Source: Flavobacteriaceae bacterium
GTDB taxonomy: Bacteria; Bacteroidota; Bacteroidia; Flavobacteriales; Flavobacteriaceae
Reading direction: 5' to 3'
Assembly: GCA_018646605.1 (NCBI GenBank)
Contig: JABGUL010000033.1
Location: 1 to 64,000 of the forward strand
DNA: 64,000 nt
This document shows, in pieces, positions 1-64,000 of the stretch. The translations under genes were made by a program, and so were the position numbers. The notes under the pieces were generated by a model. That model made no database searches, was not told where the DNA came from, and saw nothing but the letters and a program-made list of their open reading frames with translations. Position 1 is the first letter of the stretch, and each line of letters opens with the position of its first letter.

Positions 1-460
1 CAAGTGGAGGGTTTTTCTTTTACATTAATGGACACAATCCAAATCTCTTCTAATCCCATGATATCATTGACTTAAGCTAGGATTACTTGTAGTGGTTTTA
101 GGGGGGAGTTGTTTGAGGAAAGTTTGTAGTGTGTTTTGAAATAAACCCCATTCTCTATATCTTAGAAGTATTATTAATCATAATTAAATGTCTATAAAGT
201 ATTGTAAAATATAGATTTTAAGCCAATTTTCAACTAAACTGATTAATGTCTAATTTGCATAAGTTATACTCCCGCCTCGAGTACTTTAAGAATCCGTAAC
301 AAACTATCTATTAGTTGGTTGCGGATTTTCATTATCTATTTATTAAGAAAAATTTATTTTCTCTTTGCAGTGAAATGTGAACTCTTAAAATTAAATCCAT
401 TTTCATTTTAGGATGTATCGCTGAGGCTTATAAATTAACAAAAGGTTATATATTTGGAAT
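1..460. other. Non-coding stretch at the window edge
   Basis: I see no convincing open reading frame here on either strand. The sequence is very AT-rich with scattered stops. The only structured element is the hairpin at 290-330. A gene ending just left of the window cannot be excluded. Confidence 0.5.
290..330 (+). terminator. Long hairpin followed by T-run
   Basis: Bases 291-300 (AATCCGTAAC) pair fully, with one G-T, with 318-327 (GTTGCGGATT). Inside the loop 302-306 (AACTA) also pairs with 312-316 (TAGTT). A TTTTC stretch follows the 3' arm. This is the shape of a rho-independent terminator, presumably for something transcribed from left of the window. Confidence 0.55.
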
Positions 461-745
461 ATGAATAAAACTACTAAAAGTTTAAAAGCACTTAGCAATC
501 GACTGGACAAAGAAGCCGAACACTTCGATAACTTGATTGATATACTAAACTCAGACAAAAGCAAAAAAGAAATAATTGAAGGTGTAAAAAGAGAGTTACT
601 TCTCGGACAACTCAAAAGGAATATTGTTGTAACTCAGGAAATAGCAAACTTAACAAAAGGGGATGCCATTATAGATGCGGAGGGGTTAAGAATTTTAGCC
701 TACACTGAGGATGTTTTAAAAGAGACATCCCAAGTCGACGGCTAA
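461..745 (+). CDS. Hypothetical protein, possibly frameshifted near its C-terminus
   Basis: I do not recognise this 94-residue protein. It is charged and probably mostly helical, with no signal peptide or membrane segment. Its stop is at 743-745, but the +1 frame continues without a stop to a TAG at 828-830. That frame gives a sensible helical tail (KSTAKWLSFIEEIFKGI). The join would fall near 725-740. So the intact gene may run to about 830, with a single-base indel here or a sequencing error. There is no clear operon partner, and the next gene is on the opposite strand. Confidence 0.5.
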   Translation: MNKTTKSLKALSNRLDKEAEHFDNLIDILNSDKSKKEIIEGVKRELLLGQLKRNIVVTQEIANLTKGDAIIDAEGLRILAYTEDVLKETSQVDG

Positions 746-826
746 ATGGCTAAGTTTTATTGAAGAGATTTTTAAAGGAATAGAGACCCCAAATGAATTC
801 TTAATGTTAATTACTTCAAATTTCAA

Positions 827-1597
827 TTAGGGCTTAAGAATAAGTTTCCTTATACAAATAAATACGATTATTAAAACGGAATACCCAATAAAAAAAGGGA
901 TAACAAATCTTTGGAGTTCAAATACCAACATGAGCGCCATAAGTAATAATTGAAACCCCAATCCATACAAAGAGATTAGTGTCATAAACCACTTTGGAAA
1001 CGGATGACAATACCTTGCGTTTTTATCCATGTAATACATACACTTGTCAAAACATATATATAAAACATTATAGATATTGTAAAATAGATTTACTCTAGAC
1101 TGACTTTCTCCCTTGAAAGCATTTGGTTTGGTATTTTCAATCACCCGACTGGTGGTATCACCCGCAACGGAATTCCTTAAAATCACATAATAGTAGTTAT
1201 AAAGTGTTCCTTGAAGTTGGATCCCTATAAAAGCGATTAGCATATAAATAATGGAAATATCAGTGATATACCAAAAGGCTAGCAAAAAACAAAAGTTAAG
1301 CACTAAATCTGCAATAGAATCATAATACCGCCCAACATACGAGGGATTTTTTTTTAGTCGGGATAGTTCTCCGTCTGCAGCATCTAAAATGGATTTTAAT
1401 ATTATCAAAAAAGCGGCTGTTATCAAGTAACCATTTATCAAAAATCCAATAGCTATAAGTCCTGTGATGATAAACATGGAAGTTACGTGAATCGCTGTTA
1501 AATTTGTGTCCTGAAGTTTAAACGCAATCCAATGCCCCGGCGAACGGCCATAATCAGATAAGTCTAAAAATTGATACTTTTTCGGTAATTTTGACAT
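827..1597 (-). CDS. CDP-alcohol phosphatidyltransferase family membrane protein
   Basis: A 256-residue integral membrane enzyme expected to move a phosphoalcohol from a CDP-activated donor onto an alcohol acceptor in phospholipid synthesis. The family signature is visible as D72-x2-D75-G76 ... R80 ... G89-x3-D93-x3-D97; the usual Ala before Arg is Ser79. Several hydrophobic helices surround it. The acceptor cannot be deduced, and the family also contains PgsA, PssA and inositol or choline enzymes. It stands alone, 153 bases from the DoxX-like gene transcribed in the same direction. Confidence 0.8.
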   Translation of the reverse strand: MSKLPKKYQFLDLSDYGRSPGHWIAFKLQDTNLTAIHVTSMFIITGLIAIGFLINGYLITAAFLIILKSILDAADGELSRLKKNPSYVGRYYDSIADLVLNFCFLLAFWYITDISIIYMLIAFIGIQLQGTLYNYYYVILRNSVAGDTTSRVIENTKPNAFKGESQSRVNLFYNIYNVLYICFDKCMYYMDKNARYCHPFPKWFMTLISLYGLGFQLLLMALMLVFELQRFVIPFFIGYSVLIIVFICIRKLILKP

Positions 1598-1669
1598 TTG
1601 TAAAACTTAAAGAAAAATTATTTGTTAAAAGTACAACGATTTTTTCGCTTTGTTTTTTAAATAATTAAA

Positions 1670-1690
1670 GCCTTCACTATAAGTCAAGGC
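1670..1690 (-). terminator. Weak hairpin downstream of the DoxX-like gene
   Basis: On the minus strand GCCTT/AAGGC arms (1686-1690 and 1670-1674) enclose an 11-base loop, followed by TTTAATTATTT. It could end transcription of the DoxX-like gene. The stem is only five pairs, so support is weak. Confidence 0.25.
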
Positions 1691-1750
1691 ATTCTTTAAA
1701 TAGTTGTCTTTCCTCTCTCGATTCAATAGTTTTTATGCAATTAGATTTGG

Positions 1751-2137
1751 CTATGCTAATGCAATGCCAATCATTGCTAAAACAAAATAAATTGCAATTG
1801 TTTTTGCACCATCATAATTTTTAGAAACACGCTGACCAAATAAAAGAACTAACAGCGCAAGAGACCCTATAATTAAACCGAGTAATCCAATAAAGTTAGA
1901 GGCGTTAAAAATAAAACTGAAAATTCCTACTAAACACAATATTCCAGAAATTAATTCCAAAATAGTAACTACAACTAAAGCAAGGGTAATTATTGGCGGT
2001 GAAAAATGGATTTTTAATAAATCATTCAAATAGGCTAAGTTTCCCTTGTAGTCAATGATTTTATCCACACCACTTTGAATAAATACAATTAAAAAGAAAG
2101 CTAAAACAAAAAGGAAGGCAATTTTTTCTGGAATCAT
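1751..2137 (-). CDS. DoxX-like small membrane protein
   Basis: A 128-residue protein with four hydrophobic segments (about residues 5-22, 48-70, 72-98 and 110-127), as in the DoxX family of inner-membrane proteins. The first helix is followed by an SGVDKIIDYKGN stretch typical of the family's first loop. Biochemical role is undefined; members are linked to respiratory or redox functions. The start is the first ATG after a stop-rich spacer. Confidence 0.65.
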   Translation of the reverse strand: MIPEKIAFLFVLAFFLIVFIQSGVDKIIDYKGNLAYLNDLLKIHFSPPIITLALVVVTILELISGILCLVGIFSFIFNASNFIGLLGLIIGSLALLVLLFGQRVSKNYDGAKTIAIYFVLAMIGIALA

Positions 2138-2275
2138 GTAAACAAATTTAATCTTTTAGAGTTGTATATAATATAAAAACTTATGTAGTTTTTAGGTATA
2201 AATATCTTCTAAAACTAATTTTTAAATCAATTAAACAAATTTTATTCATCTTTTTGTTTTGTATTTTTAGCTCTT

Positions 2276-2929
2276 ATGAAAAAGCAAGTTACCGTATTTG
2301 GTGCATCGGGTCTGATTGGAGGTTTTTTGATTCAAAACCTTATAGAAGACGTGTCAATCTCTAAAATTCATTTAGTATCCAGAAATTCTAAAAATGTAGA
2401 ACATGAAAAAATTGTTGTACACCTAATTGATTTTTTAAACTCAACTGAAATAGAAAACTGTGTACGGGAAAGTACTACAGTTTTTTCAGCTATTGGAACT
2501 ACTCAAGCCCGAGTGGGTGGAGATAAAGCGGCCTATAGGAAGATTGATTATGATATTAATCTGCGTATTGCAAAGTGCTGTTTGAAACTAAAAATAGATC
2601 AGTTTCAATTGGTGTCTTCTGGAGGGGCAGATGCTTCAAGTACTAATTTTTATTTAAAATTAAAAGGTGAAATTGAACGAGATATTTTTGATTTGGGTCT
2701 GTCTTCTACAATTATTTTTAGACCTTCACTTTTATTAGGTATACGAAAAGAATTTAGATTTGGGGAGCGATTTGCACAGCTGTTGATGCCACTGTTTTCT
2801 TTTTTATTTCCAGCAAATTATAAGCCTATAAAAGCAGAACTAGTTGCCTCCAAAATGAATGTCTATTCCAAGTTAAGTTTGACTGGAAACCATATCATTT
2901 CAAATAAAGAATTACTCAAGGAGGATTAG
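2276..2929 (+). CDS. NAD(P)-binding oxidoreductase (atypical SDR, HTATIP2-like)
   Basis: A 217-residue Rossmann-fold protein. The N-terminus carries the dinucleotide-binding motif G9-x2-G12-x2-G15 directly after the first strand, as in atypical short-chain dehydrogenases of the NAD(P)H-binding (HTATIP2/YbjT) type. A second-strand segment (HLVSRNS) and a VSSGGADASS segment fit that subgroup. Substrate unknown. It is convergent with the 824-residue lipoprotein gene and their ends overlap by four bases. Confidence 0.7.
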   Translation: MKKQVTVFGASGLIGGFLIQNLIEDVSISKIHLVSRNSKNVEHEKIVVHLIDFLNSTEIENCVRESTTVFSAIGTTQARVGGDKAAYRKIDYDINLRIAKCCLKLKIDQFQLVSSGGADASSTNFYLKLKGEIERDIFDLGLSSTIIFRPSLLLGIRKEFRFGERFAQLLMPLFSFLFPANYKPIKAELVASKMNVYSKLSLTGNHIISNKELLKED

Positions 2930-5400
2930 TTTGCTAGGCTAAGTTGTTCAGGTTTTCCTTTAAATCGAATTTCAACTTTCACTTTTGGCGTTTCGCTATC
3001 AGAGTTAAACGTACATGAAAAATTCAAAGTGTGTGTCCCTTTGGACACAGTCAACATTTCTTTAGAGACACTTATTCGGCTAACTTCTTGCCAGTTTTTA
3101 TTGTATAAAATAGCATGGGAATCACCATCGTATTTAAGGATTTGCCCAACATTAATTTGAATGGGTATAGAAACCTCTTTGTATTGATCAATTTCTATTT
3201 TTATGTTCCCAATCGATGTTTCCACAGGGGAAATTATAAATTGTAGCGCTTGTTGATCCCCGATGTTATCTACTTTAAAAGTTGAAAAAACAGGTTCTCC
3301 AGGTTGTCTAATTTTTTTATCATGTATAAATTTACCGGAATACATCTGGTAGAAATCCCATTGATTTTTTTCTTTTTTGCGAATGGAAAATTCTTTTTCA
3401 GTGTTTTGCATGAGTTGCTTTTGTTCTTTAGAAAATGCACCTCCTAAGCGTAACTTTTCCCAGTCTGCTATTTTACTTAATACGGTTTTAGAGTTTCCAT
3501 TTTCAGCTACTTCTTTAAAACCAGTTACAAAGGCAAAACCAGCGTCAAATCCTGCAGACCTTGCCAATAACCATTCGATATCTTCCAGGCTTGTTTCTGA
3601 AGTCATCTTAAACCATCCTAACATTCCAGGCATGTAATTTCTCTGAAAATAGTTTTGATTTTTTAATCGATAAGCCGTTTGACTTTCTCTAAAACCAGCA
3701 TACCAGGGTTCTCCCCAATTCATACGAGTGAAAATATGCCAAAAGAAATGGGTGGTTCTGCTAGCATCTATGATTAGGTGTTTTCTGATTTCTGGATTTA
3801 GGTTATTAAACCAGACATAAGGCATCAAGCTTTCTCCATATGTTCCTAAGCCTGTCGACCTATTTCCCTCCAAGCCATCAAAGGAAATTTGACTTAAGCC
3901 GGTTTGATTATAAAGATTGGCTATGTTTTTTGACATTTCAATAGTCAAATCTGCATCTGTTAAAAAGACTTTATAAGCATGATCTAATAGTTTTGAAATT
4001 TCTACTCCTTTCTCATGTTTTTTTGGTTTTGTATTAAAGGCTCCTCTTTGGCAGTCAAGTAATTTCCAAGGTGCTTCTAATGACACACTTCCGTAACGAA
4101 TCAATTCTTCTTCAATCCGAACCGTTTTCAGGGTATTGTTTTTCATCTGATTAAAAAAATCAGGGGATTCAATTAAGATTTCATTTTGTGTATTATCAAT
4201 GGATTGCGTTAAAACACTACTACCTACTTTGGCCAAGCGTTTGTCTGGAATCGGTGTAACAAAGGGGTCGTTAGGTGATATAAAATTGGATAAGGTGTGT
4301 GTGCCAAGACGAATTCCTTTTTCTTTTGCTTTTTCAACATAGGACCTAATTGTGGCATATCCTTTTGGGAAATATTTTTTGTCTAACTCAAAGTGTCCCC
4401 AGCTTTCAAAAGTTTTCCCGTAATAATATAGATAGTTTAATCCTGCTTGAGAAGTTATGTTGAGTGCTTTGTCAAAATCGGATTCAGTAAAACTCATAAT
4501 CATATAGGAAGCATTTACCCCTGATTTTGTTTTTACCCATTCACCATCTATCATCGGGTGGGGGAGTCCTTCCTCAACCTCTAAAGTTCCAATGGTTTTC
4601 AATACTTTATCTACAGGAACACCAAAGAGGGCAATTTTTGAACCGATCACTCCTCCATCATCATAGGGAGGGGCAAGAATTTTTTCATGGTTGAAATCGC
4701 TAATTAATCTACTCTGCATTCGGTTTCTTGTGTATGCCTGTAGGCTGCTTCCTCCAGGTACAGGCTTTGCTGCTTCTACTCTATATAATACTGGAGTTAC
4801 ATTTTCTGGATGTAAATCGGTAGGGTCTTCTTGATCAAAAATATCAAAGGCAGGCATTCTATCGCTTTCATTCCAAGGGTATCCTCCCAAGGTTTTGATG
4901 TTTAGTGATTGGATACCCATTGCAAAGGTGCTATCCCGAACGACCCCTACAGTTTCTCCAATGACACCATTGATTTTGTTGGTATAGGGACCCCATAAAA
5001 CTAAATCTAAAGTTTCAAAATTAACATTAGAAAGTGAGAGTAGTTCAAGGCTTAAATAAGAGGGATTTTGGCTAACAAGAAGTTCAGCTTTAATGGCATT
5101 CCCAAAATCAAGAGTTAGAATATTATCATTGTATTTCGCTTGTTTTGGCTTAAGATATTCCTTTTCAATCCGTAATGACATAATTGGGTTAAGACTATCT
5201 TTCAATTGATATTCTGTATTGCTATCAGCAGCTTTGAAACTGAGAAGGTATCCTTTCTCAGAAATACTTGTTTTAAAATGATCGGTCTCGAAATTTACTA
5301 AAACCGTTTGGGTTTCTTTTGAGCATTCTGTCATAAACGATAGAAAAAAAAGAAACGATAAAAAGCGATAAAAAGGACCGGATTTATATTTTTTGAGCAT
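2926..5400 (-). CDS. Large lipoprotein, putative TIM-barrel glycoside hydrolase
   Basis: An 824-residue exported protein with a lipoprotein signal (LSFMTEC, Cys about 26). The N-terminal third looks beta-rich. The middle (about 300-620) has barrel-like units, including NYLYYYGKTFESWGHF, GIRLGTHTLSNF and an acidic SFDGLEG segment that could carry a catalytic Asp. The C-terminal 150 residues again look beta-rich, like an accessory carbohydrate-binding domain. I cannot assign a GH family. It lies in the same-strand block with GH3, the sugar isomerase and CotH, which suggests glycan breakdown at the outer membrane. That role is inference from architecture and neighbours. Confidence 0.55.
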   Translation of the reverse strand: MLKKYKSGPFYRFLSFLFFLSFMTECSKETQTVLVNFETDHFKTSISEKGYLLSFKAADSNTEYQLKDSLNPIMSLRIEKEYLKPKQAKYNDNILTLDFGNAIKAELLVSQNPSYLSLELLSLSNVNFETLDLVLWGPYTNKINGVIGETVGVVRDSTFAMGIQSLNIKTLGGYPWNESDRMPAFDIFDQEDPTDLHPENVTPVLYRVEAAKPVPGGSSLQAYTRNRMQSRLISDFNHEKILAPPYDDGGVIGSKIALFGVPVDKVLKTIGTLEVEEGLPHPMIDGEWVKTKSGVNASYMIMSFTESDFDKALNITSQAGLNYLYYYGKTFESWGHFELDKKYFPKGYATIRSYVEKAKEKGIRLGTHTLSNFISPNDPFVTPIPDKRLAKVGSSVLTQSIDNTQNEILIESPDFFNQMKNNTLKTVRIEEELIRYGSVSLEAPWKLLDCQRGAFNTKPKKHEKGVEISKLLDHAYKVFLTDADLTIEMSKNIANLYNQTGLSQISFDGLEGNRSTGLGTYGESLMPYVWFNNLNPEIRKHLIIDASRTTHFFWHIFTRMNWGEPWYAGFRESQTAYRLKNQNYFQRNYMPGMLGWFKMTSETSLEDIEWLLARSAGFDAGFAFVTGFKEVAENGNSKTVLSKIADWEKLRLGGAFSKEQKQLMQNTEKEFSIRKKEKNQWDFYQMYSGKFIHDKKIRQPGEPVFSTFKVDNIGDQQALQFIISPVETSIGNIKIEIDQYKEVSIPIQINVGQILKYDGDSHAILYNKNWQEVSRISVSKEMLTVSKGTHTLNFSCTFNSDSETPKVKVEIRFKGKPEQLSLAN

Positions 5401-5524
5401 GAATAAGTGGATTTGTAAAGAATATTTTCATCTCGAATATAGCGTAAAATGAGTTTATTTGTATAGGGTTTCAATTTTTTCATTTAAAGAAAAATCAGAT
5501 TCTAATTCTATTATTTTCAGCGAG

Positions 5525-5552
5525 TTGTCTTTATATTATTTCTTTATATTTT
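5525..5552 (+). promoter_or_regulatory. Candidate promoter for the SnoaL-like gene
   Basis: TTG at 5525-5527 is followed after 17 bases by TATATTTT at 5545-5552. This is seven of eight matches to the Bacteroidota -7 box TAnnTTTG at a normal spacing, about 45 bases before the start codon. Confidence 0.35.
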
Positions 5553-5595
5553 TCAATATTCCTTATATTTAGATATAACTTTAAATCAATTTGAA

Positions 5596-6105
5596 ATGAA
5601 AAAAATAATTTTTTTATTAATTTCTTTACATGCAGTAAGCTGTGTACAAGCACCAAGTGAAGTTTGTAAAGATTTGGAAAGCAAACAAGTAAAGCTTGAA
5701 GCAGCAATAAATATGTATTCAACGGTTTGGAATAAAGTCTTTGAAACACGTGATGTTTCCCATATTGATGAGGCTAGTTTTGACAGCCAAGTTATTGTGG
5801 TTACATCTTCTGGAAATATCACAGGTATCCAGGGGTTTAAAGACTACTATGCGGGGTATTTTTCTGGATTTTCTGATCTTGAAGTTGAGATTGTTGAAGT
5901 AGTAGCTCAAGGGGACAGATTGGTCAAGCATTGGAGTCTTCAGGGAACTCATGATGGCGATTTATTTGGAATTCCAGCTACGAATAAACGTGTTGAAATT
6001 TCAGGCTTGACATGGGTAACATTAAAGGATGGAAAGATTGTTCAAGAGCAAGACTTTTTTGATAATTATTCCTTTTTGTCACAACTAGGATTGATAGAAC
6101 AATAA
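5596..6105 (+). CDS. SnoaL-like / ester cyclase-family lipoprotein
   Basis: A 169-residue exported protein with a lipoprotein signal (SLHAVSC, Cys16). Residues about 35-165 resemble the cone-shaped NTF2/SnoaL fold: an N-terminal helix before FETRDVSHIDE, then GIQGFKDYYAGYFSGF, then strands ending in FFDNYSFLSQLGL. Such proteins can be cyclases, isomerases or non-catalytic ligand binders, so the activity cannot be named. The gene is monocistronic, followed after 16 bases by a degraded esterase fragment. Confidence 0.65.
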   Translation: MKKIIFLLISLHAVSCVQAPSEVCKDLESKQVKLEAAINMYSTVWNKVFETRDVSHIDEASFDSQVIVVTSSGNITGIQGFKDYYAGYFSGFSDLEVEIVEVVAQGDRLVKHWSLQGTHDGDLFGIPATNKRVEISGLTWVTLKDGKIVQEQDFFDNYSFLSQLGLIEQ

Positions 6106-6121
6106 GTTCATACAGCGTGCA

Positions 6122-6313
6122 ATGGGAATAAAAACTCTTCTGAAATTATTTTTCTTAATCCCCCTTTATTCTATTTTTAAAAATGAAAATGGATTTATGA
6201 ATAATGAATTGTTAACTGATGGGATTCACCTGAATGAAAAAGGGTATCAAAAATGGATAGATTATATTAAACCTATTGTTTTTTCATACCGATTAACTCT
6301 TTTTTATTTATAA
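6122..6313 (+). pseudogene. C-terminal remnant of an SGNH/GDSL esterase
   Basis: This 63-codon frame encodes only the last block of an SGNH hydrolase: LYSIF, then LLTDGIHLNEKGYQKW, with the catalytic Asp and His of the DxxH motif. Compare the intact SGNH protein at 16933-17616, which has TTDGVHLTLEGY near its end. The blocks holding the catalytic Ser and Asn are absent and no upstream frame supplies them. The first dozen residues look like random run-in. It therefore reads as a deletion remnant. Its end overlaps the HAD gene by ten bases. Confidence 0.7.
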
Positions 6314-6966
6314 AAAAGACTACAAATTTTAGCATAAGTTATTTCACTAAATTCTTGAATAACTAAATCTGCTTGACTGTAATCCTGACTTTTTGAATGT
6401 AAACTATTATACCCTACACAATAAATTCCAGCGGCTTTTGCAGCTAAAATACCATTGGTAGAATCTTCAATCACCATACATTCTGAGACAGAACAGCCAG
6501 AAGCTTTAGCTGCGTTGATGAAAATTTCAGGATGTGGTTTAGATTCTTTAAGATCGGCTCCGCTTAGCTTCGCTTTAAAATATTGATCTAAATCAAAACG
6601 TTTAAAAATCCTATTAATATTTTCCATGGATGCTGAGGAAGCTACTATTAAAGTGATTCCATTTTGATGGTAGTTTTTTATCAATTCTAGTACTCCTTCC
6701 AAAAGGCAAAAGTCAGTATCATTCTCAAAAAGTGGAATAAAGTGTTTTCTTTTGGATACAACTAGAAGTTCAGGGGAGGTCTCAAGATTGAATTCATTAC
6801 AAATTTGTTCACAAATAGATAACGTTGCTTTACCAGTAAAAGAAGCGTAGAGTTCTGTTGAAACAGTGATGTCAAATTCTTCGAACATTTTTTCATACGC
6901 CTTGTGGTGAAGTGGTTCACTGTCCACAATAACACCATCCATATCAAATAAAACTGCTTTAAGCAT
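6304..6966 (-). CDS. HAD-superfamily phosphatase / beta-phosphoglucomutase-like
   Basis: A 220-residue cytosolic HAD hydrolase of subfamily IA. Motif I is FDMDGVIVDSEP (nucleophile Asp8, acid/base Asp10), motif II is VASSAS, the motif III Lys sits in KESKPHPEIF, and motif IV is VIEDSTNGI. The helical cap lies between about 16 and 85. Close relatives include beta-phosphoglucomutase and 2-deoxyglucose-6-phosphate phosphatase; the substrate is probably a sugar phosphate. It sits 47 bases downstream of the GH3 gene in the same direction, so it may be cotranscribed and act on the released sugar. Confidence 0.8.
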   Translation of the reverse strand: MLKAVLFDMDGVIVDSEPLHHKAYEKMFEEFDITVSTELYASFTGKATLSICEQICNEFNLETSPELLVVSKRKHFIPLFENDTDFCLLEGVLELIKNYHQNGITLIVASSASMENINRIFKRFDLDQYFKAKLSGADLKESKPHPEIFINAAKASGCSVSECMVIEDSTNGILAAKAAGIYCVGYNSLHSKSQDYSQADLVIQEFSEITYAKICSLFYK

Positions 6967-7013
6967 CTACATAATTTTAGTAAAAATGAGCATTGATTTA
7001 TTAAAATGTAAAT

Positions 7014-9275
7014 TTAATTTAGTTCAAAAGTCATTTTCTCTTTGGAGGTAGAATCGGTTCCAATAAAAACATGATAAGTACCGGGTTCGGCTTCCCATTT
7101 TTGATTTGCACTATAAAATTTTAAATCTGATTCTGTAAGGGTGAAACTCACTTCTTGAGTGGCGCCCGGTTCCAATTCAATGGCCTTGAAGCCTTTAAGT
7201 TCTTTTACAGGGCGAGTTGCACTAGCAAAAGGGTCTTGAATGTACAATTGAACAATTTCTTTACCTTTTACCTTTCCCGTATTTTTTATCGTAAAGGAGG
7301 CTTTGATACTGGAATTTTTAGTCATTTCAGTTTTATTTAATTGAAGCTTTGAATATTCAAATTTAGAATAGCTTAGTCCATATCCAAAGGGGTATAGAGG
7401 GCTATTTTTTTCATCTCCATAGTGAGACCAGAAAACACTCCCTGGATCCACTCCTTCTGTGCCAGGTCTACCGGTGCTTTTATGATTGTAATACAACGGA
7501 AGTTGACCAACGCTTCTTGGGAAACTCATAGGTAATTTACCACTTGGATTGTAATCTCCATACAACACTTGAGCAATAGCATTTCCGCTCTGAGTTCCTA
7601 ACTGCCATGCCTCTACAATTGCAGGAATATTCTCAGCAGCCCAATTCAAAATTAAGGGGCGCCCATTCATTAAGACTAAAACAATATTTGGATTTACAGC
7701 AGCTACTTCTTCCAATAACTCTTGTTGAAACCCAGGAAGATCTAATTTACTTCTGCTTCTTCCTTCTCCAGACTGAAATCCATGTTCACCCAAAACCATA
7801 ATTACGACCTCAACTTTTTTGGCAAGTGCTATAGCCTCATCAAAACCAGTTTTGTCAGTAGTATTAATTTGAACTTCCTCATGAAAGCCATCAGGGGTTT
7901 TGTTGATTAATTTCACCCCTTGAGCATGGCTAATATCGTTTCCTTTATAGTTTTTAAGGCCCTCTAGTACAGATATAGCAGTGTTGTTGTCTGCTCCTAT
8001 TCTCCAATTCCCAAGGGGACTGTTTTTATCAGCAGCCAAAGGACCAATCAGTCCTATTTTTACCCCATTCTTTTTGAGCGGAAGAATTTCATTTTCATTT
8101 TTTAAAAGTACAATCGATTTTTTTGCAACCTCTAGAGCTGCATCCATCATTTCTTTAGAGCCTGTAATTTCTTTTTCTTGCTCCTCATTGCAATAAAGAT
8201 AGGGGTCTTCAAAAAGGCCTAATTCAAATTTGACTTTCAGTATTCTACTAACTGCATCATCTATATGTGCAACTGAGATTTTATTTTCTTCTATGAGCTT
8301 TTCAAGTTCATAGATATAAATGGATGATTCCATATCCATATCAGAACCTCCTAAAAGAGCCAATTCTCCTGCATGATTATTGTCTTTTGCATATCCATGA
8401 TCAATCATTTCTCTTATAGAACCCCAATCAGAAACTACAAATCCATCAAAGTTCCATTCCCCTTTTAAAAGTTCTCTTTGGAGGAATGTGTCTGCTGTAG
8501 CAGGTATTCCATTGAGATCGTTAAATGAATTCATGAACGTTTTAATTCCGGCATCTACCGCCGCCTTAAACGGTGGTAATACAATATTATGAAGGGTATT
8601 CAAACCAATGTCTACGGTATTATAATCTTTTCCTGCTTCTGCAAATCCATACGCTGCAAAATGTTTTGCAGTGGCTGCAATGGTGAATGGCGATGCTAAA
8701 TCTTCTCCTTGAAAACCTCTTACTCTAGCTGCTGCAATTAAGCTTCCCAGGTAGGGGTCCTCTCCTGCACCCTCCATAACTCGACCCCAACGGGCATCAC
8801 GAGTGATATCAATCATAGGAGCAAAAGTCCAATTGATTCCAGCTGCTGCAGCTTCTTTTGCTGACAATTCTGCGGAAAGCTGAATGGCTTCTAAATCCCA
8901 ACTTGCGGATTCAGCAAGGGGAATAGGAAAAACAGTTTTGTATCCATGAATTAAATCAAAACCGATGATTAAAGGAATTCCTAAACGTGAATTTTCAACC
9001 GCAATTTTTTGGACTGCCTTTACTTCTTTAACCCCTCTTACATTAAGCATAGAACCAACCCAGCCATTAGCAAGATGGTCGTATTTAACTTTTGAATCAC
9101 CCCCTTCAGGAACTGGACCGGTAACATTCCAGAAACCATTATATTGATTCATTTGACCGATTTTTTCTTTAAGAGTCATTTTTGATAATAAGTCTGATAC
9201 TTTTTCATCAATACTTTTTTGAGCAATTGAAACGGTACTTATTAAAAGTGCTAGAAGAATAAATTTTAATTTCAT
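7014..9275 (-). CDS. bglX: Glycoside hydrolase family 3 beta-glucosidase
   Basis: A 753-residue exported enzyme with a signal peptide ending at about SIAQ (residue 19). The order is the usual GH3 one: N-terminal TIM barrel with the KHFAAYG and RWGRVMEGAGEDP motifs, the nucleophile Asp283 in VVSDWGS, an alpha/beta domain (MVLGEHGFQSGEGRSR), and a C-terminal fibronectin III-like domain from about 660. Length and order match periplasmic BglX-type beta-glucosidases that remove glucose, or sometimes xylose, from oligosaccharide ends. It heads the leftward block with the HAD phosphatase behind it. A -7 box lies at 9307-9314. Confidence 0.9.
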   Translation of the reverse strand: MKLKFILLALLISTVSIAQKSIDEKVSDLLSKMTLKEKIGQMNQYNGFWNVTGPVPEGGDSKVKYDHLANGWVGSMLNVRGVKEVKAVQKIAVENSRLGIPLIIGFDLIHGYKTVFPIPLAESASWDLEAIQLSAELSAKEAAAAGINWTFAPMIDITRDARWGRVMEGAGEDPYLGSLIAAARVRGFQGEDLASPFTIAATAKHFAAYGFAEAGKDYNTVDIGLNTLHNIVLPPFKAAVDAGIKTFMNSFNDLNGIPATADTFLQRELLKGEWNFDGFVVSDWGSIREMIDHGYAKDNNHAGELALLGGSDMDMESSIYIYELEKLIEENKISVAHIDDAVSRILKVKFELGLFEDPYLYCNEEQEKEITGSKEMMDAALEVAKKSIVLLKNENEILPLKKNGVKIGLIGPLAADKNSPLGNWRIGADNNTAISVLEGLKNYKGNDISHAQGVKLINKTPDGFHEEVQINTTDKTGFDEAIALAKKVEVVIMVLGEHGFQSGEGRSRSKLDLPGFQQELLEEVAAVNPNIVLVLMNGRPLILNWAAENIPAIVEAWQLGTQSGNAIAQVLYGDYNPSGKLPMSFPRSVGQLPLYYNHKSTGRPGTEGVDPGSVFWSHYGDEKNSPLYPFGYGLSYSKFEYSKLQLNKTEMTKNSSIKASFTIKNTGKVKGKEIVQLYIQDPFASATRPVKELKGFKAIELEPGATQEVSFTLTESDLKFYSANQKWEAEPGTYHVFIGTDSTSKEKMTFELN

Positions 9276-9306
9276 ATTATGTTGATGTTTATTTCAAAAT
9301 AAGGTT

Positions 9307-9314
9307 CAAATATA
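9307..9314 (-). promoter_or_regulatory. -7 box upstream of the GH3 gene
   Basis: The minus strand reads TATATTTG, a full match to the Bacteroidota -7 consensus TAnnTTTG, 31 bases before the GH3 start codon. No clear TTG element is seen at the expected -33 distance. Confidence 0.4.
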
Positions 9315-9376
9315 AAGAATACTATATGAGTATCTATTTTTAAATATATATCAATATTTAAAGTTTTCCGAGTCTT

Positions 9377-9621
9377 ATTTTTTCCTTTGAAACAAATGAC
9401 CTTGCACAATTTTTATGGCTGCCGACCGAACCAATAATCGTATTGCATATTATTTACTTCGAGCAAAAGAAAGTTTACTGTTTTTAATTGAAAACTTTAC
9501 TAAAGTTGCTCATGAAGAAGGTAAAAAGGTGAGTGTTTGCAGTGAACTTGCATCAGATGAGAAATACCTATCAACTTTCATTAGAATTGGTATTGACTCA
9601 TTTAGTCACTTTCTCAATTAA
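9377..9621 (+). pseudogene. Frameshifted fragment of PTS enzyme I (phosphoenolpyruvate-protein phosphotransferase)
   Basis: Bases 9377-9412 read LIFSFETNDLAQF, and the frame then shifts to MAADRTNNRIAYYLL at 9415. Continuing residues are AAHE-like (VAHEEGKKV), SVCSELASDE and GIDSFSHFL. This is the PEP-binding end of enzyme I, where intact proteins read FSIGTNDLTQY, then AADR, VCGEMAGD and GVDELS. Roughly the first 450 residues are missing, one frameshift is visible, and the end runs into the opposite-strand isomerase gene. It is a dead fragment; no other PTS gene is in the window. Confidence 0.75.
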
Positions 9622-10515
9622 ATTTTTCGTGAGTTTTACTCCTTGATTTCTTGAAATGTCATTGCCAAAAAATTCAACACCAGCAAATTCAAAATGAGGT
9701 GCTTTTTTGAGAATATCAAACATTTTTTTATAATCCGTAGTGATTTCTTCTCCGGCAACTGTAAATTCAGATGACTTCGCGCTTACTGCCCGTATATAAG
9801 GAGCAAGCAACTCGATTCCTTTGTAAGGGTCTGGGTAAAATGTATCGGGATTTCGTTCTAAAGTCCAATTTGTAAAATCTCCTAACACTCCCACATTTTT
9901 TTTATTCACTCCTTCCATAAGGGCAATCATCCATTCAGGATCTGAAGAATAACCATTGTGATTTTCAATCAGTAAATCGATATTTTTCGAAGCGGCATAA
10001 GCTCCCAATTCATTGACCCCTTCAAGGGCATAATTAAGTTTTTCTTTGTGTGGAACTGTGATGGATTCTCCACACACATTGCGCATTGCCTTACAATCTA
10101 GTGCCGAAGCAATATCTACCCAATATTTATATGTTTCTATAGCTTTTTTTCTTTTTTTTGAATCAGCATCTCCAATGTCACCAACCCCTCCTGTAAGCAT
10201 TACAGCACTTTTTACACCAGCAGATTTCATGTTATTTATCATTTTTTGAAGATGGGTTTCATTGATGTTTGGGGGAAAGTGAAACATTTCATGATCGATA
10301 TAGTCAAAACCCAAGGACTTAGCAACTGCAGGATAGTCAAAAACATCAATTCCAAGTGGGTCATCACCACCATATCCGGTTCGCATCAAAGACCAAGGGG
10401 TGATCGTTATTTTGATGTTTTTTTGAAAATGAATTGGGTTTTTATCAAAACTATATAGACCAGCAATTCCTAGAGTTCCTGCAACACTGGTAGTAATAAA
10501 ATTTCTTCTTTTCAT
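9598..10515 (-). CDS. Tat-exported sugar phosphate isomerase/epimerase-like protein
   Basis: A 305-residue xylose-isomerase-like TIM-barrel protein. It begins with a twin-arginine leader (KRRNFI, then a hydrophobic stretch to about residue 25), as many Bacteroidota members of this family do. Barrel features include SLGFDYIDHEMF, the IENHNGYSSDPEW strand with a likely metal-binding Glu, and the FAGVEFFG end. The exact sugar is unknown. It lies between the GH3 and CotH genes on the same strand. The family also includes 3-ketoglycoside-cleaving members, a possible role here but only a guess. Confidence 0.7.
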   Translation of the reverse strand: MKRRNFITTSVAGTLGIAGLYSFDKNPIHFQKNIKITITPWSLMRTGYGGDDPLGIDVFDYPAVAKSLGFDYIDHEMFHFPPNINETHLQKMINNMKSAGVKSAVMLTGGVGDIGDADSKKRKKAIETYKYWVDIASALDCKAMRNVCGESITVPHKEKLNYALEGVNELGAYAASKNIDLLIENHNGYSSDPEWMIALMEGVNKKNVGVLGDFTNWTLERNPDTFYPDPYKGIELLAPYIRAVSAKSSEFTVAGEEITTDYKKMFDILKKAPHFEFAGVEFFGNDISRNQGVKLTKNLIEKVTK

Positions 10516-10587
10516 TTGGTTTCATGTCTTAATTTTAAATGTAATTAAATTGGACCAAAATAACAAAAGACTTTACGGATCAATTTT

Positions 10588-11940
10588 TCACAAAGTGTTT
10601 ATCGATTCATCTAGCCATGCTAATCGTTCTGTTATCCAATCTTGTAGATAATTAATTTCACTGATATAACTGTCGCCAATATAGGCATTGGGCCAAATGT
10701 ATTTCCCTAAAATGGGCCATTTTCCAAAATTACGATCGATTGTGTTTTTTGTCTGTAAATTAGATTTAAGCTCTTCCAATCTTGACAGAACAGTTTGGGT
10801 AGATAAAATATCCGAACGGAGGACATTCCATCTTTGTTGTAATGCAATTACAAATTGGGGATCTTCTAGAAAACGATTCCACCAAAAAGGAACTAACCAA
10901 AAGTCATTTGGACATATAGCATTGAAATTATGTGCCCAGCCACTAGTTGAATTTCCATCGCAATAATCAACATTTCCAAAAGCAATATTGAAATCCCAAA
11001 TTGGTCCCATCTTTAATTTTTCACCCTTATCCTTGTGCATAAAAGTGCTAAGTCTAAATCCATCTGGATTTTTGGAGATTTCATTGAGTATAAAAAAATC
11101 AATAAAACTATCAACATCAATATATTGTCTGTAGCCAAGTTCATCACTGGTAAAATCCTCCGATGATAGGGTTGTTTCAAAAGAGTGAATGTAGTTTTGG
11201 ATGTATTGTTTTTGAACTGTGTTGATGTCATCTGAATCAGGATATTCATATAAAAAAGAAATACCTGGAGTTTCTGTTGGAATACCTTCTGTGTTGTATT
11301 GGGAGCCAAAGGCGATACTTTCATCATACCAATCCCCATCACCAGTTGGCTTGTCTATTTTTAAAATATATCCTCCTGTAATATCTTCTTCTTTATTTTT
11401 ACTGATGTCCACACGGTTTTTATCACGCTTTATTTTTTCCATCAATACATAGGTGCCCAAAAAAACTTCGTTTATTTCTAATTCATAAAAAGCAGTTCGA
11501 CTTGCGTATTGCCCCATCTTATTTGATAGCTCATAGATTAACACATTTCTTAGAAGTGATTTATCACTGTAGGGACCATATAAGATCCAGTCTTCTTCCT
11601 CAGGAAAACCAGCTAATTCTACATTTAAATCTTCTCCGTTTTCATCCCAGGTTTCAAAACCGTAAGATTTTTTATCAAACATTTGTGAGCTAGAGCCTCG
11701 TATTTCAATTCCAATTTGGTGTGCCTCAATAACTACATCATCTTCAAGAATATCAAAACTTCCGGCAATTTTAGGTTCATCAACAATAGGATTACCTCTA
11801 GTGTTAATTCGAATGAGTGGAAGAGTAGATCCCTCAATCACCTCAGGTTCTTCAGTTTCAACTGATGTTGTTTCTGAAATCTCTTTAGAGCAACTACTTA
11901 TCACAAAAAAAAGAAAAACAGTTTTAATAAAGTGAGACAT
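10588..11940 (-). CDS. CotH kinase-family lipoprotein
   Basis: A 450-residue exported protein with a lipoprotein signal (FVISSC, Cys17). The CotH fold is recognisable from IEIRGSSSQMFDKKSYGFE, the DWILYGPYSDKSLLRN stretch, GTYVLMEKIKRDKNRVDI, and the late GPIWDFNIAFGN segment. CotH proteins are atypical kinases; Bacillus CotH phosphorylates spore-coat proteins. In Bacteroidota they are surface lipoproteins of unknown substrate, often beside glycan-degradation genes. It is 14 bases downstream of the esterase gene, so the two probably share a transcript. Confidence 0.8.
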   Translation of the reverse strand: MSHFIKTVFLFFVISSCSKEISETTSVETEEPEVIEGSTLPLIRINTRGNPIVDEPKIAGSFDILEDDVVIEAHQIGIEIRGSSSQMFDKKSYGFETWDENGEDLNVELAGFPEEEDWILYGPYSDKSLLRNVLIYELSNKMGQYASRTAFYELEINEVFLGTYVLMEKIKRDKNRVDISKNKEEDITGGYILKIDKPTGDGDWYDESIAFGSQYNTEGIPTETPGISFLYEYPDSDDINTVQKQYIQNYIHSFETTLSSEDFTSDELGYRQYIDVDSFIDFFILNEISKNPDGFRLSTFMHKDKGEKLKMGPIWDFNIAFGNVDYCDGNSTSGWAHNFNAICPNDFWLVPFWWNRFLEDPQFVIALQQRWNVLRSDILSTQTVLSRLEELKSNLQTKNTIDRNFGKWPILGKYIWPNAYIGDSYISEINYLQDWITERLAWLDESINTL

Positions 11941-11954
11941 AAATTAAATGTATA

Positions 11955-12818
11955 TTACTGGTGAAATCCTTTAGAAATAAATGCTAGAACAGAAGGTAGG
12001 GCGGATCGCCAGTAATCCCATGAGTGATCTCCATCACGAATTCTAAATTCATGTTTTATTTCTTTTTCGCGCATTTTGAGATGCATTAAACTATTTGCCT
12101 CATATAAAAAATCATCATCTCCACAATCAATATACCATCGTACTGAGTTGAGGTCTTTTTTAGACATTTTATCGACTAATTTTAATGGATTGTTTCTTAA
12201 TGAATAGAGGTCAAATCCTTTTTGATTAATTTCTTTTTTTGAAAATCCCACATAAGGAAAGTTTTTCATTTCTTCCAGAGATTGAGGTCCCAAGGAAGCA
12301 CTTAGTGGTGCAGCTGAGGAAAATAAATCAGGACGATGCATCGCATACAGGAAGGTTCCTCCTCCACCCATGGATAATCCAGCTACTGCTCTATATCGTT
12401 TATTCTTTTTAATTCTAAAACGTTCTTCAGCATGGGGCATCAGTTCGTTGAAAAAGAAATCTTCATAGTTCCATTTTCCATTTATAGCATTCGTGTATCC
12501 TGGCAAGCCAGAATCAGCATCGGGCATGATAATGATCATTGCCGTTGCACTGCCATCATTGATTGCTTTATCTGCAATGTGCAATACTTCTCCAAATTGA
12601 ACCCATCCTGTATGGTCATCTGTATAGCCATGAAGTAAATATAAAACAGGATAACTTCTACTTGAGTGATCGTAGTCTGGAGGAAGATAAACAGCAAAAT
12701 TTCGTTCACCTTTTAAAATCTTACTGTCTAGCGTTAAGTGATCCATCACTTTTCCATATTGCCCCATTGTTGAGGTAAATACCATGAATAAGGTTAAAAG
12801 GTAGATTGTATTTTTCAT
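11955..12818 (-). CDS. Exported esterase, alpha/beta hydrolase (esterase D / feruloyl esterase type)
   Basis: A 287-residue enzyme with a signal peptide (cleavage near TMGQ, residue 20). The catalytic triad is visible as Ser149 in AGLSMGG, an acidic residue in DCGDDDF (about 231-236), and His265 in DGDHSWDYW. YLLHGYTDDHTGW near residue 60 is the oxyanion-hole strand. The family includes feruloyl and acetyl-xylan esterases and S-formylglutathione hydrolase-like proteins; export favours de-esterification of glycans. It is transcribed leftward ahead of CotH and is divergent from the M20 hydrolase across a palindrome. Confidence 0.8.
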   Translation of the reverse strand: MKNTIYLLTLFMVFTSTMGQYGKVMDHLTLDSKILKGERNFAVYLPPDYDHSSRSYPVLYLLHGYTDDHTGWVQFGEVLHIADKAINDGSATAMIIIMPDADSGLPGYTNAINGKWNYEDFFFNELMPHAEERFRIKKNKRYRAVAGLSMGGGGTFLYAMHRPDLFSSAAPLSASLGPQSLEEMKNFPYVGFSKKEINQKGFDLYSLRNNPLKLVDKMSKKDLNSVRWYIDCGDDDFLYEANSLMHLKMREKEIKHEFRIRDGDHSWDYWRSALPSVLAFISKGFHQ

Positions 12819-12904
12819 TGTCTAATTAAATAAGTTTATTGTGAAATTACAAAAAAACAGAGTAGCTATAAGATGAAATAAATTTTTATTGAGAATATAT
12901 CATT

Positions 12905-12918
12905 CTGTTCAAGAACAG
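12905..12918. promoter_or_regulatory. Inverted repeat CTGTTC-AA-GAACAG between divergent genes
   Basis: Six-base arms at 12905-12910 and 12913-12918 are exact complements around AA. The site lies in the 154-base gap between the leftward esterase and rightward M20 gene, 55-68 bases before the latter's start. That is a reasonable place for a dimeric repressor operator. The cognate regulator is not identified. Confidence 0.35.
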
Positions 12919-12972
12919 TCAATCATTTATTTTACTATCTTAAATTTTTTAAATTTCAACGATCAGTAGACC

Positions 12973-14298
12973 ATGAATTTCGGACTAAATTCCTTTAAAT
13001 ATTTACCCATAATTTTAGTATCATTTCTATTCATTTTTCCACTATCATTATGGACACAGGAAACTACCCTCAAGATAGATAGCGAGCGACTTGAGTTACA
13101 GCTCAAAAGGCTCTCTCTTTTTGGGATTAATGAGGCAGGAGGAAATGACCGTGTTGCTTATAGTGATCATGATATTGATGCACGCGCTCATTTATCAGAC
13201 TATCTGAATGGGCTTGGTCTTGATGTTTCTGTGGATGCAGCTGGAAATTTAATTGCACGAAGAGCAGGAAAAAATCCTGCACTAAAGCCAATTGCTTTTG
13301 GTTCTCACATTGATGCTGTTCCCAATGGGGGACATTACGATGGGGATGTTGGGGTTATTGGGGCAATTGAAGTTTTGGAAACGCTAGTTGAAAATGAGGT
13401 GTGGACAGAACATCCTTTAGAGCTTATCATTTTCTCAAATGAAGAAGGAGCAATTTTTGGATCTCGTGCCATCGCTGGTAAAATTGATGAAGCCACACTA
13501 GCAGGGAAAACGGCCTCTGGCTATACCAATGGTGAGGGTATATTGAGACTTGGGGGAAACCCGGAAAAGGTGATGGGAGTAGAACGCTCTAAAGAAGACT
13601 TACACGCCTTTTTAGAATTACATATAGAACAGGGAAATATTTTACATAAAAACAAACTAGATATTGGAGTGGTAGAAGGCATTGTTGGACTCAAGTGGTG
13701 GGATGTAGAAATTACAGGTAAAACCAATCATGCTGGAACTACCCCCATGAATGATCGACAGGATGCTATGATGGCAGCGGCACATTTTGTTTTAGCTGTA
13801 AATGATATTGTTACCCAAATGGAGGGAGCTCAAGTGGGTACGGTAGGTAGAATTCAAGCGTTTCCAGGGGCACCTAATGTAATTCCAGGCAAAGTAATCG
13901 CTAGTTTAGAATTGAGAGACTTAGATGCTGAAAAAATCGCATTGCTATTCAATCAAATATCAAAAGAGGCAATAGCTATTGGAGAGGCAACAGAAACAAA
14001 TTTCAGCTTTATTCCAATAGATGCTACTGCAGCTCCAGCACTCACTGATTTGAGAGTTCAAGAAATCATAAGAAAAAATGCAATCCAGTTGGGTTATACC
14101 CATAAAACATTACCTAGTGGAGCAGGTCACGACGCACAAGACATGGCTGTAATTACCCCAACAGGGATGATTTTTGTCCCGAGTGTTGGTGGAATTAGTC
14201 ATGCACCGGATGAATATTCATCTCCTGAAGCCATCGCGAAAGGAGTCAATGTTTTACTATTAAGTATTCTTTCTCTTGACAGCACTGATTTTAATTAA
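12973..14298 (+). CDS. Exported M20-family amidohydrolase (allantoate / N-carbamoyl-amino-acid hydrolase type)
   Basis: A 441-residue binuclear zinc hydrolase. Metal ligands are visible as His112 in GSHIDAVP, Asp123 in GGHYDGDVG, Glu157/Glu158 in SNEEG, a His in ELHIEQG, and a His in ISHAPDEY near the C-terminus. The lid domain lies between about 230 and 350. The overall pattern is that of AllC/HyuC enzymes, which cut N-carbamoyl or ureido groups. Unlike the usual cytosolic members it starts with a hydrophobic leader to about residue 28 (LSLWTQ), so it is probably periplasmic. It is nine bases ahead of the EEP gene. Confidence 0.8.
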   Translation: MNFGLNSFKYLPIILVSFLFIFPLSLWTQETTLKIDSERLELQLKRLSLFGINEAGGNDRVAYSDHDIDARAHLSDYLNGLGLDVSVDAAGNLIARRAGKNPALKPIAFGSHIDAVPNGGHYDGDVGVIGAIEVLETLVENEVWTEHPLELIIFSNEEGAIFGSRAIAGKIDEATLAGKTASGYTNGEGILRLGGNPEKVMGVERSKEDLHAFLELHIEQGNILHKNKLDIGVVEGIVGLKWWDVEITGKTNHAGTTPMNDRQDAMMAAAHFVLAVNDIVTQMEGAQVGTVGRIQAFPGAPNVIPGKVIASLELRDLDAEKIALLFNQISKEAIAIGEATETNFSFIPIDATAAPALTDLRVQEIIRKNAIQLGYTHKTLPSGAGHDAQDMAVITPTGMIFVPSVGGISHAPDEYSSPEAIAKGVNVLLLSILSLDSTDFN

Positions 14299-14307
14299 TT
14301 TACCCTC

Positions 14308-15144
14308 ATGAAAGTACTATACTTCGTATTTTATTTATTCAGTTTATTGGTAATCAAAAATAGACCAGAAGAAATCACCGTAATATCCTACAACATCAGA
14401 TATGACAATCCCGATGACGGAGAAAATCAATGGAGTCTAAGAAAAGAAAAGGTCGCAAGTTATCTTAGAGAAACACAACCAGATATTGTGGGGATGCAAG
14501 AAGTATTGCATCATCAATTAGAGTATTTAAATGATGTATTAGACAAGTTCTCATATGTTGGAGTGGGCAGAGATGATGGTAAGACTAAAGGAGAATATAG
14601 TCCTATTCTTTATAATTCTATGAATTTAAAGGTAGAAGAAAGTAACACTTTCTGGCTATCCGAAACACCAGAAGAAATATCAGTTGGGTGGGATGCTGCT
14701 TTAGAGCGTATCTGTACTTATGCTCGATTTAAAGACCTTACGTCAGGAAAACAGTTCTGGGTTTTCAATACCCACTTTGACCACATAGGAGAATTGGCTC
14801 GAGCAGCGTCTGCACGTTTGATTTTAAGGAAAATTGAGAAATTGAACAAGATGAATATTCCAGTGGTTATTACAGGCGATTTTAATCTAACCCCCGATAC
14901 AGAGCCAATTAAAATCTTGCAAAATTCTTTTGAAGATGTACTGAAGGATAGAGCACCTTCAGAAAAAAATTATGGAACCTTTACCGGCTTTAAAAAAGGG
15001 GAAACAGGATTAAGAAGAATTGATTATATATTTAACAAAGGATTTCAGCTTGAAACTGCTGATCATATATGGGTGAAAACTGCTAAAGGAGGTTGGGCCT
15101 CCGATCATCATCCTGTTCAAGCTACTTTTTTATTTAAAAATTGA
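14308..15144 (+). CDS. Endonuclease/exonuclease/phosphatase-family exported protein
   Basis: A 278-residue EEP-fold metal-dependent phosphoesterase. Signature pieces in order: SYNIRYDN (metal-binding Asn), GMQEVLHHQ (catalytic Glu), FNTHFDH, ITGDFNLTPD (Asp/Asn) and WASDHHPVQATF (final Asp-His). The family cuts phosphodiester bonds in nucleic acids, sphingomyelin or phosphoinositides. The N-terminal hydrophobic stretch suggests export, and this Bacteroidota subgroup commonly neighbours carbohydrate genes. It follows the M20 gene closely and is probably in its operon. Substrate unknown. Confidence 0.8.
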   Translation: MKVLYFVFYLFSLLVIKNRPEEITVISYNIRYDNPDDGENQWSLRKEKVASYLRETQPDIVGMQEVLHHQLEYLNDVLDKFSYVGVGRDDGKTKGEYSPILYNSMNLKVEESNTFWLSETPEEISVGWDAALERICTYARFKDLTSGKQFWVFNTHFDHIGELARAASARLILRKIEKLNKMNIPVVITGDFNLTPDTEPIKILQNSFEDVLKDRAPSEKNYGTFTGFKKGETGLRRIDYIFNKGFQLETADHIWVKTAKGGWASDHHPVQATFLFKN

Positions 15145-15204
15145 AATTTATCTCTATTTGAATTACTTCTTTCTTATATTCGTTTTGAACTAAAACAATA
15201 CAAC

Positions 15205-15741
15205 ATGAAAAATTTAATCGTATTATCCCTTATGCTACTTGTATCATTGGGAACCGTTCAATCACAAGAGTTTAGAGGCCTCGACAAAAGTCCTCTAGAT
15301 ATGATTGAATATCCTTCTAGCAATCAAGAACCTAATAAACTAGCGCGTGTTTTGTACAGCCGACCTCAATTGAATGGGCGAGACGTTAATACTTTAGTGC
15401 CAGAAGGAAAAATTTGGAGAATGGGTGCAAACGAATCCACCGAGTTAACACTTTATGTTCCTATGAAAATAGGTGGATCAACTATTGATGCAGGGTCGTA
15501 CACACTTTATGCCATTCCAAATGGTGAACAAATGACTGTTATTGTAAATAAAGCAATACATGTTTGGGGAGCTTATTCATATGATCAGGAAATGGATGTG
15601 GTTCGTGTAAATGTACCAGTCTCTGAAAGTGAAGATTTGCTGGAAGCTTTTTCGATGGCATTTGAAGGAGTTGATGATGGAGTTCACTTGCATATGGGGT
15701 GGGGAAATTATCGAGTAAAAGTAGCTTTGATAAAAGCCTAA
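15205..15741 (+). CDS. DUF2911 exported protein
   Basis: A 178-residue protein with a signal peptide (cleavage near VQSQ, residue 21). It matches the DUF2911 family by SPLDMIEYP, ARVLYSRPQLNGR, GKIWRMGANESTE, the DAGSYTLYAIP core and the closing WGNYRVKV strand. Function is unknown; the fold is a secreted beta-sandwich common in Bacteroidota. It sits 60 bases after the EEP gene and is followed by a strong terminator that separates it from the opposing sialidase. Confidence 0.8.
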   Translation: MKNLIVLSLMLLVSLGTVQSQEFRGLDKSPLDMIEYPSSNQEPNKLARVLYSRPQLNGRDVNTLVPEGKIWRMGANESTELTLYVPMKIGGSTIDAGSYTLYAIPNGEQMTVIVNKAIHVWGAYSYDQEMDVVRVNVPVSESEDLLEAFSMAFEGVDDGVHLHMGWGNYRVKVALIKA

Positions 15742-15756
15742 TCTACAAAATTTATT

Positions 15757-15781
15757 CAAGCCCACTTCGGTGGGTTTTTTT
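15757..15781 (+). terminator. Rho-independent terminator after the DUF2911 gene
   Basis: CCCAC-TTCG-GTGGG (15761-15774) with a stable TTCG loop is followed by seven T residues. The stop codon of the opposing sialidase gene lies in the T-tract itself, so the two genes end back to back at this element. Confidence 0.85.
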
Positions 15782-16928
15782 ATGGAGTTTTTAGAAGTGA
15801 GTCTCCAGAAAGAATTTGAAAAGAAATACCTTCAGATCCCTTTTCATATAAAACGCCTAATGTATTGCTGTCTATTTGAACTAAGTCAGAATAGGAAGAA
15901 GCTCCTTCATGAATAAGTTTAGAATAGGTCCAATTTTGTCCTTGATCTAAACTAATTTTAAGGGTCATTTTTTCTCTCTTTTCTCTACTATTGGGTCCAG
16001 AAAATAGTAATAAGGTGTCTTGATCTTTTATGAATTGAAGTAAACTTGATTGACAGACTGGTGAAATCAATTCAGCATCGAAATATGTTTTCTCCCAACT
16101 TGCCCCTCCATCTTTGCTGATAGCAATCAAACGTTCTTTTGTGTTTCCGTTTTGCTCGCGAATATTTAACATTAAATCTCCATTGGATAATTCTACACCA
16201 ATGGCTTCGTTGGATGAGGCTACCTCAACGTCTGGGCTTACTTTCCAGTTTAAACCATGGTCATCAGAATAAAAACCATAGGCTCTGTAATCGTTATATT
16301 TTTCCTGTGGAGGGCCTTGTGAGTGGTTTGCAGGAATATAAATACGTCCTTGAAATTTCCCTTTTTTAAATTGTAGTGCATGACCAGGTGTATTTGCATG
16401 CGTTCTCCAATCCATATCTGGATGTAAAGAGTTTGCATTAAAATGTACTTGTGATGTTATGTTGACTCCCTCCGACCAATTGATACCGTTGTCTTCACTT
16501 GTTTTATACCAAACCTCCCGCACTCCTTTCCCAAGTCGCATGTCATGTTCAGAAACAGTCCCTGTATTATAAAACAAAAATATTCGGCCATTAGGATAAT
16601 TGAGGTCATATTGATCTACCACTGGGGCAGGGTTCCCAGCTTGTAAATTTTTATAGGTTGCAATAATTTTTTGAGGGCTCCAATTTTTCCCGCCATCATT
16701 GCTTAGACGAAGAAGAATATCAACTTTTCCAAAATCACCACAGTCCAATTTTCTTCCTTCTGCAAATGCAAGTAACGTACCGTTAGAAGTATTGATTATT
16801 GCAGGAATGCGATAACATGCGTATTCTCCTGTTTTGTTTTCAAATAAAGTTAACGCATCAAAATTCTCAGCTTTTTCACATTGAATAGTTAAAAAGAGAA
16901 TAAGAATAGTTCCTGTAAAAACCCTCAT
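15780..16928 (-). CDS. Sialidase (GH33, BNR-repeat) lipoprotein
   Basis: A 382-residue exo-sialidase with a lipoprotein signal (FLTIQC, Cys17). The RIP motif is CYRIPAI with Arg40 of the carboxylate-binding triad. Asp-box repeats follow: SNDGGKNW, SEDNGINW, SDDHGLNW, SKDGGASW and SLDQGQNW. Near the C-terminus SYSDL could hold the nucleophilic Tyr and VLYEKG its Glu partner. It should release terminal sialic acid outside the cell. It is followed within four bases by the SGNH esterase on the same strand, transcribed ahead of it, and the pair could remove O-acyl and sialyl groups together. No sialic-acid catabolic genes are in the window. Confidence 0.88.
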   Translation of the reverse strand: MRVFTGTILILFLTIQCEKAENFDALTLFENKTGEYACYRIPAIINTSNGTLLAFAEGRKLDCGDFGKVDILLRLSNDGGKNWSPQKIIATYKNLQAGNPAPVVDQYDLNYPNGRIFLFYNTGTVSEHDMRLGKGVREVWYKTSEDNGINWSEGVNITSQVHFNANSLHPDMDWRTHANTPGHALQFKKGKFQGRIYIPANHSQGPPQEKYNDYRAYGFYSDDHGLNWKVSPDVEVASSNEAIGVELSNGDLMLNIREQNGNTKERLIAISKDGGASWEKTYFDAELISPVCQSSLLQFIKDQDTLLLFSGPNSREKREKMTLKISLDQGQNWTYSKLIHEGASSYSDLVQIDSNTLGVLYEKGSEGISFQILSGDSLLKTP

Positions 16929-16932
16929 GGCA

Positions 16933-17616
16933 TTATTTTAAAACACTATTTATAGCTTTTTCTACCATGGGTTCCATTACCTTATAGCCTTCTAAGGTTA
17001 AGTGAACTCCATCTGTAGTCAAGGCTGGAAGTATCCCATTATTTCCATCATCGAGGGCGCTGAAATAATCTAGATAATAGACCTGATTATTTTCTGCGTA
17101 GTCTTTTATCATAGCATTTAATTTGGGGATTTTAATGTTGGGTTCAAGCCCTGGTCTCCAAGAATAATCAAAAGCAGGAAGAACAGAACATAAAATTACT
17201 TTAAGCCCATTTGCTTTAGCAATTTCAGTCATGGATTTAATATTATCTAAAATCATTTCTAAAGAAGAAGGCCCAGTATTTCCAGCAACGTCATTTGTTC
17301 CTGCTAAAATTACAACAGCTGAAGCTTCAAGGTCAATCACATCAGCACGAAATCGCACTAACATTTGAGGGGTTGTTTGTCCGCTAATTCCACGATTAAT
17401 ATATGGCTTGCCCTCGAAAAATTCAGGATGCGTTTGAAGCCAACCAATCGTTATGGAATTTCCCATGAAAACAATACGTTGTTCCCCATCTGAGGGTTTG
17501 GCAAGTTTTGTGTTAGCTTCTTTAAATTTTCCAAAATCTGGCCAATCTTGTGCAGTAATTGGAGTTGTAAGAAGGCTAAAGAGTAAAAAAAGGGATAATA
17601 AATGCGTTCGTTTCAT
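16933..17616 (-). CDS. Exported SGNH/GDSL-family esterase
   Basis: A 227-residue enzyme with a signal peptide (cleavage near TAQD, residue 23). Block I is MGNSIT with nucleophile Ser54, block II has GISGQT (Gly), block III is AGTNDV with the oxyanion Asn, and block V is TTDGVHL with Asp202 and His205. Relatives include sialate and xylan O-acetylesterases. It is the first gene of a two-gene unit with the sialidase, which favours removal of acetyl groups from sialic acid or another glycan. The fragment at 6122 is a decayed member of the same superfamily. Confidence 0.85.
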   Translation of the reverse strand: MKRTHLLSLFLLFSLLTTPITAQDWPDFGKFKEANTKLAKPSDGEQRIVFMGNSITIGWLQTHPEFFEGKPYINRGISGQTTPQMLVRFRADVIDLEASAVVILAGTNDVAGNTGPSSLEMILDNIKSMTEIAKANGLKVILCSVLPAFDYSWRPGLEPNIKIPKLNAMIKDYAENNQVYYLDYFSALDDGNNGILPALTTDGVHLTLEGYKVMEPMVEKAINSVLK

Positions 17617-17626
17617 GAAAATTGAT

Positions 17627-17659
17627 TTTGAATAAAATTACTATTTTTTACTATCTTTA
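17627..17659 (+). promoter_or_regulatory. Candidate promoter of the fucosidase-sulfatase operon
   Basis: TTTG at 17627-17630 and TATCTTTA at 17652-17659 are 21 bases apart. The -7 box matches seven of eight consensus bases. It lies 54 bases before the first fucosidase start and overlaps the 5' end region of the opposing SGNH gene's leader. Confidence 0.4.
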
Positions 17660-17712
17660 AAAGAATAAATTTTTGACTTTTCAAAAATAAGATTGAATTT
17701 AAAAACAAGCCC

Positions 17713-19056
17713 ATGAATTACAAAACTAAATTATTGCGTACACTGGTTCTATTTTGTGTATTAGCCTTTTCAAAATTGATGGCTCAGAATTATATTCCGA
17801 GCAAGGAAAATCTAGATGCACGTGTTTCATTTCAAGAAGCCAAATTCGGAATGTTTGTCCATTGGGGGGTGTATAGTATTTTAGGAGATGGTGAGTGGGT
17901 AATGAATAATCAAAATATCGCCATAGATGAATATGAAAAATTACCTAGCTTTTTCAATCCAATAGATTTTGATCCTAAAGAATGGGTTGCTCTCGTAAAA
18001 GAGGCGGGAATGAATTACATTACAATTACCAGTAGGCATCACGATGGTTTTTCAATGTTTGATTCCAAGGTCACCGATTATGATATTGTTGATGCTACTC
18101 CTTATGGTAAAGATGTATTAAAGGCTTTAGCAGAAGAATGTCGTAAGCAAGGGGTAAAATTATTTTTTTATTATTCTCTTTTAGACTGGAATAGAGATGA
18201 TTACTTTCCAAGAGGTAGAACAGGCAAAGGAATTCCAGGTAGAGGTGAAGGAGAATGGGAAGAGTATATTACTTTTATGAAAGCACAGCTCAAAGAATTA
18301 CTTACCAATTACGGAGAAATTGGAGGAATATGGTTTGATGGGCATTGGGATCAAAAAGAATGGGATGGCAAAAAATTTGGTGAATTGAAAGTAGATTGGC
18401 ATTATGATGAAATTTATAAGATGATTCATGATCTTCAGCCGCAAGCATTAATTGGAAATAACCATCATATTGGTGTAATAGATGGAGAGGATTTTCAAAT
18501 GTTTGAAAAAGATTTACCCGGAAAAAACACAACTGGATGGGGAACTGCAGCAGATCAAATCGGATTAGTGCCACTAGAAGTTTGTGAAACAATAAACGGA
18601 ACATGGGGATTTAATTTACAAGACCGTAAACACAAATCGAATAAAGAATTAATCCACTATTTAATAAAGGCAGCGGGCTATGGTAGTAATATGCTATTGA
18701 ATGTTGGTCCCATGCCCAATGGAAAAATTCAGCCTGAGCACCAATCTTCACTAAGGGCAATGGGTAAGTGGCTTAAAGAAAATGGGAATACTATATATGG
18801 AACACAAAAAGGTCCCATCGAACCTACGGACGATTTTGTATCCACACAAAAAGGTAAAACGATCTATTTACATGTATTAAATCCTGATTTAAATTTAATT
18901 CATATTGACAGGGTTCCTGTTAAAATTAAAAGCGTTAGAGTCTTAAAAACACAAAAGAATATTCCCTTTAGAAATGATAAGTTCGGGATGGTGGTTGATG
19001 TTTCTGCCCTTTCGAAAGATCCAATAGATACAGTTATTCAAATTGAATTAAAATGA
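17713..19056 (+). CDS. Alpha-L-fucosidase, GH29 (first copy)
   Basis: A 447-residue exported enzyme with a signal peptide ending at about LMAQ (residue 25). GH29 hallmarks are FGMFVHWGVYS, ITSRHHDGFSMFDS, and the nucleophile Asp209 in GIWFDGHWD. A short C-terminal beta-domain follows from about 350. It should release alpha-linked fucose from oligosaccharides with retention. First gene of a five-gene operon: its stop overlaps the acetyltransferase start (ATGA). The long insert around EWDGKKFGELKVDWHYDE between barrel strands may shape substrate choice. Linkage cannot be read from sequence. Confidence 0.9.
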   Translation: MNYKTKLLRTLVLFCVLAFSKLMAQNYIPSKENLDARVSFQEAKFGMFVHWGVYSILGDGEWVMNNQNIAIDEYEKLPSFFNPIDFDPKEWVALVKEAGMNYITITSRHHDGFSMFDSKVTDYDIVDATPYGKDVLKALAEECRKQGVKLFFYYSLLDWNRDDYFPRGRTGKGIPGRGEGEWEEYITFMKAQLKELLTNYGEIGGIWFDGHWDQKEWDGKKFGELKVDWHYDEIYKMIHDLQPQALIGNNHHIGVIDGEDFQMFEKDLPGKNTTGWGTAADQIGLVPLEVCETINGTWGFNLQDRKHKSNKELIHYLIKAAGYGSNMLLNVGPMPNGKIQPEHQSSLRAMGKWLKENGNTIYGTQKGPIEPTDDFVSTQKGKTIYLHVLNPDLNLIHIDRVPVKIKSVRVLKTQKNIPFRNDKFGMVVDVSALSKDPIDTVIQIELK

Positions 19057-20150
19057 GCACAACAAACCCCTTGAGTCAGCGATTACGATCTTTAGATTTT
19101 TTTAGAGGAGTAGTCATGTTTTTATTAGTAGCCGAATTTTCTCATCTTTTCGGAGTTTTTATGAAAACCGAAAACGAGACGATTACTGCTGCTGCAGATT
19201 TTCTTTTTCATCACGTACAGTGGGAAGGTTTACATTTTTGGGACTTGATTCAGCCTTTCTTTATGTTTATTGTAGGGGTATCGATTCCTTACTCTTATGC
19301 TAACAGATTGGAAAAAGGAGATTCAGAAAAACAGATTAGAAGACATGCTTTTCGGCGTGCTTTTTTATTATTATTGTTTGGATGGGGACTCTATTGTATA
19401 GATCCAGAAAAGATTATTTTTCAGTTTGATAATGTTTTAGCACAGCTTTCTTTCACTTATTTGGTTGCTTTTTTGTTGGTCAAAAAAACACCAATGGTTC
19501 AAGCAATTGCCGCATTAGGATTTATTTTAATTTCGGATTTTCTTTATCGTTTTTTCCCAGTTGTTGGTTTTGATCAAGCTTTTGTTGCGGGTAAGAATTT
19601 CGGAGCATGGTTTAATATATTTATTTCTGGATATGAGTATGGAGGACATTGGGCAGCTTTTAATGCGGTTCCAACTGCAGCACATACAATTTGGGGTTTG
19701 ATGGCAGGTCAATTGTTAATGAGCAAATCCTCTCACATCGATAAATTTAAACGTCTCATTGTTGTGGCTGTTATTTGTTTGGCGTTAGGGTATGCTTTAA
19801 GTTTTTTCACACCAGTAATAAAGCGTATTACAACTACTTCCTTTATATTTTTATCAGGAGGTTGGACTATTTTGGCTTTAGCCATTTGTTATTGGATAAT
19901 AGATATCAAGTCCTACATTAAAAAAACATTAGTTTTCACTGTTGTTGGAGTCAACCCCTTGTTTATTTATCTTTTTGCGTCTGTGGGTGGTGGAGATTTA
20001 TTTCAAAAAATAGCAAAACCATTTACAAACTCTCTGCTTGGAGGTATTTCTCCTTGGCTAGCAAGCTTTGTTTTAGGATTGATAGTTTTGTTTAGTCTCT
20101 GGTATGTTTGCTATTGGTTATATAAAAAGAGAATTTTTATAAAAATATAA
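19053..20150 (+). CDS. Heparan-alpha-glucosaminide N-acetyltransferase-like membrane protein (DUF5009/COG4299)
   Basis: A 365-residue polytopic protein with about ten hydrophobic helices. It opens with LRSLDFFRG and then VQWEGLHFWDLIQPFFMF...VG, the signature of the HGSNAT/DUF5009 family; the human member moves acetyl from acetyl-CoA across the lysosomal membrane to a terminal glucosamine. Here it would acetylate a sugar in the periplasm using cytosolic acetyl-CoA. The start overlaps the preceding fucosidase stop by four bases and the sulfatase follows after one base, so coupling is tight. Acceptor sugar is unproven. Confidence 0.82.
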   Translation: MSTTNPLSQRLRSLDFFRGVVMFLLVAEFSHLFGVFMKTENETITAAADFLFHHVQWEGLHFWDLIQPFFMFIVGVSIPYSYANRLEKGDSEKQIRRHAFRRAFLLLLFGWGLYCIDPEKIIFQFDNVLAQLSFTYLVAFLLVKKTPMVQAIAALGFILISDFLYRFFPVVGFDQAFVAGKNFGAWFNIFISGYEYGGHWAAFNAVPTAAHTIWGLMAGQLLMSKSSHIDKFKRLIVVAVICLALGYALSFFTPVIKRITTTSFIFLSGGWTILALAICYWIIDIKSYIKKTLVFTVVGVNPLFIYLFASVGGGDLFQKIAKPFTNSLLGGISPWLASFVLGLIVLFSLWYVCYWLYKKRIFIKI

Positions 20151-20151
20151 A

Positions 20152-21633
20152 ATGAGAATATCTTTTCTAGTCTTTATTGGATTTACATTTTTCAGTTGTT
20201 CTACAGTTGAAAATCAAAAAGATCAACCCCCTAACATTATATACATTTTAGCTGATGATTTAGGCTATGGTGAATTGGGGTCTTATGGGCAAAAAAAGAT
20301 AAAAACACCAAATCTAGACCGCCTTGCAGCAGATGGAATGCGTTTCACACAACATTATACTGGTGCTCCAGTTTGTGCACCTTCACGTTATATGTTCTTG
20401 ACTGGTAATCATGCTGGTCATGCATACATAAGAGGAAACTATGAGCTGGGTCAGTTTTCAGATGAAATGGAAGGAGGTCAAATGCCAATCCCAGAAACAA
20501 CTCCCACTTTAGCTAAAATGCTTAAAAAAGCAGGGTATCAAACAGCAATGATTGGGAAATGGGGTCTTGGTATGAATGAAACAACAGGAAGTCCTTTGTT
20601 GCATGGCTTTGATTATTATTATGGGTACCTAGACCAAAAGCAAGCGCATAATTATTACCCTACTCATCTTTGGGAAAATGATAAAAAAGACCCTTTAAAT
20701 AATGATTATTTTTTAGTCCACAGTCCAATTAGTTCTAAAGCGAATCAATCTGATTTTGACCAATTTAAAGGACAAGAATATGCCCCAGATCGAATGCTTG
20801 AAAAAGCAATTCAATTTTTGGATACTACAGCTTCAGATAAGCCATATTTTCTTTATTATCCATCCCCAATTCCACATGTTTCGCTTCAAGTGCCAGATTC
20901 TTTGGTTGATCAATATCGAGATGTTTTTGAAGAAGAACCTTATTTAGGAAACAAGGGGTATACTGCTCATCAATTTCCTAATGCGGCCTATGCAGCTATG
21001 ATTACTCATTTAGATAGCGAGGTTGGGAAAATATGGGATAGTGTCAAGGAAAAAGGCCAAGAAGAAAACACATTGATTTTATTTTCTAGTGATAATGGAC
21101 CCACTTTTGCCGGCGGAGTTGATCCTGATTTTTTTAATAGTGCAGCAGGACTAAGAGGGTTAAAGATGGATGTATATGAAGGAGGGATTAGAATTCCTTT
21201 TATAGCATATTGGAAAGGGAAAATCAAAGCCGGCTCAATTTCAGATTTAATTTCAGGTCATTGGGACATGTTCAATACGTTTGCAGAATTAGCAGGTCAA
21301 GATCAATCAGCACCCGATGGAATTTCTATTTTACCAGAACTTTTGGGGGAGTCACAAAATGAAACACACGATTATATTTACTTCGAGTATCCTGAAAAAA
21401 GAGGTCAAATTGCTTTGCGAATTGAAGATTGGAAAGGAGTAAAAGTAGAGATGAAAACAAATTTAGATTCCAAATGGGAGTTGTATAATTTAAAAACAGA
21501 CCGCAACGAGGTGTTCAATGTGGCTGCTGAACATCCTGAAATAGTTAATAAAATCGATTCACTTCACAAAACAGCCCATCGACACCCTCATATTCGTGAA
21601 TGGGAATTTGTAGATCCAAAATTTAAAAAATAA
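20152..21633 (+). CDS. Type I sulfatase, S1 family (CxPSR active site)
   Basis: A 493-residue lipoprotein (FFSCS, Cys about 16). The metal site begins with ILADDLGYGELGSYG, and the formylglycine precursor Cys75 lies in VCAPSR followed by TGNHAGH. Later motifs are MIGKWGLG, HVSLQVP, and SSDNGP with metal-binding Asp/Asn. It should hydrolyse a sulfate ester on a carbohydrate after Cys75 is oxidised by a formylglycine-generating or anSME enzyme not found in the window. S1 subfamily not assigned. It lies between the acetyltransferase and the second fucosidase in one operon. Confidence 0.9.
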   Translation: MRISFLVFIGFTFFSCSTVENQKDQPPNIIYILADDLGYGELGSYGQKKIKTPNLDRLAADGMRFTQHYTGAPVCAPSRYMFLTGNHAGHAYIRGNYELGQFSDEMEGGQMPIPETTPTLAKMLKKAGYQTAMIGKWGLGMNETTGSPLLHGFDYYYGYLDQKQAHNYYPTHLWENDKKDPLNNDYFLVHSPISSKANQSDFDQFKGQEYAPDRMLEKAIQFLDTTASDKPYFLYYPSPIPHVSLQVPDSLVDQYRDVFEEEPYLGNKGYTAHQFPNAAYAAMITHLDSEVGKIWDSVKEKGQEENTLILFSSDNGPTFAGGVDPDFFNSAAGLRGLKMDVYEGGIRIPFIAYWKGKIKAGSISDLISGHWDMFNTFAELAGQDQSAPDGISILPELLGESQNETHDYIYFEYPEKRGQIALRIEDWKGVKVEMKTNLDSKWELYNLKTDRNEVFNVAAEHPEIVNKIDSLHKTAHRHPHIREWEFVDPKFKK

Positions 21634-21639
21634 TAATCC

Positions 21640-23103
21640 ATGATTAAAAATAGTTTATTGAGTATTGGCTTAATGCTCTTACTTTTTAGTTCCTCGTGTT
21701 CAAATGAAATTCTACCCATACCTCCGGTAGAGCCATTGCCAAATGAATATCAATTGGCATGGCAAGAGTTAGAATACTATGGTTTTATTCATTTCAACAT
21801 GAATACATTTACAAATAAAGAGTGGGGATACGGAGATGAAATACCAGCACAGTTTAATCCTTCTGAACTGGATGCAAGACAATGGGCAAGAGTAGCAAAA
21901 GAAGCCGGAATGAAGGGATTGATTATTACCGCCAAGCACCACGATGGTTTTTCTTTATGGCCAAGTGCTTACACGGAACATTCCGTAAAAAACTCCCCTT
22001 GGAAAGAAGGTAAAGGAGACTTGATTCAAGAGTTGTCAGATGCCTGTAAAGAATTTGGGTTAAAATTTGGAGTATACCTTTCCCCATGGGATCGTAATCA
22101 TGCTGACTATGGAAAAAAAGAGTATGTAGATTATTATCGAAATCAACTCAGAGAATTATTAACGAACTACGGTCCTATTTTTGAAGTTTGGTTTGATGGG
22201 GCCAATGGGGGAGATGGATTTTATGGAGGTGCTAATGAAGAACGAAGAGTCGAAAAGCGTACCTATTATGAGTGGCCAACCACAATTGATCTTGTTCGTG
22301 ATTTACAGCCTAAAGCAGTTATTTTTAGTGATGCTGGTCCTGATATTCGTTGGGTAGGAAACGAAAGAGGCTATGCTTATGATACTACTTGGTCTCCCAT
22401 ACTTAGAGATAGTGTATATGCAGGAATGCCTGGTTTTGATAAATATGCAAAAGGTCAAGAGAATGGAACCCACTGGGTACCCACAGAATCCGATGTCTCG
22501 ATTCGTCCAGGTTGGTATTATCACCCCGAACAAGATGATAAAGTAAAAACATTGTCTCAGCTTGTCGACATTTATTTTAACTCGGTAGGCAGGAATAGTA
22601 ACTTCTTATTAAATCTCCCTATTGATACCAGAGGATTGGTTCACGAAAATGATGAGGCACAATTGAAAAAATTAGCGATTTATCTAAGTAAAATGTATGA
22701 AACAGATTTCGCTGATTCTGCTAAAATTAAAGCTTCGGTTTCTCGTCAGGGATATGCTGCAGATTTGATTCATGACACTAATAAACATTCTTATTGGGCC
22801 GCTCCCGAAGGAGTTAATACAGCACAAATTGAGCTAGAGTGGACAAGTCCCCAGGAGGTTAACACCTTTATGGTTCAGGAATATATTCCCCTAGGACAAA
22901 GAATCAAGTCCTTTACTTTTGAAGTCAAAACCGAGGAAGGTTGGCAGACTCTAGAAACAGGAGCAACTGTTGGCAATAAGCGATTAATTCGTTTTAATAC
23001 ACCGCCCATTACAGCCTTAAGATTTTCGATCATCGATTCAAAAGCGAGCCCGATTTTATCTAATTTAGGCGTTTATAAAGCACCTAAATTGCCTACTGAA
23101 TGA
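21640..23103 (+). CDS. Alpha-L-fucosidase, GH29 (second copy) with a galactose-binding-like domain
   Basis: A 487-residue lipoprotein (LLLFSSSC, Cys about 20). The barrel shows YGFIHFNMNTF, ITAKHHDGFSLWPS and nucleophile Asp186 in EVWFDGANGG. From about 385 the protein continues into a beta-sandwich (YWAAPEG, RIKSFTFEV, ALRFSI) like a discoidin/F5-8C carbohydrate-binding domain. HFNMNTF in place of HWG and the GANGG stretch separate it from the first copy and suggest another GH29 subfamily and linkage. Six bases follow the sulfatase; its TGA overlaps the next ATG (ATGA). Confidence 0.88.
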   Translation: MIKNSLLSIGLMLLLFSSSCSNEILPIPPVEPLPNEYQLAWQELEYYGFIHFNMNTFTNKEWGYGDEIPAQFNPSELDARQWARVAKEAGMKGLIITAKHHDGFSLWPSAYTEHSVKNSPWKEGKGDLIQELSDACKEFGLKFGVYLSPWDRNHADYGKKEYVDYYRNQLRELLTNYGPIFEVWFDGANGGDGFYGGANEERRVEKRTYYEWPTTIDLVRDLQPKAVIFSDAGPDIRWVGNERGYAYDTTWSPILRDSVYAGMPGFDKYAKGQENGTHWVPTESDVSIRPGWYYHPEQDDKVKTLSQLVDIYFNSVGRNSNFLLNLPIDTRGLVHENDEAQLKKLAIYLSKMYETDFADSAKIKASVSRQGYAADLIHDTNKHSYWAAPEGVNTAQIELEWTSPQEVNTFMVQEYIPLGQRIKSFTFEVKTEEGWQTLETGATVGNKRLIRFNTPPITALRFSIIDSKASPILSNLGVYKAPKLPTE

Positions 23104-24629
23104 TGTTTAGAAAGTTTATTTTTTTGTTTTCTATTACATGTTTTTTTGCATGTGATCCCTCAGATACCGATGCAAAGCCTAACATTATTTTATTTTTTGT
23201 AGACGACCTCGGTTGGCAGGATACATCAGTTCCTTTTTGGGATAAAAAAACCCCACTAAATGAAAAGTACAAGACACCAAATATGGAACGTCTTAGTGCC
23301 AAAGGAGTAAAATTTACAAATGCATACAGCACTCCTGTTTGTTCACCTACACGTGTAAGTTTAATTACGGGAATGAATGCAGCAAGGCACCGGGTAACCA
23401 ATTGGACACTTTATCCAGACAAAAAACAACCTATGGAATTAAATCACCCAACATTAGATTTTCCAGAATGGAATTATAATGGGGTGACTACCGATAGTAC
23501 AATAAAGCAAGCTGCCCATGCAACCCCTTTGGCTCAAATTTTAAAAGACAATGGATATTATACTGTTCATGCGGGTAAAGGGCATTTTGGAGCAATAGGC
23601 TATCCAGCTGAAGATCCAATCAACTTAGGGTTTAATGTCAATATTGCAGGTCATGCAGCTGGTGCACCAGGAAGTTATCTGGGGTCAGAAAATTTTGGAA
23701 ATAGTGACAAGTTTGGAGTTTGGGCTGTTCCAGGATTGGAAAAGTATCATGGTAAACCCATTTTTTTGACTCAAGCGCTCACCCAAGAAGCTCTTTTAGC
23801 ACTAAAGCAACCGTTGGAGTCTAAACAACCTTTCTTTTTATACCTCTCTCTTTATGGTGTTCATACACCATTGATGGCAAATCAAAAATACATTGACTTC
23901 TATCTTAATCAAGGACTCTCTGTAACTGAAGCTAAATATGCTTCTATGATTGAAAGTATGGATGAGGCTTTGGGATCTGTTCTTGACTTTGTGGAGGAAG
24001 AACAAATTGAAAAAGAAACCGTTGTTTTGTTTATGTCTGATAACGGTGGATTGAGTGCAGTGGCCCGCGGAGGAAGAAAACACATACACAATGCTCCATT
24101 GAATAGTGGAAAAGGTTCTATTTATGAAGGAGGGATACGTGTACCAATGATGGTCTATTGGCCGGGGGTAACAAAAGCTAATTCTATTGAGAAAACGCCT
24201 GTAATTATTGAAGATTTTTTTCCTTCTCTTCTCTCTGTAGCGGGAATAGAAAATTATGAAACCATTCAAAAAGTTGATGGAAAAGACTTTACAAACCTCT
24301 TGAAAGCTTCTGAAAATAAAGTTCTTGACAGACCTCTTTTTTGGCACTACCCCAATGAATGGGGACCTACCGGTCCTGGTATTGGTAGTTTTAGTGCCGT
24401 AAGAAAAGGGAATTGGAAATTAATTTATTTTCACGAAGATCAGCATTATGAACTCTATGATTTGGGCAACGACATAAGGGAGCAAAATAATTTATTAGTA
24501 AATGAAGGTTTAAAAGCCAAAGAATTGGCGATTGTTTTAAAGGATTACTTGATAAGTGTAGATGCTCAAATGCCCAGAGACAAAGTGTCTCAAAGACAAA
24601 TACCTTATTACTCTATTGACGAACTTTAG
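23100..24629 (+). CDS. Type I sulfatase, S1 family (CxPTR active site)
   Basis: A 509-residue exported sulfatase with a lipoprotein-type leader (SITCFFACD). It shows FFVDDLGWQDTSVPF, formylglycine precursor Cys81 in VCSPTR, then LITGMNAARHR, HAGKGHFGA, YGVHTPLM and MSDNGG. The Thr in CSPTR and the long insert after RVTNWTLYP set it apart from the first sulfatase, so a different sulfate position is likely. Start overlaps the fucosidase stop by four bases; either of two adjacent ATG codons (23100 or 23103) could be used. Maturation enzyme not in the window. Confidence 0.9.
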   Translation: MMFRKFIFLFSITCFFACDPSDTDAKPNIILFFVDDLGWQDTSVPFWDKKTPLNEKYKTPNMERLSAKGVKFTNAYSTPVCSPTRVSLITGMNAARHRVTNWTLYPDKKQPMELNHPTLDFPEWNYNGVTTDSTIKQAAHATPLAQILKDNGYYTVHAGKGHFGAIGYPAEDPINLGFNVNIAGHAAGAPGSYLGSENFGNSDKFGVWAVPGLEKYHGKPIFLTQALTQEALLALKQPLESKQPFFLYLSLYGVHTPLMANQKYIDFYLNQGLSVTEAKYASMIESMDEALGSVLDFVEEEQIEKETVVLFMSDNGGLSAVARGGRKHIHNAPLNSGKGSIYEGGIRVPMMVYWPGVTKANSIEKTPVIIEDFFPSLLSVAGIENYETIQKVDGKDFTNLLKASENKVLDRPLFWHYPNEWGPTGPGIGSFSAVRKGNWKLIYFHEDQHYELYDLGNDIREQNNLLVNEGLKAKELAIVLKDYLISVDAQMPRDKVSQRQIPYYSIDEL

Positions 24630-24636
24630 TAAAACT

Positions 24637-24807
24637 ATGGCAAAAAAATTTCCGTTTATAAATTCCTTGCTAGTTGCTCTTACTCTGGGCTTAGCACCTT
24701 TTTCTCCAGAACCTCATATATGGGAAAAATTACGTTGGATTAGTGGAGGAGGTGTAGGAATGGAATTTATGGACTACTTTGATTTAGTTTTACATGGTAC
24801 TCCTTAG
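24637..24807 (+). CDS. Small RND-transporter-like protein with an early in-frame stop
   Basis: A 56-residue single-helix protein. LTLGLAPFSPEPHIWEKL and MDYFDLVLHGTP match a widespread small bacterial family that databases label RND transporter, usually longer by a final hydrophobic segment. Here TAG (24805-24807) follows GTP. The same frame then continues with LWLLFSLLKWSGIFKIK to a TAA at 24877-24879, which is exactly the expected last segment. So this is either a nonsense mutation, a read-through case or a sequencing error. It is seven bases after the sulfatase but probably belongs with the small genes that follow. Confidence 0.6.
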   Translation: MAKKFPFINSLLVALTLGLAPFSPEPHIWEKLRWISGGGVGMEFMDYFDLVLHGTP

Positions 24808-24890
24808 CTATGGCTGCTATTTTCTTTGCTAAAATGGAGTGGAATTTTTAAAATAAAACGTAATTTAGATAACACTTAAAACAATAAATA

Positions 24891-25082
24891 ATGGCAACTT
24901 ACGAATGTAGCTCTTGCGGAATGGCAGTCAATGCCAGCTGCGCAAAATGTGACCAACCTTTAGAGAATGATCATTTAACTTTAGATGATGGTACAGTAGT
25001 TCAAATTTCTATTTGCAGAAGCTGTGAAGGAAAGATAAAATCTCCACAATGTTGTGGAAGTGATATGAGTTGCTCGGTTTAA
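24891..25082 (+). CDS. Small cysteine-rich zinc-ribbon-like protein
   Basis: A 63-residue protein with nine cysteines: C6-x2-C9, C17-x2-C20, C42-x2-C45, an adjacent pair C54-C55, and C61. The CxxC knuckles suggest one or two structural zinc sites. No catalytic motif or signal peptide. Function unknown. It sits in a run of three small same-strand genes between the sulfatase operon and the SCP2 gene. Confidence 0.65.
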   Translation: MATYECSSCGMAVNASCAKCDQPLENDHLTLDDGTVVQISICRSCEGKIKSPQCCGSDMSCSV

Positions 25083-25093
25083 AAACTTCTTTT

Positions 25094-25225
25094 ATGAATC
25101 CTTTGAAATGGCATAAAGAATTAGCAGAAAAAGTGGTTGCTAAAGTGGGTTTATATAACGCGCTTTGGGCCGCTTTCATAAAAGGGGTAATCGTAACCTA
25201 TATCGTTTTCCGATACGTACTGTAA
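25094..25225 (+). CDS. Short conserved-looking protein with one hydrophobic segment
   Basis: ATG at 25094 opens a 43-codon frame ending with TAA at 25223-25225. The product starts MNPLKWHKELAEKVVAKVG and has a hydrophobic stretch LWAAFIKGVIVTYIVF near its end, so it may be a tail-anchored membrane protein. Placement 11 bases after the zinc-ribbon gene supports it. I do not recognise a family. Confidence 0.5.
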   Translation: MNPLKWHKELAEKVVAKVGLYNALWAAFIKGVIVTYIVFRYVL

Positions 25226-25233
25226 GTTTTTTG

Positions 25234-25530
25234 TTATCCCATTAGGGATTGGACTTTCATCGCTAAGCCCATATCTCCACTAATTTTTATTTGACCTCCC
25301 ATTACTGCCATCATTGGGTTAATGTCTCCATCACGCAATTTTTGAAGCACTTCTGCTGTAAGACTAATAGTACAATCGGTGGCATCGTCTGATGCTTTTA
25401 CTGTATTTGTATCTCCGGAACCGTCAATTAAGATGCCTACCCCGTCAACTTCAAATTTTAATGTACCTCCAATTGGAGCTGCTGTTGCTGCTCTTTTTTC
25501 AAATTGGGAAATCATATTTTCAAGACTCAT
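25234..25530 (-). CDS. SCP2 sterol/lipid-binding domain protein
   Basis: A 98-residue single-domain protein of the SCP2 fold: an early AAPIGGTLKFEVDG strand, ILIDGSG, CTISLTAEVLQKLRDGDINPM and a C-terminal IKISGDMGLAMKVQSLM helix. The family binds acyl chains or acyl-CoA in a hydrophobic tunnel. I chose Met at 25530 (MSLENM), because the upstream ATG at 25569 lies within a palindrome and adds only a low-complexity leader. It is divergent from the beta-oxidation operon, which fits a fatty-acid link. Confidence 0.8.
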   Translation of the reverse strand: MSLENMISQFEKRAATAAPIGGTLKFEVDGVGILIDGSGDTNTVKASDDATDCTISLTAEVLQKLRDGDINPMMAVMGGQIKISGDMGLAMKVQSLMG

Positions 25531-25545
25531 AGTGGTTGTTTTATT

Positions 25546-25553
25546 CAAAAATA
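25546..25553 (-). promoter_or_regulatory. -7 box of the SCP2 gene
   Basis: The minus strand reads TATTTTTG, a full match to TAnnTTTG, 16 bases before the chosen SCP2 start. The palindrome at 25561-25579 covers the region where its -33 contact would lie. Confidence 0.4.
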
Positions 25554-25560
25554 TAAAAAA

Positions 25561-25579
25561 AAATGACACGATGTCATTT
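25561..25579. promoter_or_regulatory. Palindrome AAATGACA-CGA-TGTCATTT, probable operator
   Basis: Eight-base arms are exact complements around CGA and extend further as A/T runs. It lies between divergent SCP2 and fad genes. A terminator makes little sense upstream of both genes, whereas a dimeric repressor would block both promoters. The best candidate regulator is the TetR protein encoded at the end of the fad operon. Confidence 0.55.
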
Positions 25580-25613
25580 TTTTCATTAGTTTAGACATTC
25601 AAAAAATATATTC

Positions 25614-28016
25614 ATGAAGTATCGACTCAAAAAAGTAGCAGTTTTAGGTTCTGGAGTTATGGGATCAGGGATTGCTTGTCATTTGGCTAATATTGGGATG
25701 GAAGTCTTAATGTTAGACATTATTCCTCCAAACCTTGAAGGAGATCAACTTAAAAACCAAAACCTAAGAAATAGCATAGTAAACAGCGCTTTACAAAATG
25801 CACTCAAATCAAAGCCCGCATCATTATACAAAAAATCATTTGCCTCCAGAATTTCAATAGGTAATTTTGATGATGATTTTGAAAAAATTGCTACAGCGGA
25901 TTGGATCATTGAAGTTGTTGTGGAGCGTTTGGATATAAAACATCAAGTACTACAAAAAGTAGATTCTTTTCGAAAACCGAATAGTTTGGTGACTTCTAAT
26001 ACTTCGAGTATACCGATTCATTTATTGGCAGAAAAATGTTCCGAGGATTTCAAAGCTCATTTTTGTGGGACTCACTTTTTTAATCCCCCTAGATATTTGC
26101 GTTTATTGGAAGTTATACCAACACCTGATACGCAGCCTGATGTTACTGAATTTTTTATGGAATTTGGAAAAACTGGTCTAGGAAAACAAACTGTTTTATG
26201 TAAAGACACCCCTGCTTTTATAGGCAATCGAATTGGAGTGATGTCAGGAACTGAAATGACGCTCCTTACAGAAAAATATAATTTTGGAGTGGAAGAAGTG
26301 GATGCATTGACTGGTACACTTATTGGAAGACCAAGTACTGCTACCTTCAGACTACAAGACTTAGTAGGGTTGGATACCAGTGATAATGTGAGCCGTTTTG
26401 TGATGAATAATGTACAAGGGGACACCTATATTGATAAAACAAAAGATCGTTCAGAGCCCAAGTTTATGCGTTTCCTTTTGGATAATAAATTTTTAGGTAA
26501 TAAATCAGGAAAAGGATTTTATGAAAAAACCCAAGAGCGTGATGCCAATGGGAAATCCATTATCAATGTTTTGAATCTTGAAACGCTGGAATACGAGCCA
26601 TCCGCTCGTCCAAAGCTGGATATCATAAAAACTGCCAAGGGGATGGAGTTGATGAATAAAAGACTCCAGTTTTTAGTTGATGGCGACAGTAAAGAGCATC
26701 AATTTTACAGAGATTATTTTGGAGCCTTATTCGCTTATATAGCACAACGAGTACCTGAAATTTCAGATCAATACTTCCCCGTTGATGACGCCATGCGTAC
26801 GGGTTATGTTTGGGATTATGGACCCTTTGAATATTGGGATTTAATTGGTTTAGAAAAAGGAATCGAATTAGTTGAGGCAATCGGAGAGACACTACCTCAA
26901 TGGATTTCTGATTTGAAGGCTACGGGAGAAAATACCTTTTATAAACAAGAAAAGGGACATAAAAAATATTTCAATATTCAGTCTAAGAAATTTGAGATTG
27001 TTCCCGGTTCAGAAGCCTTTATTATTTTAGATACCTATCGTGAAAACGCTCCGATAATTAAGAATAGTGAATGTACTGTTCATGATATTGGAGATGGAGT
27101 TATGTGTCTTGAATTTACAAGTAAAAGTAACGCTATTGGTGAAGGTATTGGACGTGCAATGGATGAGGTAGTTCGAATTGCAGAAGAAGGTAACTGGAAA
27201 GGTATTGTGATTGGGAATAATGGAAAACAATTTTCTGTTGGAGCCAATTTGATGAATGTTGGGATGTTGGCCATGCAGAAACAATTTGAACCTTTGGGTC
27301 AAATGATTGATGATTTTCAACAAATTAATATGCGAATACGAACATCCAAAATCCCCGTAGTTGTAGCTACTCAAGGCTACGTTTTTGGAGGTGGATGTGA
27401 AATTGCCATGCATTGTGATGCCGGGATTTATGCTGCTGAATCCTATATTGGATTGGTAGAAGTGGGAGTAGGTCTATTGCCTGGAGGAGGAGGAACCAAA
27501 GAATTTGCTGTTCGGGCGAGTGACGAATTTTTTGAAGGAGATGTTCAGTCCCCAACATTAATAAAATACTTTAAAACTATCGCTACAGCAGCGGTTTCCA
27601 CTTCTGCATACGAAGCGTATGATTTAAATTATTTAAAAGAAGGACGCGACTTTGTTAGTGTTAACACTCCAATGAATATTGGATTAGCAAAAGACAAAGT
27701 ATTACAATTATCAAAAAACTACATGCCTCCCTCGGTTAGAGAAGATATTGAAGTTCTTGGTAGAGGTGGATTGAGTGTATTGTATTCGGCTATAAACGAA
27801 TTCAGATTGGGTGAATATATGTCAGATTATGATGTGGAGATTGCTCGTAAAATTGCTTATGTAATTTGTGGGGGTGATTTAACTAGTGCTCAAAAAGTAA
27901 GTGAACAGTATTTATTGGATATTGAAAGAGAAGGTTTTTTAAGTCTTTTAGGAAATCAAAAAACCTTAGACCGTATCCAATATCTCCTCATGAATAATAA
28001 ACCTTTAAGAAACTAA
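25614..28016 (+). CDS. fadN: 3-hydroxyacyl-CoA dehydrogenase / enoyl-CoA hydratase fusion (FadN type)
   Basis: An 800-residue bifunctional beta-oxidation enzyme. The dehydrogenase comes first: NAD site GSGVMGSGIACHLA at about 11-24, then SNTSSIP and the catalytic-His stretch GTHFFNPP. Two C-terminal dehydrogenase repeats follow, then the enoyl-CoA hydratase/crotonase domain at about 490-680 (ANLMNVGM, YVFGGGCEIAMHCD, GLLPGGGGTKE). This order is the reverse of E. coli FadB and matches B. subtilis FadN. It hydrates trans-2-enoyl-CoA and oxidises the 3-hydroxyacyl-CoA. Thiolase follows three bases later. Confidence 0.92.
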   Translation: MKYRLKKVAVLGSGVMGSGIACHLANIGMEVLMLDIIPPNLEGDQLKNQNLRNSIVNSALQNALKSKPASLYKKSFASRISIGNFDDDFEKIATADWIIEVVVERLDIKHQVLQKVDSFRKPNSLVTSNTSSIPIHLLAEKCSEDFKAHFCGTHFFNPPRYLRLLEVIPTPDTQPDVTEFFMEFGKTGLGKQTVLCKDTPAFIGNRIGVMSGTEMTLLTEKYNFGVEEVDALTGTLIGRPSTATFRLQDLVGLDTSDNVSRFVMNNVQGDTYIDKTKDRSEPKFMRFLLDNKFLGNKSGKGFYEKTQERDANGKSIINVLNLETLEYEPSARPKLDIIKTAKGMELMNKRLQFLVDGDSKEHQFYRDYFGALFAYIAQRVPEISDQYFPVDDAMRTGYVWDYGPFEYWDLIGLEKGIELVEAIGETLPQWISDLKATGENTFYKQEKGHKKYFNIQSKKFEIVPGSEAFIILDTYRENAPIIKNSECTVHDIGDGVMCLEFTSKSNAIGEGIGRAMDEVVRIAEEGNWKGIVIGNNGKQFSVGANLMNVGMLAMQKQFEPLGQMIDDFQQINMRIRTSKIPVVVATQGYVFGGGCEIAMHCDAGIYAAESYIGLVEVGVGLLPGGGGTKEFAVRASDEFFEGDVQSPTLIKYFKTIATAAVSTSAYEAYDLNYLKEGRDFVSVNTPMNIGLAKDKVLQLSKNYMPPSVREDIEVLGRGGLSVLYSAINEFRLGEYMSDYDVEIARKIAYVICGGDLTSAQKVSEQYLLDIEREGFLSLLGNQKTLDRIQYLLMNNKPLRN

Positions 28017-28019
28017 ACA

Positions 28020-29189
28020 ATGGAAGCATATATTATCAAAGGCTACAGATCTGCTGTAGGAAAAGCAAATAAAGGAGGATTTAAAAACTATCGTTCCGAT
28101 GATTTAGCAGTAGAAGTAATCAAACATTTAATGGCAGCTGTTCCTGAGGTTGATCCAAAGTCAATAGACGATGTAATTGTGGGCTGTGCTAATCCAGAAG
28201 GAGAGCAAGGGCTGCAAGTAGGTCGTTTGATTGCAGCTAGAGCTTTAGGAAAAGAAGTTCCCGGAATTACGATTAACCGTTATTGTGCATCAGGTTTGGA
28301 AGCAATCTCACAAGCTGTCGCAAAAATTAATGCTGGTTTTGGTCATATCTATCTAGCTGGTGGAGCTGAAAGTATGAGTATGATCCCAATGACAGGTTAC
28401 AAGCTAGCTCCGAGTTATAAAGCCAATTTGGAAAATCTAAATTATCACGTCGGTATGGGAGCAACTGCAGAAGCAGTAGCTGCCAAATATGGTATTACTA
28501 GAGAAGCAGCTGATCTTTTTTCTTTTGAGTCTCACAATAAAGCGACCGCCGCAATTGATGGGGGTAAATTTAATGACCAGATTGTTCCTATTGAGGTTGA
28601 AGAGGTTTTTGTGGCCGACGGAAAACGAGCGACTAAAACCCATACGGTCTCTATGGATGAGGGAGTAAGACGTGAAACTAGTTTGGAGGGATTAGCAAAA
28701 TTACGTCCCGCCTTTAAAGTAAAAGGTGTCGTAACTGCAGGTAATGCTTCTCAAACTTCTGATGGAGCTGCGTTTACTTTGGTGGTCAGCGAAACCATGG
28801 TAAAGCAATTGAATTTAAAACCTATTGCTCGTTTAGCAGCTTGCGCTGTGGGGGGTGTTGATCCTTTGTATATGGGAATTGGACCTTGCATAGCGATTCC
28901 AAAGGCACTGAAACAAGCAGGTTTACAACTGAGCGACATTGAACAAACGGAGTTAAATGAAGCGTTTGGAGCTCAAGCATTAGCAGTAATTCAAGAAGCA
29001 GGATTAAATCCAGAAACAGTCAATGTAAACGGAGGCGCTATTGCATTGGGGCATCCACTGGGATGTACAGGCGCAAAGCTTACAATACAATTGTTAGATG
29101 AAATGCAACGACGCAAACAGCGCTATGGTATGGTTACTGCCTGTGTGGGTGGGGGTCAAGGAATTGCAGGTATTTTCGAACGATTATAA
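28020..29189 (+). CDS. fadA: Acetyl-CoA C-acyltransferase (3-ketoacyl-CoA thiolase)
   Basis: A 389-residue thiolase completing beta-oxidation by cleaving 3-ketoacyl-CoA to acetyl-CoA and a shortened acyl-CoA. The acyl-accepting Cys89 is in NRYCASGLEA, NEAFGAQ marks the third motif, and GHPLGCTGAKL plus the CVGGGQG end carry the His and second Cys. Length and motifs are standard. It is sandwiched between fadN and the TetR gene with gaps of three and four bases, a clear operon. An acyl-CoA dehydrogenase is not in the window. Confidence 0.93.
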   Translation: MEAYIIKGYRSAVGKANKGGFKNYRSDDLAVEVIKHLMAAVPEVDPKSIDDVIVGCANPEGEQGLQVGRLIAARALGKEVPGITINRYCASGLEAISQAVAKINAGFGHIYLAGGAESMSMIPMTGYKLAPSYKANLENLNYHVGMGATAEAVAAKYGITREAADLFSFESHNKATAAIDGGKFNDQIVPIEVEEVFVADGKRATKTHTVSMDEGVRRETSLEGLAKLRPAFKVKGVVTAGNASQTSDGAAFTLVVSETMVKQLNLKPIARLAACAVGGVDPLYMGIGPCIAIPKALKQAGLQLSDIEQTELNEAFGAQALAVIQEAGLNPETVNVNGGAIALGHPLGCTGAKLTIQLLDEMQRRKQRYGMVTACVGGGQGIAGIFERL

Positions 29190-29193
29190 TCTC

Positions 29194-29799
29194 ATGAATA
29201 CAGAAACACATCTTTTAGGTAAACGCGAATCTTCGAAAATTCAGATTCGCGAACGCCTATTGGACGAGTCTCTAAAGTTGTTTTCATCAAGAGGTTTGGA
29301 AAAAACTACCGTAGCCGATATTGTTGAACAAAGTGGTATTGCCCGTGGTACTTTCTATAATTACTTCCCAGATGTTAATTCTCTATTTGATGCTATTATT
29401 TCTCAAATGAATGGAAATATTCAAACTGAAATTAAGGCTAATAGAGAGAAGTCACTCTCCGTTTATGACTATCTATTTGCAACCTTTAAATGCTATTTTG
29501 ATTTTATAGGTTCTCCTCAAATGATAGATTTTCATGTGATTAACCAGGCGCACATTCGTCAAAGCTCTTACCAAAGTGAAATTATTAAAACCATAGTCAA
29601 AGACTTAATTCGAGATTTAAAATCTTCAAAACGGATTAAGGATTTTAATGAAAAATACGAATTTCTTCTTTTGAGTTTTATGCTCGTGGGCGCGCCTCCT
29701 GAACTTTTTTTAGCAACCCATACTTCTGATATTAATCTCAGTAGCGAGCAATTGGCCACTTTCTTAGCCAAGGTGTTTCATAAAGTATTGATGGAGTAG
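29194..29799 (+). CDS. TetR-family regulator of the fad operon
   Basis: A 201-residue repressor-like protein. The HTH is near residues 25-65: LFSSRGLEKTTVADIVEQSG then ARGTFYNYFPDV. The rest is an all-helical ligand domain, expected to sense acyl-CoA by analogy with FadR-type TetR proteins. I use the ATG at 29194, four bases after the thiolase stop; an upstream ATG inside the thiolase gene would add 32 out-of-family residues. The palindrome at 25561-25579 is its likely operator, making the operon autoregulated. Confidence 0.82.
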   Translation: MNTETHLLGKRESSKIQIRERLLDESLKLFSSRGLEKTTVADIVEQSGIARGTFYNYFPDVNSLFDAIISQMNGNIQTEIKANREKSLSVYDYLFATFKCYFDFIGSPQMIDFHVINQAHIRQSSYQSEIIKTIVKDLIRDLKSSKRIKDFNEKYEFLLLSFMLVGAPPELFLATHTSDINLSSEQLATFLAKVFHKVLME

Positions 29800-29808
29800 G
29801 GTTTAATC

Positions 29809-31383
29809 TTAACTCCCCAACAGAACATAAATTAAAACGGTAATCACACAAAGGCTAATTGAAAAGTGTGTTGTGTATTTCCACGTTTTTAAGTCTAATA
29901 AAGCGGGTTGTGCTTCCCATTCCTTTTGGGATTGTGGATACCAATAGGAAACTCCAAACATCACCACTACATTCAATACAAATTCAATTCCCCATACATG
30001 CACAAAATGAATGTCTACTGGGAAGATAAAAGTAGTAAGTATGTAAAAGGTCAATCCTATAATTAAAGCTGCTTTGGCTGCAGTAGCTGAAATGGTTTTG
30101 GTTAAAAATCCTGCCAACATGATAGAAGCTATGGGAATGAAGAAAATACCATTCAATTGTTGTAGGAGTTGATAGAGCCCGTCAGGTGCATTAGCTACAA
30201 AAGGAGCGACTAGAATAGCAAAAAAAGCTAAAACTGCAGAGGTTAATTTTCCTACACCCACCAATTTTCTGTCTGCACAATCTTTCTCAAAAATCCCTTT
30301 GTAAATATCAATACTAAAAATAGTGGCGGCGCTATTTAAAACACTATTGAAGGTGCTCAAAACCGCTCCCATAACGATGGCAGCAAAAAGACCAATCAAT
30401 CCTACAGGGAATACTTTTTTGATGAGTTCTGGGTAAATCATGTCTTGATTTTCATAGAGCGAATCACCATAATAATAAAAGCCAATGACACCGGGAAGAA
30501 TAATAATTAAGGGGACTAGTATTTTTAATACGCCCGTGTATAGAAGTCCTTTTTGGGCTTCTACTAAACTTTTAGCACCTAAGGCGCGCTGGATAATGGT
30601 CTGGTTCATGCTCCAAAAATAAAGTTGATTGATGATCAACCCTGTAAAAAGGACACCAAAAGGAAGGATAGAATCAGAAGCCCCCACCACATTAAATTTT
30701 TCTGGCGCATGATTATAAACTGTTTTTAAACCCGTAAAAATATTTCCTTCGCCAATGCTTGCTAAAGCAATACAAGGCACCGCCAAGCCCCCAATCAATA
30801 GACCATATCCATTTATTGTATCTGAAACAGCAACAGCCTTTAATCCTCCAACAATAGCATAGAGTGATCCCAATAAACCAATGCCAATTACGGTAATCGT
30901 GATTCCTTGTTGTTGAGAAACACCTAGGACTTCTGACACATTAAAAATACTTTCTAAATTAATTGCCCCAGTATATAATACGATAGGTAACAAGGTGACT
31001 ACAAAAGAGATCATCAAGAAAAAAGCCACTAAGGTTCGGGTGGTTTTATCAAAACGCTGTTCCAAATATTGAGGTATGGTTGTCAATCCCATTTTTAAAT
31101 ATTTGGGTACAAAATATACTGCAGCAACGATGAGTGCTAGTGCCGAGGTTACTTCCCAAGCGATAATGATAAATCCATTTTTATAAGAAGAACCATTCAT
31201 CCCGATCAAATGCTCGGTAGAGATATTGGTCAATAACATGGACCCTGCAATCACAACCCCCGTAAGACTTCTTCCACCTAAAAAATAACCATCTTGGGAA
31301 CTGAGGTTCTCTTTCCTTAATTTATACCAAGAGTAAAAAGCAACAAAAGCGGTGTAAGCAATAAAGGTTAGTAAGGTTGTCAT
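29809..31383 (-). CDS. Sodium:solute symporter (SSS family, SGLT-like)
   Basis: A 524-residue inner-membrane transporter with about 14 hydrophobic helices. Family segments include DGYFLGGRSLTG, ISTEHLIGMNGSSY, WEVTSALALI, the YAIVGGLKAVAVSDTING helix, and NQTIIQRALGAKS. The SGLT-like subgroup moves sugars, inositol or sialic acid with Na+. It is the last gene of an operon with two Gfo/Idh/MocA dehydrogenases, which suggests inositol or a similar cyclitol as substrate. Sialic acid uptake is an alternative given the sialidase elsewhere, though no nan genes are seen. Confidence 0.85.
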   Translation of the reverse strand: MTTLLTFIAYTAFVAFYSWYKLRKENLSSQDGYFLGGRSLTGVVIAGSMLLTNISTEHLIGMNGSSYKNGFIIIAWEVTSALALIVAAVYFVPKYLKMGLTTIPQYLEQRFDKTTRTLVAFFLMISFVVTLLPIVLYTGAINLESIFNVSEVLGVSQQQGITITVIGIGLLGSLYAIVGGLKAVAVSDTINGYGLLIGGLAVPCIALASIGEGNIFTGLKTVYNHAPEKFNVVGASDSILPFGVLFTGLIINQLYFWSMNQTIIQRALGAKSLVEAQKGLLYTGVLKILVPLIIILPGVIGFYYYGDSLYENQDMIYPELIKKVFPVGLIGLFAAIVMGAVLSTFNSVLNSAATIFSIDIYKGIFEKDCADRKLVGVGKLTSAVLAFFAILVAPFVANAPDGLYQLLQQLNGIFFIPIASIMLAGFLTKTISATAAKAALIIGLTFYILTTFIFPVDIHFVHVWGIEFVLNVVVMFGVSYWYPQSQKEWEAQPALLDLKTWKYTTHFSISLCVITVLIYVLLGS

Positions 31384-31392
31384 AGTCTGTTT

Positions 31393-32406
31393 TTAATTCA
31401 TCATTTCTGTTAAGGTAACTACCCTTTTTTCTAGAATAGATTTTTTTGCTGCCAAGCTAATCAGCATACTTTTTAGACCCTCACTTGCGCTGATTGGAGA
31501 GGATGTTTGTTGCATAAGACTTTTAATAAAGGCTATTAATTCCATTCTATAGGAGTCTGCATAGCGTTCTAAAAAAAAGTCTTGTAGTACGGGAGTGTAA
31601 AAACCTGATTCATCGGCACTATAATGTTGATCTAGGGTTTTATTCTTTGCTCCTGTCATTCCCTTACTTCCAAAAACTTCAATCCGCTGATCGTAACCAT
31701 AACTTGAATTACGACTGTTATTGATACAGGCCATTCCCCCTTTTTTAAAAGTAAGTGTGGTAATTGCAGTATCAATATCCCCTAATTCTTCAATAGCAGG
31801 AGCGCCAAAAACAGTAGCACTAGCATAAACACTTTCTACTTCATCGTCCATTAAATAGCAAGCCATATCAAAATCATGTATTGCCATATCTAAAAAGAGT
31901 CCTCCTGAAGTTTTTATATATTCTAGGGGGGGAGGCCCAGGGTCTCTACTGGTTATAATGATGAGGTGAGGAGTGCCAATGGTATCATTAGTGATTTTTT
32001 CTTTTACTTTTAAAAAGCTGGGATCAAACCTTCGATTAAAAGCAACCATGAAATGCACTTTACTGGATTCAACAAGTGATACCACTTCTTGCACAACAGA
32101 CAAAGAAAGGTCCATGGGTTTTTCACAGAAAATTGCTTTTTTAGCTTCAATGCAAAGTTTAATATGTGAGGCGTGAAAAGCAGTGGGGGAGGCAATGATA
32201 ATAGCGTCAATTCCTGAATTTCCCAATAAACCTTCAATTTCATCATAAAATTGAGTCACCCCAAATTGCTTGGCATACACTTGCGCCTCAGCATTGGCAT
32301 GTGCAATAGCAACAACTTCTGCTTGGGGAATAAATCGTGTAATATTGGAAAGGTGTATTTTCCCAATTCTTCCCATTCCTACAATACCAATTGTAATCAA
32401 TTTCAT
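31393..32406 (-). CDS. Gfo/Idh/MocA dehydrogenase, inositol 2-dehydrogenase-like (second)
   Basis: A 337-residue NAD(P)-dependent sugar/cyclitol dehydrogenase. The Rossmann motif is VGMGRIGKIH at about 9-18, the catalytic Lys is in FCEKPMDLS, and FNRRFDPSF is the loop typical of myo-inositol dehydrogenases; AIHDFDMACYL gives the Asp/His pair of the C-terminal domain. It overlaps the upstream homologue by four bases and precedes the symporter by nine. The two paralogues may act on two isomers, such as myo- and scyllo-inositol. Confidence 0.82.
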   Translation of the reverse strand: MKLITIGIVGMGRIGKIHLSNITRFIPQAEVVAIAHANAEAQVYAKQFGVTQFYDEIEGLLGNSGIDAIIIASPTAFHASHIKLCIEAKKAIFCEKPMDLSLSVVQEVVSLVESSKVHFMVAFNRRFDPSFLKVKEKITNDTIGTPHLIIITSRDPGPPPLEYIKTSGGLFLDMAIHDFDMACYLMDDEVESVYASATVFGAPAIEELGDIDTAITTLTFKKGGMACINNSRNSSYGYDQRIEVFGSKGMTGAKNKTLDQHYSADESGFYTPVLQDFFLERYADSYRMELIAFIKSLMQQTSSPISASEGLKSMLISLAAKKSILEKRVVTLTEMMN

Positions 32407-33413
32407 AAGTTAATTAAGATATTATTTTTAAATGATTCAGTAGCCATTTCTGCAATATATGAAGCTTGTGTTCCATCATGTGCGCTGATTTCTGGATATC
32501 TCTCTTCTACAATACAGGCAATGAATTCCTGAATTTCATTTTTGAAAGCAACATCAAAACGTTCATTAAACGATTGAGAACATTCTTTTCTTACCCCTTC
32601 TTTATCAAGTATTTCCACTAAATTTTTCTGTGGTACTGATCCAATTCTGAGGGTGGCGTGGGTACCTACAATTTCGGTTTCTACATTATAACCATGTGTT
32701 GCAGTGCGACCCGCAAAGATGAAAGCCATAGCCTCGTTCTCAAATTTCAGAAGTGCCGAAACATTATCTCCATCATCATACTGTTTGTATTCCTGATGAA
32801 GATAACACCCTCCTATGGCATAAATACTAGTGGGTTCTGCTTTTAAAAACCAACGTGCTAAATCAAAGTCATGTACCGCCATATCTATAAATTGACCTGG
32901 ACTGTGTGCTGCATATTTTAGTGCTCCTTCTATGGCTGAATTAGGATCTACACTGTAGCCTCTAAAGAGAATAGGTCGGCCAATTTTTCCCTCATCAATA
33001 CATTTTTTGGCATATAAATAGGAAGGGTCATAACGCCGCATAAACCCAAGCATAAATACTTTTGACGGATTTTCTGCAACTATTTTTTCAACTTCTTTAC
33101 AGGCGTCTATAGTGGTAGCTAATGGTTTTTCACAAAAGACATGAAGCCCCTTTTTAAGGCAATAGATGCTTTGCTCTGCATGAAAATTTGAAGGAGAAAC
33201 CAAGATCACTGCATCTAGATCTATTGTTTCCACCATTTTTTTAATGTCGGTAAAGCAGTTGGTTACACCCAACTTTTCTTTTGCTTTTTTTAGCTCCTCT
33301 TCCGAATGGCTACATACTGCAATTAGGCTAGCGTTTTTTGTAGAAGTAATATTTTCTGCGTGTGTAAATCCCAAGCGACCCAAACCCACAACTCCAACTC
33401 GAATTTTATTCAT
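32403..33413 (-). CDS. Gfo/Idh/MocA dehydrogenase, inositol 2-dehydrogenase-like (first)
   Basis: A 336-residue homologue of the next gene. It has VGLGRLGFTHA near the start, catalytic Lys in FCEKPLATT, FMRRYDPSY as in IolG proteins, and AVHDFDLARWF. Likely oxidises myo-inositol or a related cyclitol with NAD+. First gene of the dehydrogenase-dehydrogenase-symporter operon. No other inositol-catabolic gene (iolB, C, D, E) lies nearby, so the pathway would have to be completed elsewhere. Assignment rests on motifs, not on a tree. Confidence 0.82.
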   Translation of the reverse strand: MNKIRVGVVGLGRLGFTHAENITSTKNASLIAVCSHSEEELKKAKEKLGVTNCFTDIKKMVETIDLDAVILVSPSNFHAEQSIYCLKKGLHVFCEKPLATTIDACKEVEKIVAENPSKVFMLGFMRRYDPSYLYAKKCIDEGKIGRPILFRGYSVDPNSAIEGALKYAAHSPGQFIDMAVHDFDLARWFLKAEPTSIYAIGGCYLHQEYKQYDDGDNVSALLKFENEAMAFIFAGRTATHGYNVETEIVGTHATLRIGSVPQKNLVEILDKEGVRKECSQSFNERFDVAFKNEIQEFIACIVEERYPEISAHDGTQASYIAEMATESFKNNILINL

Positions 33414-33434
33414 TTATAGTTATTCTGATGAAAC

Positions 33435-33442
33435 CAAATATA
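33435..33442 (-). promoter_or_regulatory. -7 box of the Gfo/Idh-symporter operon
   Basis: The minus strand reads TATATTTG, a full TAnnTTTG match, 22 bases before the first dehydrogenase start. The leader would be short. Confidence 0.4.
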
Positions 33443-33490
33443 GTAATAAAAGAATTTCAGTTTATTTTTTAAATAACAGTCATTTAACAG

Positions 33491-33841
33491 TTATTTCCTA
33501 TCGTCCTCCCAAACCAATATTTCATTTCTCCGTTCGGCAAAAAAACCAGAACATTTTCCATCCCCCATTCCTGTGATACCTCCGTTGGGAGCACATATCA
33601 GGGTACATTCATCATCATACAATTCACTAAAAAAATCGCAGCAGTATTGTGGGAAGAAGTAAACTGTTTTTCCTTCAAAGGTATACCGATAAACTTTTGC
33701 TGGCGGATTCCGAACCTCTTCTTTTTGTATGGCTGCTATCTTTTGTGTTATGCAATCAGGGGTTTTTACGGACCCTTCTTCTTTGTTACAATTAAAAAAA
33801 AGGAGGGTGAGAAGAAGATAAAGGATAGGCGAATGTTTCAT
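33491..33841 (-). CDS. Small cysteine-containing lipoprotein (DUF6970-like)
   Basis: A 116-residue exported protein with a lipoprotein signal (LLFFNC, Cys18). The mature part has six more cysteines, including the CC pair in FFPQYCCDFF, CTLICAPNGG and GKCSGFF, so disulfides are likely outside the cell. YRYTFEGKTVYFF and CAPNGGITGMGDGKC resemble a Bacteroidota-specific uncharacterised family. No function can be given. It follows umuD by 19 bases on the same strand and may be read through from it. Confidence 0.65.
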   Translation of the reverse strand: MKHSPILYLLLTLLFFNCNKEEGSVKTPDCITQKIAAIQKEEVRNPPAKVYRYTFEGKTVYFFPQYCCDFFSELYDDECTLICAPNGGITGMGDGKCSGFFAERRNEILVWEDDRK

Positions 33842-33860
33842 GAGCAGCTACACTTTTAAA

Positions 33861-34292
33861 TCATAATTTTTTGACCACATAGGTCACCACTCCCCAGATA
33901 ATCAATTCGTTTTCTTCGGTAATTTTTATGGGTTGGTATTTGGGATTTTCAGGGATTAGAAGGATCTCGTCTTGGGTTACTTTAAGGCGTTTTACGGTAA
34001 ATTCTCCATCAATAAAACAGATGGCAATTTTGTTGTCTGCAGGTTCAAGGCTGCGGTCAATGACTAATAAATCTCCATCATCCAAACCGGCTCCTTGCAT
34101 GGATTCACCAGCAACCCGCGCATAAAAAGTAGCTTCTTCATTCCGAACCACCTCTTGGTCAATACTGATGCGTAATTCTTTAAAATCATCTGCAGGAGAA
34201 GGAAAACCGGCGGAAATACCTTCTTGTGCCCAGTGCATTTTTTTGTGGTGCTCTTGATCGGGGTGAAAGAAAACTAATTTTTTTGATTCCAT
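33861..34292 (-). CDS. umuD: UmuD-like S24 self-cleaving subunit of DNA polymerase V
   Basis: A 143-residue S24 peptidase. The autocleavage site is Ala28-Gly29 (ISAGFPSP), the nucleophile Ser64 is in GESMQGAG, and the general base is Lys101 in TVKRLK; spacing equals that of E. coli UmuD with an offset of four. After damage it would self-cleave and activate UmuC for translesion synthesis. It lies two bases downstream of umuC, so the gene order is umuC then umuD. Confidence 0.9.
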   Translation of the reverse strand: MESKKLVFFHPDQEHHKKMHWAQEGISAGFPSPADDFKELRISIDQEVVRNEEATFYARVAGESMQGAGLDDGDLLVIDRSLEPADNKIAICFIDGEFTVKRLKVTQDEILLIPENPKYQPIKITEENELIIWGVVTYVVKKL

Positions 34293-34294
34293 AT

Positions 34295-35554
34295 TTATTT
34301 TACAATAATGACTTCGTTGAGTTCTGTAGTGAACCGCTGCGATAAATGTTCTTGTCTCATTTTCCAGGTCCGCTTTAAATCTTGATTTCCCAGTTTTATG
34401 CGATGTGGCCCAAAGCGTTTGTGAATTTTGTCGAAGCTTTGCATGACGGCCAAATGCTTTTCGTTATTATTTTGAAAAAGAGTTAATTGACGTTCTTCTG
34501 TAGGGACTAGTCCCATGATCATCACTCCTGCTTTTTTATAATGAATTCCTTCTCTGAACATTTTTTTTAAGCCCATGATGGCGTATTTGCTTAAGGTAAT
34601 GCTTGAATTAGTTGCATGGGGTAGGGGTAACACACAGCTATTACGATAGGGAATACTTCCTTTTTTATGGGGATCACTTTTTACAAAAACTAAGAGTGCA
34701 TTACAACTACTTTGCTGTTTGCGCATTTTTTCCGCACAGCTTGTGGCAAAGGTTGAGATGCGTTCTTCTAAATCTGAATAACGAGTCAGTGTCCCTTCAA
34801 AACTTCGGGTCGTGGCAATTCCTTTTTTGGGAGGCGTAATTTCTTCGAGTTGTATGGAGGGAATTCCTGATAAATCTTTTTTTAACCGCAAACCCAAGAC
34901 ACTCATGTGTTTTCGTACCCATTCGTCAGGGAGTTGTGTGAATTGCAAGGCGTTGGCAACTCCAATGGTTTCTAAGCGTTTTCTGTGTTGCCTGCCTATA
35001 CCCCAAACGTCACCTATTTCTGTCCACTTCAAGGCTTTAATTCTTTTTTCTTCGGTGTCAATACAATAAACCCCTCGGGTGCGGGCAGCAAATTTTTTAG
35101 CAATTTTATTGGCGATTTTAGCTAAGGCTTTTGTGGGTGCCATCCCTACAGAGACAGGAATACCTGTCCATTGCCTTACTTGCTTACGCATTCGATACCC
35201 CTCTTGTTCTAAATCAAATAAATCAAAACCTTTGAATTGTAAGAAAGCCTCATCGATACTGTAAACCTCTATGTTGGGAGTATATTTTTCTAGTATCGTC
35301 ATTACCCGACTGCTCATGTCGCCATAGAGGGGATAGTTGGAAGAAAACACTTTAATGCCTTGTTGCTTAAATTGTTGTTTGTATTGAAAAGCAGGAGCTC
35401 CCATGGGAATACCTAATGCTTTGGCTTCATTGCTTCGCGCAATCACACAGCCGTCATTATTGGAGAGGATGACCACGGGCTTGCCTTCCCATTGCGGTTG
35501 AAATACCCGCTCACAGGAGGCGTAAAAATTATTACAATCAACGAGTGCAAACAT
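34295..35554 (-). CDS. umuC: Y-family DNA polymerase, UmuC (Pol V catalytic subunit)
   Basis: A 419-residue translesion polymerase. The catalytic core shows FALVDCNNFYASCERVF, IARSNEAKALGI, and the acidic pair in YSIDEAFLQF. Helix-hairpin-helix and little-finger domains follow, with the C-terminal FGPHRIKLG region. I start at the Met of MFALVDC at 35554, because 62 residues added by an upstream ATG are basic and unlike the family. It is divergent from sucA with a gap of 184 bases, and umuD follows after two bases. Confidence 0.9.
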   Translation of the reverse strand: MFALVDCNNFYASCERVFQPQWEGKPVVILSNNDGCVIARSNEAKALGIPMGAPAFQYKQQFKQQGIKVFSSNYPLYGDMSSRVMTILEKYTPNIEVYSIDEAFLQFKGFDLFDLEQEGYRMRKQVRQWTGIPVSVGMAPTKALAKIANKIAKKFAARTRGVYCIDTEEKRIKALKWTEIGDVWGIGRQHRKRLETIGVANALQFTQLPDEWVRKHMSVLGLRLKKDLSGIPSIQLEEITPPKKGIATTRSFEGTLTRYSDLEERISTFATSCAEKMRKQQSSCNALLVFVKSDPHKKGSIPYRNSCVLPLPHATNSSITLSKYAIMGLKKMFREGIHYKKAGVMIMGLVPTEERQLTLFQNNNEKHLAVMQSFDKIHKRFGPHRIKLGNQDLKRTWKMRQEHLSQRFTTELNEVIIVK

Positions 35555-35701
35555 GTCGAAAAAGGTATTAAAATGTTCCTTAATAAAGAGGGGTTTTAAA
35601 AAAAGTTTTCCCCTTTTTAAGCCTCTTTTTTTGTGGCGAAAAAATTGATATATAAAACACGTATTTTTTAAGAAATAAAGACCCACTTTAGGCAAAAGTT
35701 G

Positions 35702-35709
35702 TAATTTTG
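35702..35709 (+). promoter_or_regulatory. -7 box of the sucA-sucB operon
   Basis: TAATTTTG is a full match to TAnnTTTG, 29 bases before the sucA start codon. Confidence 0.45.
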
Positions 35710-35738
35710 ACATTAAGATTTTAGTATCAAACCATTGC

Positions 35739-38507
35739 ATGGATAATTATTCGTTTTTAAACGCTGCGCATACTGCACATTTTGCAGAACTATATGATCA
35801 ATATTTACAGCAACCAGATAGTGTAGAGCCCAGTTGGAGAGCTTTTTTTCAAGGATTTGACTTTGGAATGGAAAATAATGGTGGTGCAGCTGTTAATTCT
35901 CAAGTAGAGGTGCCGGAGCAGGTACAAAAAGAATTCCGTGTCGTAAAGTTGATTGATGGATATCGTACCCGTGGGCATTTATTTACAAAAACAAATCCTG
36001 TTCGTGATCGAAGAAAATACACTCCTACATTAGATATTGAAAATTTCGGTTTGTCTCAAGGCGACTTAGCGACAGTGTTTAATGCAGGAGAAATTATGGG
36101 CATTGGCCCAAGTTCATTGCAAACAATCATTGAGCATTTACAAAAAATTTACTGTGATTCTATAGGGATTGAATATATGTATATCCGGAATCCAGAAAAA
36201 TTGAATTGGATTCAGCAACGTTTGAATGTTAATGATAATCATCCCAAATTTTCAGTAGAGCAAAAGAAGCACATTCTTAAAAAACTAAACCAAGCGGTTG
36301 GTTTTGAAAATTTTCTACATACCAAATACGTTGGCCAAAAGCGCTTTTCTCTTGAAGGAGGGGAATCTCTAATTCCAGCATTAGATGCCATCGTAGAGGC
36401 AGCTGCCAATCAAGGTGTGGAAGAATTTGTTATGGGAATGGCACACCGCGGACGATTAAATACCCTGACCAATATTTTTGGAAAGTCAAGTAAAGATATT
36501 TTTAGCGAGTTTGATGGAAAAGATTACGAGGAGGTTATTTTTGATGGTGATGTAAAATACCATTTAGGATGGACTTCACAGCGTGTTACCGATAATGGGA
36601 AACACATAAACATGAATATCGCTCCTAATCCTTCACATCTCGAAACTGTAGGAGCCGTAGTGGAAGGGATTACACGTGCAAAACTGGAAAATAAATTTAA
36701 GGGAAATACGAATAAAGTTTTACCCATTATTGTTCATGGAGACGCAGCAATAGCTGGGCAAGGCTTGCCCTATGAGATTGTTCAGATGGCAGGTTTAAAA
36801 GGCTATGGTACTGGAGGTACGGTTCATATTGTTGTGAATAATCAGATAGGATTTACTACAAACTATTTAGATGCTCGAACCAGTACGTATTGTACAGATG
36901 TGGCCAAAGTGACCCTTTCCCCGGTAATGCATGTAAATTCTGATGATGCTGAAGCGGTTGTGCATGCTACTCTATTTGCGTTGGATTACAGAATGCGTTT
37001 TGGAGGCGATGTATTTATTGATCTTTTGGGTTACAGAAAATATGGTCATAATGAAGGCGACGAACCTCGATTTACCCAACCCCAATTATATAAAGCCATT
37101 GCGAAGCATCAGAACCCCAGAGATATCTATGCTGCCGGACTTAAAGCCGCAGGAATTATAGATGATCAATATGTTAAAACCTTAGAAAAGGAATACAAGG
37201 ATTCCTTGGAACACGATCTGGAAGACTCACGCAAAGTAAAAACAACTGTAATTACTCCGTTTATGGCGGATGAATGGAAAACTTTTGAGCGTGTCGATGA
37301 AACAGAAATGAGTAAAACTGTCTCAACGGGAGTTTCAAAAGCACTTTTAGATGCTACTGCCGAGACAATAACTTCTTTACCCAGTGAATTTAATTTTTTA
37401 AGAAAAATTGAACGTCTAATTGCTGACCGTAAAGCGATGTACTTTGATAAAAATCAGTTAGACTGGGCAATGGGTGAGCTATTAGCTTATGGTACTTTAC
37501 TTCAAGAAGGGTACAACGTAAGACTGTCTGGACAAGACGTGGAACGTGGGACATTTTCTCACCGTCACGCAGTAATTAAATCTGAAAACGCTGAGGAAGA
37601 AATTGTTTTATTAAATAGAATCAAACCAGGAGATCAAGGTCATTTTAGTGTCTACAACTCACTTTTATCTGAATATGGTGTAATGGGATTTGATTATGGT
37701 TATGCCATGGCAAGTCCAAATACACTGACCCTCTGGGAAGCACAGTTTGGAGATTTTTCAAATGGAGCTCAGATCATGCTTGATCAGTATATATCATCTG
37801 CTGAGGATAAATGGAAGCTTCAAAATGGACTTGTGTTATTATTGCCTCACGGATATGAAGGGCAGGGAGCAGAACATTCTTCTGCGAGAATGGAACGCTA
37901 TCTTCAGCTTTGTGCAAAAGATAATATGTTTGTTGCCAATTGTACTACACCGGCGAATATGTTTCACATTTTGAGACGCCAAATGAAAACGAAATATCGA
38001 AAGCCTTTGGTGATCTTTACTCCAAAAAGTTTGTTGCGTCACCCGCAAGCGGTTTCTTCAAAAGAGGAATTCATGAAAGGTTCTTTTCAACCTTTAATTC
38101 TGGATGAAACGGTAACCCCAAGCGAAATTAAATCAGTAGTTTTTTGTTCAGGTAAATTCTATTACGATTTATATAAAGCAAGAGAAGAAAAAGGACGTGA
38201 GGATGTTGCGTTGATTCGTTTGGAACAACTTTTTCCTCTGCCTGTTAATGAAATTGAGGCAGCTATAGCACAATTTGAAAATGCCAAAGATATTGTATGG
38301 GCACAAGAAGAACCGCGAAATATGGGGGCATGGAGTTTTTTACTTTTACAGTTGCCCAATGCACAACGTTTTAGACCCGCAACAAGACGCTATTATGGAG
38401 CTCCAGCAGCAGGAAGCGCAATTCGATTCCAGAGACGTCATCAACAAGTAATTGATTATGTTTTTGATCCAACACAAGATAATTTTATAAGAAAACCTAA
38501 GAAATAG
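35739..38507 (+). CDS. sucA: 2-oxoglutarate dehydrogenase E1 component
   Basis: A 922-residue thiamine-diphosphate enzyme decarboxylating 2-oxoglutarate in the TCA cycle. It starts with the E1o-specific region (FLNAAHTAHFAELYDQYL, SWRAFFQGF), then RTRGHLFTKTNP, GMAHRGRLNTL, and HGDAAIAGQGLPYE carrying the diphosphate-binding site, and GDVFIDLLGYRKYGHNE. The transketolase-like C-terminal half includes GQDVERGTFSHRHAV and LPHGYEGQGAEHSSAR. Length is normal. E2 follows after three bases; the E3 lipoamide dehydrogenase is elsewhere. Confidence 0.96.
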   Translation: MDNYSFLNAAHTAHFAELYDQYLQQPDSVEPSWRAFFQGFDFGMENNGGAAVNSQVEVPEQVQKEFRVVKLIDGYRTRGHLFTKTNPVRDRRKYTPTLDIENFGLSQGDLATVFNAGEIMGIGPSSLQTIIEHLQKIYCDSIGIEYMYIRNPEKLNWIQQRLNVNDNHPKFSVEQKKHILKKLNQAVGFENFLHTKYVGQKRFSLEGGESLIPALDAIVEAAANQGVEEFVMGMAHRGRLNTLTNIFGKSSKDIFSEFDGKDYEEVIFDGDVKYHLGWTSQRVTDNGKHINMNIAPNPSHLETVGAVVEGITRAKLENKFKGNTNKVLPIIVHGDAAIAGQGLPYEIVQMAGLKGYGTGGTVHIVVNNQIGFTTNYLDARTSTYCTDVAKVTLSPVMHVNSDDAEAVVHATLFALDYRMRFGGDVFIDLLGYRKYGHNEGDEPRFTQPQLYKAIAKHQNPRDIYAAGLKAAGIIDDQYVKTLEKEYKDSLEHDLEDSRKVKTTVITPFMADEWKTFERVDETEMSKTVSTGVSKALLDATAETITSLPSEFNFLRKIERLIADRKAMYFDKNQLDWAMGELLAYGTLLQEGYNVRLSGQDVERGTFSHRHAVIKSENAEEEIVLLNRIKPGDQGHFSVYNSLLSEYGVMGFDYGYAMASPNTLTLWEAQFGDFSNGAQIMLDQYISSAEDKWKLQNGLVLLLPHGYEGQGAEHSSARMERYLQLCAKDNMFVANCTTPANMFHILRRQMKTKYRKPLVIFTPKSLLRHPQAVSSKEEFMKGSFQPLILDETVTPSEIKSVVFCSGKFYYDLYKAREEKGREDVALIRLEQLFPLPVNEIEAAIAQFENAKDIVWAQEEPRNMGAWSFLLLQLPNAQRFRPATRRYYGAPAAGSAIRFQRRHQQVIDYVFDPTQDNFIRKPKK

Positions 38508-38510
38508 ATC

Positions 38511-39722
38511 ATGATTTTAGAAATGAAAGTTCCTTCTCCAGGAGAATCGATCACCGAAGTAGAAATTGCTCAATGGCTTGTCGCTGATGGAGATTACGTA
38601 GAAAAAGATCAAGCGATTGCAGAGGTAGATTCGGATAAGGCTACTTTAGAACTTCCAGCAGAAGTTAGTGGAACGATTACACTCAAAGCTGAGGAAGGAG
38701 ATGCTGTGGCCGTAGGAGCGGTTGTCTGTTTAATTGACACCGAAGGAAAAGTTCCTGAGGGCAAAGAGAATTCCGGTGAGGATAAGCCTGTTGCTGTGGC
38801 TTCTGAATCTCCTAAAGCAGCTCCGGTTCAAGAAACTACTTATGCATCACAGACCCCTTCCCCTGCTGCAAGAAAAATTATTGCTGAAAAAGGAATGGAT
38901 CCAAAGTCTATTAACGGGTCTGGTAGAGCAGGTAGAATTACAAAAGAAGATGCAGTGAAAGCGACTCCTTCCATGGGAAGCCAGCCTGATTGGGGAGCTC
39001 GTGCACAAAGTAGAACAAAACTTTCTATGTTGCGCCGTAAAGTTGCAGAGCGTCTTGTTGATGCAAAAAATGAAACTGCAATGCTCACCACTTTCAATGA
39101 AGCAGATATGGCTCCCATTTTTGCTGTTCGGAATGCACATAAAGATGCGTTTTTTGAAAAGCATGGGGTAAAACTTGGTTTTATGAGTTTTTTCACAAAA
39201 GCTGTAGTTCGAGCCTTAGGTCTCTTTCCTGATGTAAATTCTATGATGGATGGGGATTATAAAATCGCCTATGATTATTGTGATATTAGTGTAGCAGTTT
39301 CAGGTCCCAAAGGATTAATGGTTCCGGTAGTTAGAAATGCTGAAAATTTAAGCTTTAGTGGAATTGAAAAAGAAATTGGACGTTTGGCTGTTCGTGCACG
39401 TGATGGAAAAATAACAGTAGATGATATGACAGGAGGTACTTTTACAATATCTAATGGAGGTGTTTTTGGATCTATGTTGTCAACACCTATTATAAATCCG
39501 CCCCAATCAGGAATTTTGGGAATGCACAATATTATTGAGCGACCTGTGGCGATTAATGGTAAAGTTGAGATACGTCCAATGATGTATTTGGCGTTGTCTT
39601 ATGATCACCGAATTATTGATGGAAAAGAATCTGTTGGTTTTTTAGTTGCTATAAAAGAGGCTTTAGAAGATCCTTTGACTCACCTTATGGATGGAGATGT
39701 AAAAAAAGCATTTGAGTTATAA
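38511..39722 (+). CDS. sucB: 2-oxoglutarate dehydrogenase E2, dihydrolipoyl succinyltransferase
   Basis: A 403-residue E2 core enzyme that transfers succinyl to CoA. One lipoyl domain at the N-terminus carries Lys43 in [11 protein letters not shown] short peripheral-subunit binding domain follows (about 117-150, [12 protein letters not shown] to GRITKEDAV) and the catalytic domain ends with [13 protein letters not shown] holding the active His and Asp. Cotranscribed with sucA. Its last six bases overlap the end of the opposing retropepsin-like gene. Confidence 0.95.
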
Positions 39723-40124
39723 CCAAAGTTTTCGATTTCGGTAATCAACAACTACTTTATTTTTTTTTAAGAAATCAGCACCAATGATACCCTCAATGGG
39801 TAAAGCCCCTTGAGATGATAATGTGGTGTTAATATGAGTTAGATCTAGCAATACAAAGCTTAACTTTCCGACTTCATGTCTTCCCAATTGTATTTTACTC
39901 TTTGCCGTCAATACAGCTTCCATTTTACCTTTACTTGCTCCTGCTGCTGCAAAAGGATCCCCTTTACTTCGTAATTTAAAGTGCTCCTGTAGTTTTGAGT
40001 GGATGCAACTAGAAGAGGCTCCCGTGTCAATAAGTAATTGACAACTGACACCATTAATATGCGCCTTGCATACAATGTGACGTGTTTTGGTCATTTGAAA
40101 AGAAACAGAAGGACGTGTTATCAT
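39717..40124 (-). CDS. Retropepsin-like aspartic protease
   Basis: A 135-residue protein with a single catalytic motif [12 protein letters not shown] at about 32-43, then a flap region and the late [19 protein letters not shown], which is the conserved ILG-type stretch of clan AA peptidases. One DTGA motif implies a homodimer, as in retroviral proteases. No signal peptide is evident, so it is probably cytosolic. Substrates are not known for the bacterial members. It is divergent from tatD, with a perfect palindrome in between. Confidence 0.8.
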
Positions 40125-40170
40125 TTTTACCTTAATAACTAAATTAGCTTAGCCAACACAAAAGTAATTG

Positions 40171-40186
40171 TTCTGTTTAAACAGAA
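40171..40186. promoter_or_regulatory. Perfect 16-base palindrome TTCTGTTTAAACAGAA
   Basis: The sequence equals its own reverse complement over all 16 bases. It lies 47 bases before the protease start and 61 before the tatD start. It would suit a dimeric regulator acting on either gene. No T-run follows, so a terminator is unlikely. Confidence 0.4.
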
Positions 40187-40205
40187 GAGTCTTTATATAG
40201 TTAAG

Positions 40206-40213
40206 TAACTTTG
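40206..40213 (+). promoter_or_regulatory. -7 box of tatD
   Basis: TAACTTTG fully matches TAnnTTTG and lies 33 bases before the tatD start codon. The palindrome is just upstream of where a -33 contact would be. Confidence 0.4.
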
Positions 40214-40246
40214 TATCCTTATAAATTCAAATAATAATATCTCAAT

Positions 40247-41029
40247 ATGCTATTGATAGACACTCACACCCATCTATATGTCGAAGCTTTTGATGAAGAT
40301 CGAAGTTTAGTGTTGCAAAATGCTCAGGCTGCTGGTGTACAACATTTTTTCATTCCGGCTATTGACAGTACTTATGTTGAGCGTATGTATGCCTTGGAAG
40401 CTGCTTATCCTGCTCAAGTACATTTGATGGCTGGATTACACCCTACGCATGTTAAGGAAAATTATAAAGACGAACTCACTTTGGTGGAAGTGCAATTAAA
40501 GGCGCGAAAATTTTGTGCCATAGGTGAGATTGGTATGGATCTGTATTGGGAAAAAGAATTTATTAAAGAACAACAAGTTGCCTTTTCCCAACAGATAATA
40601 TGGGCAAAAGAGTATGGGCTCCCAATAGTAATTCATTGTCGCGATGCATTTAATGAAGTGTTTGAAGTTTTAGAGGAACATCGAGGAAATGATTTATATG
40701 GTATCTTTCATTGTTTTACAGGTACATTGGAGGAGGCTAAGCGAGCTATTGATTTAAATTTCAAACTAGGAATAGGTGGAGTGGTGACTTTTAAGAATGG
40801 AAAGATAGACCAGTTTTTGAATGAAATCCCCTCTGAAGCTATCGTCCTGGAAACAGATGCTCCTTATTTGGCACCAGCACCCTATCGAGGAAAACGAAAT
40901 GAAAGTAGTTATCTTTCTTTGATTGCAGAAAAAGTGGCTCAATGTTATGGTTTAACTGAAGATGAGATTGCTTCAATCACTACAAAAAATGCATTATCTA
41001 TTTTTAAAAACCAAAAAATTAAATTTTAG
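40247..41029 (+). CDS. tatD: TatD-family metal-dependent hydrolase (DNase)
   Basis: A 260-residue TIM-barrel amidohydrolase-like enzyme. Metal ligands: His7 and His9 in DTHTHLY, Glu in AIGEIGMDLYW, His in IVIHCRDA, His in GIFHCFTG, and Asp in LETDAPYLAPAPYRGKRN. Relatives are 3'-5' exonucleases in DNA repair or RNA turnover; some are D-aminoacyl-tRNA or oligonucleotide deacylases. Monocistronic, followed by tRNA-Ser. Confidence 0.9.
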   Translation: MLLIDTHTHLYVEAFDEDRSLVLQNAQAAGVQHFFIPAIDSTYVERMYALEAAYPAQVHLMAGLHPTHVKENYKDELTLVEVQLKARKFCAIGEIGMDLYWEKEFIKEQQVAFSQQIIWAKEYGLPIVIHCRDAFNEVFEVLEEHRGNDLYGIFHCFTGTLEEAKRAIDLNFKLGIGGVVTFKNGKIDQFLNEIPSEAIVLETDAPYLAPAPYRGKRNESSYLSLIAEKVAQCYGLTEDEIASITTKNALSIFKNQKIKF

Positions 41030-41083
41030 AAAGAAAAATATTTTTTTAGAAAGATAATTTTCCCTTTATTTGGATATAGATTA

Positions 41084-41171
41084 AGAGAGGTGGCCGAGTG
41101 GTCGAAGGCGCACGCCTGGAAAGTGTGTATACGCCAAAAGCGTATCGAGGGTTCGAATCCCTTCCTCTCTG
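41084..41171 (+). tRNA. tRNA-Ser (anticodon GGA)
   Basis: The acceptor arms AGAGAGG (41084-41090) and CCTCTCT (41164-41170) pair fully, with G41171 as discriminator. The anticodon stem CACGC/GTGTG encloses CTGGAAA with anticodon GGA. A long variable arm (TATACGC/GCGTATC) and GGTTCGAATCC T-arm confirm a class II serine tRNA. CCA is not encoded. It reads UCC/UCU codons. Confidence 0.97.
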
Positions 41172-41246
41172 CAAAAAAATAATATCGTGTATATTTTTTT
41201 TTATCTTTAAACGCATTTAATTTAAAAGAACAAACAATTATTTAAA

Positions 41247-42005
41247 ATGAAAAAATTATTTTTTGCCCTTACACTGCTAGGTTTTATGGCTACTGCCAAC
41301 GCTACAATCATTACTACTAGCACAGTTGCTACTACAATTTCTCAAGATGCTGATGATCAAGCTACAGCTGAATCCGCAACTTTCACTCAGGAATTAAAGA
41401 AACGTTTCATCGAAGGTGGACCCAGTTTCATGGGAATCGTATTGATCTGTTTGATCCTCGGATTAGCCATCGCTATTGAGCGTATCATCTTTTTGAACTT
41501 AGCGACTACAAACACTAAGAAATTAACTGAAGATGTTGAAGAAGCATTGTCCTCAGGTGGTGTTGATGCTGCCAAAGAATACTGCAGAAATACTAAAGGA
41601 CCTGTAGCTTCTATTTTCTATCAAGGTTTAGATAGAATGGATGAGGGTGTTGAAAGTGCTGAAAAAGCTGTTGTAGCTTATGGAGGCGTTCAAATGGGAA
41701 AACTTGAAAAAAATGTGTCTTGGATATCTTTATTTATTGCATTGGCTCCCATGTTAGGATTTATGGGGACGGTAATTGGGATGATTCAAGCATTTGATAA
41801 GATTGAAGCAGCTGGAGACATGCAGCCTTCACTTGTTGCAGGGGGTATTAAAGTCGCCCTTCTAACAACGGTATTTGGACTTGTAGTTGCTATTATTCTT
41901 CAAGTATTCTATAACTACATTGTTGCAAAAATCGATAGTATTGTAAACGATATGGAAGATGCTTCAATCACATTGATTGACATCCTTGTTGCACAAAAAA
42001 AATAA
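41247..42005 (+). CDS. exbB: MotA/TolQ/ExbB proton-channel protein
   Basis: A 252-residue inner-membrane protein. An extra hydrophobic N-terminal leader (MKKLFFALTLLGFMATANA) precedes the usual three helices: about 58-80 (FMGIVLICLILGLAIAIE), 160-182 (ISLFIALAPMLGFMGTVIG) and 197-222. GFMGTVIGMI and LLTTVFGLVVAI are family hallmarks. With two ExbD subunits encoded downstream it should convert proton motive force to motion at the outer membrane, as in TonB-dependent uptake. First gene of a compact operon. Confidence 0.9.
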   Translation: MKKLFFALTLLGFMATANATIITTSTVATTISQDADDQATAESATFTQELKKRFIEGGPSFMGIVLICLILGLAIAIERIIFLNLATTNTKKLTEDVEEALSSGGVDAAKEYCRNTKGPVASIFYQGLDRMDEGVESAEKAVVAYGGVQMGKLEKNVSWISLFIALAPMLGFMGTVIGMIQAFDKIEAAGDMQPSLVAGGIKVALLTTVFGLVVAIILQVFYNYIVAKIDSIVNDMEDASITLIDILVAQKK

Positions 42006-42028
42006 TTAACCCTTAACAGCAATTCATT

Positions 42029-42478
42029 ATGAATATTCAAACAATTGTAAAAGTTATTAGTGCTGTTTTTGGTTTGCTAGGCGTTATATTCTTATTTAGA
42101 GTTATTGGCGCAGGAGATGAAGAAATTAAAATGGCAGCCAGTATGGGCGACTTTGGAACAGTATCTCCTTTGGTGTCCCTGTCTATTGCTATTCTTGTAA
42201 TAACAGTAATCATTACTGTTTTATTTTCTTTATTAAACCTAGCTTCTAGTGGACAGAAATTGAAAAAATCCCTCCTTTTTATAGGATGTTTTGTTGTCAT
42301 ATTGGTTATCGCTTATGGCGCTTCCTCTGGTGTTGAAACTCCATTAAAAGACGGTGAAATACTTTCAGCTAGTGGATCCCGATGGGTAGAAACAGGATTA
42401 AGAATGTTTTATCTTTTAGCAGCATTGGCCATTGGTTCTATGGTGTTTTTTGGAGGTAAGAAATTATTCAACAGATAG
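42029..42478 (+). CDS. Membrane protein of the ExbB-ExbD operon
   Basis: A 149-residue protein with four likely membrane segments (about 7-26, 46-70, 79-98 and 127-145). No known catalytic motif. It has no paralogue in the window. It sits between exbB and the first exbD with gaps of 23 and 3 bases, a position it seems to share with other Flavobacteriaceae, suggesting an accessory part of the proton channel. That role is inferred from context only. Confidence 0.7.
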   Translation: MNIQTIVKVISAVFGLLGVIFLFRVIGAGDEEIKMAASMGDFGTVSPLVSLSIAILVITVIITVLFSLLNLASSGQKLKKSLLFIGCFVVILVIAYGASSGVETPLKDGEILSASGSRWVETGLRMFYLLAALAIGSMVFFGGKKLFNR

Positions 42479-42481
42479 ATT

Positions 42482-43108
42482 ATGGCAAAAAGAGCAGCAC
42501 CCGAAGTTAATGCAGGTTCTATGGCCGATATTGCGTTTCTTCTTCTCATCTTTTTCTTGGTTACTACAACCATTGAAACAGACAGTGGATTGAATCGTAA
42601 ATTACCACCAATGGAAGATCAAGTTGACCCTCCAATTATCAGGCAGAAAAATATTTTTACTGTTCTAGTAAGTAAAAATGACCAACTTCTTGTAGAAGAG
42701 GAATTAGCAGATATTAAAGACTTACGTTCTTTAGCTGTTGAGTTTCTTGATAACGGAGGTGGAGTAGGAGATGAAGCTTGTGCTTATTGTCAGGGAAAAC
42801 GAGATGAGTCATCATCAGATAATCCAGACAAGGCTATTATTTCATTAAAGAGTGACCGCGAAACCACCTATAAGGTGTACATCGCTGTTCAAAACGAATT
42901 GGTAGCGGCCTACAATGAGTTGCGTAATCGTGAATTTTTGCGTCTCAATCCTAATTTAGGATTAAATTATGTTGAGGCTCAAAAGAAATACGACGATCCA
43001 AGGACCTCTGAAGATGATCGCGAGGAATTAAAACCGATGTTAGACGTGGTTAAACAAATGTATCCACAGAAACTTTCGGAAGCAGAATCAAGCAGTAAAT
43101 CCAGTTAA
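42482..43108 (+). CDS. exbD: ExbD/TolR-family protein (first, long form)
   Basis: A 208-residue biopolymer-transport protein. The single helix follows MADIAFLLLIFFLVTTTIE, with the conserved proton-relaying Asp16. The periplasmic domain is longer than usual ExbD and contains an insert with DEACAYCQGKRDESS and a helical tail of low complexity (AESSSKSS). The paired cysteines could form a disulfide. Ten bases precede the second exbD, suggesting a hetero-oligomeric rotor. Confidence 0.88.
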   Translation: MAKRAAPEVNAGSMADIAFLLLIFFLVTTTIETDSGLNRKLPPMEDQVDPPIIRQKNIFTVLVSKNDQLLVEEELADIKDLRSLAVEFLDNGGGVGDEACAYCQGKRDESSSDNPDKAIISLKSDRETTYKVYIAVQNELVAAYNELRNREFLRLNPNLGLNYVEAQKKYDDPRTSEDDREELKPMLDVVKQMYPQKLSEAESSSKSS

Positions 43109-43118
43109 ATAAAAAACT

Positions 43119-43601
43119 ATGTCAAAATTTAAAAAGAAAAAAGGAGGAGAATCGCCTGCAATTAATACTGCATCGCTCCCCGATATTGTTTTTATGTTGT
43201 TATTCTTTTTCATGGTTGCTACTGTGATGAGAGACAGTACTTTATTAATTGTCAATAAACTACCAGCTGCAGATCAAGTAGAAAAGCTTGATAAGAAAGA
43301 TCGTGTTATGTATATCTATGCAGGCAAACCTTCAAGTCGCTATGTTGACAAATATGGTTCTACAGCAAGAATACAGTTAAACGATAAGTTTGCTACGGTT
43401 AGTGAAGTAGGAGCTTTTATTTTAGCAGAGCGTGCCACAAAGCGTCAAGAACTCCAAAATGTTCTGACAACTGCTTTGAAGGTTGATAGTGAAACTAAAA
43501 TGGGTTTAATCCAGGATATCAAACAAGAATTAAGAAAAGTTAGTGCCTTAAAAATCAACTATACAACACGAGTTGGTGATTATACGCAAAACATAAATTA
43601 A
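43119..43601 (+). CDS. exbD: ExbD/TolR-family protein (second)
   Basis: A 160-residue ExbD homologue with a basic N-terminus (KFKKKKGG), the conserved Asp22 in SLPDIVFMLLFFFMVAT, and a short periplasmic domain ending in a helix-rich tail. It differs from the first in lacking the Cys-containing insert. Last of four tightly spaced genes before a hairpin. Confidence 0.88.
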   Translation: MSKFKKKKGGESPAINTASLPDIVFMLLFFFMVATVMRDSTLLIVNKLPAADQVEKLDKKDRVMYIYAGKPSSRYVDKYGSTARIQLNDKFATVSEVGAFILAERATKRQELQNVLTTALKVDSETKMGLIQDIKQELRKVSALKINYTTRVGDYTQNIN

Positions 43602-43624
43602 TATACTTGTAATTTACAATAGAT

Positions 43625-43654
43625 AAAAGTGTCTTTTTAAGGCACTTTTTTTTT
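43625..43654 (+). terminator. Hairpin with T-run after the second exbD gene
   Basis: AAGTGTC (43627-43633) pairs with GGCACTT (43641-43647), one G-T pair included, around a 7-base loop, followed by a run of T. It is a good intrinsic terminator, but the next gene starts only 14 bases later, so it may act as a partial terminator. Confidence 0.7.
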
Positions 43655-43667
43655 ACATTGACTCGAC

Positions 43668-44384
43668 GTGGATTTAAGATTTACACATACTTTAATTTCA
43701 TTTGCTTTGCTGATCGGTTTTTTATCTTTTAGTCAGGAGGAGTCCTCTTTAGTTTATAATGATGTAAAAACAGACTCTACTGATTTTTCTTTTTATAGAG
43801 AGGATCAAATCTATTTGGGTGTGTCTTTTATCGCTTTAGACACCGACCAAGAAAATTTTGATGCTAGAGGTCTTTCCAGTCATTTTCAATGGGGATTGGT
43901 GCGGGATTTTCCAATAGATTCTTCTGGTCAATTTGCCTTAGGAGTTGGGCTGGGGATGGGATTTGAACGTTACAACACAAATTTAAATAGAACGGTAGAC
44001 CAACAAACTAAAGGACTTTATACACTTAATGATGATCCAACAGTTTCTCCCTTATTTTTTTCTATTCAATCACTAGAGTTACCTTTGAGTTTACGTTGGC
44101 GAAGTTCTTCCTCTACTGATTATGCTTTTTGGAGGATTTATGGAGGGATCGCTTTCCAATGGAATTATCGAGTGCGTGCAAAACAAGACACTGTAGTTTT
44201 CCCTGTGAAAACGGAATTACACAATCTGGGAGCTACAGCTCACCTTAGCTTTGGGTATAATACTTGGAATTTTTATTTGGCCTATCGTCTAACTCCCTTT
44301 TTCAAGATGGATTTACTTTCTCCTCAAACCCTACCTATAGAATTAACTCCGATAAAAGTAGGTTTAATTTTTTACCTACTCTAG
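43668..44384 (+). CDS. Outer-membrane beta-barrel protein (PorT-like)
   Basis: A 238-residue protein with a signal peptide (FALLIGFLSFSQ, cleavage about residue 23). Alternating hydrophobic strands with aromatic girdles (FALGVGLGMGFERY, WRIYGGIAFQWNY, HLSFGYNTWNFYLAYR) end in a C-terminal LIFYLL strand. This fits an eight-stranded barrel of the PorT/OprF-like kind. The start is GTG at 43668; no ATG fits the signal peptide. It follows the ExbD genes and ends back to back with rpoN on the other strand. Confidence 0.75.
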   Translation: MDLRFTHTLISFALLIGFLSFSQEESSLVYNDVKTDSTDFSFYREDQIYLGVSFIALDTDQENFDARGLSSHFQWGLVRDFPIDSSGQFALGVGLGMGFERYNTNLNRTVDQQTKGLYTLNDDPTVSPLFFSIQSLELPLSLRWRSSSSTDYAFWRIYGGIAFQWNYRVRAKQDTVVFPVKTELHNLGATAHLSFGYNTWNFYLAYRLTPFFKMDLLSPQTLPIELTPIKVGLIFYLL

Positions 44385-45827
44385 CTATAGTTCTTTTCGC
44401 ATTCTAGCGACTGGTATCTCAAGTTGCTCCCGATATTTAGCAACAGTTCGACGTGCAACAATATATCCCTTTTCTTTTAGAGCTTTAGAGAGTGTATCAT
44501 CAGTTAGTGGCTTTTTTTTATTTTCTTCAGAAATCAATTGACCCAGTATGTTTTTGATTTCTATGGAAGAAACATCTTCACCTTCATCATTTTTTAAGCC
44601 CTCAGAAAAGAAGGTTTTAAGTAATTTAACACCATAGGGTGTTTCTATATATTTGCTGTTTGCAACACGAGATACAGTTGAAATATCCATTTCTATTTTA
44701 CTTGCAATATCTTTTAAAATCATCGGTTTTAGCTTGCGCTCATCACCCGTAAGGAAATATTCTTGTTGATGATTTACTATGGCTCTAATTGTAAGGTATA
44801 GAGTTTGGTGTCGCTGTTGAATGGCTTCAATAAACCATTTTGCAGCGTCCAACTTTTGTTTAATGAAAAGAACAGCCTCTTGTTGTGATTTTGATTTTGA
44901 GGTACTTACTTGATAGCCAGTAAGCATCTCTTTGTAGGCATTGGAAACTTTTAATTGTGGTGCATTTCTTCGATTTAAAGTCACTTCTATTTTTCCGTCT
45001 TCTATCGTTAAGATAAAATCAGGAACAACATGTGTGTTTTGTACCGTATTTGAAAGTGCGCCTCCTGGTTTTGGATTCAAATTACTGATTAGATCTAATG
45101 CAGTTTTTAATTCTTCTTTGCTTATGCCAACACGTTCTTGAAGTTTGCTATAATGTTTATGTGAAAAATGGTCAAATTCATCTTCAATAATACGTAGAGC
45201 GTGTTCAACTTCAGGACGGTCTTTTTTCTTTTTTTTAAGTTGAATTGAAAGGCATTCTTGTAATGATCGGGCTCCCACTCCCGGTGGATCTAGCGTCTGC
45301 ACTGATTTAAGAATTTTTTCTAATGTATTTTTTTCAACAATGATATTTTGGGTAAAAGCCAAATCATCAATCAGTTCGTTTAAAGTTCTTCTGATATAAC
45401 CGCTTTCATCAATACTGCCGATTAGAAATTCTGCAATTTGCATTTCCTCTTCGTCAAGTATCAGATTTCCCATTTGTTGATGGAGGTATTGATGAAAACT
45501 TATCCCTCCGCTTAGTGGTATAGTTTTGTCCTCGTCATCACTACTGTAATTATTGGTATAAAGACGGTAGGCAGGTATTTCATCGTCACTTAGATACTGG
45601 TCAACATTAATTTCATCTACTTCAATTGAAGTAGTTCCATCATAATCATCTTCTTGATTTTCAGAAATAATTTCTTCTTTTCCTGTCTCTAATGCAGGAT
45701 TTTCTCCCATCTCTGCTTCAATCTTTTGTTCAAGATCAAGCGTAGAGAGTTGAATCAACTTCATCAACTGGATTTGTTGAGGAGACAGTTTTTGAGAAAG
45801 CTTTATTTGGAGCTGTTGCTTTAGCAT
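44385..45827 (-). CDS. rpoN: RNA polymerase sigma-54 factor
   Basis: A 480-residue RpoN. Region I is the glutamine/leucine-rich N-terminus (LSQKLSPQQIQLMKLIQLST). The core-binding part spans about 110-300. The DNA-binding HTH shows DISTVSRVANSKYIETPYG, and the RpoN box ARRTVAKYR is at 458-466. It directs transcription from -24/-12 promoters with enhancer-binding proteins, none of which are in the window. It lies 46 bases after asnS on the same strand. Confidence 0.95.
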   Translation of the reverse strand: MLKQQLQIKLSQKLSPQQIQLMKLIQLSTLDLEQKIEAEMGENPALETGKEEIISENQEDDYDGTTSIEVDEINVDQYLSDDEIPAYRLYTNNYSSDDEDKTIPLSGGISFHQYLHQQMGNLILDEEEMQIAEFLIGSIDESGYIRRTLNELIDDLAFTQNIIVEKNTLEKILKSVQTLDPPGVGARSLQECLSIQLKKKKKDRPEVEHALRIIEDEFDHFSHKHYSKLQERVGISKEELKTALDLISNLNPKPGGALSNTVQNTHVVPDFILTIEDGKIEVTLNRRNAPQLKVSNAYKEMLTGYQVSTSKSKSQQEAVLFIKQKLDAAKWFIEAIQQRHQTLYLTIRAIVNHQQEYFLTGDERKLKPMILKDIASKIEMDISTVSRVANSKYIETPYGVKLLKTFFSEGLKNDEGEDVSSIEIKNILGQLISEENKKKPLTDDTLSKALKEKGYIVARRTVAKYREQLEIPVARMRKEL

Positions 45828-45873
45828 AAATTAATGATTCGATAGGTAAAGATAAAACTTTAGGGGATATGAA

Positions 45874-47307
45874 CTAGAAAGATGCGTTTTGTGGGGTTCT
45901 AGGAAATGGAATTACATCACGTATATTGTTCATGCCCGTAGTAAATTGAACCAAGCGTTCAAAGCCAAGGCCAAAACCACTATGAGGAACACTTCCAAAG
46001 CGTCTGAGGTCTAAATACCACCAAAGTTCTTTTTTGTCAATTCCCATTTCTTCAATTCTCTTTTCAAGTACCTCCAAACGTTCTTCTCTTTGCGAACCAC
46101 CAACAATTTCTCCAATACCTGGAAATAAAATATCCATTGCCCGCACAGTTTTTTCATCATCATTTCTCCGCATATAAAAGGCTTTTATATTTGCAGGATA
46201 ATCATATAAAATCACGGGACAGTTAAAATGTTTTTCGACTAAATAACGCTCATGTTCACTTTGAAGATCAACTCCCCATTCTGTGATTGGGAATTGAAAT
46301 TTTTTCTTTTTATTGGGTTTTGAGTTTCTCAAAATTTCGTAGGCTTCAGTATAACTTACTCGTTTGAAGTCATTTTCAACTACAAATCTTATTTTCTCAA
46401 GCAGTCCCATTGGACTTCTTTCAAGTTGAGGTTTACTTTTTTCTTCATTATTAAAGCGCTCTTCAAGGAAAAGTAGATCTTTTTCACAACGGCTTAATAC
46501 TTTTTTAAGAACTGAAGTTATAAATTTTTCAGCAAGATCCATGTTGTCATTTAAATCATAAAATGCCATTTCAGGCTCTATCATCCAAAATTCTGCAAGG
46601 TGTCTTGTAGTGTTTGAGTTTTCTGCACGAAATGTTGGTCCAAAGGTATAAACATCTCCTAGTCCTAAAGCATACGCTTCTGCTTCTAATTGTCCTGAAA
46701 CAGTAAGATTCGTTTCTTTACCAAAAAAATCACTTTTATAATCTATATCCCCTGATTCTGTGAGGGGTGGATTTTTAGGGTCTAAAGTCGAAACATGAAA
46801 CATTTCACCGGCTCCCTCTGCATCACTTCCTGTTATGATTGGGGTGTTTACATAAAAGAATCCTTCTTCTTGGAAGAATTCATGTACAGCAAAAGCAAGG
46901 GCTGAACGTACCCGCATTACAGAAGAAAAAGTGGTGGTACGAACTCTCAAATGTGCTTTTTCTCTTAAAAACTCTAGACTATGTTTTTTGGGTTGAATAG
47001 GATATTTTTCAGGATCTGAAGCTCCTAGAAGTGTAATTTTTTCAACTTGTAATTCAACTTTTTGTCCACTTCCTTGGCTTTCGACTAAGGTTCCTTCCAA
47101 ATGAAGTGCAGCACTCGTTGTAATTTGTTTTAATAGGGATTCTTCTAGTCTTTCAAAATCAACTACACATTGAAGATTATCAATAGTAGACCCATCATTC
47201 AAGGCAATAAATCGATTTGCTCGAAAGGTTCTAACCCAACCTTGAACTGAGCAAGGGGTATTTACAGCTCCAGTTTGTAAAACGTTTTTAATTTTTACTG
47301 CTTTCAT
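45874..47307 (-). CDS. asnS: Asparaginyl-tRNA synthetase
   Basis: A 477-residue class II synthetase charging tRNA-Asn. The N-terminal OB-fold anticodon domain holds [20 protein letters not shown]. Motif 2 is [22 protein letters not shown], and motif 3 is [15 protein letters not shown] near the C-terminus; the asparagine-type [14 protein letters not shown] distinguishes it from AspRS. Length is typical. A perfect -7 box precedes it, and rpoN may be cotranscribed behind it. Confidence 0.95.
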
Positions 47308-47326
47308 GAATTTGCTTTTAGCAAGG

Positions 47327-47334
47327 CAAAGATA
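47327..47334 (-). promoter_or_regulatory. -7 box of asnS
   Basis: The minus strand reads TATCTTTG, a full TAnnTTTG match, 20 bases before the asnS start codon. Confidence 0.4.
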
Positions 47335-47375
47335 AGTTTATTTCATAAAATTTAGCCGGTAGAGGAGCACTTCCC

Positions 47376-49748
47376 TTATTGATCTAAAATCTCAATTTTT
47401 GGTTCTTTCAACACTTTATCATTGCTGATTGTATCTTCAAGGGAAATAAGTAATGAAGGGAGTAAAATCAAATTAGCGAGCATTGCCATCAATAGCGTAA
47501 CAGCTACTAGACCACCTAATGCTTGGGTGCCACCAAAATTGGAAGACAAAAAGACTGAAAACCCAAAAAATAAAACCACAGAAGTATAGAACATGCTAAT
47601 TCCGGTCTCTCTGAGTGCAGCAAAAACGGCTTGCTTAATCCTCCAGTTGTTTGAGATTAGCTCCTGCCTATATTTTGCTAGAAAGTGAATCGTATCATCA
47701 ACGGATATTCCGAAGGCTATGCTAAAAACTAATATAGTGGAAGGCTTTAGCGGAATTCCTGCAAATCCCATCACTCCAGCTGTTATGATAAGTGGAAGTA
47801 AGTTCGGTATTAGGGAAATTAAAATCATTTTAAATGATCGAAACAAATAAGCCATAAAGAAGGCAATTAATAAAATGGCTAAGGATAGAGAGAGTATAAG
47901 ATTATTAATTAGATATTTTGTTCCTTTTAAAAAAAGTAAAGATTTCCCAGTTATATTTACCCCATAACGCTCGGCAGGAAAAATTTTAGTAATCGCTTTT
48001 TTTAATTCAGCTTCAATAATTTCCATTCGATCAGTTTCAATGTCTTGCATAAAGGTCGTTATTCTTCCATACTGACCTGTACTGTCAACGTATCCACTTA
48101 GGAGCTGACTGTCTCCATTGGCTTTACTTAAGTAGGGATAGATAAAACTATTTTCTTGTGTCGTTGGAAGGCTGTAATAATTAGGATTCCCATTATAGTA
48201 TGCCTGCTTGGCAAACTTAACTGCATTGACAACGGATATGGGCTGTGCCAGCTCAGGATATTCTCCTATGACTTCTTGGAGTTCGTTCATTCGTTTCAAT
48301 GTAGCCGGTTTTACAATACCATTTTCACGTTTACTGTCAAGCCATATTTCTACTGGAACTATCCCATTAAAACTTTGGTCAAAAAAACGAATATCTTCGA
48401 AAAATGGAGCACTTTTGGGCATGTCCTCTATAATGCTACCTGAAATTTTGATTTGATAAATTCCTATAATTCCTATGATTAGTCCTAGTAGAGATACAAT
48501 ATAGACATTGATTCGTTTTTCCCGTACTTTATTTTCCATCCACTTTACAAAATAGTCAATAGACTTATTTTTTAAATGCTTTAGGTGCTTCTTGTTGGGA
48601 AGTTTCATAAAACTATACACAATTGGAATAATTAAAAGAGAGAGTAAAAAAATTGCTACAATATTAATTGAAGCGACAACACCAAACTCTTTTAATATCT
48701 TACTATTGGTTAAAATAAATGTAGCAAACCCAGAAGCGGTAGTTAGATTTGTCATGAGTGTAGCGTTTCCGATCTTAACAATAACCCGCTGAAGTGATTT
48801 TGCTTGATTGTTGTGTTTGGCTACTTCTTGTTGGTATTTGTTGATTAGAAAAATACAATTTGGAATTCCTATTACTATGATCAATGGAGGTATCAATGCT
48901 GTTAAGACGGTAATTTCGTAGCCCAACCAACCCAAAATACCAAAAGCCCACATCACTCCAACGGCAACCACAATAAGTGATATGAAGGTGGCTCTAAAAG
49001 ATCTAAAAAATAAAAAGAAAATTACAGAAGTGATAAGGGTAGCTCCAAGTATAAAGAGTCCAATTTCATCTACAATATTTTGTGCATTAAGTGTTCTTAT
49101 ATAGGGCATTCCAGACACACGTACATCCATTTTTGTTTCCTCCTCAAAAGCTTCAATGAGTGGAATGAATGTGTTGAAAATAAAATCCTTTCGTGCTGCT
49201 GTATTGACAATATCGGGGTCCATGTAAATTAGGGTCCGAATGGTATTGTTTTCTGAATTAAACACCAAATTATTGTAAAAGGGAAGCTCTAAAAATAACT
49301 TTTCTTTGAACTTTGAAAGACCAGCAGAATCCGTTGCAGCACTTAGTTTAACGTTCTCTAGTGTGAATTTTTCCTCTTTAGAGTCTTTAATTAATTCTTG
49401 AATATTGTCTATAGAAAGTACAAAATTAATCTCTTTAAAGTCTGTGATACTGTCATTTAGTTTTCTCCAAGAATTCCTTTTTTCAGGTGAAAAAAAATCC
49501 GAATCTTCAACTGCAATGACAATTACGTTTCCTTCTTCACCAAATGTTTTGACAAAGGATTGGTAGAGAACATTTTCCGGGTGATTGTCAGGCAATAAGT
49601 TTGCTTCTGTAAAAGTAAATTGCATATACTTCCACTGGGAGGCCCAGAATCCAGTAAGTGCAATAATAGCAGCAAGAATGAGTATTCTATTTCTTAGAAT
49701 AAGTCGTGCCACCAGGCCCCATATGTTTGATTGTTTTTTCTTTTTCAT
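47376..49748 (-). CDS. MMPL/RND-superfamily transporter
   Basis: A 790-residue inner-membrane protein with two repeats, each of one helix, a large periplasmic loop and five helices. The second repeat has FGISVDDTIHFLAKYR, the conserved acidic proton-relay region of MMPL/Patched-type proteins. This class exports lipids or hopanoid-like molecules rather than drugs, but the cargo is unknown here. It is the last gene behind pyrH-frr, 33 bases after frr. No membrane-fusion partner is next to it, as expected for MMPL proteins. Confidence 0.85.
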   Translation of the reverse strand: MKKKKQSNIWGLVARLILRNRILILAAIIALTGFWASQWKYMQFTFTEANLLPDNHPENVLYQSFVKTFGEEGNVIVIAVEDSDFFSPEKRNSWRKLNDSITDFKEINFVLSIDNIQELIKDSKEEKFTLENVKLSAATDSAGLSKFKEKLFLELPFYNNLVFNSENNTIRTLIYMDPDIVNTAARKDFIFNTFIPLIEAFEEETKMDVRVSGMPYIRTLNAQNIVDEIGLFILGATLITSVIFFLFFRSFRATFISLIVVAVGVMWAFGILGWLGYEITVLTALIPPLIIVIGIPNCIFLINKYQQEVAKHNNQAKSLQRVIVKIGNATLMTNLTTASGFATFILTNSKILKEFGVVASINIVAIFLLSLLIIPIVYSFMKLPNKKHLKHLKNKSIDYFVKWMENKVREKRINVYIVSLLGLIIGIIGIYQIKISGSIIEDMPKSAPFFEDIRFFDQSFNGIVPVEIWLDSKRENGIVKPATLKRMNELQEVIGEYPELAQPISVVNAVKFAKQAYYNGNPNYYSLPTTQENSFIYPYLSKANGDSQLLSGYVDSTGQYGRITTFMQDIETDRMEIIEAELKKAITKIFPAERYGVNITGKSLLFLKGTKYLINNLILSLSLAILLIAFFMAYLFRSFKMILISLIPNLLPLIITAGVMGFAGIPLKPSTILVFSIAFGISVDDTIHFLAKYRQELISNNWRIKQAVFAALRETGISMFYTSVVLFFGFSVFLSSNFGGTQALGGLVAVTLLMAMLANLILLPSLLISLEDTISNDKVLKEPKIEILDQ

Positions 49749-49781
49749 GAAGAGCTCAGTCAGCTAAGAGATTGGGAAGTG

Positions 49782-50333
49782 TTACACGGTTAAAATTTCT
49801 TTCTCTTTGATTCTAAAAATCTCATCTGCTTTAGCGTTGTAACTATCTGTTAGCTCTTGAATATCAATTTCATAATTTTTTTGAATATCATCCGAGGCTT
49901 CTGATTTTTTAATGTCATCGTTTGCTTCTTTTCGAGCGGCTCTTATTCCAATTTTTGCATTTTCAGTTTCTGATTTAGCTATTTTGGCTAAATCACGACG
50001 ACGTTCTTCCGTAAGAGGTGGTATGTTGATGATAATGGATTCCCCATTATTCATTGGGTTGAAACCTAAATTTGCGATGAGAATTGCTTTTTCTATTTCC
50101 TGAAGCATTCCTTTTTCCCATGGTTGAACGGTAATCGTTCGTGCGTCGGGTGTATTTATGTTGGCTACTTGACTGATTGCCGTCATAGTGCCATAATAAT
50201 CTAGTTTTACACTGGAGAGCATAATCGGATTGGCTTTTCCTGCTCTTAAATTGAGCATTTCTTTTTCTAAATGTGCCAAAGCTTGATCCATACTTTCTTT
50301 TGCTGTATCAACAATAAAATCCATTTCTTCCAT
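49782..50333 (-). CDS. frr: Ribosome recycling factor
   Basis: A 183-residue RRF that splits post-termination ribosomes with EF-G. Conserved parts: LRAGKANPIMLSSVKLDYYGT, NINTPDARTITVQPWE, NLGFNPMNNGESIIINIPPLTEERR. The long three-helix body and hinge are intact. It follows pyrH by ten bases, the common pyrH-frr pairing. Confidence 0.97.
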   Translation of the reverse strand: MEEMDFIVDTAKESMDQALAHLEKEMLNLRAGKANPIMLSSVKLDYYGTMTAISQVANINTPDARTITVQPWEKGMLQEIEKAILIANLGFNPMNNGESIIINIPPLTEERRRDLAKIAKSETENAKIGIRAARKEANDDIKKSEASDDIQKNYEIDIQELTDSYNAKADEIFRIKEKEILTV

Positions 50334-50343
50334 AAGTGCATTC

Positions 50344-51051
50344 TTATAAATTGACTCGTGTTCCTATATTTTTTCCTTTTATTACATTCATTAAATTACC
50401 GGGTGTATTCATGTCAAAAACAATAATGGGGAGTTTATTTTCTTGACTTAATGTGAAGGCAGTAGTGTCCATTACTTTCAGACCTTTTTTTAACACCTCA
50501 TCAAATGATATGGATTCAAACTTTACTGCTTCTTTATTTTTTTCCGGGTCCTCATCATAAATTCCATCTACACGTGTCCCTTTTAAAATAACATCTGCAT
50601 TTATTTCAATTGCGCGAAGAACAGCAGCTGAATCTGTTGTAAAAAACGGATTTCCTGTTCCAGATCCAAAGATGACAACACGTCCTTTTTCAAGATGTCG
50701 GGTGGCTTTTCTTTTAATAAAAGGTTCGGCAATGGCTTCAATTTTAATAGCCGTCTGAAGTCTAGTGGGAACATCATTATTCTCAAGAGCGCTTTGAAGT
50801 GCTAACCCATTGATAACAGTTGCTAGCATTCCCATGTAATCCGCCTGTACGCGATCCATGCCTTTACTTGCTCCTGAGACACCTCTAAAAATGTTTCCTC
50901 CTCCTATGACAATTGCGATTTCGATTCCTAAATCAAAAACTTTTTTAATTTCTTTAGCATAACTATCAATTTGAATCGGATCAATTCCATGTGTTAGTGA
51001 ACCCATTAAAGCTTCACCACTCAATTTTAAAAGTATTCTTTGGTATTTCAT
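50344..51051 (-). CDS. pyrH: UMP kinase
   Basis: A 235-residue amino-acid-kinase-fold enzyme phosphorylating [12 protein letters not shown] near the start and [11 protein letters not shown] form the ATP site; [18 protein letters not shown] and [15 protein letters not shown] are PyrH-specific. I start at the Met of [12 protein letters not shown] at 51051; an ATG 63 bases upstream adds an unrelated hydrophobic stretch. First gene of the pyrH-frr unit, with its own -7 box. Confidence 0.96.
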
Positions 51052-51068
51052 GTAGATGAATGTGTTAA

Positions 51069-51076
51069 CAAATATA
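51069..51076 (-). promoter_or_regulatory. -7 box of pyrH-frr
   Basis: The minus strand reads TATATTTG, a full TAnnTTTG match, 18 bases before the chosen pyrH start. It lies within the longer alternative reading frame, which supports the shorter start. Confidence 0.4.
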
Positions 51077-51146
51077 AAAATTAAAGAAGGATTTGTTCTG
51101 GTTAATACCAACAATATGCAAGGTCAAACTTTAATCAAACTCTTAT

Positions 51147-52016
51147 TTACTTCAAAACGGCTTTCAGGCTAAGATCAATAGGTTTTGCAGCATAGGTTAA
51201 AGCACCCATCGAAATGAAATTTACCCCCGTTTCTGCCATTTCAACCAAGTTTTTATCTGTAATATTTCCAGAGGCTTCAGTTGGCAATTTTTTATCGATT
51301 AATTCAACCGCAGTAACGAGTTCTTCAGAAGTAAAATTGTCTAACAAGATCCTGCTAACCCACGGAAATATTAGGATAGCCTTTATTTCATCAAGATTTC
51401 TAGCCTCCACAACTACTTCCAATTGCTTAGGCAATGAATTTAAATATTGCTCTGTTTTTTGAAGCGCTTGGGTCATTCCGCCACAAAAATCAACATGATT
51501 GTCTTTTATCATAAGCGCATCAAACAAACCCATTCTGTGGTTGGTTCCCCCACCGATTTGAACAGCCCATTTTTCGGGATACCTAAAATTAGGAGTAGTT
51601 TTTCGTGTATCTAAAAGTCGGCATGAGGTGTGTTTTATTTTTTGTGATAATTTATTTGTGAGTGTTGCAATTCCACTCATGCGTTGTAAACAATTCAGAA
51701 TTAAACGTTCTGTTGCTAGAATGGATTGTGTATTTCCCTCTACTTCAAAGGGGACAGCCCCTTTTGTGACATAGGCACCTTCTTCAATAAGTGGATGGAA
51801 AGTTAAATTAGGATCATATTGATGAAAAATAACTTTTGCTAATTCCATTCCAGCTAGAACTCCCTCTTCTTTAACTAGCAATTTGGCAGAACTTTTCGCT
51901 GTTTCAGTAATACATGATTTCCCACTATGGTCACCCGAACCAATATCTTCTTTTAAGGCTTGATCAATGAAATGATATAATTCGCTTTTATATTTTTGAG
52001 AAAAGTTACTTCGCAT
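51147..52016 (-). CDS. nadC: Nicotinate-nucleotide pyrophosphorylase (quinolinate phosphoribosyltransferase)
   Basis: A 289-residue enzyme converting quinolinate and PRPP to nicotinate mononucleotide. Family motifs: ALKEDIGSGDHSG, LNCLQRMSGIAT, DTRKTTPNFR, and the GGGTNHRMGLFDALMIKDNH substrate site; EASGNI and ISMGALTYAAKPIDLSL close the barrel. It overlaps nadB by 11 bases and is last of the nadA-nadB-nadC order. Confidence 0.95.
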   Translation of the reverse strand: MRSNFSQKYKSELYHFIDQALKEDIGSGDHSGKSCITETAKSSAKLLVKEEGVLAGMELAKVIFHQYDPNLTFHPLIEEGAYVTKGAVPFEVEGNTQSILATERLILNCLQRMSGIATLTNKLSQKIKHTSCRLLDTRKTTPNFRYPEKWAVQIGGGTNHRMGLFDALMIKDNHVDFCGGMTQALQKTEQYLNSLPKQLEVVVEARNLDEIKAILIFPWVSRILLDNFTSEELVTAVELIDKKLPTEASGNITDKNLVEMAETGVNFISMGALTYAAKPIDLSLKAVLK

Positions 52017-53562
52017 AATCTTGATTGTAAAAAACCCCTTTATTTTCAGTTATGGATTGCGCTTGTTGAATGATTAAATGAGCAATACTTACCATGTTTC
52101 GTAATTCACATAAGCCGTTTGTTAGTTTATGTTGATTGTAAATTTCATGCACTCTTTTGTATATTTCAAACATTTCAACATCTGCTTTTTTAAGTCCTTC
52201 AGTAGTTTTGAAAATCCCCAAATAATTGGTCATAACTTCTTGTAATCTGAGACGTAAAAGACGAATTTCTTTAATTTCCACTGAATTAGAATATGTGTCT
52301 CCTATCCATTCTGGAATGGCTTCATAAAATGATTTTTTGGGTAATGTCTTCTTTAATGCAATAATAACATCTAGTGCTGCTCGATGAGAAAAAACTAAAG
52401 CTTCAAGAAGTGAGTTGGAAGCAAGTCGATTGGCACCATGCAAGCCAGTTGAACTGCATTCTCCAATGGCATAGAGACCTTTTAACTTTGACTCACTTTT
52501 ATGATTTACTTGAATTCCTCCGCAAAAATAATGTGCAGCTGGAACTACCGGAATGGGATCTTTTGGTAAATTAATATCGAGTTTTAAACAGGTTTCATAG
52601 ATGTTTGGGAATCGTTTTTCCCAGGTTTCTAGATCTATATCAGAGCAGTCTAGAGTGACAAATTTTTCTTTTTGCTTGTGGATCTCTCTTTGAATAGCTC
52701 TTGCTACAATATCCCTTGGTGCAAGCTCTTTTCTTACATCATATTTACTCATGAACCTTTCTCCTAAACTGTTTCTAAGTTTTGCTCCTGCTCCTCGAAC
52801 GGCTTCAGTAATTAAGAAAGTATTTCCATTCACTTGATGGAAAAGCGCCGTAGGATGAAATTGAACATAGGGAAGTTTGTCCATGTGAACTTTTGCTCGA
52901 TAGGCTGCGCCAAGACCATCGCCAGTTGCAATAGCAGGGTTGGTGCTGTGAGCGTATAGGCTTCCATTACCACCAGTGCATAGTGCAGTGATTTTAGCAT
53001 TTATTTTTAAGATACTTTCTTTTTCTTTTGAAATCACATAAGCACCATAACATCTATTACTTTTTTTAGAACTGTGATGATCGGTAATTAAATCTACTAG
53101 AGTGTGATTCTCTAAGATTTTAATATTGGGGAAGGACTTAATTTTATTAATTAATGCTTGTTGAATGTGAAGACCCGTGTGGTCTTTATAATGCACCACT
53201 CTTTTTTCCGAATGTCCTCCTTCTTTTACTAAATGAAGATTTTCTTGCTGTGTATCAAATTGAGTTCCCCAATTAATTAATTCTTCTAACCGATCTTTTC
53301 CTTCTTCCACAACAAATTTCACAACTTCAGGATCACAAGCTCCATCCCCAGCAATTAATGTGTCTTTAATGTGTTTTTGAAAAGAATCTTTCTGAAAATC
53401 TGAAACAACAGCAATACCTCCTTGAGCATATTTTGTATTTCCCTCACTGACTTGGTCTTTTGAAATTAAGACCATAGAGATTTTAGGATCATTAAGTGCT
53501 AATTTAATAGCAAAAGAAAGTCCAGAAATTCCAGTACCTATAATTAATACATCTGTAAACAT
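52006..53562 (-). CDS. nadB: L-aspartate oxidase
   Basis: A 518-residue FAD enzyme oxidising aspartate to iminoaspartate, the first step of de novo NAD synthesis. FAD-binding IGTGISGLSFA is at about 8-18; NTKYAQGGIAVV, HTGLHIQQAL, and HPTALFH are NadB features; GANRLASNSLLEALVFSHRAA near 380-400 is diagnostic against fumarate reductases. It is two bases downstream of nadA. Confidence 0.95.
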   Translation of the reverse strand: MFTDVLIIGTGISGLSFAIKLALNDPKISMVLISKDQVSEGNTKYAQGGIAVVSDFQKDSFQKHIKDTLIAGDGACDPEVVKFVVEEGKDRLEELINWGTQFDTQQENLHLVKEGGHSEKRVVHYKDHTGLHIQQALINKIKSFPNIKILENHTLVDLITDHHSSKKSNRCYGAYVISKEKESILKINAKITALCTGGNGSLYAHSTNPAIATGDGLGAAYRAKVHMDKLPYVQFHPTALFHQVNGNTFLITEAVRGAGAKLRNSLGERFMSKYDVRKELAPRDIVARAIQREIHKQKEKFVTLDCSDIDLETWEKRFPNIYETCLKLDINLPKDPIPVVPAAHYFCGGIQVNHKSESKLKGLYAIGECSSTGLHGANRLASNSLLEALVFSHRAALDVIIALKKTLPKKSFYEAIPEWIGDTYSNSVEIKEIRLLRLRLQEVMTNYLGIFKTTEGLKKADVEMFEIYKRVHEIYNQHKLTNGLCELRNMVSIAHLIIQQAQSITENKGVFYNQDYAK

Positions 53563-53564
53563 TA

Positions 53565-54554
53565 TTATTTCAGATCTAACATTTTAAGAATTGGCTTTTT
53601 TGCTTCTTCAATTAGATGAGGAGCTAATTGTATTTCAGGTTGTTCAAAACGTAGGCAATTGTACAATTTTTCTAGGGTATTTAGTTTCATAAAAGCACAT
53701 TCGCTGCAGGCACAAGTGTCATCGTCAACGGGTGCCGGTATAAAGGTTTTGTGGGGACATTTTTTTTGCATTTCATACAGTATTCCAGCTTCTGTTGCGA
53801 CAATATAGCTGGAAGCAGAATCCGTCTGAACAAATTGAAGAAGTCCAGAAGTGCTACCTACATAATGTGCAATTTCAAGAATAGGAGATTCACTTTCCGG
53901 ATGGGCAATAAATTTAGCAGAAGGATGTTCTTGGGCTAAGGCTACTATTTTATCAAAGGAAAAAGCTTCATGAACAATACAAGCTCCATCCCATAAAATC
54001 ATATTCCTCCCCGTTTCTTTGATTAAAAAGCGACCTAAATTTTTGTCGGGTGCAAATATAATTTCCTGGTCCATAGGAATGCTTTCAATGACTTTTTTGG
54101 CATTACTTGACGTGCAAACAATATCGCTTAGTGCTTTGATTTCTGCAGAACAATTGATATAGGTTACAACTACCGCTTTTGGGTGTTTGGCTTTAAAAGC
54201 GGCAAAATCTGCTGGTGGACAAGAGTCTGCCAAAGAGCAACCTGCTTTTAAATCTGGAAGTAAGACCTTTTTTGATGGGTTAATAATTTTTGCGGTTTCA
54301 GCCATAAAATGGACTCCAGCAAAAACAATGATATCAGCTTCAACTTTTGCGGCTTGTTGGGCAAGATATAAACTGTCCCCTAGATAGTCTGCTAAGTCTT
54401 GAATAGCGGGTTCTTGATAATAATGCGCAAGAAGAACAGCATTCTTTTCTTTTTTCAGATCTAAAATAGCTTGGCTTAGGTCAACATCTTTTTCAATGGG
54501 GGCTTGAATATATCCTAAACGGTTTAATTGTTTTGAAATCGTTTGTTGTGTCAT
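53565..54554 (-). CDS. nadA: Quinolinate synthase
   Basis: A 329-residue [4Fe-4S] enzyme condensing iminoaspartate with dihydroxyacetone phosphate. Motifs: [29 protein letters not shown], the GCSLADSC region, and WDGACIVHE. Cysteines in GCSLADSC, in GACIVH and in [12 protein letters not shown] supply the cluster ligands. First of the three nad genes; truB lies 38 bases downstream of a different transcriptional order, starting upstream of it. Confidence 0.95.
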
Positions 54555-54592
54555 TTTGATTTATTTAATAAATCTCAAAGCAAGTTATTACA

Positions 54593-55321
54593 TTATTTGC
54601 TTTTAATATTTATATCAGGGTTATAATTTAATACACTATCCATAGTATAAGCATCTTTTAACTTAAATCCACCACTTTGCGTTCTTGTAAGTGCCGTAAG
54701 ATGTGCTCCACTAGAAATTGATTTTCCAAAATCATGTGCTAAACTTCTAATGTAAGTTCCCTTACTACAGCGAATTAAAAAATTTATATTAGGTAATTCT
54801 GTATTTGTTATTTTAAATTCTACTACAGTAACATCACGTTTTTGAATTTCAACAGATTGTCCTGCACGAGCATATTCATAAAGCCTTTTTCCATCTTTTT
54901 TTAATGCTGAAAAAACAGGAGGTTGTTGTTGTATTTTGCCAATAAATTGTTTTGTGGTTTTTTCTAATATTTCTGAAGTGACATGTTCAATGCTAAAAGT
55001 TTCGTCAATCTCAGTTTCTAGATCGTAGGAGGGGGTTGTTGCTCCAAGTTTGAATGTACCGGTATATTCTTTTTCAGAATCTTGTAGGGTACTGATTATT
55101 TTTGTTTTTTTCCCTGTGCAGATAAGTAATAATCCTGTAGCTAAAGGGTCTAAGGTTCCCGCATGTCCTACTTTAAGTTTTTTTAATCCTGTTGTATTTT
55201 TTAAATGCCATCGAATTTTATTGACAACCTGAAAAGAAGTCCATCCCAAGGGTTTGTCAATTAAGAAGATTTGCCCTTCTTGTAATTCTTCTGAATTGAA
55301 ATTTTGTTTAAAGAAGTCCAT
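54593..55321 (-). CDS. truB: tRNA pseudouridine-55 synthase
   Basis: A 242-residue TruB that makes the T-loop pseudouridine in tRNA. The catalytic Asp58 lies in GHAGTLDPLATGLL; DKPLGWTSFQVVNKIR and CSKGTYIRSLAHDFG are family motifs. It overlaps uppP by 14 bases, so translation is probably coupled. Confidence 0.95.
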   Translation of the reverse strand: MDFFKQNFNSEELQEGQIFLIDKPLGWTSFQVVNKIRWHLKNTTGLKKLKVGHAGTLDPLATGLLLICTGKKTKIISTLQDSEKEYTGTFKLGATTPSYDLETEIDETFSIEHVTSEILEKTTKQFIGKIQQQPPVFSALKKDGKRLYEYARAGQSVEIQKRDVTVVEFKITNTELPNINFLIRCSKGTYIRSLAHDFGKSISSGAHLTALTRTQSGGFKLKDAYTMDSVLNYNPDINIKSK

Positions 55322-56099
55322 AAACTAGAGCAATTCCACCCACCACCAGACAGTATAGGCTGAAGTATTTAAGCTGACTTTTTTTGACAAGTGTAATCAT
55401 CCACTTACACGCTACAACACCGGTTAGAAAAGCTGCAAGAAAACCTAAAAGTAAAGGAAGAAATTCTATCTTTTGACTTATGCCTTCTACATCCAAAAGT
55501 GTTTTGGCCATACTGCCAAAAATAAGCGGTAGAACCATTAAAAAAGAAAAACGTGCCGCTTTTTCTCGGTCAATACCCAATAACACAGCAGTAGCAATTG
55601 TTGATCCGCTTCTTGAAATTCCTGGGAGGATAGCAATGGCTTGTACAAAACCTAAAATCACAGCATTTTTTGACGAAACTATTTTATCTGTTTTTTTAGC
55701 TTTATCGGCCCAAAATAAAATGATTGCAGTGAGACAAAGCATTGCTCCTACTAAAACTAAATTTTGAGCAAAAAGTAATTCTATTTGATCTTGAAGAAAT
55801 AGTCCCACGAATACTGCGGGAATCATGGAGAGTAATATCTTGAAACTAAAGGTTTTGCTTTCATTCCATTTAAAGGCAAAGAGTCCCTTTAAAAGGTCAA
55901 AGATATCTTTTCTAAATACCACTATTGTACTCAATGCGGTAGCTACATGAAGTGCAATAGTTAAAAATAAACTTTCCTGAGCTCCAGCTTGATTTCCAAA
56001 GAGTGCCTTACCGATCTCCAAATGACCACTAGAGGAAATTGGCAAAAATTCAGTTAACCCCTGAATAATGCCCAATACTATTGCCTCTAAATAACTCAT
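55308..56099 (-). CDS. uppP: Undecaprenyl-diphosphatase
   Basis: A 263-residue polytopic membrane enzyme recycling the cell-wall carrier lipid. The two active-site stretches are visible: GLTEFLPISSSGHL near residue 14 and LPGISRSGSTIAT near 155. About eight helices. It overlaps the DUF3098 gene by four bases and truB by 14. Confidence 0.95.
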   Translation of the reverse strand: MSYLEAIVLGIIQGLTEFLPISSSGHLEIGKALFGNQAGAQESLFLTIALHVATALSTIVVFRKDIFDLLKGLFAFKWNESKTFSFKILLSMIPAVFVGLFLQDQIELLFAQNLVLVGAMLCLTAIILFWADKAKKTDKIVSSKNAVILGFVQAIAILPGISRSGSTIATAVLLGIDREKAARFSFLMVLPLIFGSMAKTLLDVEGISQKIEFLPLLLGFLAAFLTGVVACKWMITLVKKSQLKYFSLYCLVVGGIALVYGLL

Positions 56100-56341
56100 T
56101 TTTTAGAAGCTTGTTCTGTAAGTATAGAATACATGGCAACTCCAAAACCACAAAGTACAAGTGTAGGTGCCAGGCGAATACGTCTGAAACTAAAAATAGC
56201 TTCATTGAAGTAATTTGGATCATCACTGCCTCCACCAGTCATTAATATAAAACCAGTAGTAATTAAAATAATTGCAAGAAATAGAAAGCGATAATTTCGT
56301 TTTCCAAACAATAGTTTTTTAGAAGTATTTGACTGTTTCAT
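56096..56341 (-). CDS. DUF3098 small membrane protein
   Basis: An 81-residue protein with two hydrophobic helices (about 17-36 and 58-75) around a TGGGSDDPNYFNEAIFSFRR loop, matching DUF3098. Function unknown; in Flavobacteriia it sits between ftsX and uppP as here, suggesting a cell-envelope role. Gaps are 15 bases to ftsX and a four-base overlap to uppP. Confidence 0.8.
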   Translation of the reverse strand: MKQSNTSKKLLFGKRNYRFLFLAIILITTGFILMTGGGSDDPNYFNEAIFSFRRIRLAPTLVLCGFGVAMYSILTEQASKK

Positions 56342-56356
56342 AGGGGTGAATTGAAT

Positions 56357-57304
56357 TTAATAAACAGCATCTGTTTTAAGGTTTAAATAGCGTTGTGTTG
56401 CAAAAAAAGTACTGATACCCGTAATTCCAATACCCAAAAGTAAAACACCTCCAAATACGACACCCAGTTCAAAGGGGTAATTCATCATGTTTAATTCTGG
56501 GAACCGCTTGTTGAGTTCGAAAAATAAGAGTGAAAGCCCACCCAAAGCCAGAAGAGAACTTATGATTCCTAGTTGCAAATGAATCCATATAAAAGGTCTG
56601 CGTATAAATGATTTTGTCGCACCCACTAGCTGCATGGTTTTAATAATAAACCTTTTGGAATAGATGGAGAGTCGAATGGAACTGTTAATAAGCAACAATG
56701 CGATAATTACAAACAAAACGGTTGTAATTAGTAACACTAATGAGATTCTACTAATATTCTCATCTAAAAGATTGACTAAGGGTTGATCATAAACCACTTC
56801 ATTTACAAATTCAGCTGTTTCGAGTTCACTTTTTGTTTGAAGTAGTGATAATGTATTTACATAAGAAGCATTAAAATATACGTCTATGGAATTTAATAAG
56901 GGATTGTATCCCAAAAATTCCAGAAAGTCTTCTCCAATATCTCTTGCGTATAATTCTGCTGCCTCTTCTTTTGAAGTAAAATAAACATCCTTTGTTGCTG
57001 GGTTGAGTTGTATTTTCTTTTGAAGCTGAGTGATTTCAATATCTTTAGCACTATCTTTTAAGTAAACTGTCATCACAATTTGCTCTTTGAAGTGCGAGGC
57101 AATATTTTTAGTGTTTAGTAGGAATAAGCCCAAAACTCCAACGAAAAATAAGACAAGCGTGATACTTAATACTACAGAAAAGTATCCGGTAAGCAATCTT
57201 CTTTTTTGGTAGGTTTCTTGAAAACTTTGCGCCACATTAATTGTTTTTGTAAAAATATAAAAGAAATACAAGACCACGGGTCGTATAAAATATTCTTTTA
57301 GCAT
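56357..57304 (-). CDS. ftsX: Cell-division protein FtsX
   Basis: A 315-residue permease-like protein of the FtsEX complex controlling peptidoglycan hydrolases. Helix one follows KRRLLTGYFSVVLSIT, then comes the extracellular FtsX domain (about 80-195), and three helices end the protein (LVLLITTVLFVIIALLL onwards). The start is uncertain: homologues usually begin near AQSFQETYQKRR, which would fit a GTG at 57235 and 292 residues, while the ATG at 57304 adds a hydrophobic stretch. ftsE is not adjacent. Confidence 0.88.
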   Translation of the reverse strand: MLKEYFIRPVVLYFFYIFTKTINVAQSFQETYQKRRLLTGYFSVVLSITLVLFFVGVLGLFLLNTKNIASHFKEQIVMTVYLKDSAKDIEITQLQKKIQLNPATKDVYFTSKEEAAELYARDIGEDFLEFLGYNPLLNSIDVYFNASYVNTLSLLQTKSELETAEFVNEVVYDQPLVNLLDENISRISLVLLITTVLFVIIALLLINSSIRLSIYSKRFIIKTMQLVGATKSFIRRPFIWIHLQLGIISSLLALGGLSLLFFELNKRFPELNMMNYPFELGVVFGGVLLLGIGITGISTFFATQRYLNLKTDAVY

Positions 57305-57326
57305 TTTATCATTCCAGCAATAAGCG

Positions 57327-57334
57327 TATTTTTG
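57327..57334 (+). promoter_or_regulatory. -7 box of leuS
   Basis: TATTTTTG fully matches TAnnTTTG and is 31 bases before the leuS GTG start, in the gap divergent from ftsX. Confidence 0.4.
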
Positions 57335-57364
57335 TGCTAATCATAGCAATCAACACCAAAACAA

Positions 57365-60181
57365 GTGGGATACGACTTTAAAGAAATTGAAAAAAAATGG
57401 CAGGAATACTGGGCCAAGCACGAAACCTTTAAAGTGCTGAACCATTCAGAAAAGCCCAAATTTTATATTCTGGATATGTTTCCTTATCCCTCTGGAGCTG
57501 GGCTTCATGTGGGGCATCCCTTAGGATATATTGCGAGTGATATTTTTGCACGTTTTAAGCGCCACAAAGGATTTAATGTGCTGCATCCTCAAGGCTACGA
57601 TTCTTTTGGTTTGCCTGCAGAACAATATGCAATTCAAACAGGTCAACATCCTGCAAAAACTACGCAAGACAATATATCAAGATATAGAACTCAGCTTGAT
57701 CAAATGGGATTTTCATTTGATTGGAGTCGAGAGGTTAGAACTTCTAATCCTGATTTTTATAAGTGGACACAATGGATTTTCTTGCTTTTATTTGATCACT
57801 ACTATTGTAATGATGCAAATAAGGCACTTTCTATTCAGTCACTAATAGGGCGATTTGAGAAAGATGGAAATAACAATATAAATGCAGTCTGCGACAGTAA
57901 AATTCAATCTTTTTCTGCTGAAGATTGGGTCAATTTTGACGAACATAAGAAACAAGAAGTTTTATTGGGATACCGTCTGACTTACCTATCTCATTCAGAA
58001 GTTAATTGGTGTGCTGAACTTGGAACTGTTTTGGCAAATGATGAAATAATTAATGGCGTTTCAGAGCGTGGCGGTTTTTCTGTTACTAAAAAGAAAATGA
58101 AACAATGGAGTATGCGGATTAGTGCATATTCAGAACGCTTGCTTTCTGGATTAGATCGAATAGATTGGCCAGAATCTCTTAAAGAAATGCAACGCAACTG
58201 GATTGGTAAATCCATTGGGGCAAAAGTGTTTTTTGCGATAGAAGGAAATGAGAAGAATATAGAGGTTTTTACTACCCGACCCGACACTATCTTTGGAGTT
58301 ACTTTTATGACCTTAGCTCCAGAGTTGGATTTGGTTCAAGAAATTGTAGTATCCAATCAGAAAGATGCTGTCGATACGTACATAAAAGAAACGCAACAAC
58401 GAACCCAACGGGAACGAATGGCTGATGTTAAAAATATCACAGGAGTATTTACAGGAGCCTATGCAATACATCCTTTCACTGGAAATAGAATTCCAATTTG
58501 GATTGGGGATTATGTTTTAGCAGATTATGGAACAGGTGCAGTTATGGCAGTGCCCTGTGGAGATCAGCGGGATTATGATTTTGCTAAACATTTTAATATT
58601 CCCATTACTAATATTTTTAAAAATGTATCGATTGAAGAAGAGGCGTATACCGATAAGGCGAATACAGTCTTGGATCAATCGGATTTCTTAAATGGTCTTT
58701 CCTATAAGGAGGCAATGCTTCTTGTTATCAAGGTACTCGAAGAAAAAGGTTCTGGAGCAGGAACGATTAATTATAAGCTTCGAGATGCAGTTTTTAGTAG
58801 ACAGCGCTATTGGGGTGAACCAATTCCTGTGTACTATAAAAACGGGATGCCTCAAGCCCTCAGCCTGGAAGATCTACCCTTAAATTTACCTGAGGTTGAA
58901 CATTATTTACCTACGCCAGAAGGAGCGCCACCATTAGGTAACGCCACTAACTGGGCTTGGAATGAGGTGGAAAGAAAAGTAGTTGCCAACACTGCTATTG
59001 ATCATGCAAAGGTCTTTCCGTTAGAATTAAACACGATGCCCGGTTGGGCTGGAAGCTCATGGTATTTTTATCGTTATATGGATGCTCAGAATACGGACTC
59101 TTTTGTAGGTAGTGAAGCAAAAAATTATTGGCAAGATGTGGATCTTTATCTAGGAGGTAGTGAACATGCAACGGGACATTTACTCTATTCTCGTTTTTGG
59201 CAAAAATTCCTTTTTGACTTGGGCTTATTACCTGTTGATGAATATGCAAAAAAGTTAATCAATCAAGGAATGATTTTAGGATCATCTGCTTTTATCTATA
59301 GGATCTCAGGAAGCCAAACGTATGTTTCTAAAGACCTACTTAAGTCTGAAATTACATATGAGCCTATTCGAGTAGATGTGAATTTAGTAAACGCATCAGA
59401 AGAAATAGATGTTGAAGGGCTCAAAAAATGGCAACCCCAATTTGCTACTGCTATTTTTGAATTGAGTGAAGGTGTTTTCAAAGTAGGGCGAGAGGTGGAG
59501 AAAATGTCTAAGTCCAAATATAATGTTGTAAATCCTGATGAAATTTGTGATCAATACGGTGCAGATACCCTTAGGATGTATGAAATGTTTTTAGGACCAT
59601 TGGAGCAAGCTAAGCCATGGAATACAGCAGGGATTTCAGGTGTGCATAATTTTCTTAGAAAGTTCTGGAAGTTGTTCTATAAGGAAGATGAATTCATTGT
59701 TACGGATTCAATTCCTGATAAAAAGGCACTCAAAACATTACATGAAACAATTAAAAAAATAACCGAGGATATTGAATCTTTTTCTTTCAATACCTGTATT
59801 AGTTCTTTTATGATATGTGTAAACGAACTCACAAGTTTAAATTGCCATAGTAAAGAGGTTTTAAGGCCTCTAACGATTTTATTATCTCCTTTTGCACCTC
59901 ATTTATCTGAAGAAATATGGGAAAAGTTAGGGGGTGTTGGAAGTATCGTTGAAGAGCCTTTTCCTGTGTTTAACAAATCTTTTTTAATTGAGGAGGAAAA
60001 AAACTATCCTGTTTCATTTAATGGGAAAATGCGTTTCACACTTTCTCTTTCTTTGTCATTGGATAAACAAGCGATTCAGGAAGCTGTTCTAAATGATCAC
60101 AGAACTTTAGAATACCTTGAGGGGAAAGCTCCTAAAAAATGGATTATTGTTCCAAATAAAATAATTAATATCGTCTTTTGA
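57365..60181 (+). CDS. leuS: Leucyl-tRNA synthetase
   Basis: A 938-residue class I synthetase. The HIGH-type motif is PYPSGAGLHVGHPLGY near 39-54, the CP1 editing domain holds TTRPDTIFGVTF, and KMSKS is in VEKMSKSKYNVV. Two Bacteroidota-type inserts are visible, about 140-195 and 640-710. The start is GTG at 57365 (GYDFKEIEKKWQ), with no suitable ATG. The TGA stop overlaps the next ATG (TGATG). Confidence 0.95.
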   Translation: MGYDFKEIEKKWQEYWAKHETFKVLNHSEKPKFYILDMFPYPSGAGLHVGHPLGYIASDIFARFKRHKGFNVLHPQGYDSFGLPAEQYAIQTGQHPAKTTQDNISRYRTQLDQMGFSFDWSREVRTSNPDFYKWTQWIFLLLFDHYYCNDANKALSIQSLIGRFEKDGNNNINAVCDSKIQSFSAEDWVNFDEHKKQEVLLGYRLTYLSHSEVNWCAELGTVLANDEIINGVSERGGFSVTKKKMKQWSMRISAYSERLLSGLDRIDWPESLKEMQRNWIGKSIGAKVFFAIEGNEKNIEVFTTRPDTIFGVTFMTLAPELDLVQEIVVSNQKDAVDTYIKETQQRTQRERMADVKNITGVFTGAYAIHPFTGNRIPIWIGDYVLADYGTGAVMAVPCGDQRDYDFAKHFNIPITNIFKNVSIEEEAYTDKANTVLDQSDFLNGLSYKEAMLLVIKVLEEKGSGAGTINYKLRDAVFSRQRYWGEPIPVYYKNGMPQALSLEDLPLNLPEVEHYLPTPEGAPPLGNATNWAWNEVERKVVANTAIDHAKVFPLELNTMPGWAGSSWYFYRYMDAQNTDSFVGSEAKNYWQDVDLYLGGSEHATGHLLYSRFWQKFLFDLGLLPVDEYAKKLINQGMILGSSAFIYRISGSQTYVSKDLLKSEITYEPIRVDVNLVNASEEIDVEGLKKWQPQFATAIFELSEGVFKVGREVEKMSKSKYNVVNPDEICDQYGADTLRMYEMFLGPLEQAKPWNTAGISGVHNFLRKFWKLFYKEDEFIVTDSIPDKKALKTLHETIKKITEDIESFSFNTCISSFMICVNELTSLNCHSKEVLRPLTILLSPFAPHLSEEIWEKLGGVGSIVEEPFPVFNKSFLIEEEKNYPVSFNGKMRFTLSLSLSLDKQAIQEAVLNDHRTLEYLEGKAPKKWIIVPNKIINIVF

Positions 60182-60441
60182 TGACACAATTTCAAATTGA
60201 ATTAATTGGTATGTTTGCCGCTGTGTTGACAACCTCTGCTTTTATACCTCAAGTGTATAAAATTTGGAAAACAAGAGTTTCTGATGGTGTGTCCTTAAGT
60301 ATGTATCTATCCTTGTTTATCGGGGTTGTTTCTTGGTGCGTTTACGGATACTTAATAGGTAGTCCATCCGTTTTAATCGCAAATATTATTGCAGGGATGT
60401 TTCAATTAATAATTATTTATTTTAAGTTAAAATTTAAATAA
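60181..60441 (+). CDS. SemiSWEET sugar transporter (PQ-loop)
   Basis: An 86-residue three-helix protein. It shows the PQ motif in TSAFIPQVYKIWKTRVSDGVSLSMY, then a helix with WCVYG and the last helix LIANIIAGMFQLIIIYFKL. Dimers form a full sugar pore, as in bacterial SemiSWEETs. The start ATG at 60181 overlaps the leuS stop, so translation is probably coupled. Sugar unknown. Confidence 0.88.
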   Translation: MTQFQIELIGMFAAVLTTSAFIPQVYKIWKTRVSDGVSLSMYLSLFIGVVSWCVYGYLIGSPSVLIANIIAGMFQLIIIYFKLKFK

Positions 60442-60487
60442 CATAGAACCACTTTAATCTGTTTCAATTATTTTTATATAAAAAACT

Positions 60488-61180
60488 ATGGGAAGCTATT
60501 ACTTAATAATTATTGTCATATCTCTTGCTAGTATGTGGGTCAGTAACAGGCTGAAAAGCAAATTTAAAAAGTACTCTGCTTTGAGTTTGCGAAATGGAAT
60601 GTCTGGGAAAGAGATTGCTGAGAAAATGTTGTCTGATCACGGTATTCGTGATGTAGAAGTGATTTCAGTGCGCGGTTCATTAACAGATCATTATAACCCA
60701 AAAAACAAAACGGTAAACCTCAGTGAATCAGTATATAGCCAAAGAAATGCTGCTGCTGCTGCAGTTGCTGCACATGAGTGTGGTCATGCTGTTCAGCATG
60801 CTGTGGGTTATGATTGGTTGAAGTTGAGGTCTCAGCTAGTTCCTGTTGTTGGAATTGCCTCAAATTTATCTATGATTGTCATTATCGCAGGTTTAGTTTT
60901 AATGCAAATGGTTTCTTTTGGATTTGAAATTGCAGTCTTAGGTGTCGGCCTTTTTGGTTTAGGAACTCTTTTTAGTTTCATTACACTTCCTGTTGAGTAT
61001 GATGCAAGTAATCGGGCGTTAGCCTGGTTGGAGCGAAAAAACATGGTTTCTAAGGAAGAATTAGCAGGCTCTAAGGATGCTTTAAAATGGGCCGCAAGAA
61101 CATACGTGGTCGCAGCTTTGGGTTCCCTTGCAACATTGGCGTATTTTGCATTTCAAGTTTTTGGAGGAAGAAGGAATTAA
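60488..61180 (+). CDS. Membrane zinc metallopeptidase (YugP-like)
   Basis: A 230-residue membrane-anchored peptidase of the neutral zinc type. An N-terminal helix (about 5-20) precedes the catalytic HECGH at 96-100 (H96, E97, H100). Two further helices follow (about 125-145 and 150-165), and a C-terminal one ends the protein. The third zinc ligand is not obvious. It follows the SemiSWEET gene by 46 bases and is convergent with the Lrp gene, ending on the adjoining base. Confidence 0.85.
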   Translation: MGSYYLIIIVISLASMWVSNRLKSKFKKYSALSLRNGMSGKEIAEKMLSDHGIRDVEVISVRGSLTDHYNPKNKTVNLSESVYSQRNAAAAAVAAHECGHAVQHAVGYDWLKLRSQLVPVVGIASNLSMIVIIAGLVLMQMVSFGFEIAVLGVGLFGLGTLFSFITLPVEYDASNRALAWLERKNMVSKEELAGSKDALKWAARTYVVAALGSLATLAYFAFQVFGGRRN

Positions 61181-61651
61181 TTAAAGTGTTATTTGTCTAT
61201 TCAGCTGTTGTTGTAGCGAAATGAAAGTTTCTGTTCTTGAAACGCCCTCCACAGATTGAATTTTTTTATTTAATAGTTCCATTAGATGTTCGTTGTCTTT
61301 GCAGAGTAGTTTTGCAAAAATACTCCAGTTTCCTGTTGTATAGTGACATTCAATTACTTCAGGAATACTTTTAAGTTGCTTTACAGCTTCTGGATTTCGC
61401 ATTGCTTTGTCTAGATAGATTCCGATGAAAGCAACAGTTTTAAAGCCCAATATTTTTGGATTGATTATAATTTGTGAGCCTGAAATTACTTCCGCTTTCT
61501 CTAACTTTTTTAACCGCTGATGAACTGCAGCTCCCGAAATTCCTGTAATTTTTGAAATTGCTAAAATGGGTGTTCTGGCATCATTCATTAAAGTTTTTAA
61601 AATGATTTTATCAATTCCATCAATAACGACTGTTTGTTCTGATATTTTCAT
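61181..61651 (-). CDS. Lrp/AsnC-family transcriptional regulator
   Basis: A 156-residue regulator. The N-terminal winged HTH is ILKTLMNDARTPILAISKITG then AAVHQRLKKLEKAEVI. The C-terminal RAM domain holds VIECHYTTGNWSIFAKLLCKD, the usual small-molecule site. It probably binds an amino acid. The upstream 150-base spacer to DUF423 is extremely AT-rich and may hold its own target. Confidence 0.9.
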   Translation of the reverse strand: MKISEQTVVIDGIDKIILKTLMNDARTPILAISKITGISGAAVHQRLKKLEKAEVISGSQIIINPKILGFKTVAFIGIYLDKAMRNPEAVKQLKSIPEVIECHYTTGNWSIFAKLLCKDNEHLMELLNKKIQSVEGVSRTETFISLQQQLNRQITL

Positions 61652-61810
61652 ATGTACGTTTTTTATTTTAATATAATTAATGAATTTATATATTTATGAC
61701 AATATAGTATACATTTTAAATTAAAATCAATTTTTTAATTTAAAAATAGTTTTCCGTTTAAAAAAGTAAAGAATTATTTTAGCACCTCAAATTATATTAA
61801 ATCAATTATC

Positions 61811-62200
61811 ATGCAAAACAAGATGCGTCTCTATGGGAGTTTATTTATGGTCATTGCCATAGTCCTTGGTGCCTTTGGGAGTCATTATTTAAAAACCATT
61901 TTAGAGCCCGATTCACTTCTTAATTTTGAGGTGGGGGTTAGGTATTTGATATATCACGGATTAGCTTTATTTTTTTTATCAAACATCTCTTTGGAATCTA
62001 AAAGAGTAGAATGGCAAGTTCTCTACCTTTTCGTAGTAGGAGTCATTTTTTTTTCAGGAAGTATTTTTGTTTTAAGCTTCAAAGAATACACTCCGTTTCC
62101 AGTTCGTTGGTTGGGACCACTTACACCAATTGGAGGTCTAGCATTGATAACTGCTTGGTGTGTTCTTTTGATTCAATTTATTAAAGCTGGAAAGAAATAA
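61811..62200 (+). CDS. DUF423 membrane protein
   Basis: A 129-residue protein with four helices. LGAFGSHYLKTIL near the start, RYLIYHGLALFFL and LGPLTPIGGLALITAW are DUF423 motifs. Function unknown; the family (YwdK/YgdD) is widespread. It lies four bases from the end of convergent hemD. Confidence 0.88.
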   Translation: MQNKMRLYGSLFMVIAIVLGAFGSHYLKTILEPDSLLNFEVGVRYLIYHGLALFFLSNISLESKRVEWQVLYLFVVGVIFFSGSIFVLSFKEYTPFPVRWLGPLTPIGGLALITAWCVLLIQFIKAGKK

Positions 62201-62204
62201 TCTA

Positions 62205-62945
62205 TTAGTTTACCTGTTCAATATACTTTTCAATTGCCATGGTCATAGATGGAGTTTCTGGAGTAGGCGCCTTAATATCAATCCTTAAATTCGCTAATTC
62301 AGCTGCTTCAATAGTAGAATTTCCATAAACAGCAATTCGTGTATCGTTTTGCTTGAAGTCTGGAAAATTCTTGAAAAGAGATTCAATTCCCGAGGGGCTA
62401 AAAAATACAAGGATGTCGTAGTAAACATCTCTCAGGTCAGACAGATCACTCACTACGGTTCGGTATAGAATAGCTCGCTGCCAGTTTAGGTTTGCTTTAT
62501 CTAAAAAGTCTGGCACATCCTGACTTAACATATCTGAAGTTGGGAATAAAAAAGTTTCTTTATTAAACTTTTTGAATACTGCCTCAAGGTCTTCAATTTT
62601 TTTCTCACCCACGTAAATTTTACGTTTTCTATAGACCACGTATTTTTGAAGGTAAAAGGCCACTGCTTCGGATTGACAAAAATATTTAGTGCTGTCTGGG
62701 ACTGTAAAACGCATTTCCTTACACAGACGAAAGAAATGATCCACCGCGTTTCTACTTGTTAATACAATATTTTGAAAGTTATTGAAATCAATTTTTTGTT
62801 GTCTCACCTCTTTTGCGTCAAGTCCTTCAACATGGATAAAAGGTCTGAAATGCAATGTTAATTTATGCTTATCTAAAAGCTTACTATAGGGTGATTTGTC
62901 ACTTGAAGGTTCCGGTTGAGAAACCAAAATAGTTTTCACTTTCAT
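62205..62945 (-). CDS. hemD: Uroporphyrinogen-III synthase
   Basis: A 246-residue HemD, which cyclises hydroxymethylbilane in tetrapyrrole synthesis. Sequence is poorly conserved in the family, but NIVLTSRNAVDHFF, FLFPTSDMLSQDVPDFL and VFFSPSGIESLFKNFP (the diagnostic SPSG stretch) are clear. It follows DUF4271 by 13 bases on the same strand, a common flavobacterial order. Confidence 0.88.
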   Translation of the reverse strand: MKVKTILVSQPEPSSDKSPYSKLLDKHKLTLHFRPFIHVEGLDAKEVRQQKIDFNNFQNIVLTSRNAVDHFFRLCKEMRFTVPDSTKYFCQSEAVAFYLQKYVVYRKRKIYVGEKKIEDLEAVFKKFNKETFLFPTSDMLSQDVPDFLDKANLNWQRAILYRTVVSDLSDLRDVYYDILVFFSPSGIESLFKNFPDFKQNDTRIAVYGNSTIEAAELANLRIDIKAPTPETPSMTMAIEKYIEQVN

Positions 62946-62958
62946 ATATCAGGATAAA

Positions 62959-63624
62959 TTACAATCTACTTTCAATAATCATAAAATAAAGCCATAACCA
63001 CGGCGCCATTTTGATCGTGCAAAGATAAAAAATTAAATAAAAAATATCCTTTGGATTACTTTTAATAAACGAAAGTAAAATTCTAGCCTGCAAAATTGCC
63101 CATAACAAAATCAATAGAATTAAAAATCCAATTATGATTCCAGGCGATAAAGCAGCGTAATGACCTATAAATAGTAAGATGAATAAAAATATAGAAAATT
63201 GTGTGTTGTGTGTAAATCCTCTAAACTGATAAATATTTATTTTGTTTAACATATTCATTTGTTTAAGAACAAACCGAACTGTAATGAATCGAATCAATCC
63301 TAAAAAAGTAATACCTAATAAGATGTAATAAAATTCAAAAGCGAACAGCACTGAATCGAAAACTTCAGTCATAAACCAAGTTATAAGAAGACTCAGGGAG
63401 GTAATAGTTAGGGCTGCGCTAAGTATATTGAAGGAGTCCCGAAAGGTTAAATTTCGATCTGAAGTATATTTACTTATGTAAATACTAGATAAATGTACTT
63501 TGAGTATATCCCGAAATCTATTTGTTTCAGAATAATTTAGACCTACCACAAGGATTAGATTGATAAAGAAAATGAGACTGATCCAATCTTGGTCAACACT
63601 AGTTCTATATATCCAATCTCCCAT
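62959..63624 (-). CDS. DUF4271 membrane protein
   Basis: A 221-residue polytopic protein with about six hydrophobic segments, matching DUF4271 by its place and pattern: upstream of hemD and divergent from a polyprenol-phosphate mannosyltransferase. No catalytic motif seen. Function unknown. Confidence 0.75.
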   Translation of the reverse strand: MGDWIYRTSVDQDWISLIFFINLILVVGLNYSETNRFRDILKVHLSSIYISKYTSDRNLTFRDSFNILSAALTITSLSLLITWFMTEVFDSVLFAFEFYYILLGITFLGLIRFITVRFVLKQMNMLNKINIYQFRGFTHNTQFSIFLFILLFIGHYAALSPGIIIGFLILLILLWAILQARILLSFIKSNPKDIFYLIFYLCTIKMAPWLWLYFMIIESRL

Positions 63625-63708
63625 AGTTCAAATTTACTTTATTTTTAAAAATTAATATCTTCTTCTTGACTATATGTTGAGAATACATTTCCTATTTTTA
63701 CATTGGTT

Positions 63709-64000
63709 ATGGAGCAAACATTAATAATAATTCCAACGTATAATGAGATCGAAAATATTGAGGCAATTATCAATACGGTTTTTGAAACTGGATTAGATCT
63801 GGATGTTTTAGTTGTTGATGATCAATCTCCTGATGGAACTGGCAAAGCTGTTATCGATTTAATGCCTGATTACAAAACACATTTGTTTTTGGAATCTCGT
63901 TCAGAAAAAAGTGGGCTTGGAGCAGCTTATGTTCATGGTTTTAGGTGGGCTTTAAAGCGACAATATCAATATATTTTTGAGATGGATGCTGACTTTTCTC
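63709..64000 (+). CDS. Polyprenol monophosphomannose synthase, GT2 (5' part)
   Basis: The window end cuts this gene after 97 codons. The start is ATG at 63709. LIIIPTYNEIENIEAII, VLVVDDQSPDGTG, GLGAAYVHGFRWALK and EMDADFS are the GT2 donor-binding and metal-binding motifs of dolichol/polyprenol-phosphate mannosyltransferases. It uses GDP-mannose to make a lipid-linked mannose for periplasmic glycosylation. Confidence 0.92.
   Translation, partial: MEQTLIIIPTYNEIENIEAIINTVFETGLDLDVLVVDDQSPDGTGKAVIDLMPDYKTHLFLESRSEKSGLGAAYVHGFRWALKRQYQYIFEMDADFS

Follow-up and report, generated by a model that had tools for sequence, protein, structure and literature searches.

A conserved palindrome between SCP2 and fadN is a putative operator of a TetR-family regulator of fatty-acid breakdown in marine Flavobacteriaceae

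Repressors of beta-oxidation that belong to the TetR family are already known, as is the replacement of one fatty-acid regulator by another, from the work outlined in PMC6449355, PMC5597230 and PMC5343134. In Bacillus subtilis, the TetR-family protein FadR is described as targeting fadN-fadA-fadE, the etfB-etfA operon and fadF (PMC4525379), while the operator of Thermus thermophilus FadR is given as TTRNACYNRGTNYAA (PMC5597230). The FadR of Sulfolobus acidocaldarius is reported to have few sites, within a fatty-acid cluster and including its own promoter, from which acyl-CoA releases it (PMC6449355). For Proteobacteria, the account in PMC5343134 has the non-orthologous regulators FadR, PsrA and FadP replacing each other in sister lineages.

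The locus analysed here shares with the B. subtilis system, as its regulon is outlined there, a TetR-family regulator that goes with fadNA and etfBA throughout the genus and with a FadF-like gene in a subclade; it differs in that SCP2 is added and that the regulator gene ends fadNA instead of lying in the etfBA operon. The operator sequence of B. subtilis FadR differs from the operator here. Our protein resembles Thermus FadR in its TetR fold, predicted dimer, fatty-acid genes and a weak sequence match (3ang), but its operators, judged by eye, do not fit the Thermus class as given, TTRNACYNRGTNYAA; they fit TGACACNGTGTCA. The S. acidocaldarius protein, unlike ours, is archaeal and is described with a 16-bp motif. 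Whereas the proteobacterial replacements, as described, involve the GntR and TetR families, the case considered below involves MarR and TetR in Bacteroidota, where the same genes show each of the two operators. A literature search found no fad regulon under TetR or MarR control described in Flavobacteriaceae, and no paper on this TetR regulator, the TGACAC operator or the MarR palindrome, with subscription literature outside its scope and the absence weak evidence. The genus is probably MS024-2A of GTDB, in the NS5 group, the name on records near by TetR (in the usage of PMC9122927). For this genus of uncultured marine flavobacteria, the locus offers a regulator, an operator and a fat-breakdown regulon that can be put to the test, and would tie a small lipid-binding SCP2 protein to beta-oxidation through shared control.

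In the window, by which we mean the whole 64,000-nucleotide stretch of DNA that was analysed, the relevant features are the following.

25234..25530, minus strand: SCP2 domain protein, 98 aa (PF02036, E 1.1e-17), ATG at 25530
25546..25553, minus strand: SCP2 -7 box TATTTTTG, starting 17 bases from the palindrome centre
25557..25583: putative operator of 27 bp, 12-base arms (25557-25568 and 25572-25583) around CGA
25561-25579: palindrome AAATGACA-CGA-TGTCATTT, between SCP2 and fadN
25564-25576: operator core TGACACGATGTCA, genus consensus TGACAC-N-GTGTCA
25587..25594, plus strand: fadN -7 box TAGTTTAG, one base off consensus, starting 17 bases from the palindrome centre
25614..28016, plus strand: fadN, 3-hydroxyacyl-CoA dehydrogenase / enoyl-CoA hydratase, 800 aa (PF02737, PF00725, PF00378), ATG at 25614
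28020..29189, plus strand: fadA, thiolase, 389 aa (PF00108, PF02803)
29194..29799, plus strand: TetR-family regulator, 201 aa, final gene of the operon (PF00440, 48.1 bits, cut-off 24)

SCP2 and fadN are divergent, with starts 83 bases apart. A preliminary description of this DNA had placed a 19-base palindrome with 8-base arms between the two genes, flanked by a perfect -7 box for SCP2 and a near-match for fadN, and had the TetR gene closing the fad operon. The palindrome proved to be as described, both boxes are in place, and the thiolase ends at 29189 with the TetR ATG at 29194. A/T tails lengthen the arms from 8 to 12 bases, and the window core TGACACGATGTCA is a single base off the consensus TGACAC-N-GTGTCA. 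Since each -7 box starts 17 bases downstream of the palindrome centre, the site overlaps both predicted -33 regions; if the flavobacterial -7 consensus TAnnTTTG sits at -12 to -5, as given in PMC9723704, the 13-base core would fall at about -35 to -23 of both genes. The window copy is thus placed to block RNA polymerase at its two predicted promoters. Among congeners, a loose TANNTTN[GA] box lies 17 or 18 bases from the centre on the SCP2 side, and the box on the fadN side lies at 16-18 bases in 34/34. The short stem between A and T runs could also be taken for a bidirectional terminator or RNA hairpin (A-run, stem, T-run), as could the position of the etfB copy downstream of xylA in the window's genome; yet the palindrome stands between divergent starts, with both -7 boxes downstream of it, and so is part of neither transcript of the pair, and the sequence itself, beyond its pairing, is conserved across genera. 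We consider a terminator very improbable and discarded it on these two grounds.

On its own, the palindrome does not exceed random expectation. The window has 3 repeats whose 8-base arms are separated by 3 bases, and 30 simulated windows gave 0-5 of them each (mean about 2); the exact 10-base core TGACA-N3-TGTCA is found at one place in the window and at three in the 1.98 Mb genome. Conservation and position are what make the palindrome significant. TetR was found in 35 of the 38 genomes of the genus (G019, G024 and G035 gave no match), and fadN intergenic regions were readable in 34 of the 38, with G028 cut by a contig end. In all 34 readable SCP2/fadN regions the exact TGACA-N3-TGTCA is kept, SCP2 is divergent to fadN, and every sufficiently long locus has SCP2 / fadN-fadA-tetR in uninterrupted order. 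The twelve arm positions are invariant in these regions except the first after the centre, which is G in 26 and A in 8; with arms near-invariant and the centre base free, the real motif is TGACAC-N-GTGTCA, and the window holds one of the eight single-departure forms. When the half-site was scanned in all 60 orderings of its bases, only TGACA was present (32/32 intergenic regions; other orderings, 0). A chance product of AT-rich DNA would suit the random-level palindrome count in the window and the three exact cores per 1.98 Mb, but not conservation in 34/34 regions, nor the location of 58/58 consensus sites at fatty-acid genes; its probability is practically negligible, and conservation rules it out.

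We then compared the presence of the site with that of TetR outside the genus. In seven genomes from four other genera, with TetR 49-60% identical, TGAC-N5-GTCA lies at the same place in 7/7, scoring 12, 12, 12, 11, 10, 10 and 9 of 12 (the last three by eye). Among ten Saprospiraceae records, with TetR 40-47% identical, the site is present at at least 11/12 in seven: before fadN-fadA-tetR in L297, L300, L305 and L307, and directly before tetR in L298, L306 and L309. As for the other three, no site was seen at TetR loci L296 and L308, and L302 is unreadable upstream of fadN; the unclassified L301 scores 10/12. In genera that lack TetR, 0/22 fadN promoters have the TGACAC site, the best scoring 8/12; these 22 include G051, which has a 39% paralogue elsewhere, and locus L193, whose match to fadN is partial. 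The strongest sign that TetR is the binder is that the site goes with tetR where this gene lies outside the fadN operon. Against this linkage, G019, a 78% complete bin, has the etfB site with no TetR found, and four g163 and g202 genomes with TetR have no site before etfB. The preliminary description had named absence of the palindrome where TetR is present as the result that would speak against its proposal of one regulator for fatty-acid breakdown and SCP2; the palindrome being kept in 34/34 congeners, 7/7 genomes of other genera and 7/10 Saprospiraceae, the comparison supports that proposal. More distant relatives behave differently: Formosa proteins 38-40% identical to TetR have no TGACAC site at their loci, and the relatives in L069 and L211 (38-39% identity) adjoin an aldehyde dehydrogenase gene, also without the site, and are perhaps a sister regulator with a different operator.

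The sites elsewhere in these genomes define a candidate regulon. The exact consensus TGACACNGTGTCA occurs 58 times in 38 congener genomes and the reversed control pattern 0 times; by their neighbours, the sites divide into SCP2/fadN (26), etfB (29) and a FadF-like gene (3). Seven further genomes have an etfB site at 10/12 or 11/12, so that together with the 29 exact sites etfB has a site of at least 10/12 in 36/36 genomes in which it was found. Such a placing of operators at beta-oxidation and ETF promoters, seen here by sequence comparison only, is a FadR-like trait. In the window's genome, the scan for TGACA-N3-TGTCA that had been suggested at the outset turned up one other strong site, before etfBA-scoAB (L071 8782-8794), consistent with fatty-acid breakdown. 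With up to two mismatches allowed, 26 places were found (sites in the overlapping loci L133 and L134, two of them common to both, counted once), of which 23 are inside ORFs and three are intergenic, at SCP2/fadN, at etfB and, weakly, before miaB. A broader regulon outside fatty-acid genes was rejected on the 23/26 near matches within ORFs. The third exact core, TGACAAAATGTCA (G000 C8:13307-13319; L070 8308-8320), is intergenic and lies 62 bases before the miaB-like gene.

The FadF-like gene encodes an iron-sulphur protein with Fer4 domains, presumably similar to FadF, and only members of a subclade of the genus have the site before it. Among 30 rows of fadF loci, one ends at a contig edge, two are exact, four score 10/12 and 23 lower; the third exact site, in G015, was found separately. 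In the window's species the upstream region scores 6/12, and FadF was dropped as a target there. The 604-aa FadE of g207, used as query, matched 0/38 genus genomes at E 1e-100, an uninformative result; another FadE query matched in 28/38 congeners, at loci that carry a MarR-type box and no TetR core, and FadE was likewise dropped as a target in the genus. No match to this FadE was found in the window's genome, despite the retention of fadNA, etfBA, SCP2 and TetR. SCP2 is among the operator-flanking genes in all 34 regions, and in some genera it stands in line with fadE and etfB. In L207, L210 and L300, fadE and SCP2 are divergent to fadN-fadA-tetR across the TGACAC operator, with etfB next in L207 and L210, and the tie between SCP2 and beta-oxidation is more direct there than in the window.

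In genera that lack TetR, a MarR gene lies directly before fadN, and the palindrome TATGC-RY-GCATA lies before that MarR. This box precedes MarR-fadN in 19/20 complete loci besides G057 (18 exact, one at 9/10), and etfB in 21/23 genomes, including G057 and two g15 genomes whose TetR relative is 38-39% identical; it is missing from G059 and G060, two genomes in which our search found no MarR. TATGC-RY-GCATA probably serves as operator for the MarR protein that regulates fatty-acid genes in this family. In Flavobacteriaceae it spans L173-L192 (fadN loci) and L220-L243 (etfB loci). Most TetR-carrying genomes retain MarR, but none of the nine loci inspected has it upstream of a TetR-type fadN: in eight it belongs to a fadD-MarR-fadE operon that carries a box of its own, and in the ninth, L251 (G009), MarR precedes a second, MarR-type fadN (gene names from translations). 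The box stands before MarR-fadE in 27/29 rows, two rows being one genome; both rows without it are short loci that contig ends have probably cut. In the window's genome, as in G004 and G025, neither MarR nor the congeners' FadE was matched, no TATGC-RY-GCATA was found in the window or in five other loci of the same genome that were scanned, and the pairing of MarR before fadN with its box, which marks a MarR-controlled fad regulon, is not seen.

These data bear on a second reading of the TGACAC palindrome, in which another regulator, such as the family's MarR, would bind it and the TetR gene would be an operon passenger. MarR is present in most TetR-carrying congeners (19/22 genus genomes searched), and appears to control fad genes elsewhere in the family. 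Against such a role, the window's genome has the palindrome and no MarR match, MarR goes with TATGC-RY-GCATA even within TetR-carrying genomes, and the TGACAC site precedes tetR in L298, L306 and L309 while being absent from 22/22 TetR-lacking fadN promoters. We therefore rejected MarR as binder on its covariation with the other palindrome, and regard any binder other than TetR as improbable.

The TetR protein carries the TetR_N helix-turn-helix of its family (PF00440, scored above), and its AlphaFold2 model, all helices with a mean pLDDT of 78.6, has the two-domain TetR fold. The Foldseek matches listed for the model are TetR-type regulators, and it fits Bacillus FadR, EthR2, Rv0078 and MtrR about equally (TM about 0.6), so the structure does not name the ligand; the modelled ligand domain has only a weak likeness to FadR proteins. 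The protein scores 36.9 bits against a cut-off of 200 in the test for Bacillus FadR orthologues (NF053878). Its best PDB sequence match, at 40 bits and mainly over the DNA-binding half, is 6el2, which we take to be Sulfolobus FadR.

Comparison across genomes shows the putative operator, its candidate targets and their linkage to TetR. Very likely, the palindrome serves as operator for the TetR protein whose gene ends the fadN-fadA operon, a protein that would do a FadR-like job with acyl-CoA the likely releasing signal. A TetR dimer on the operator would cover the -33 region of both divergent promoters, repressing SCP2 on one side and fadN-fadA-tetR, its own gene included, on the other; we infer physical binding, repression and negative autoregulation from this arrangement. 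At the second operator copy elsewhere in the genome, TetR would repress etfBA (electron-transfer flavoprotein) and scoAB (CoA transferase). Fatty acids entering as acyl-CoA would most likely act through acyl-CoA binding to TetR and releasing it, upon which SCP2, the lipid-binding protein, would rise together with the enzymes and the electron carrier. Acyl-CoA is probably the inducer by analogy with described FadR systems. It is possible, though we think it doubtful, that TetR binds and senses another ligand, such as a branched or aromatic acyl-CoA, or acts as an activator: the model fits FadR no better than it fits EthR2, Rv0078 or MtrR, and the congeners' FadE was not found in the window's genome. 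However, the overlap of the operator with the -33 region favours repression, and the targets parallel the acyl-CoA-released Bacillus FadR regulon as outlined in PMC4525379.

The most interesting part is the proposed swap of MarR for TetR, regulator and operator together. In the fadN tree, TetR-type Flavobacteriaceae sequences group with Saprospiraceae, at a distance from the MarR-type sequences of the family they belong to, and the TetR tree is compatible with this. The etfB genes of TetR-type genomes form their own group, except those of g202, which are of the family type and have no TetR site. The trees suggest that the cassette arrived as one unit. G057 (genus g21; L213, 99% complete) falls within the TetR-type fadN group and has no tetR that we could find; its joint SCP2/fadN region, next to etfBA, holds a 28-base perfect MarR-type palindrome, AAATTTATTATGCGCGCATAATAAATTT, about 46 bases before fadN. 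This is a single genome whose fork to its nearest neighbours is weak (93/74), the enclosing larger groups being well supported.

On balance, we lean towards a history, taken as one claim, in which a whole fatty-acid regulon swapped both regulator and operator. Most sampled Flavobacteriaceae genera would use MarR, with TATGC-RY-GCATA before fadN and etfB; a cassette common to Saprospiraceae (fadE-SCP2-etfBA / TGACAC-N-GTGTCA / fadN-fadA-tetR) would have taken the place of MarR in one group of small-genome marine Flavobacteriaceae; MarR would have been pushed to the fadD-MarR-fadE locus, and the window's species would seem to have lost it; and the exchange would have been reversed in the nested G057 lineage, with tetR gone and a perfect MarR-type palindrome in that promoter. 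If true, this would offer a natural before-and-after series of a regulon changing its regulator. As the two operators are readable at orthologous promoters, it can be tested directly in what order the steps of such a replacement took place.

Upstream of SCP2, window positions 15780-24629 hold clustered sulfatase-like, fucosidase-like and esterase-like genes (from translations only), which look like a polysaccharide utilisation cluster.
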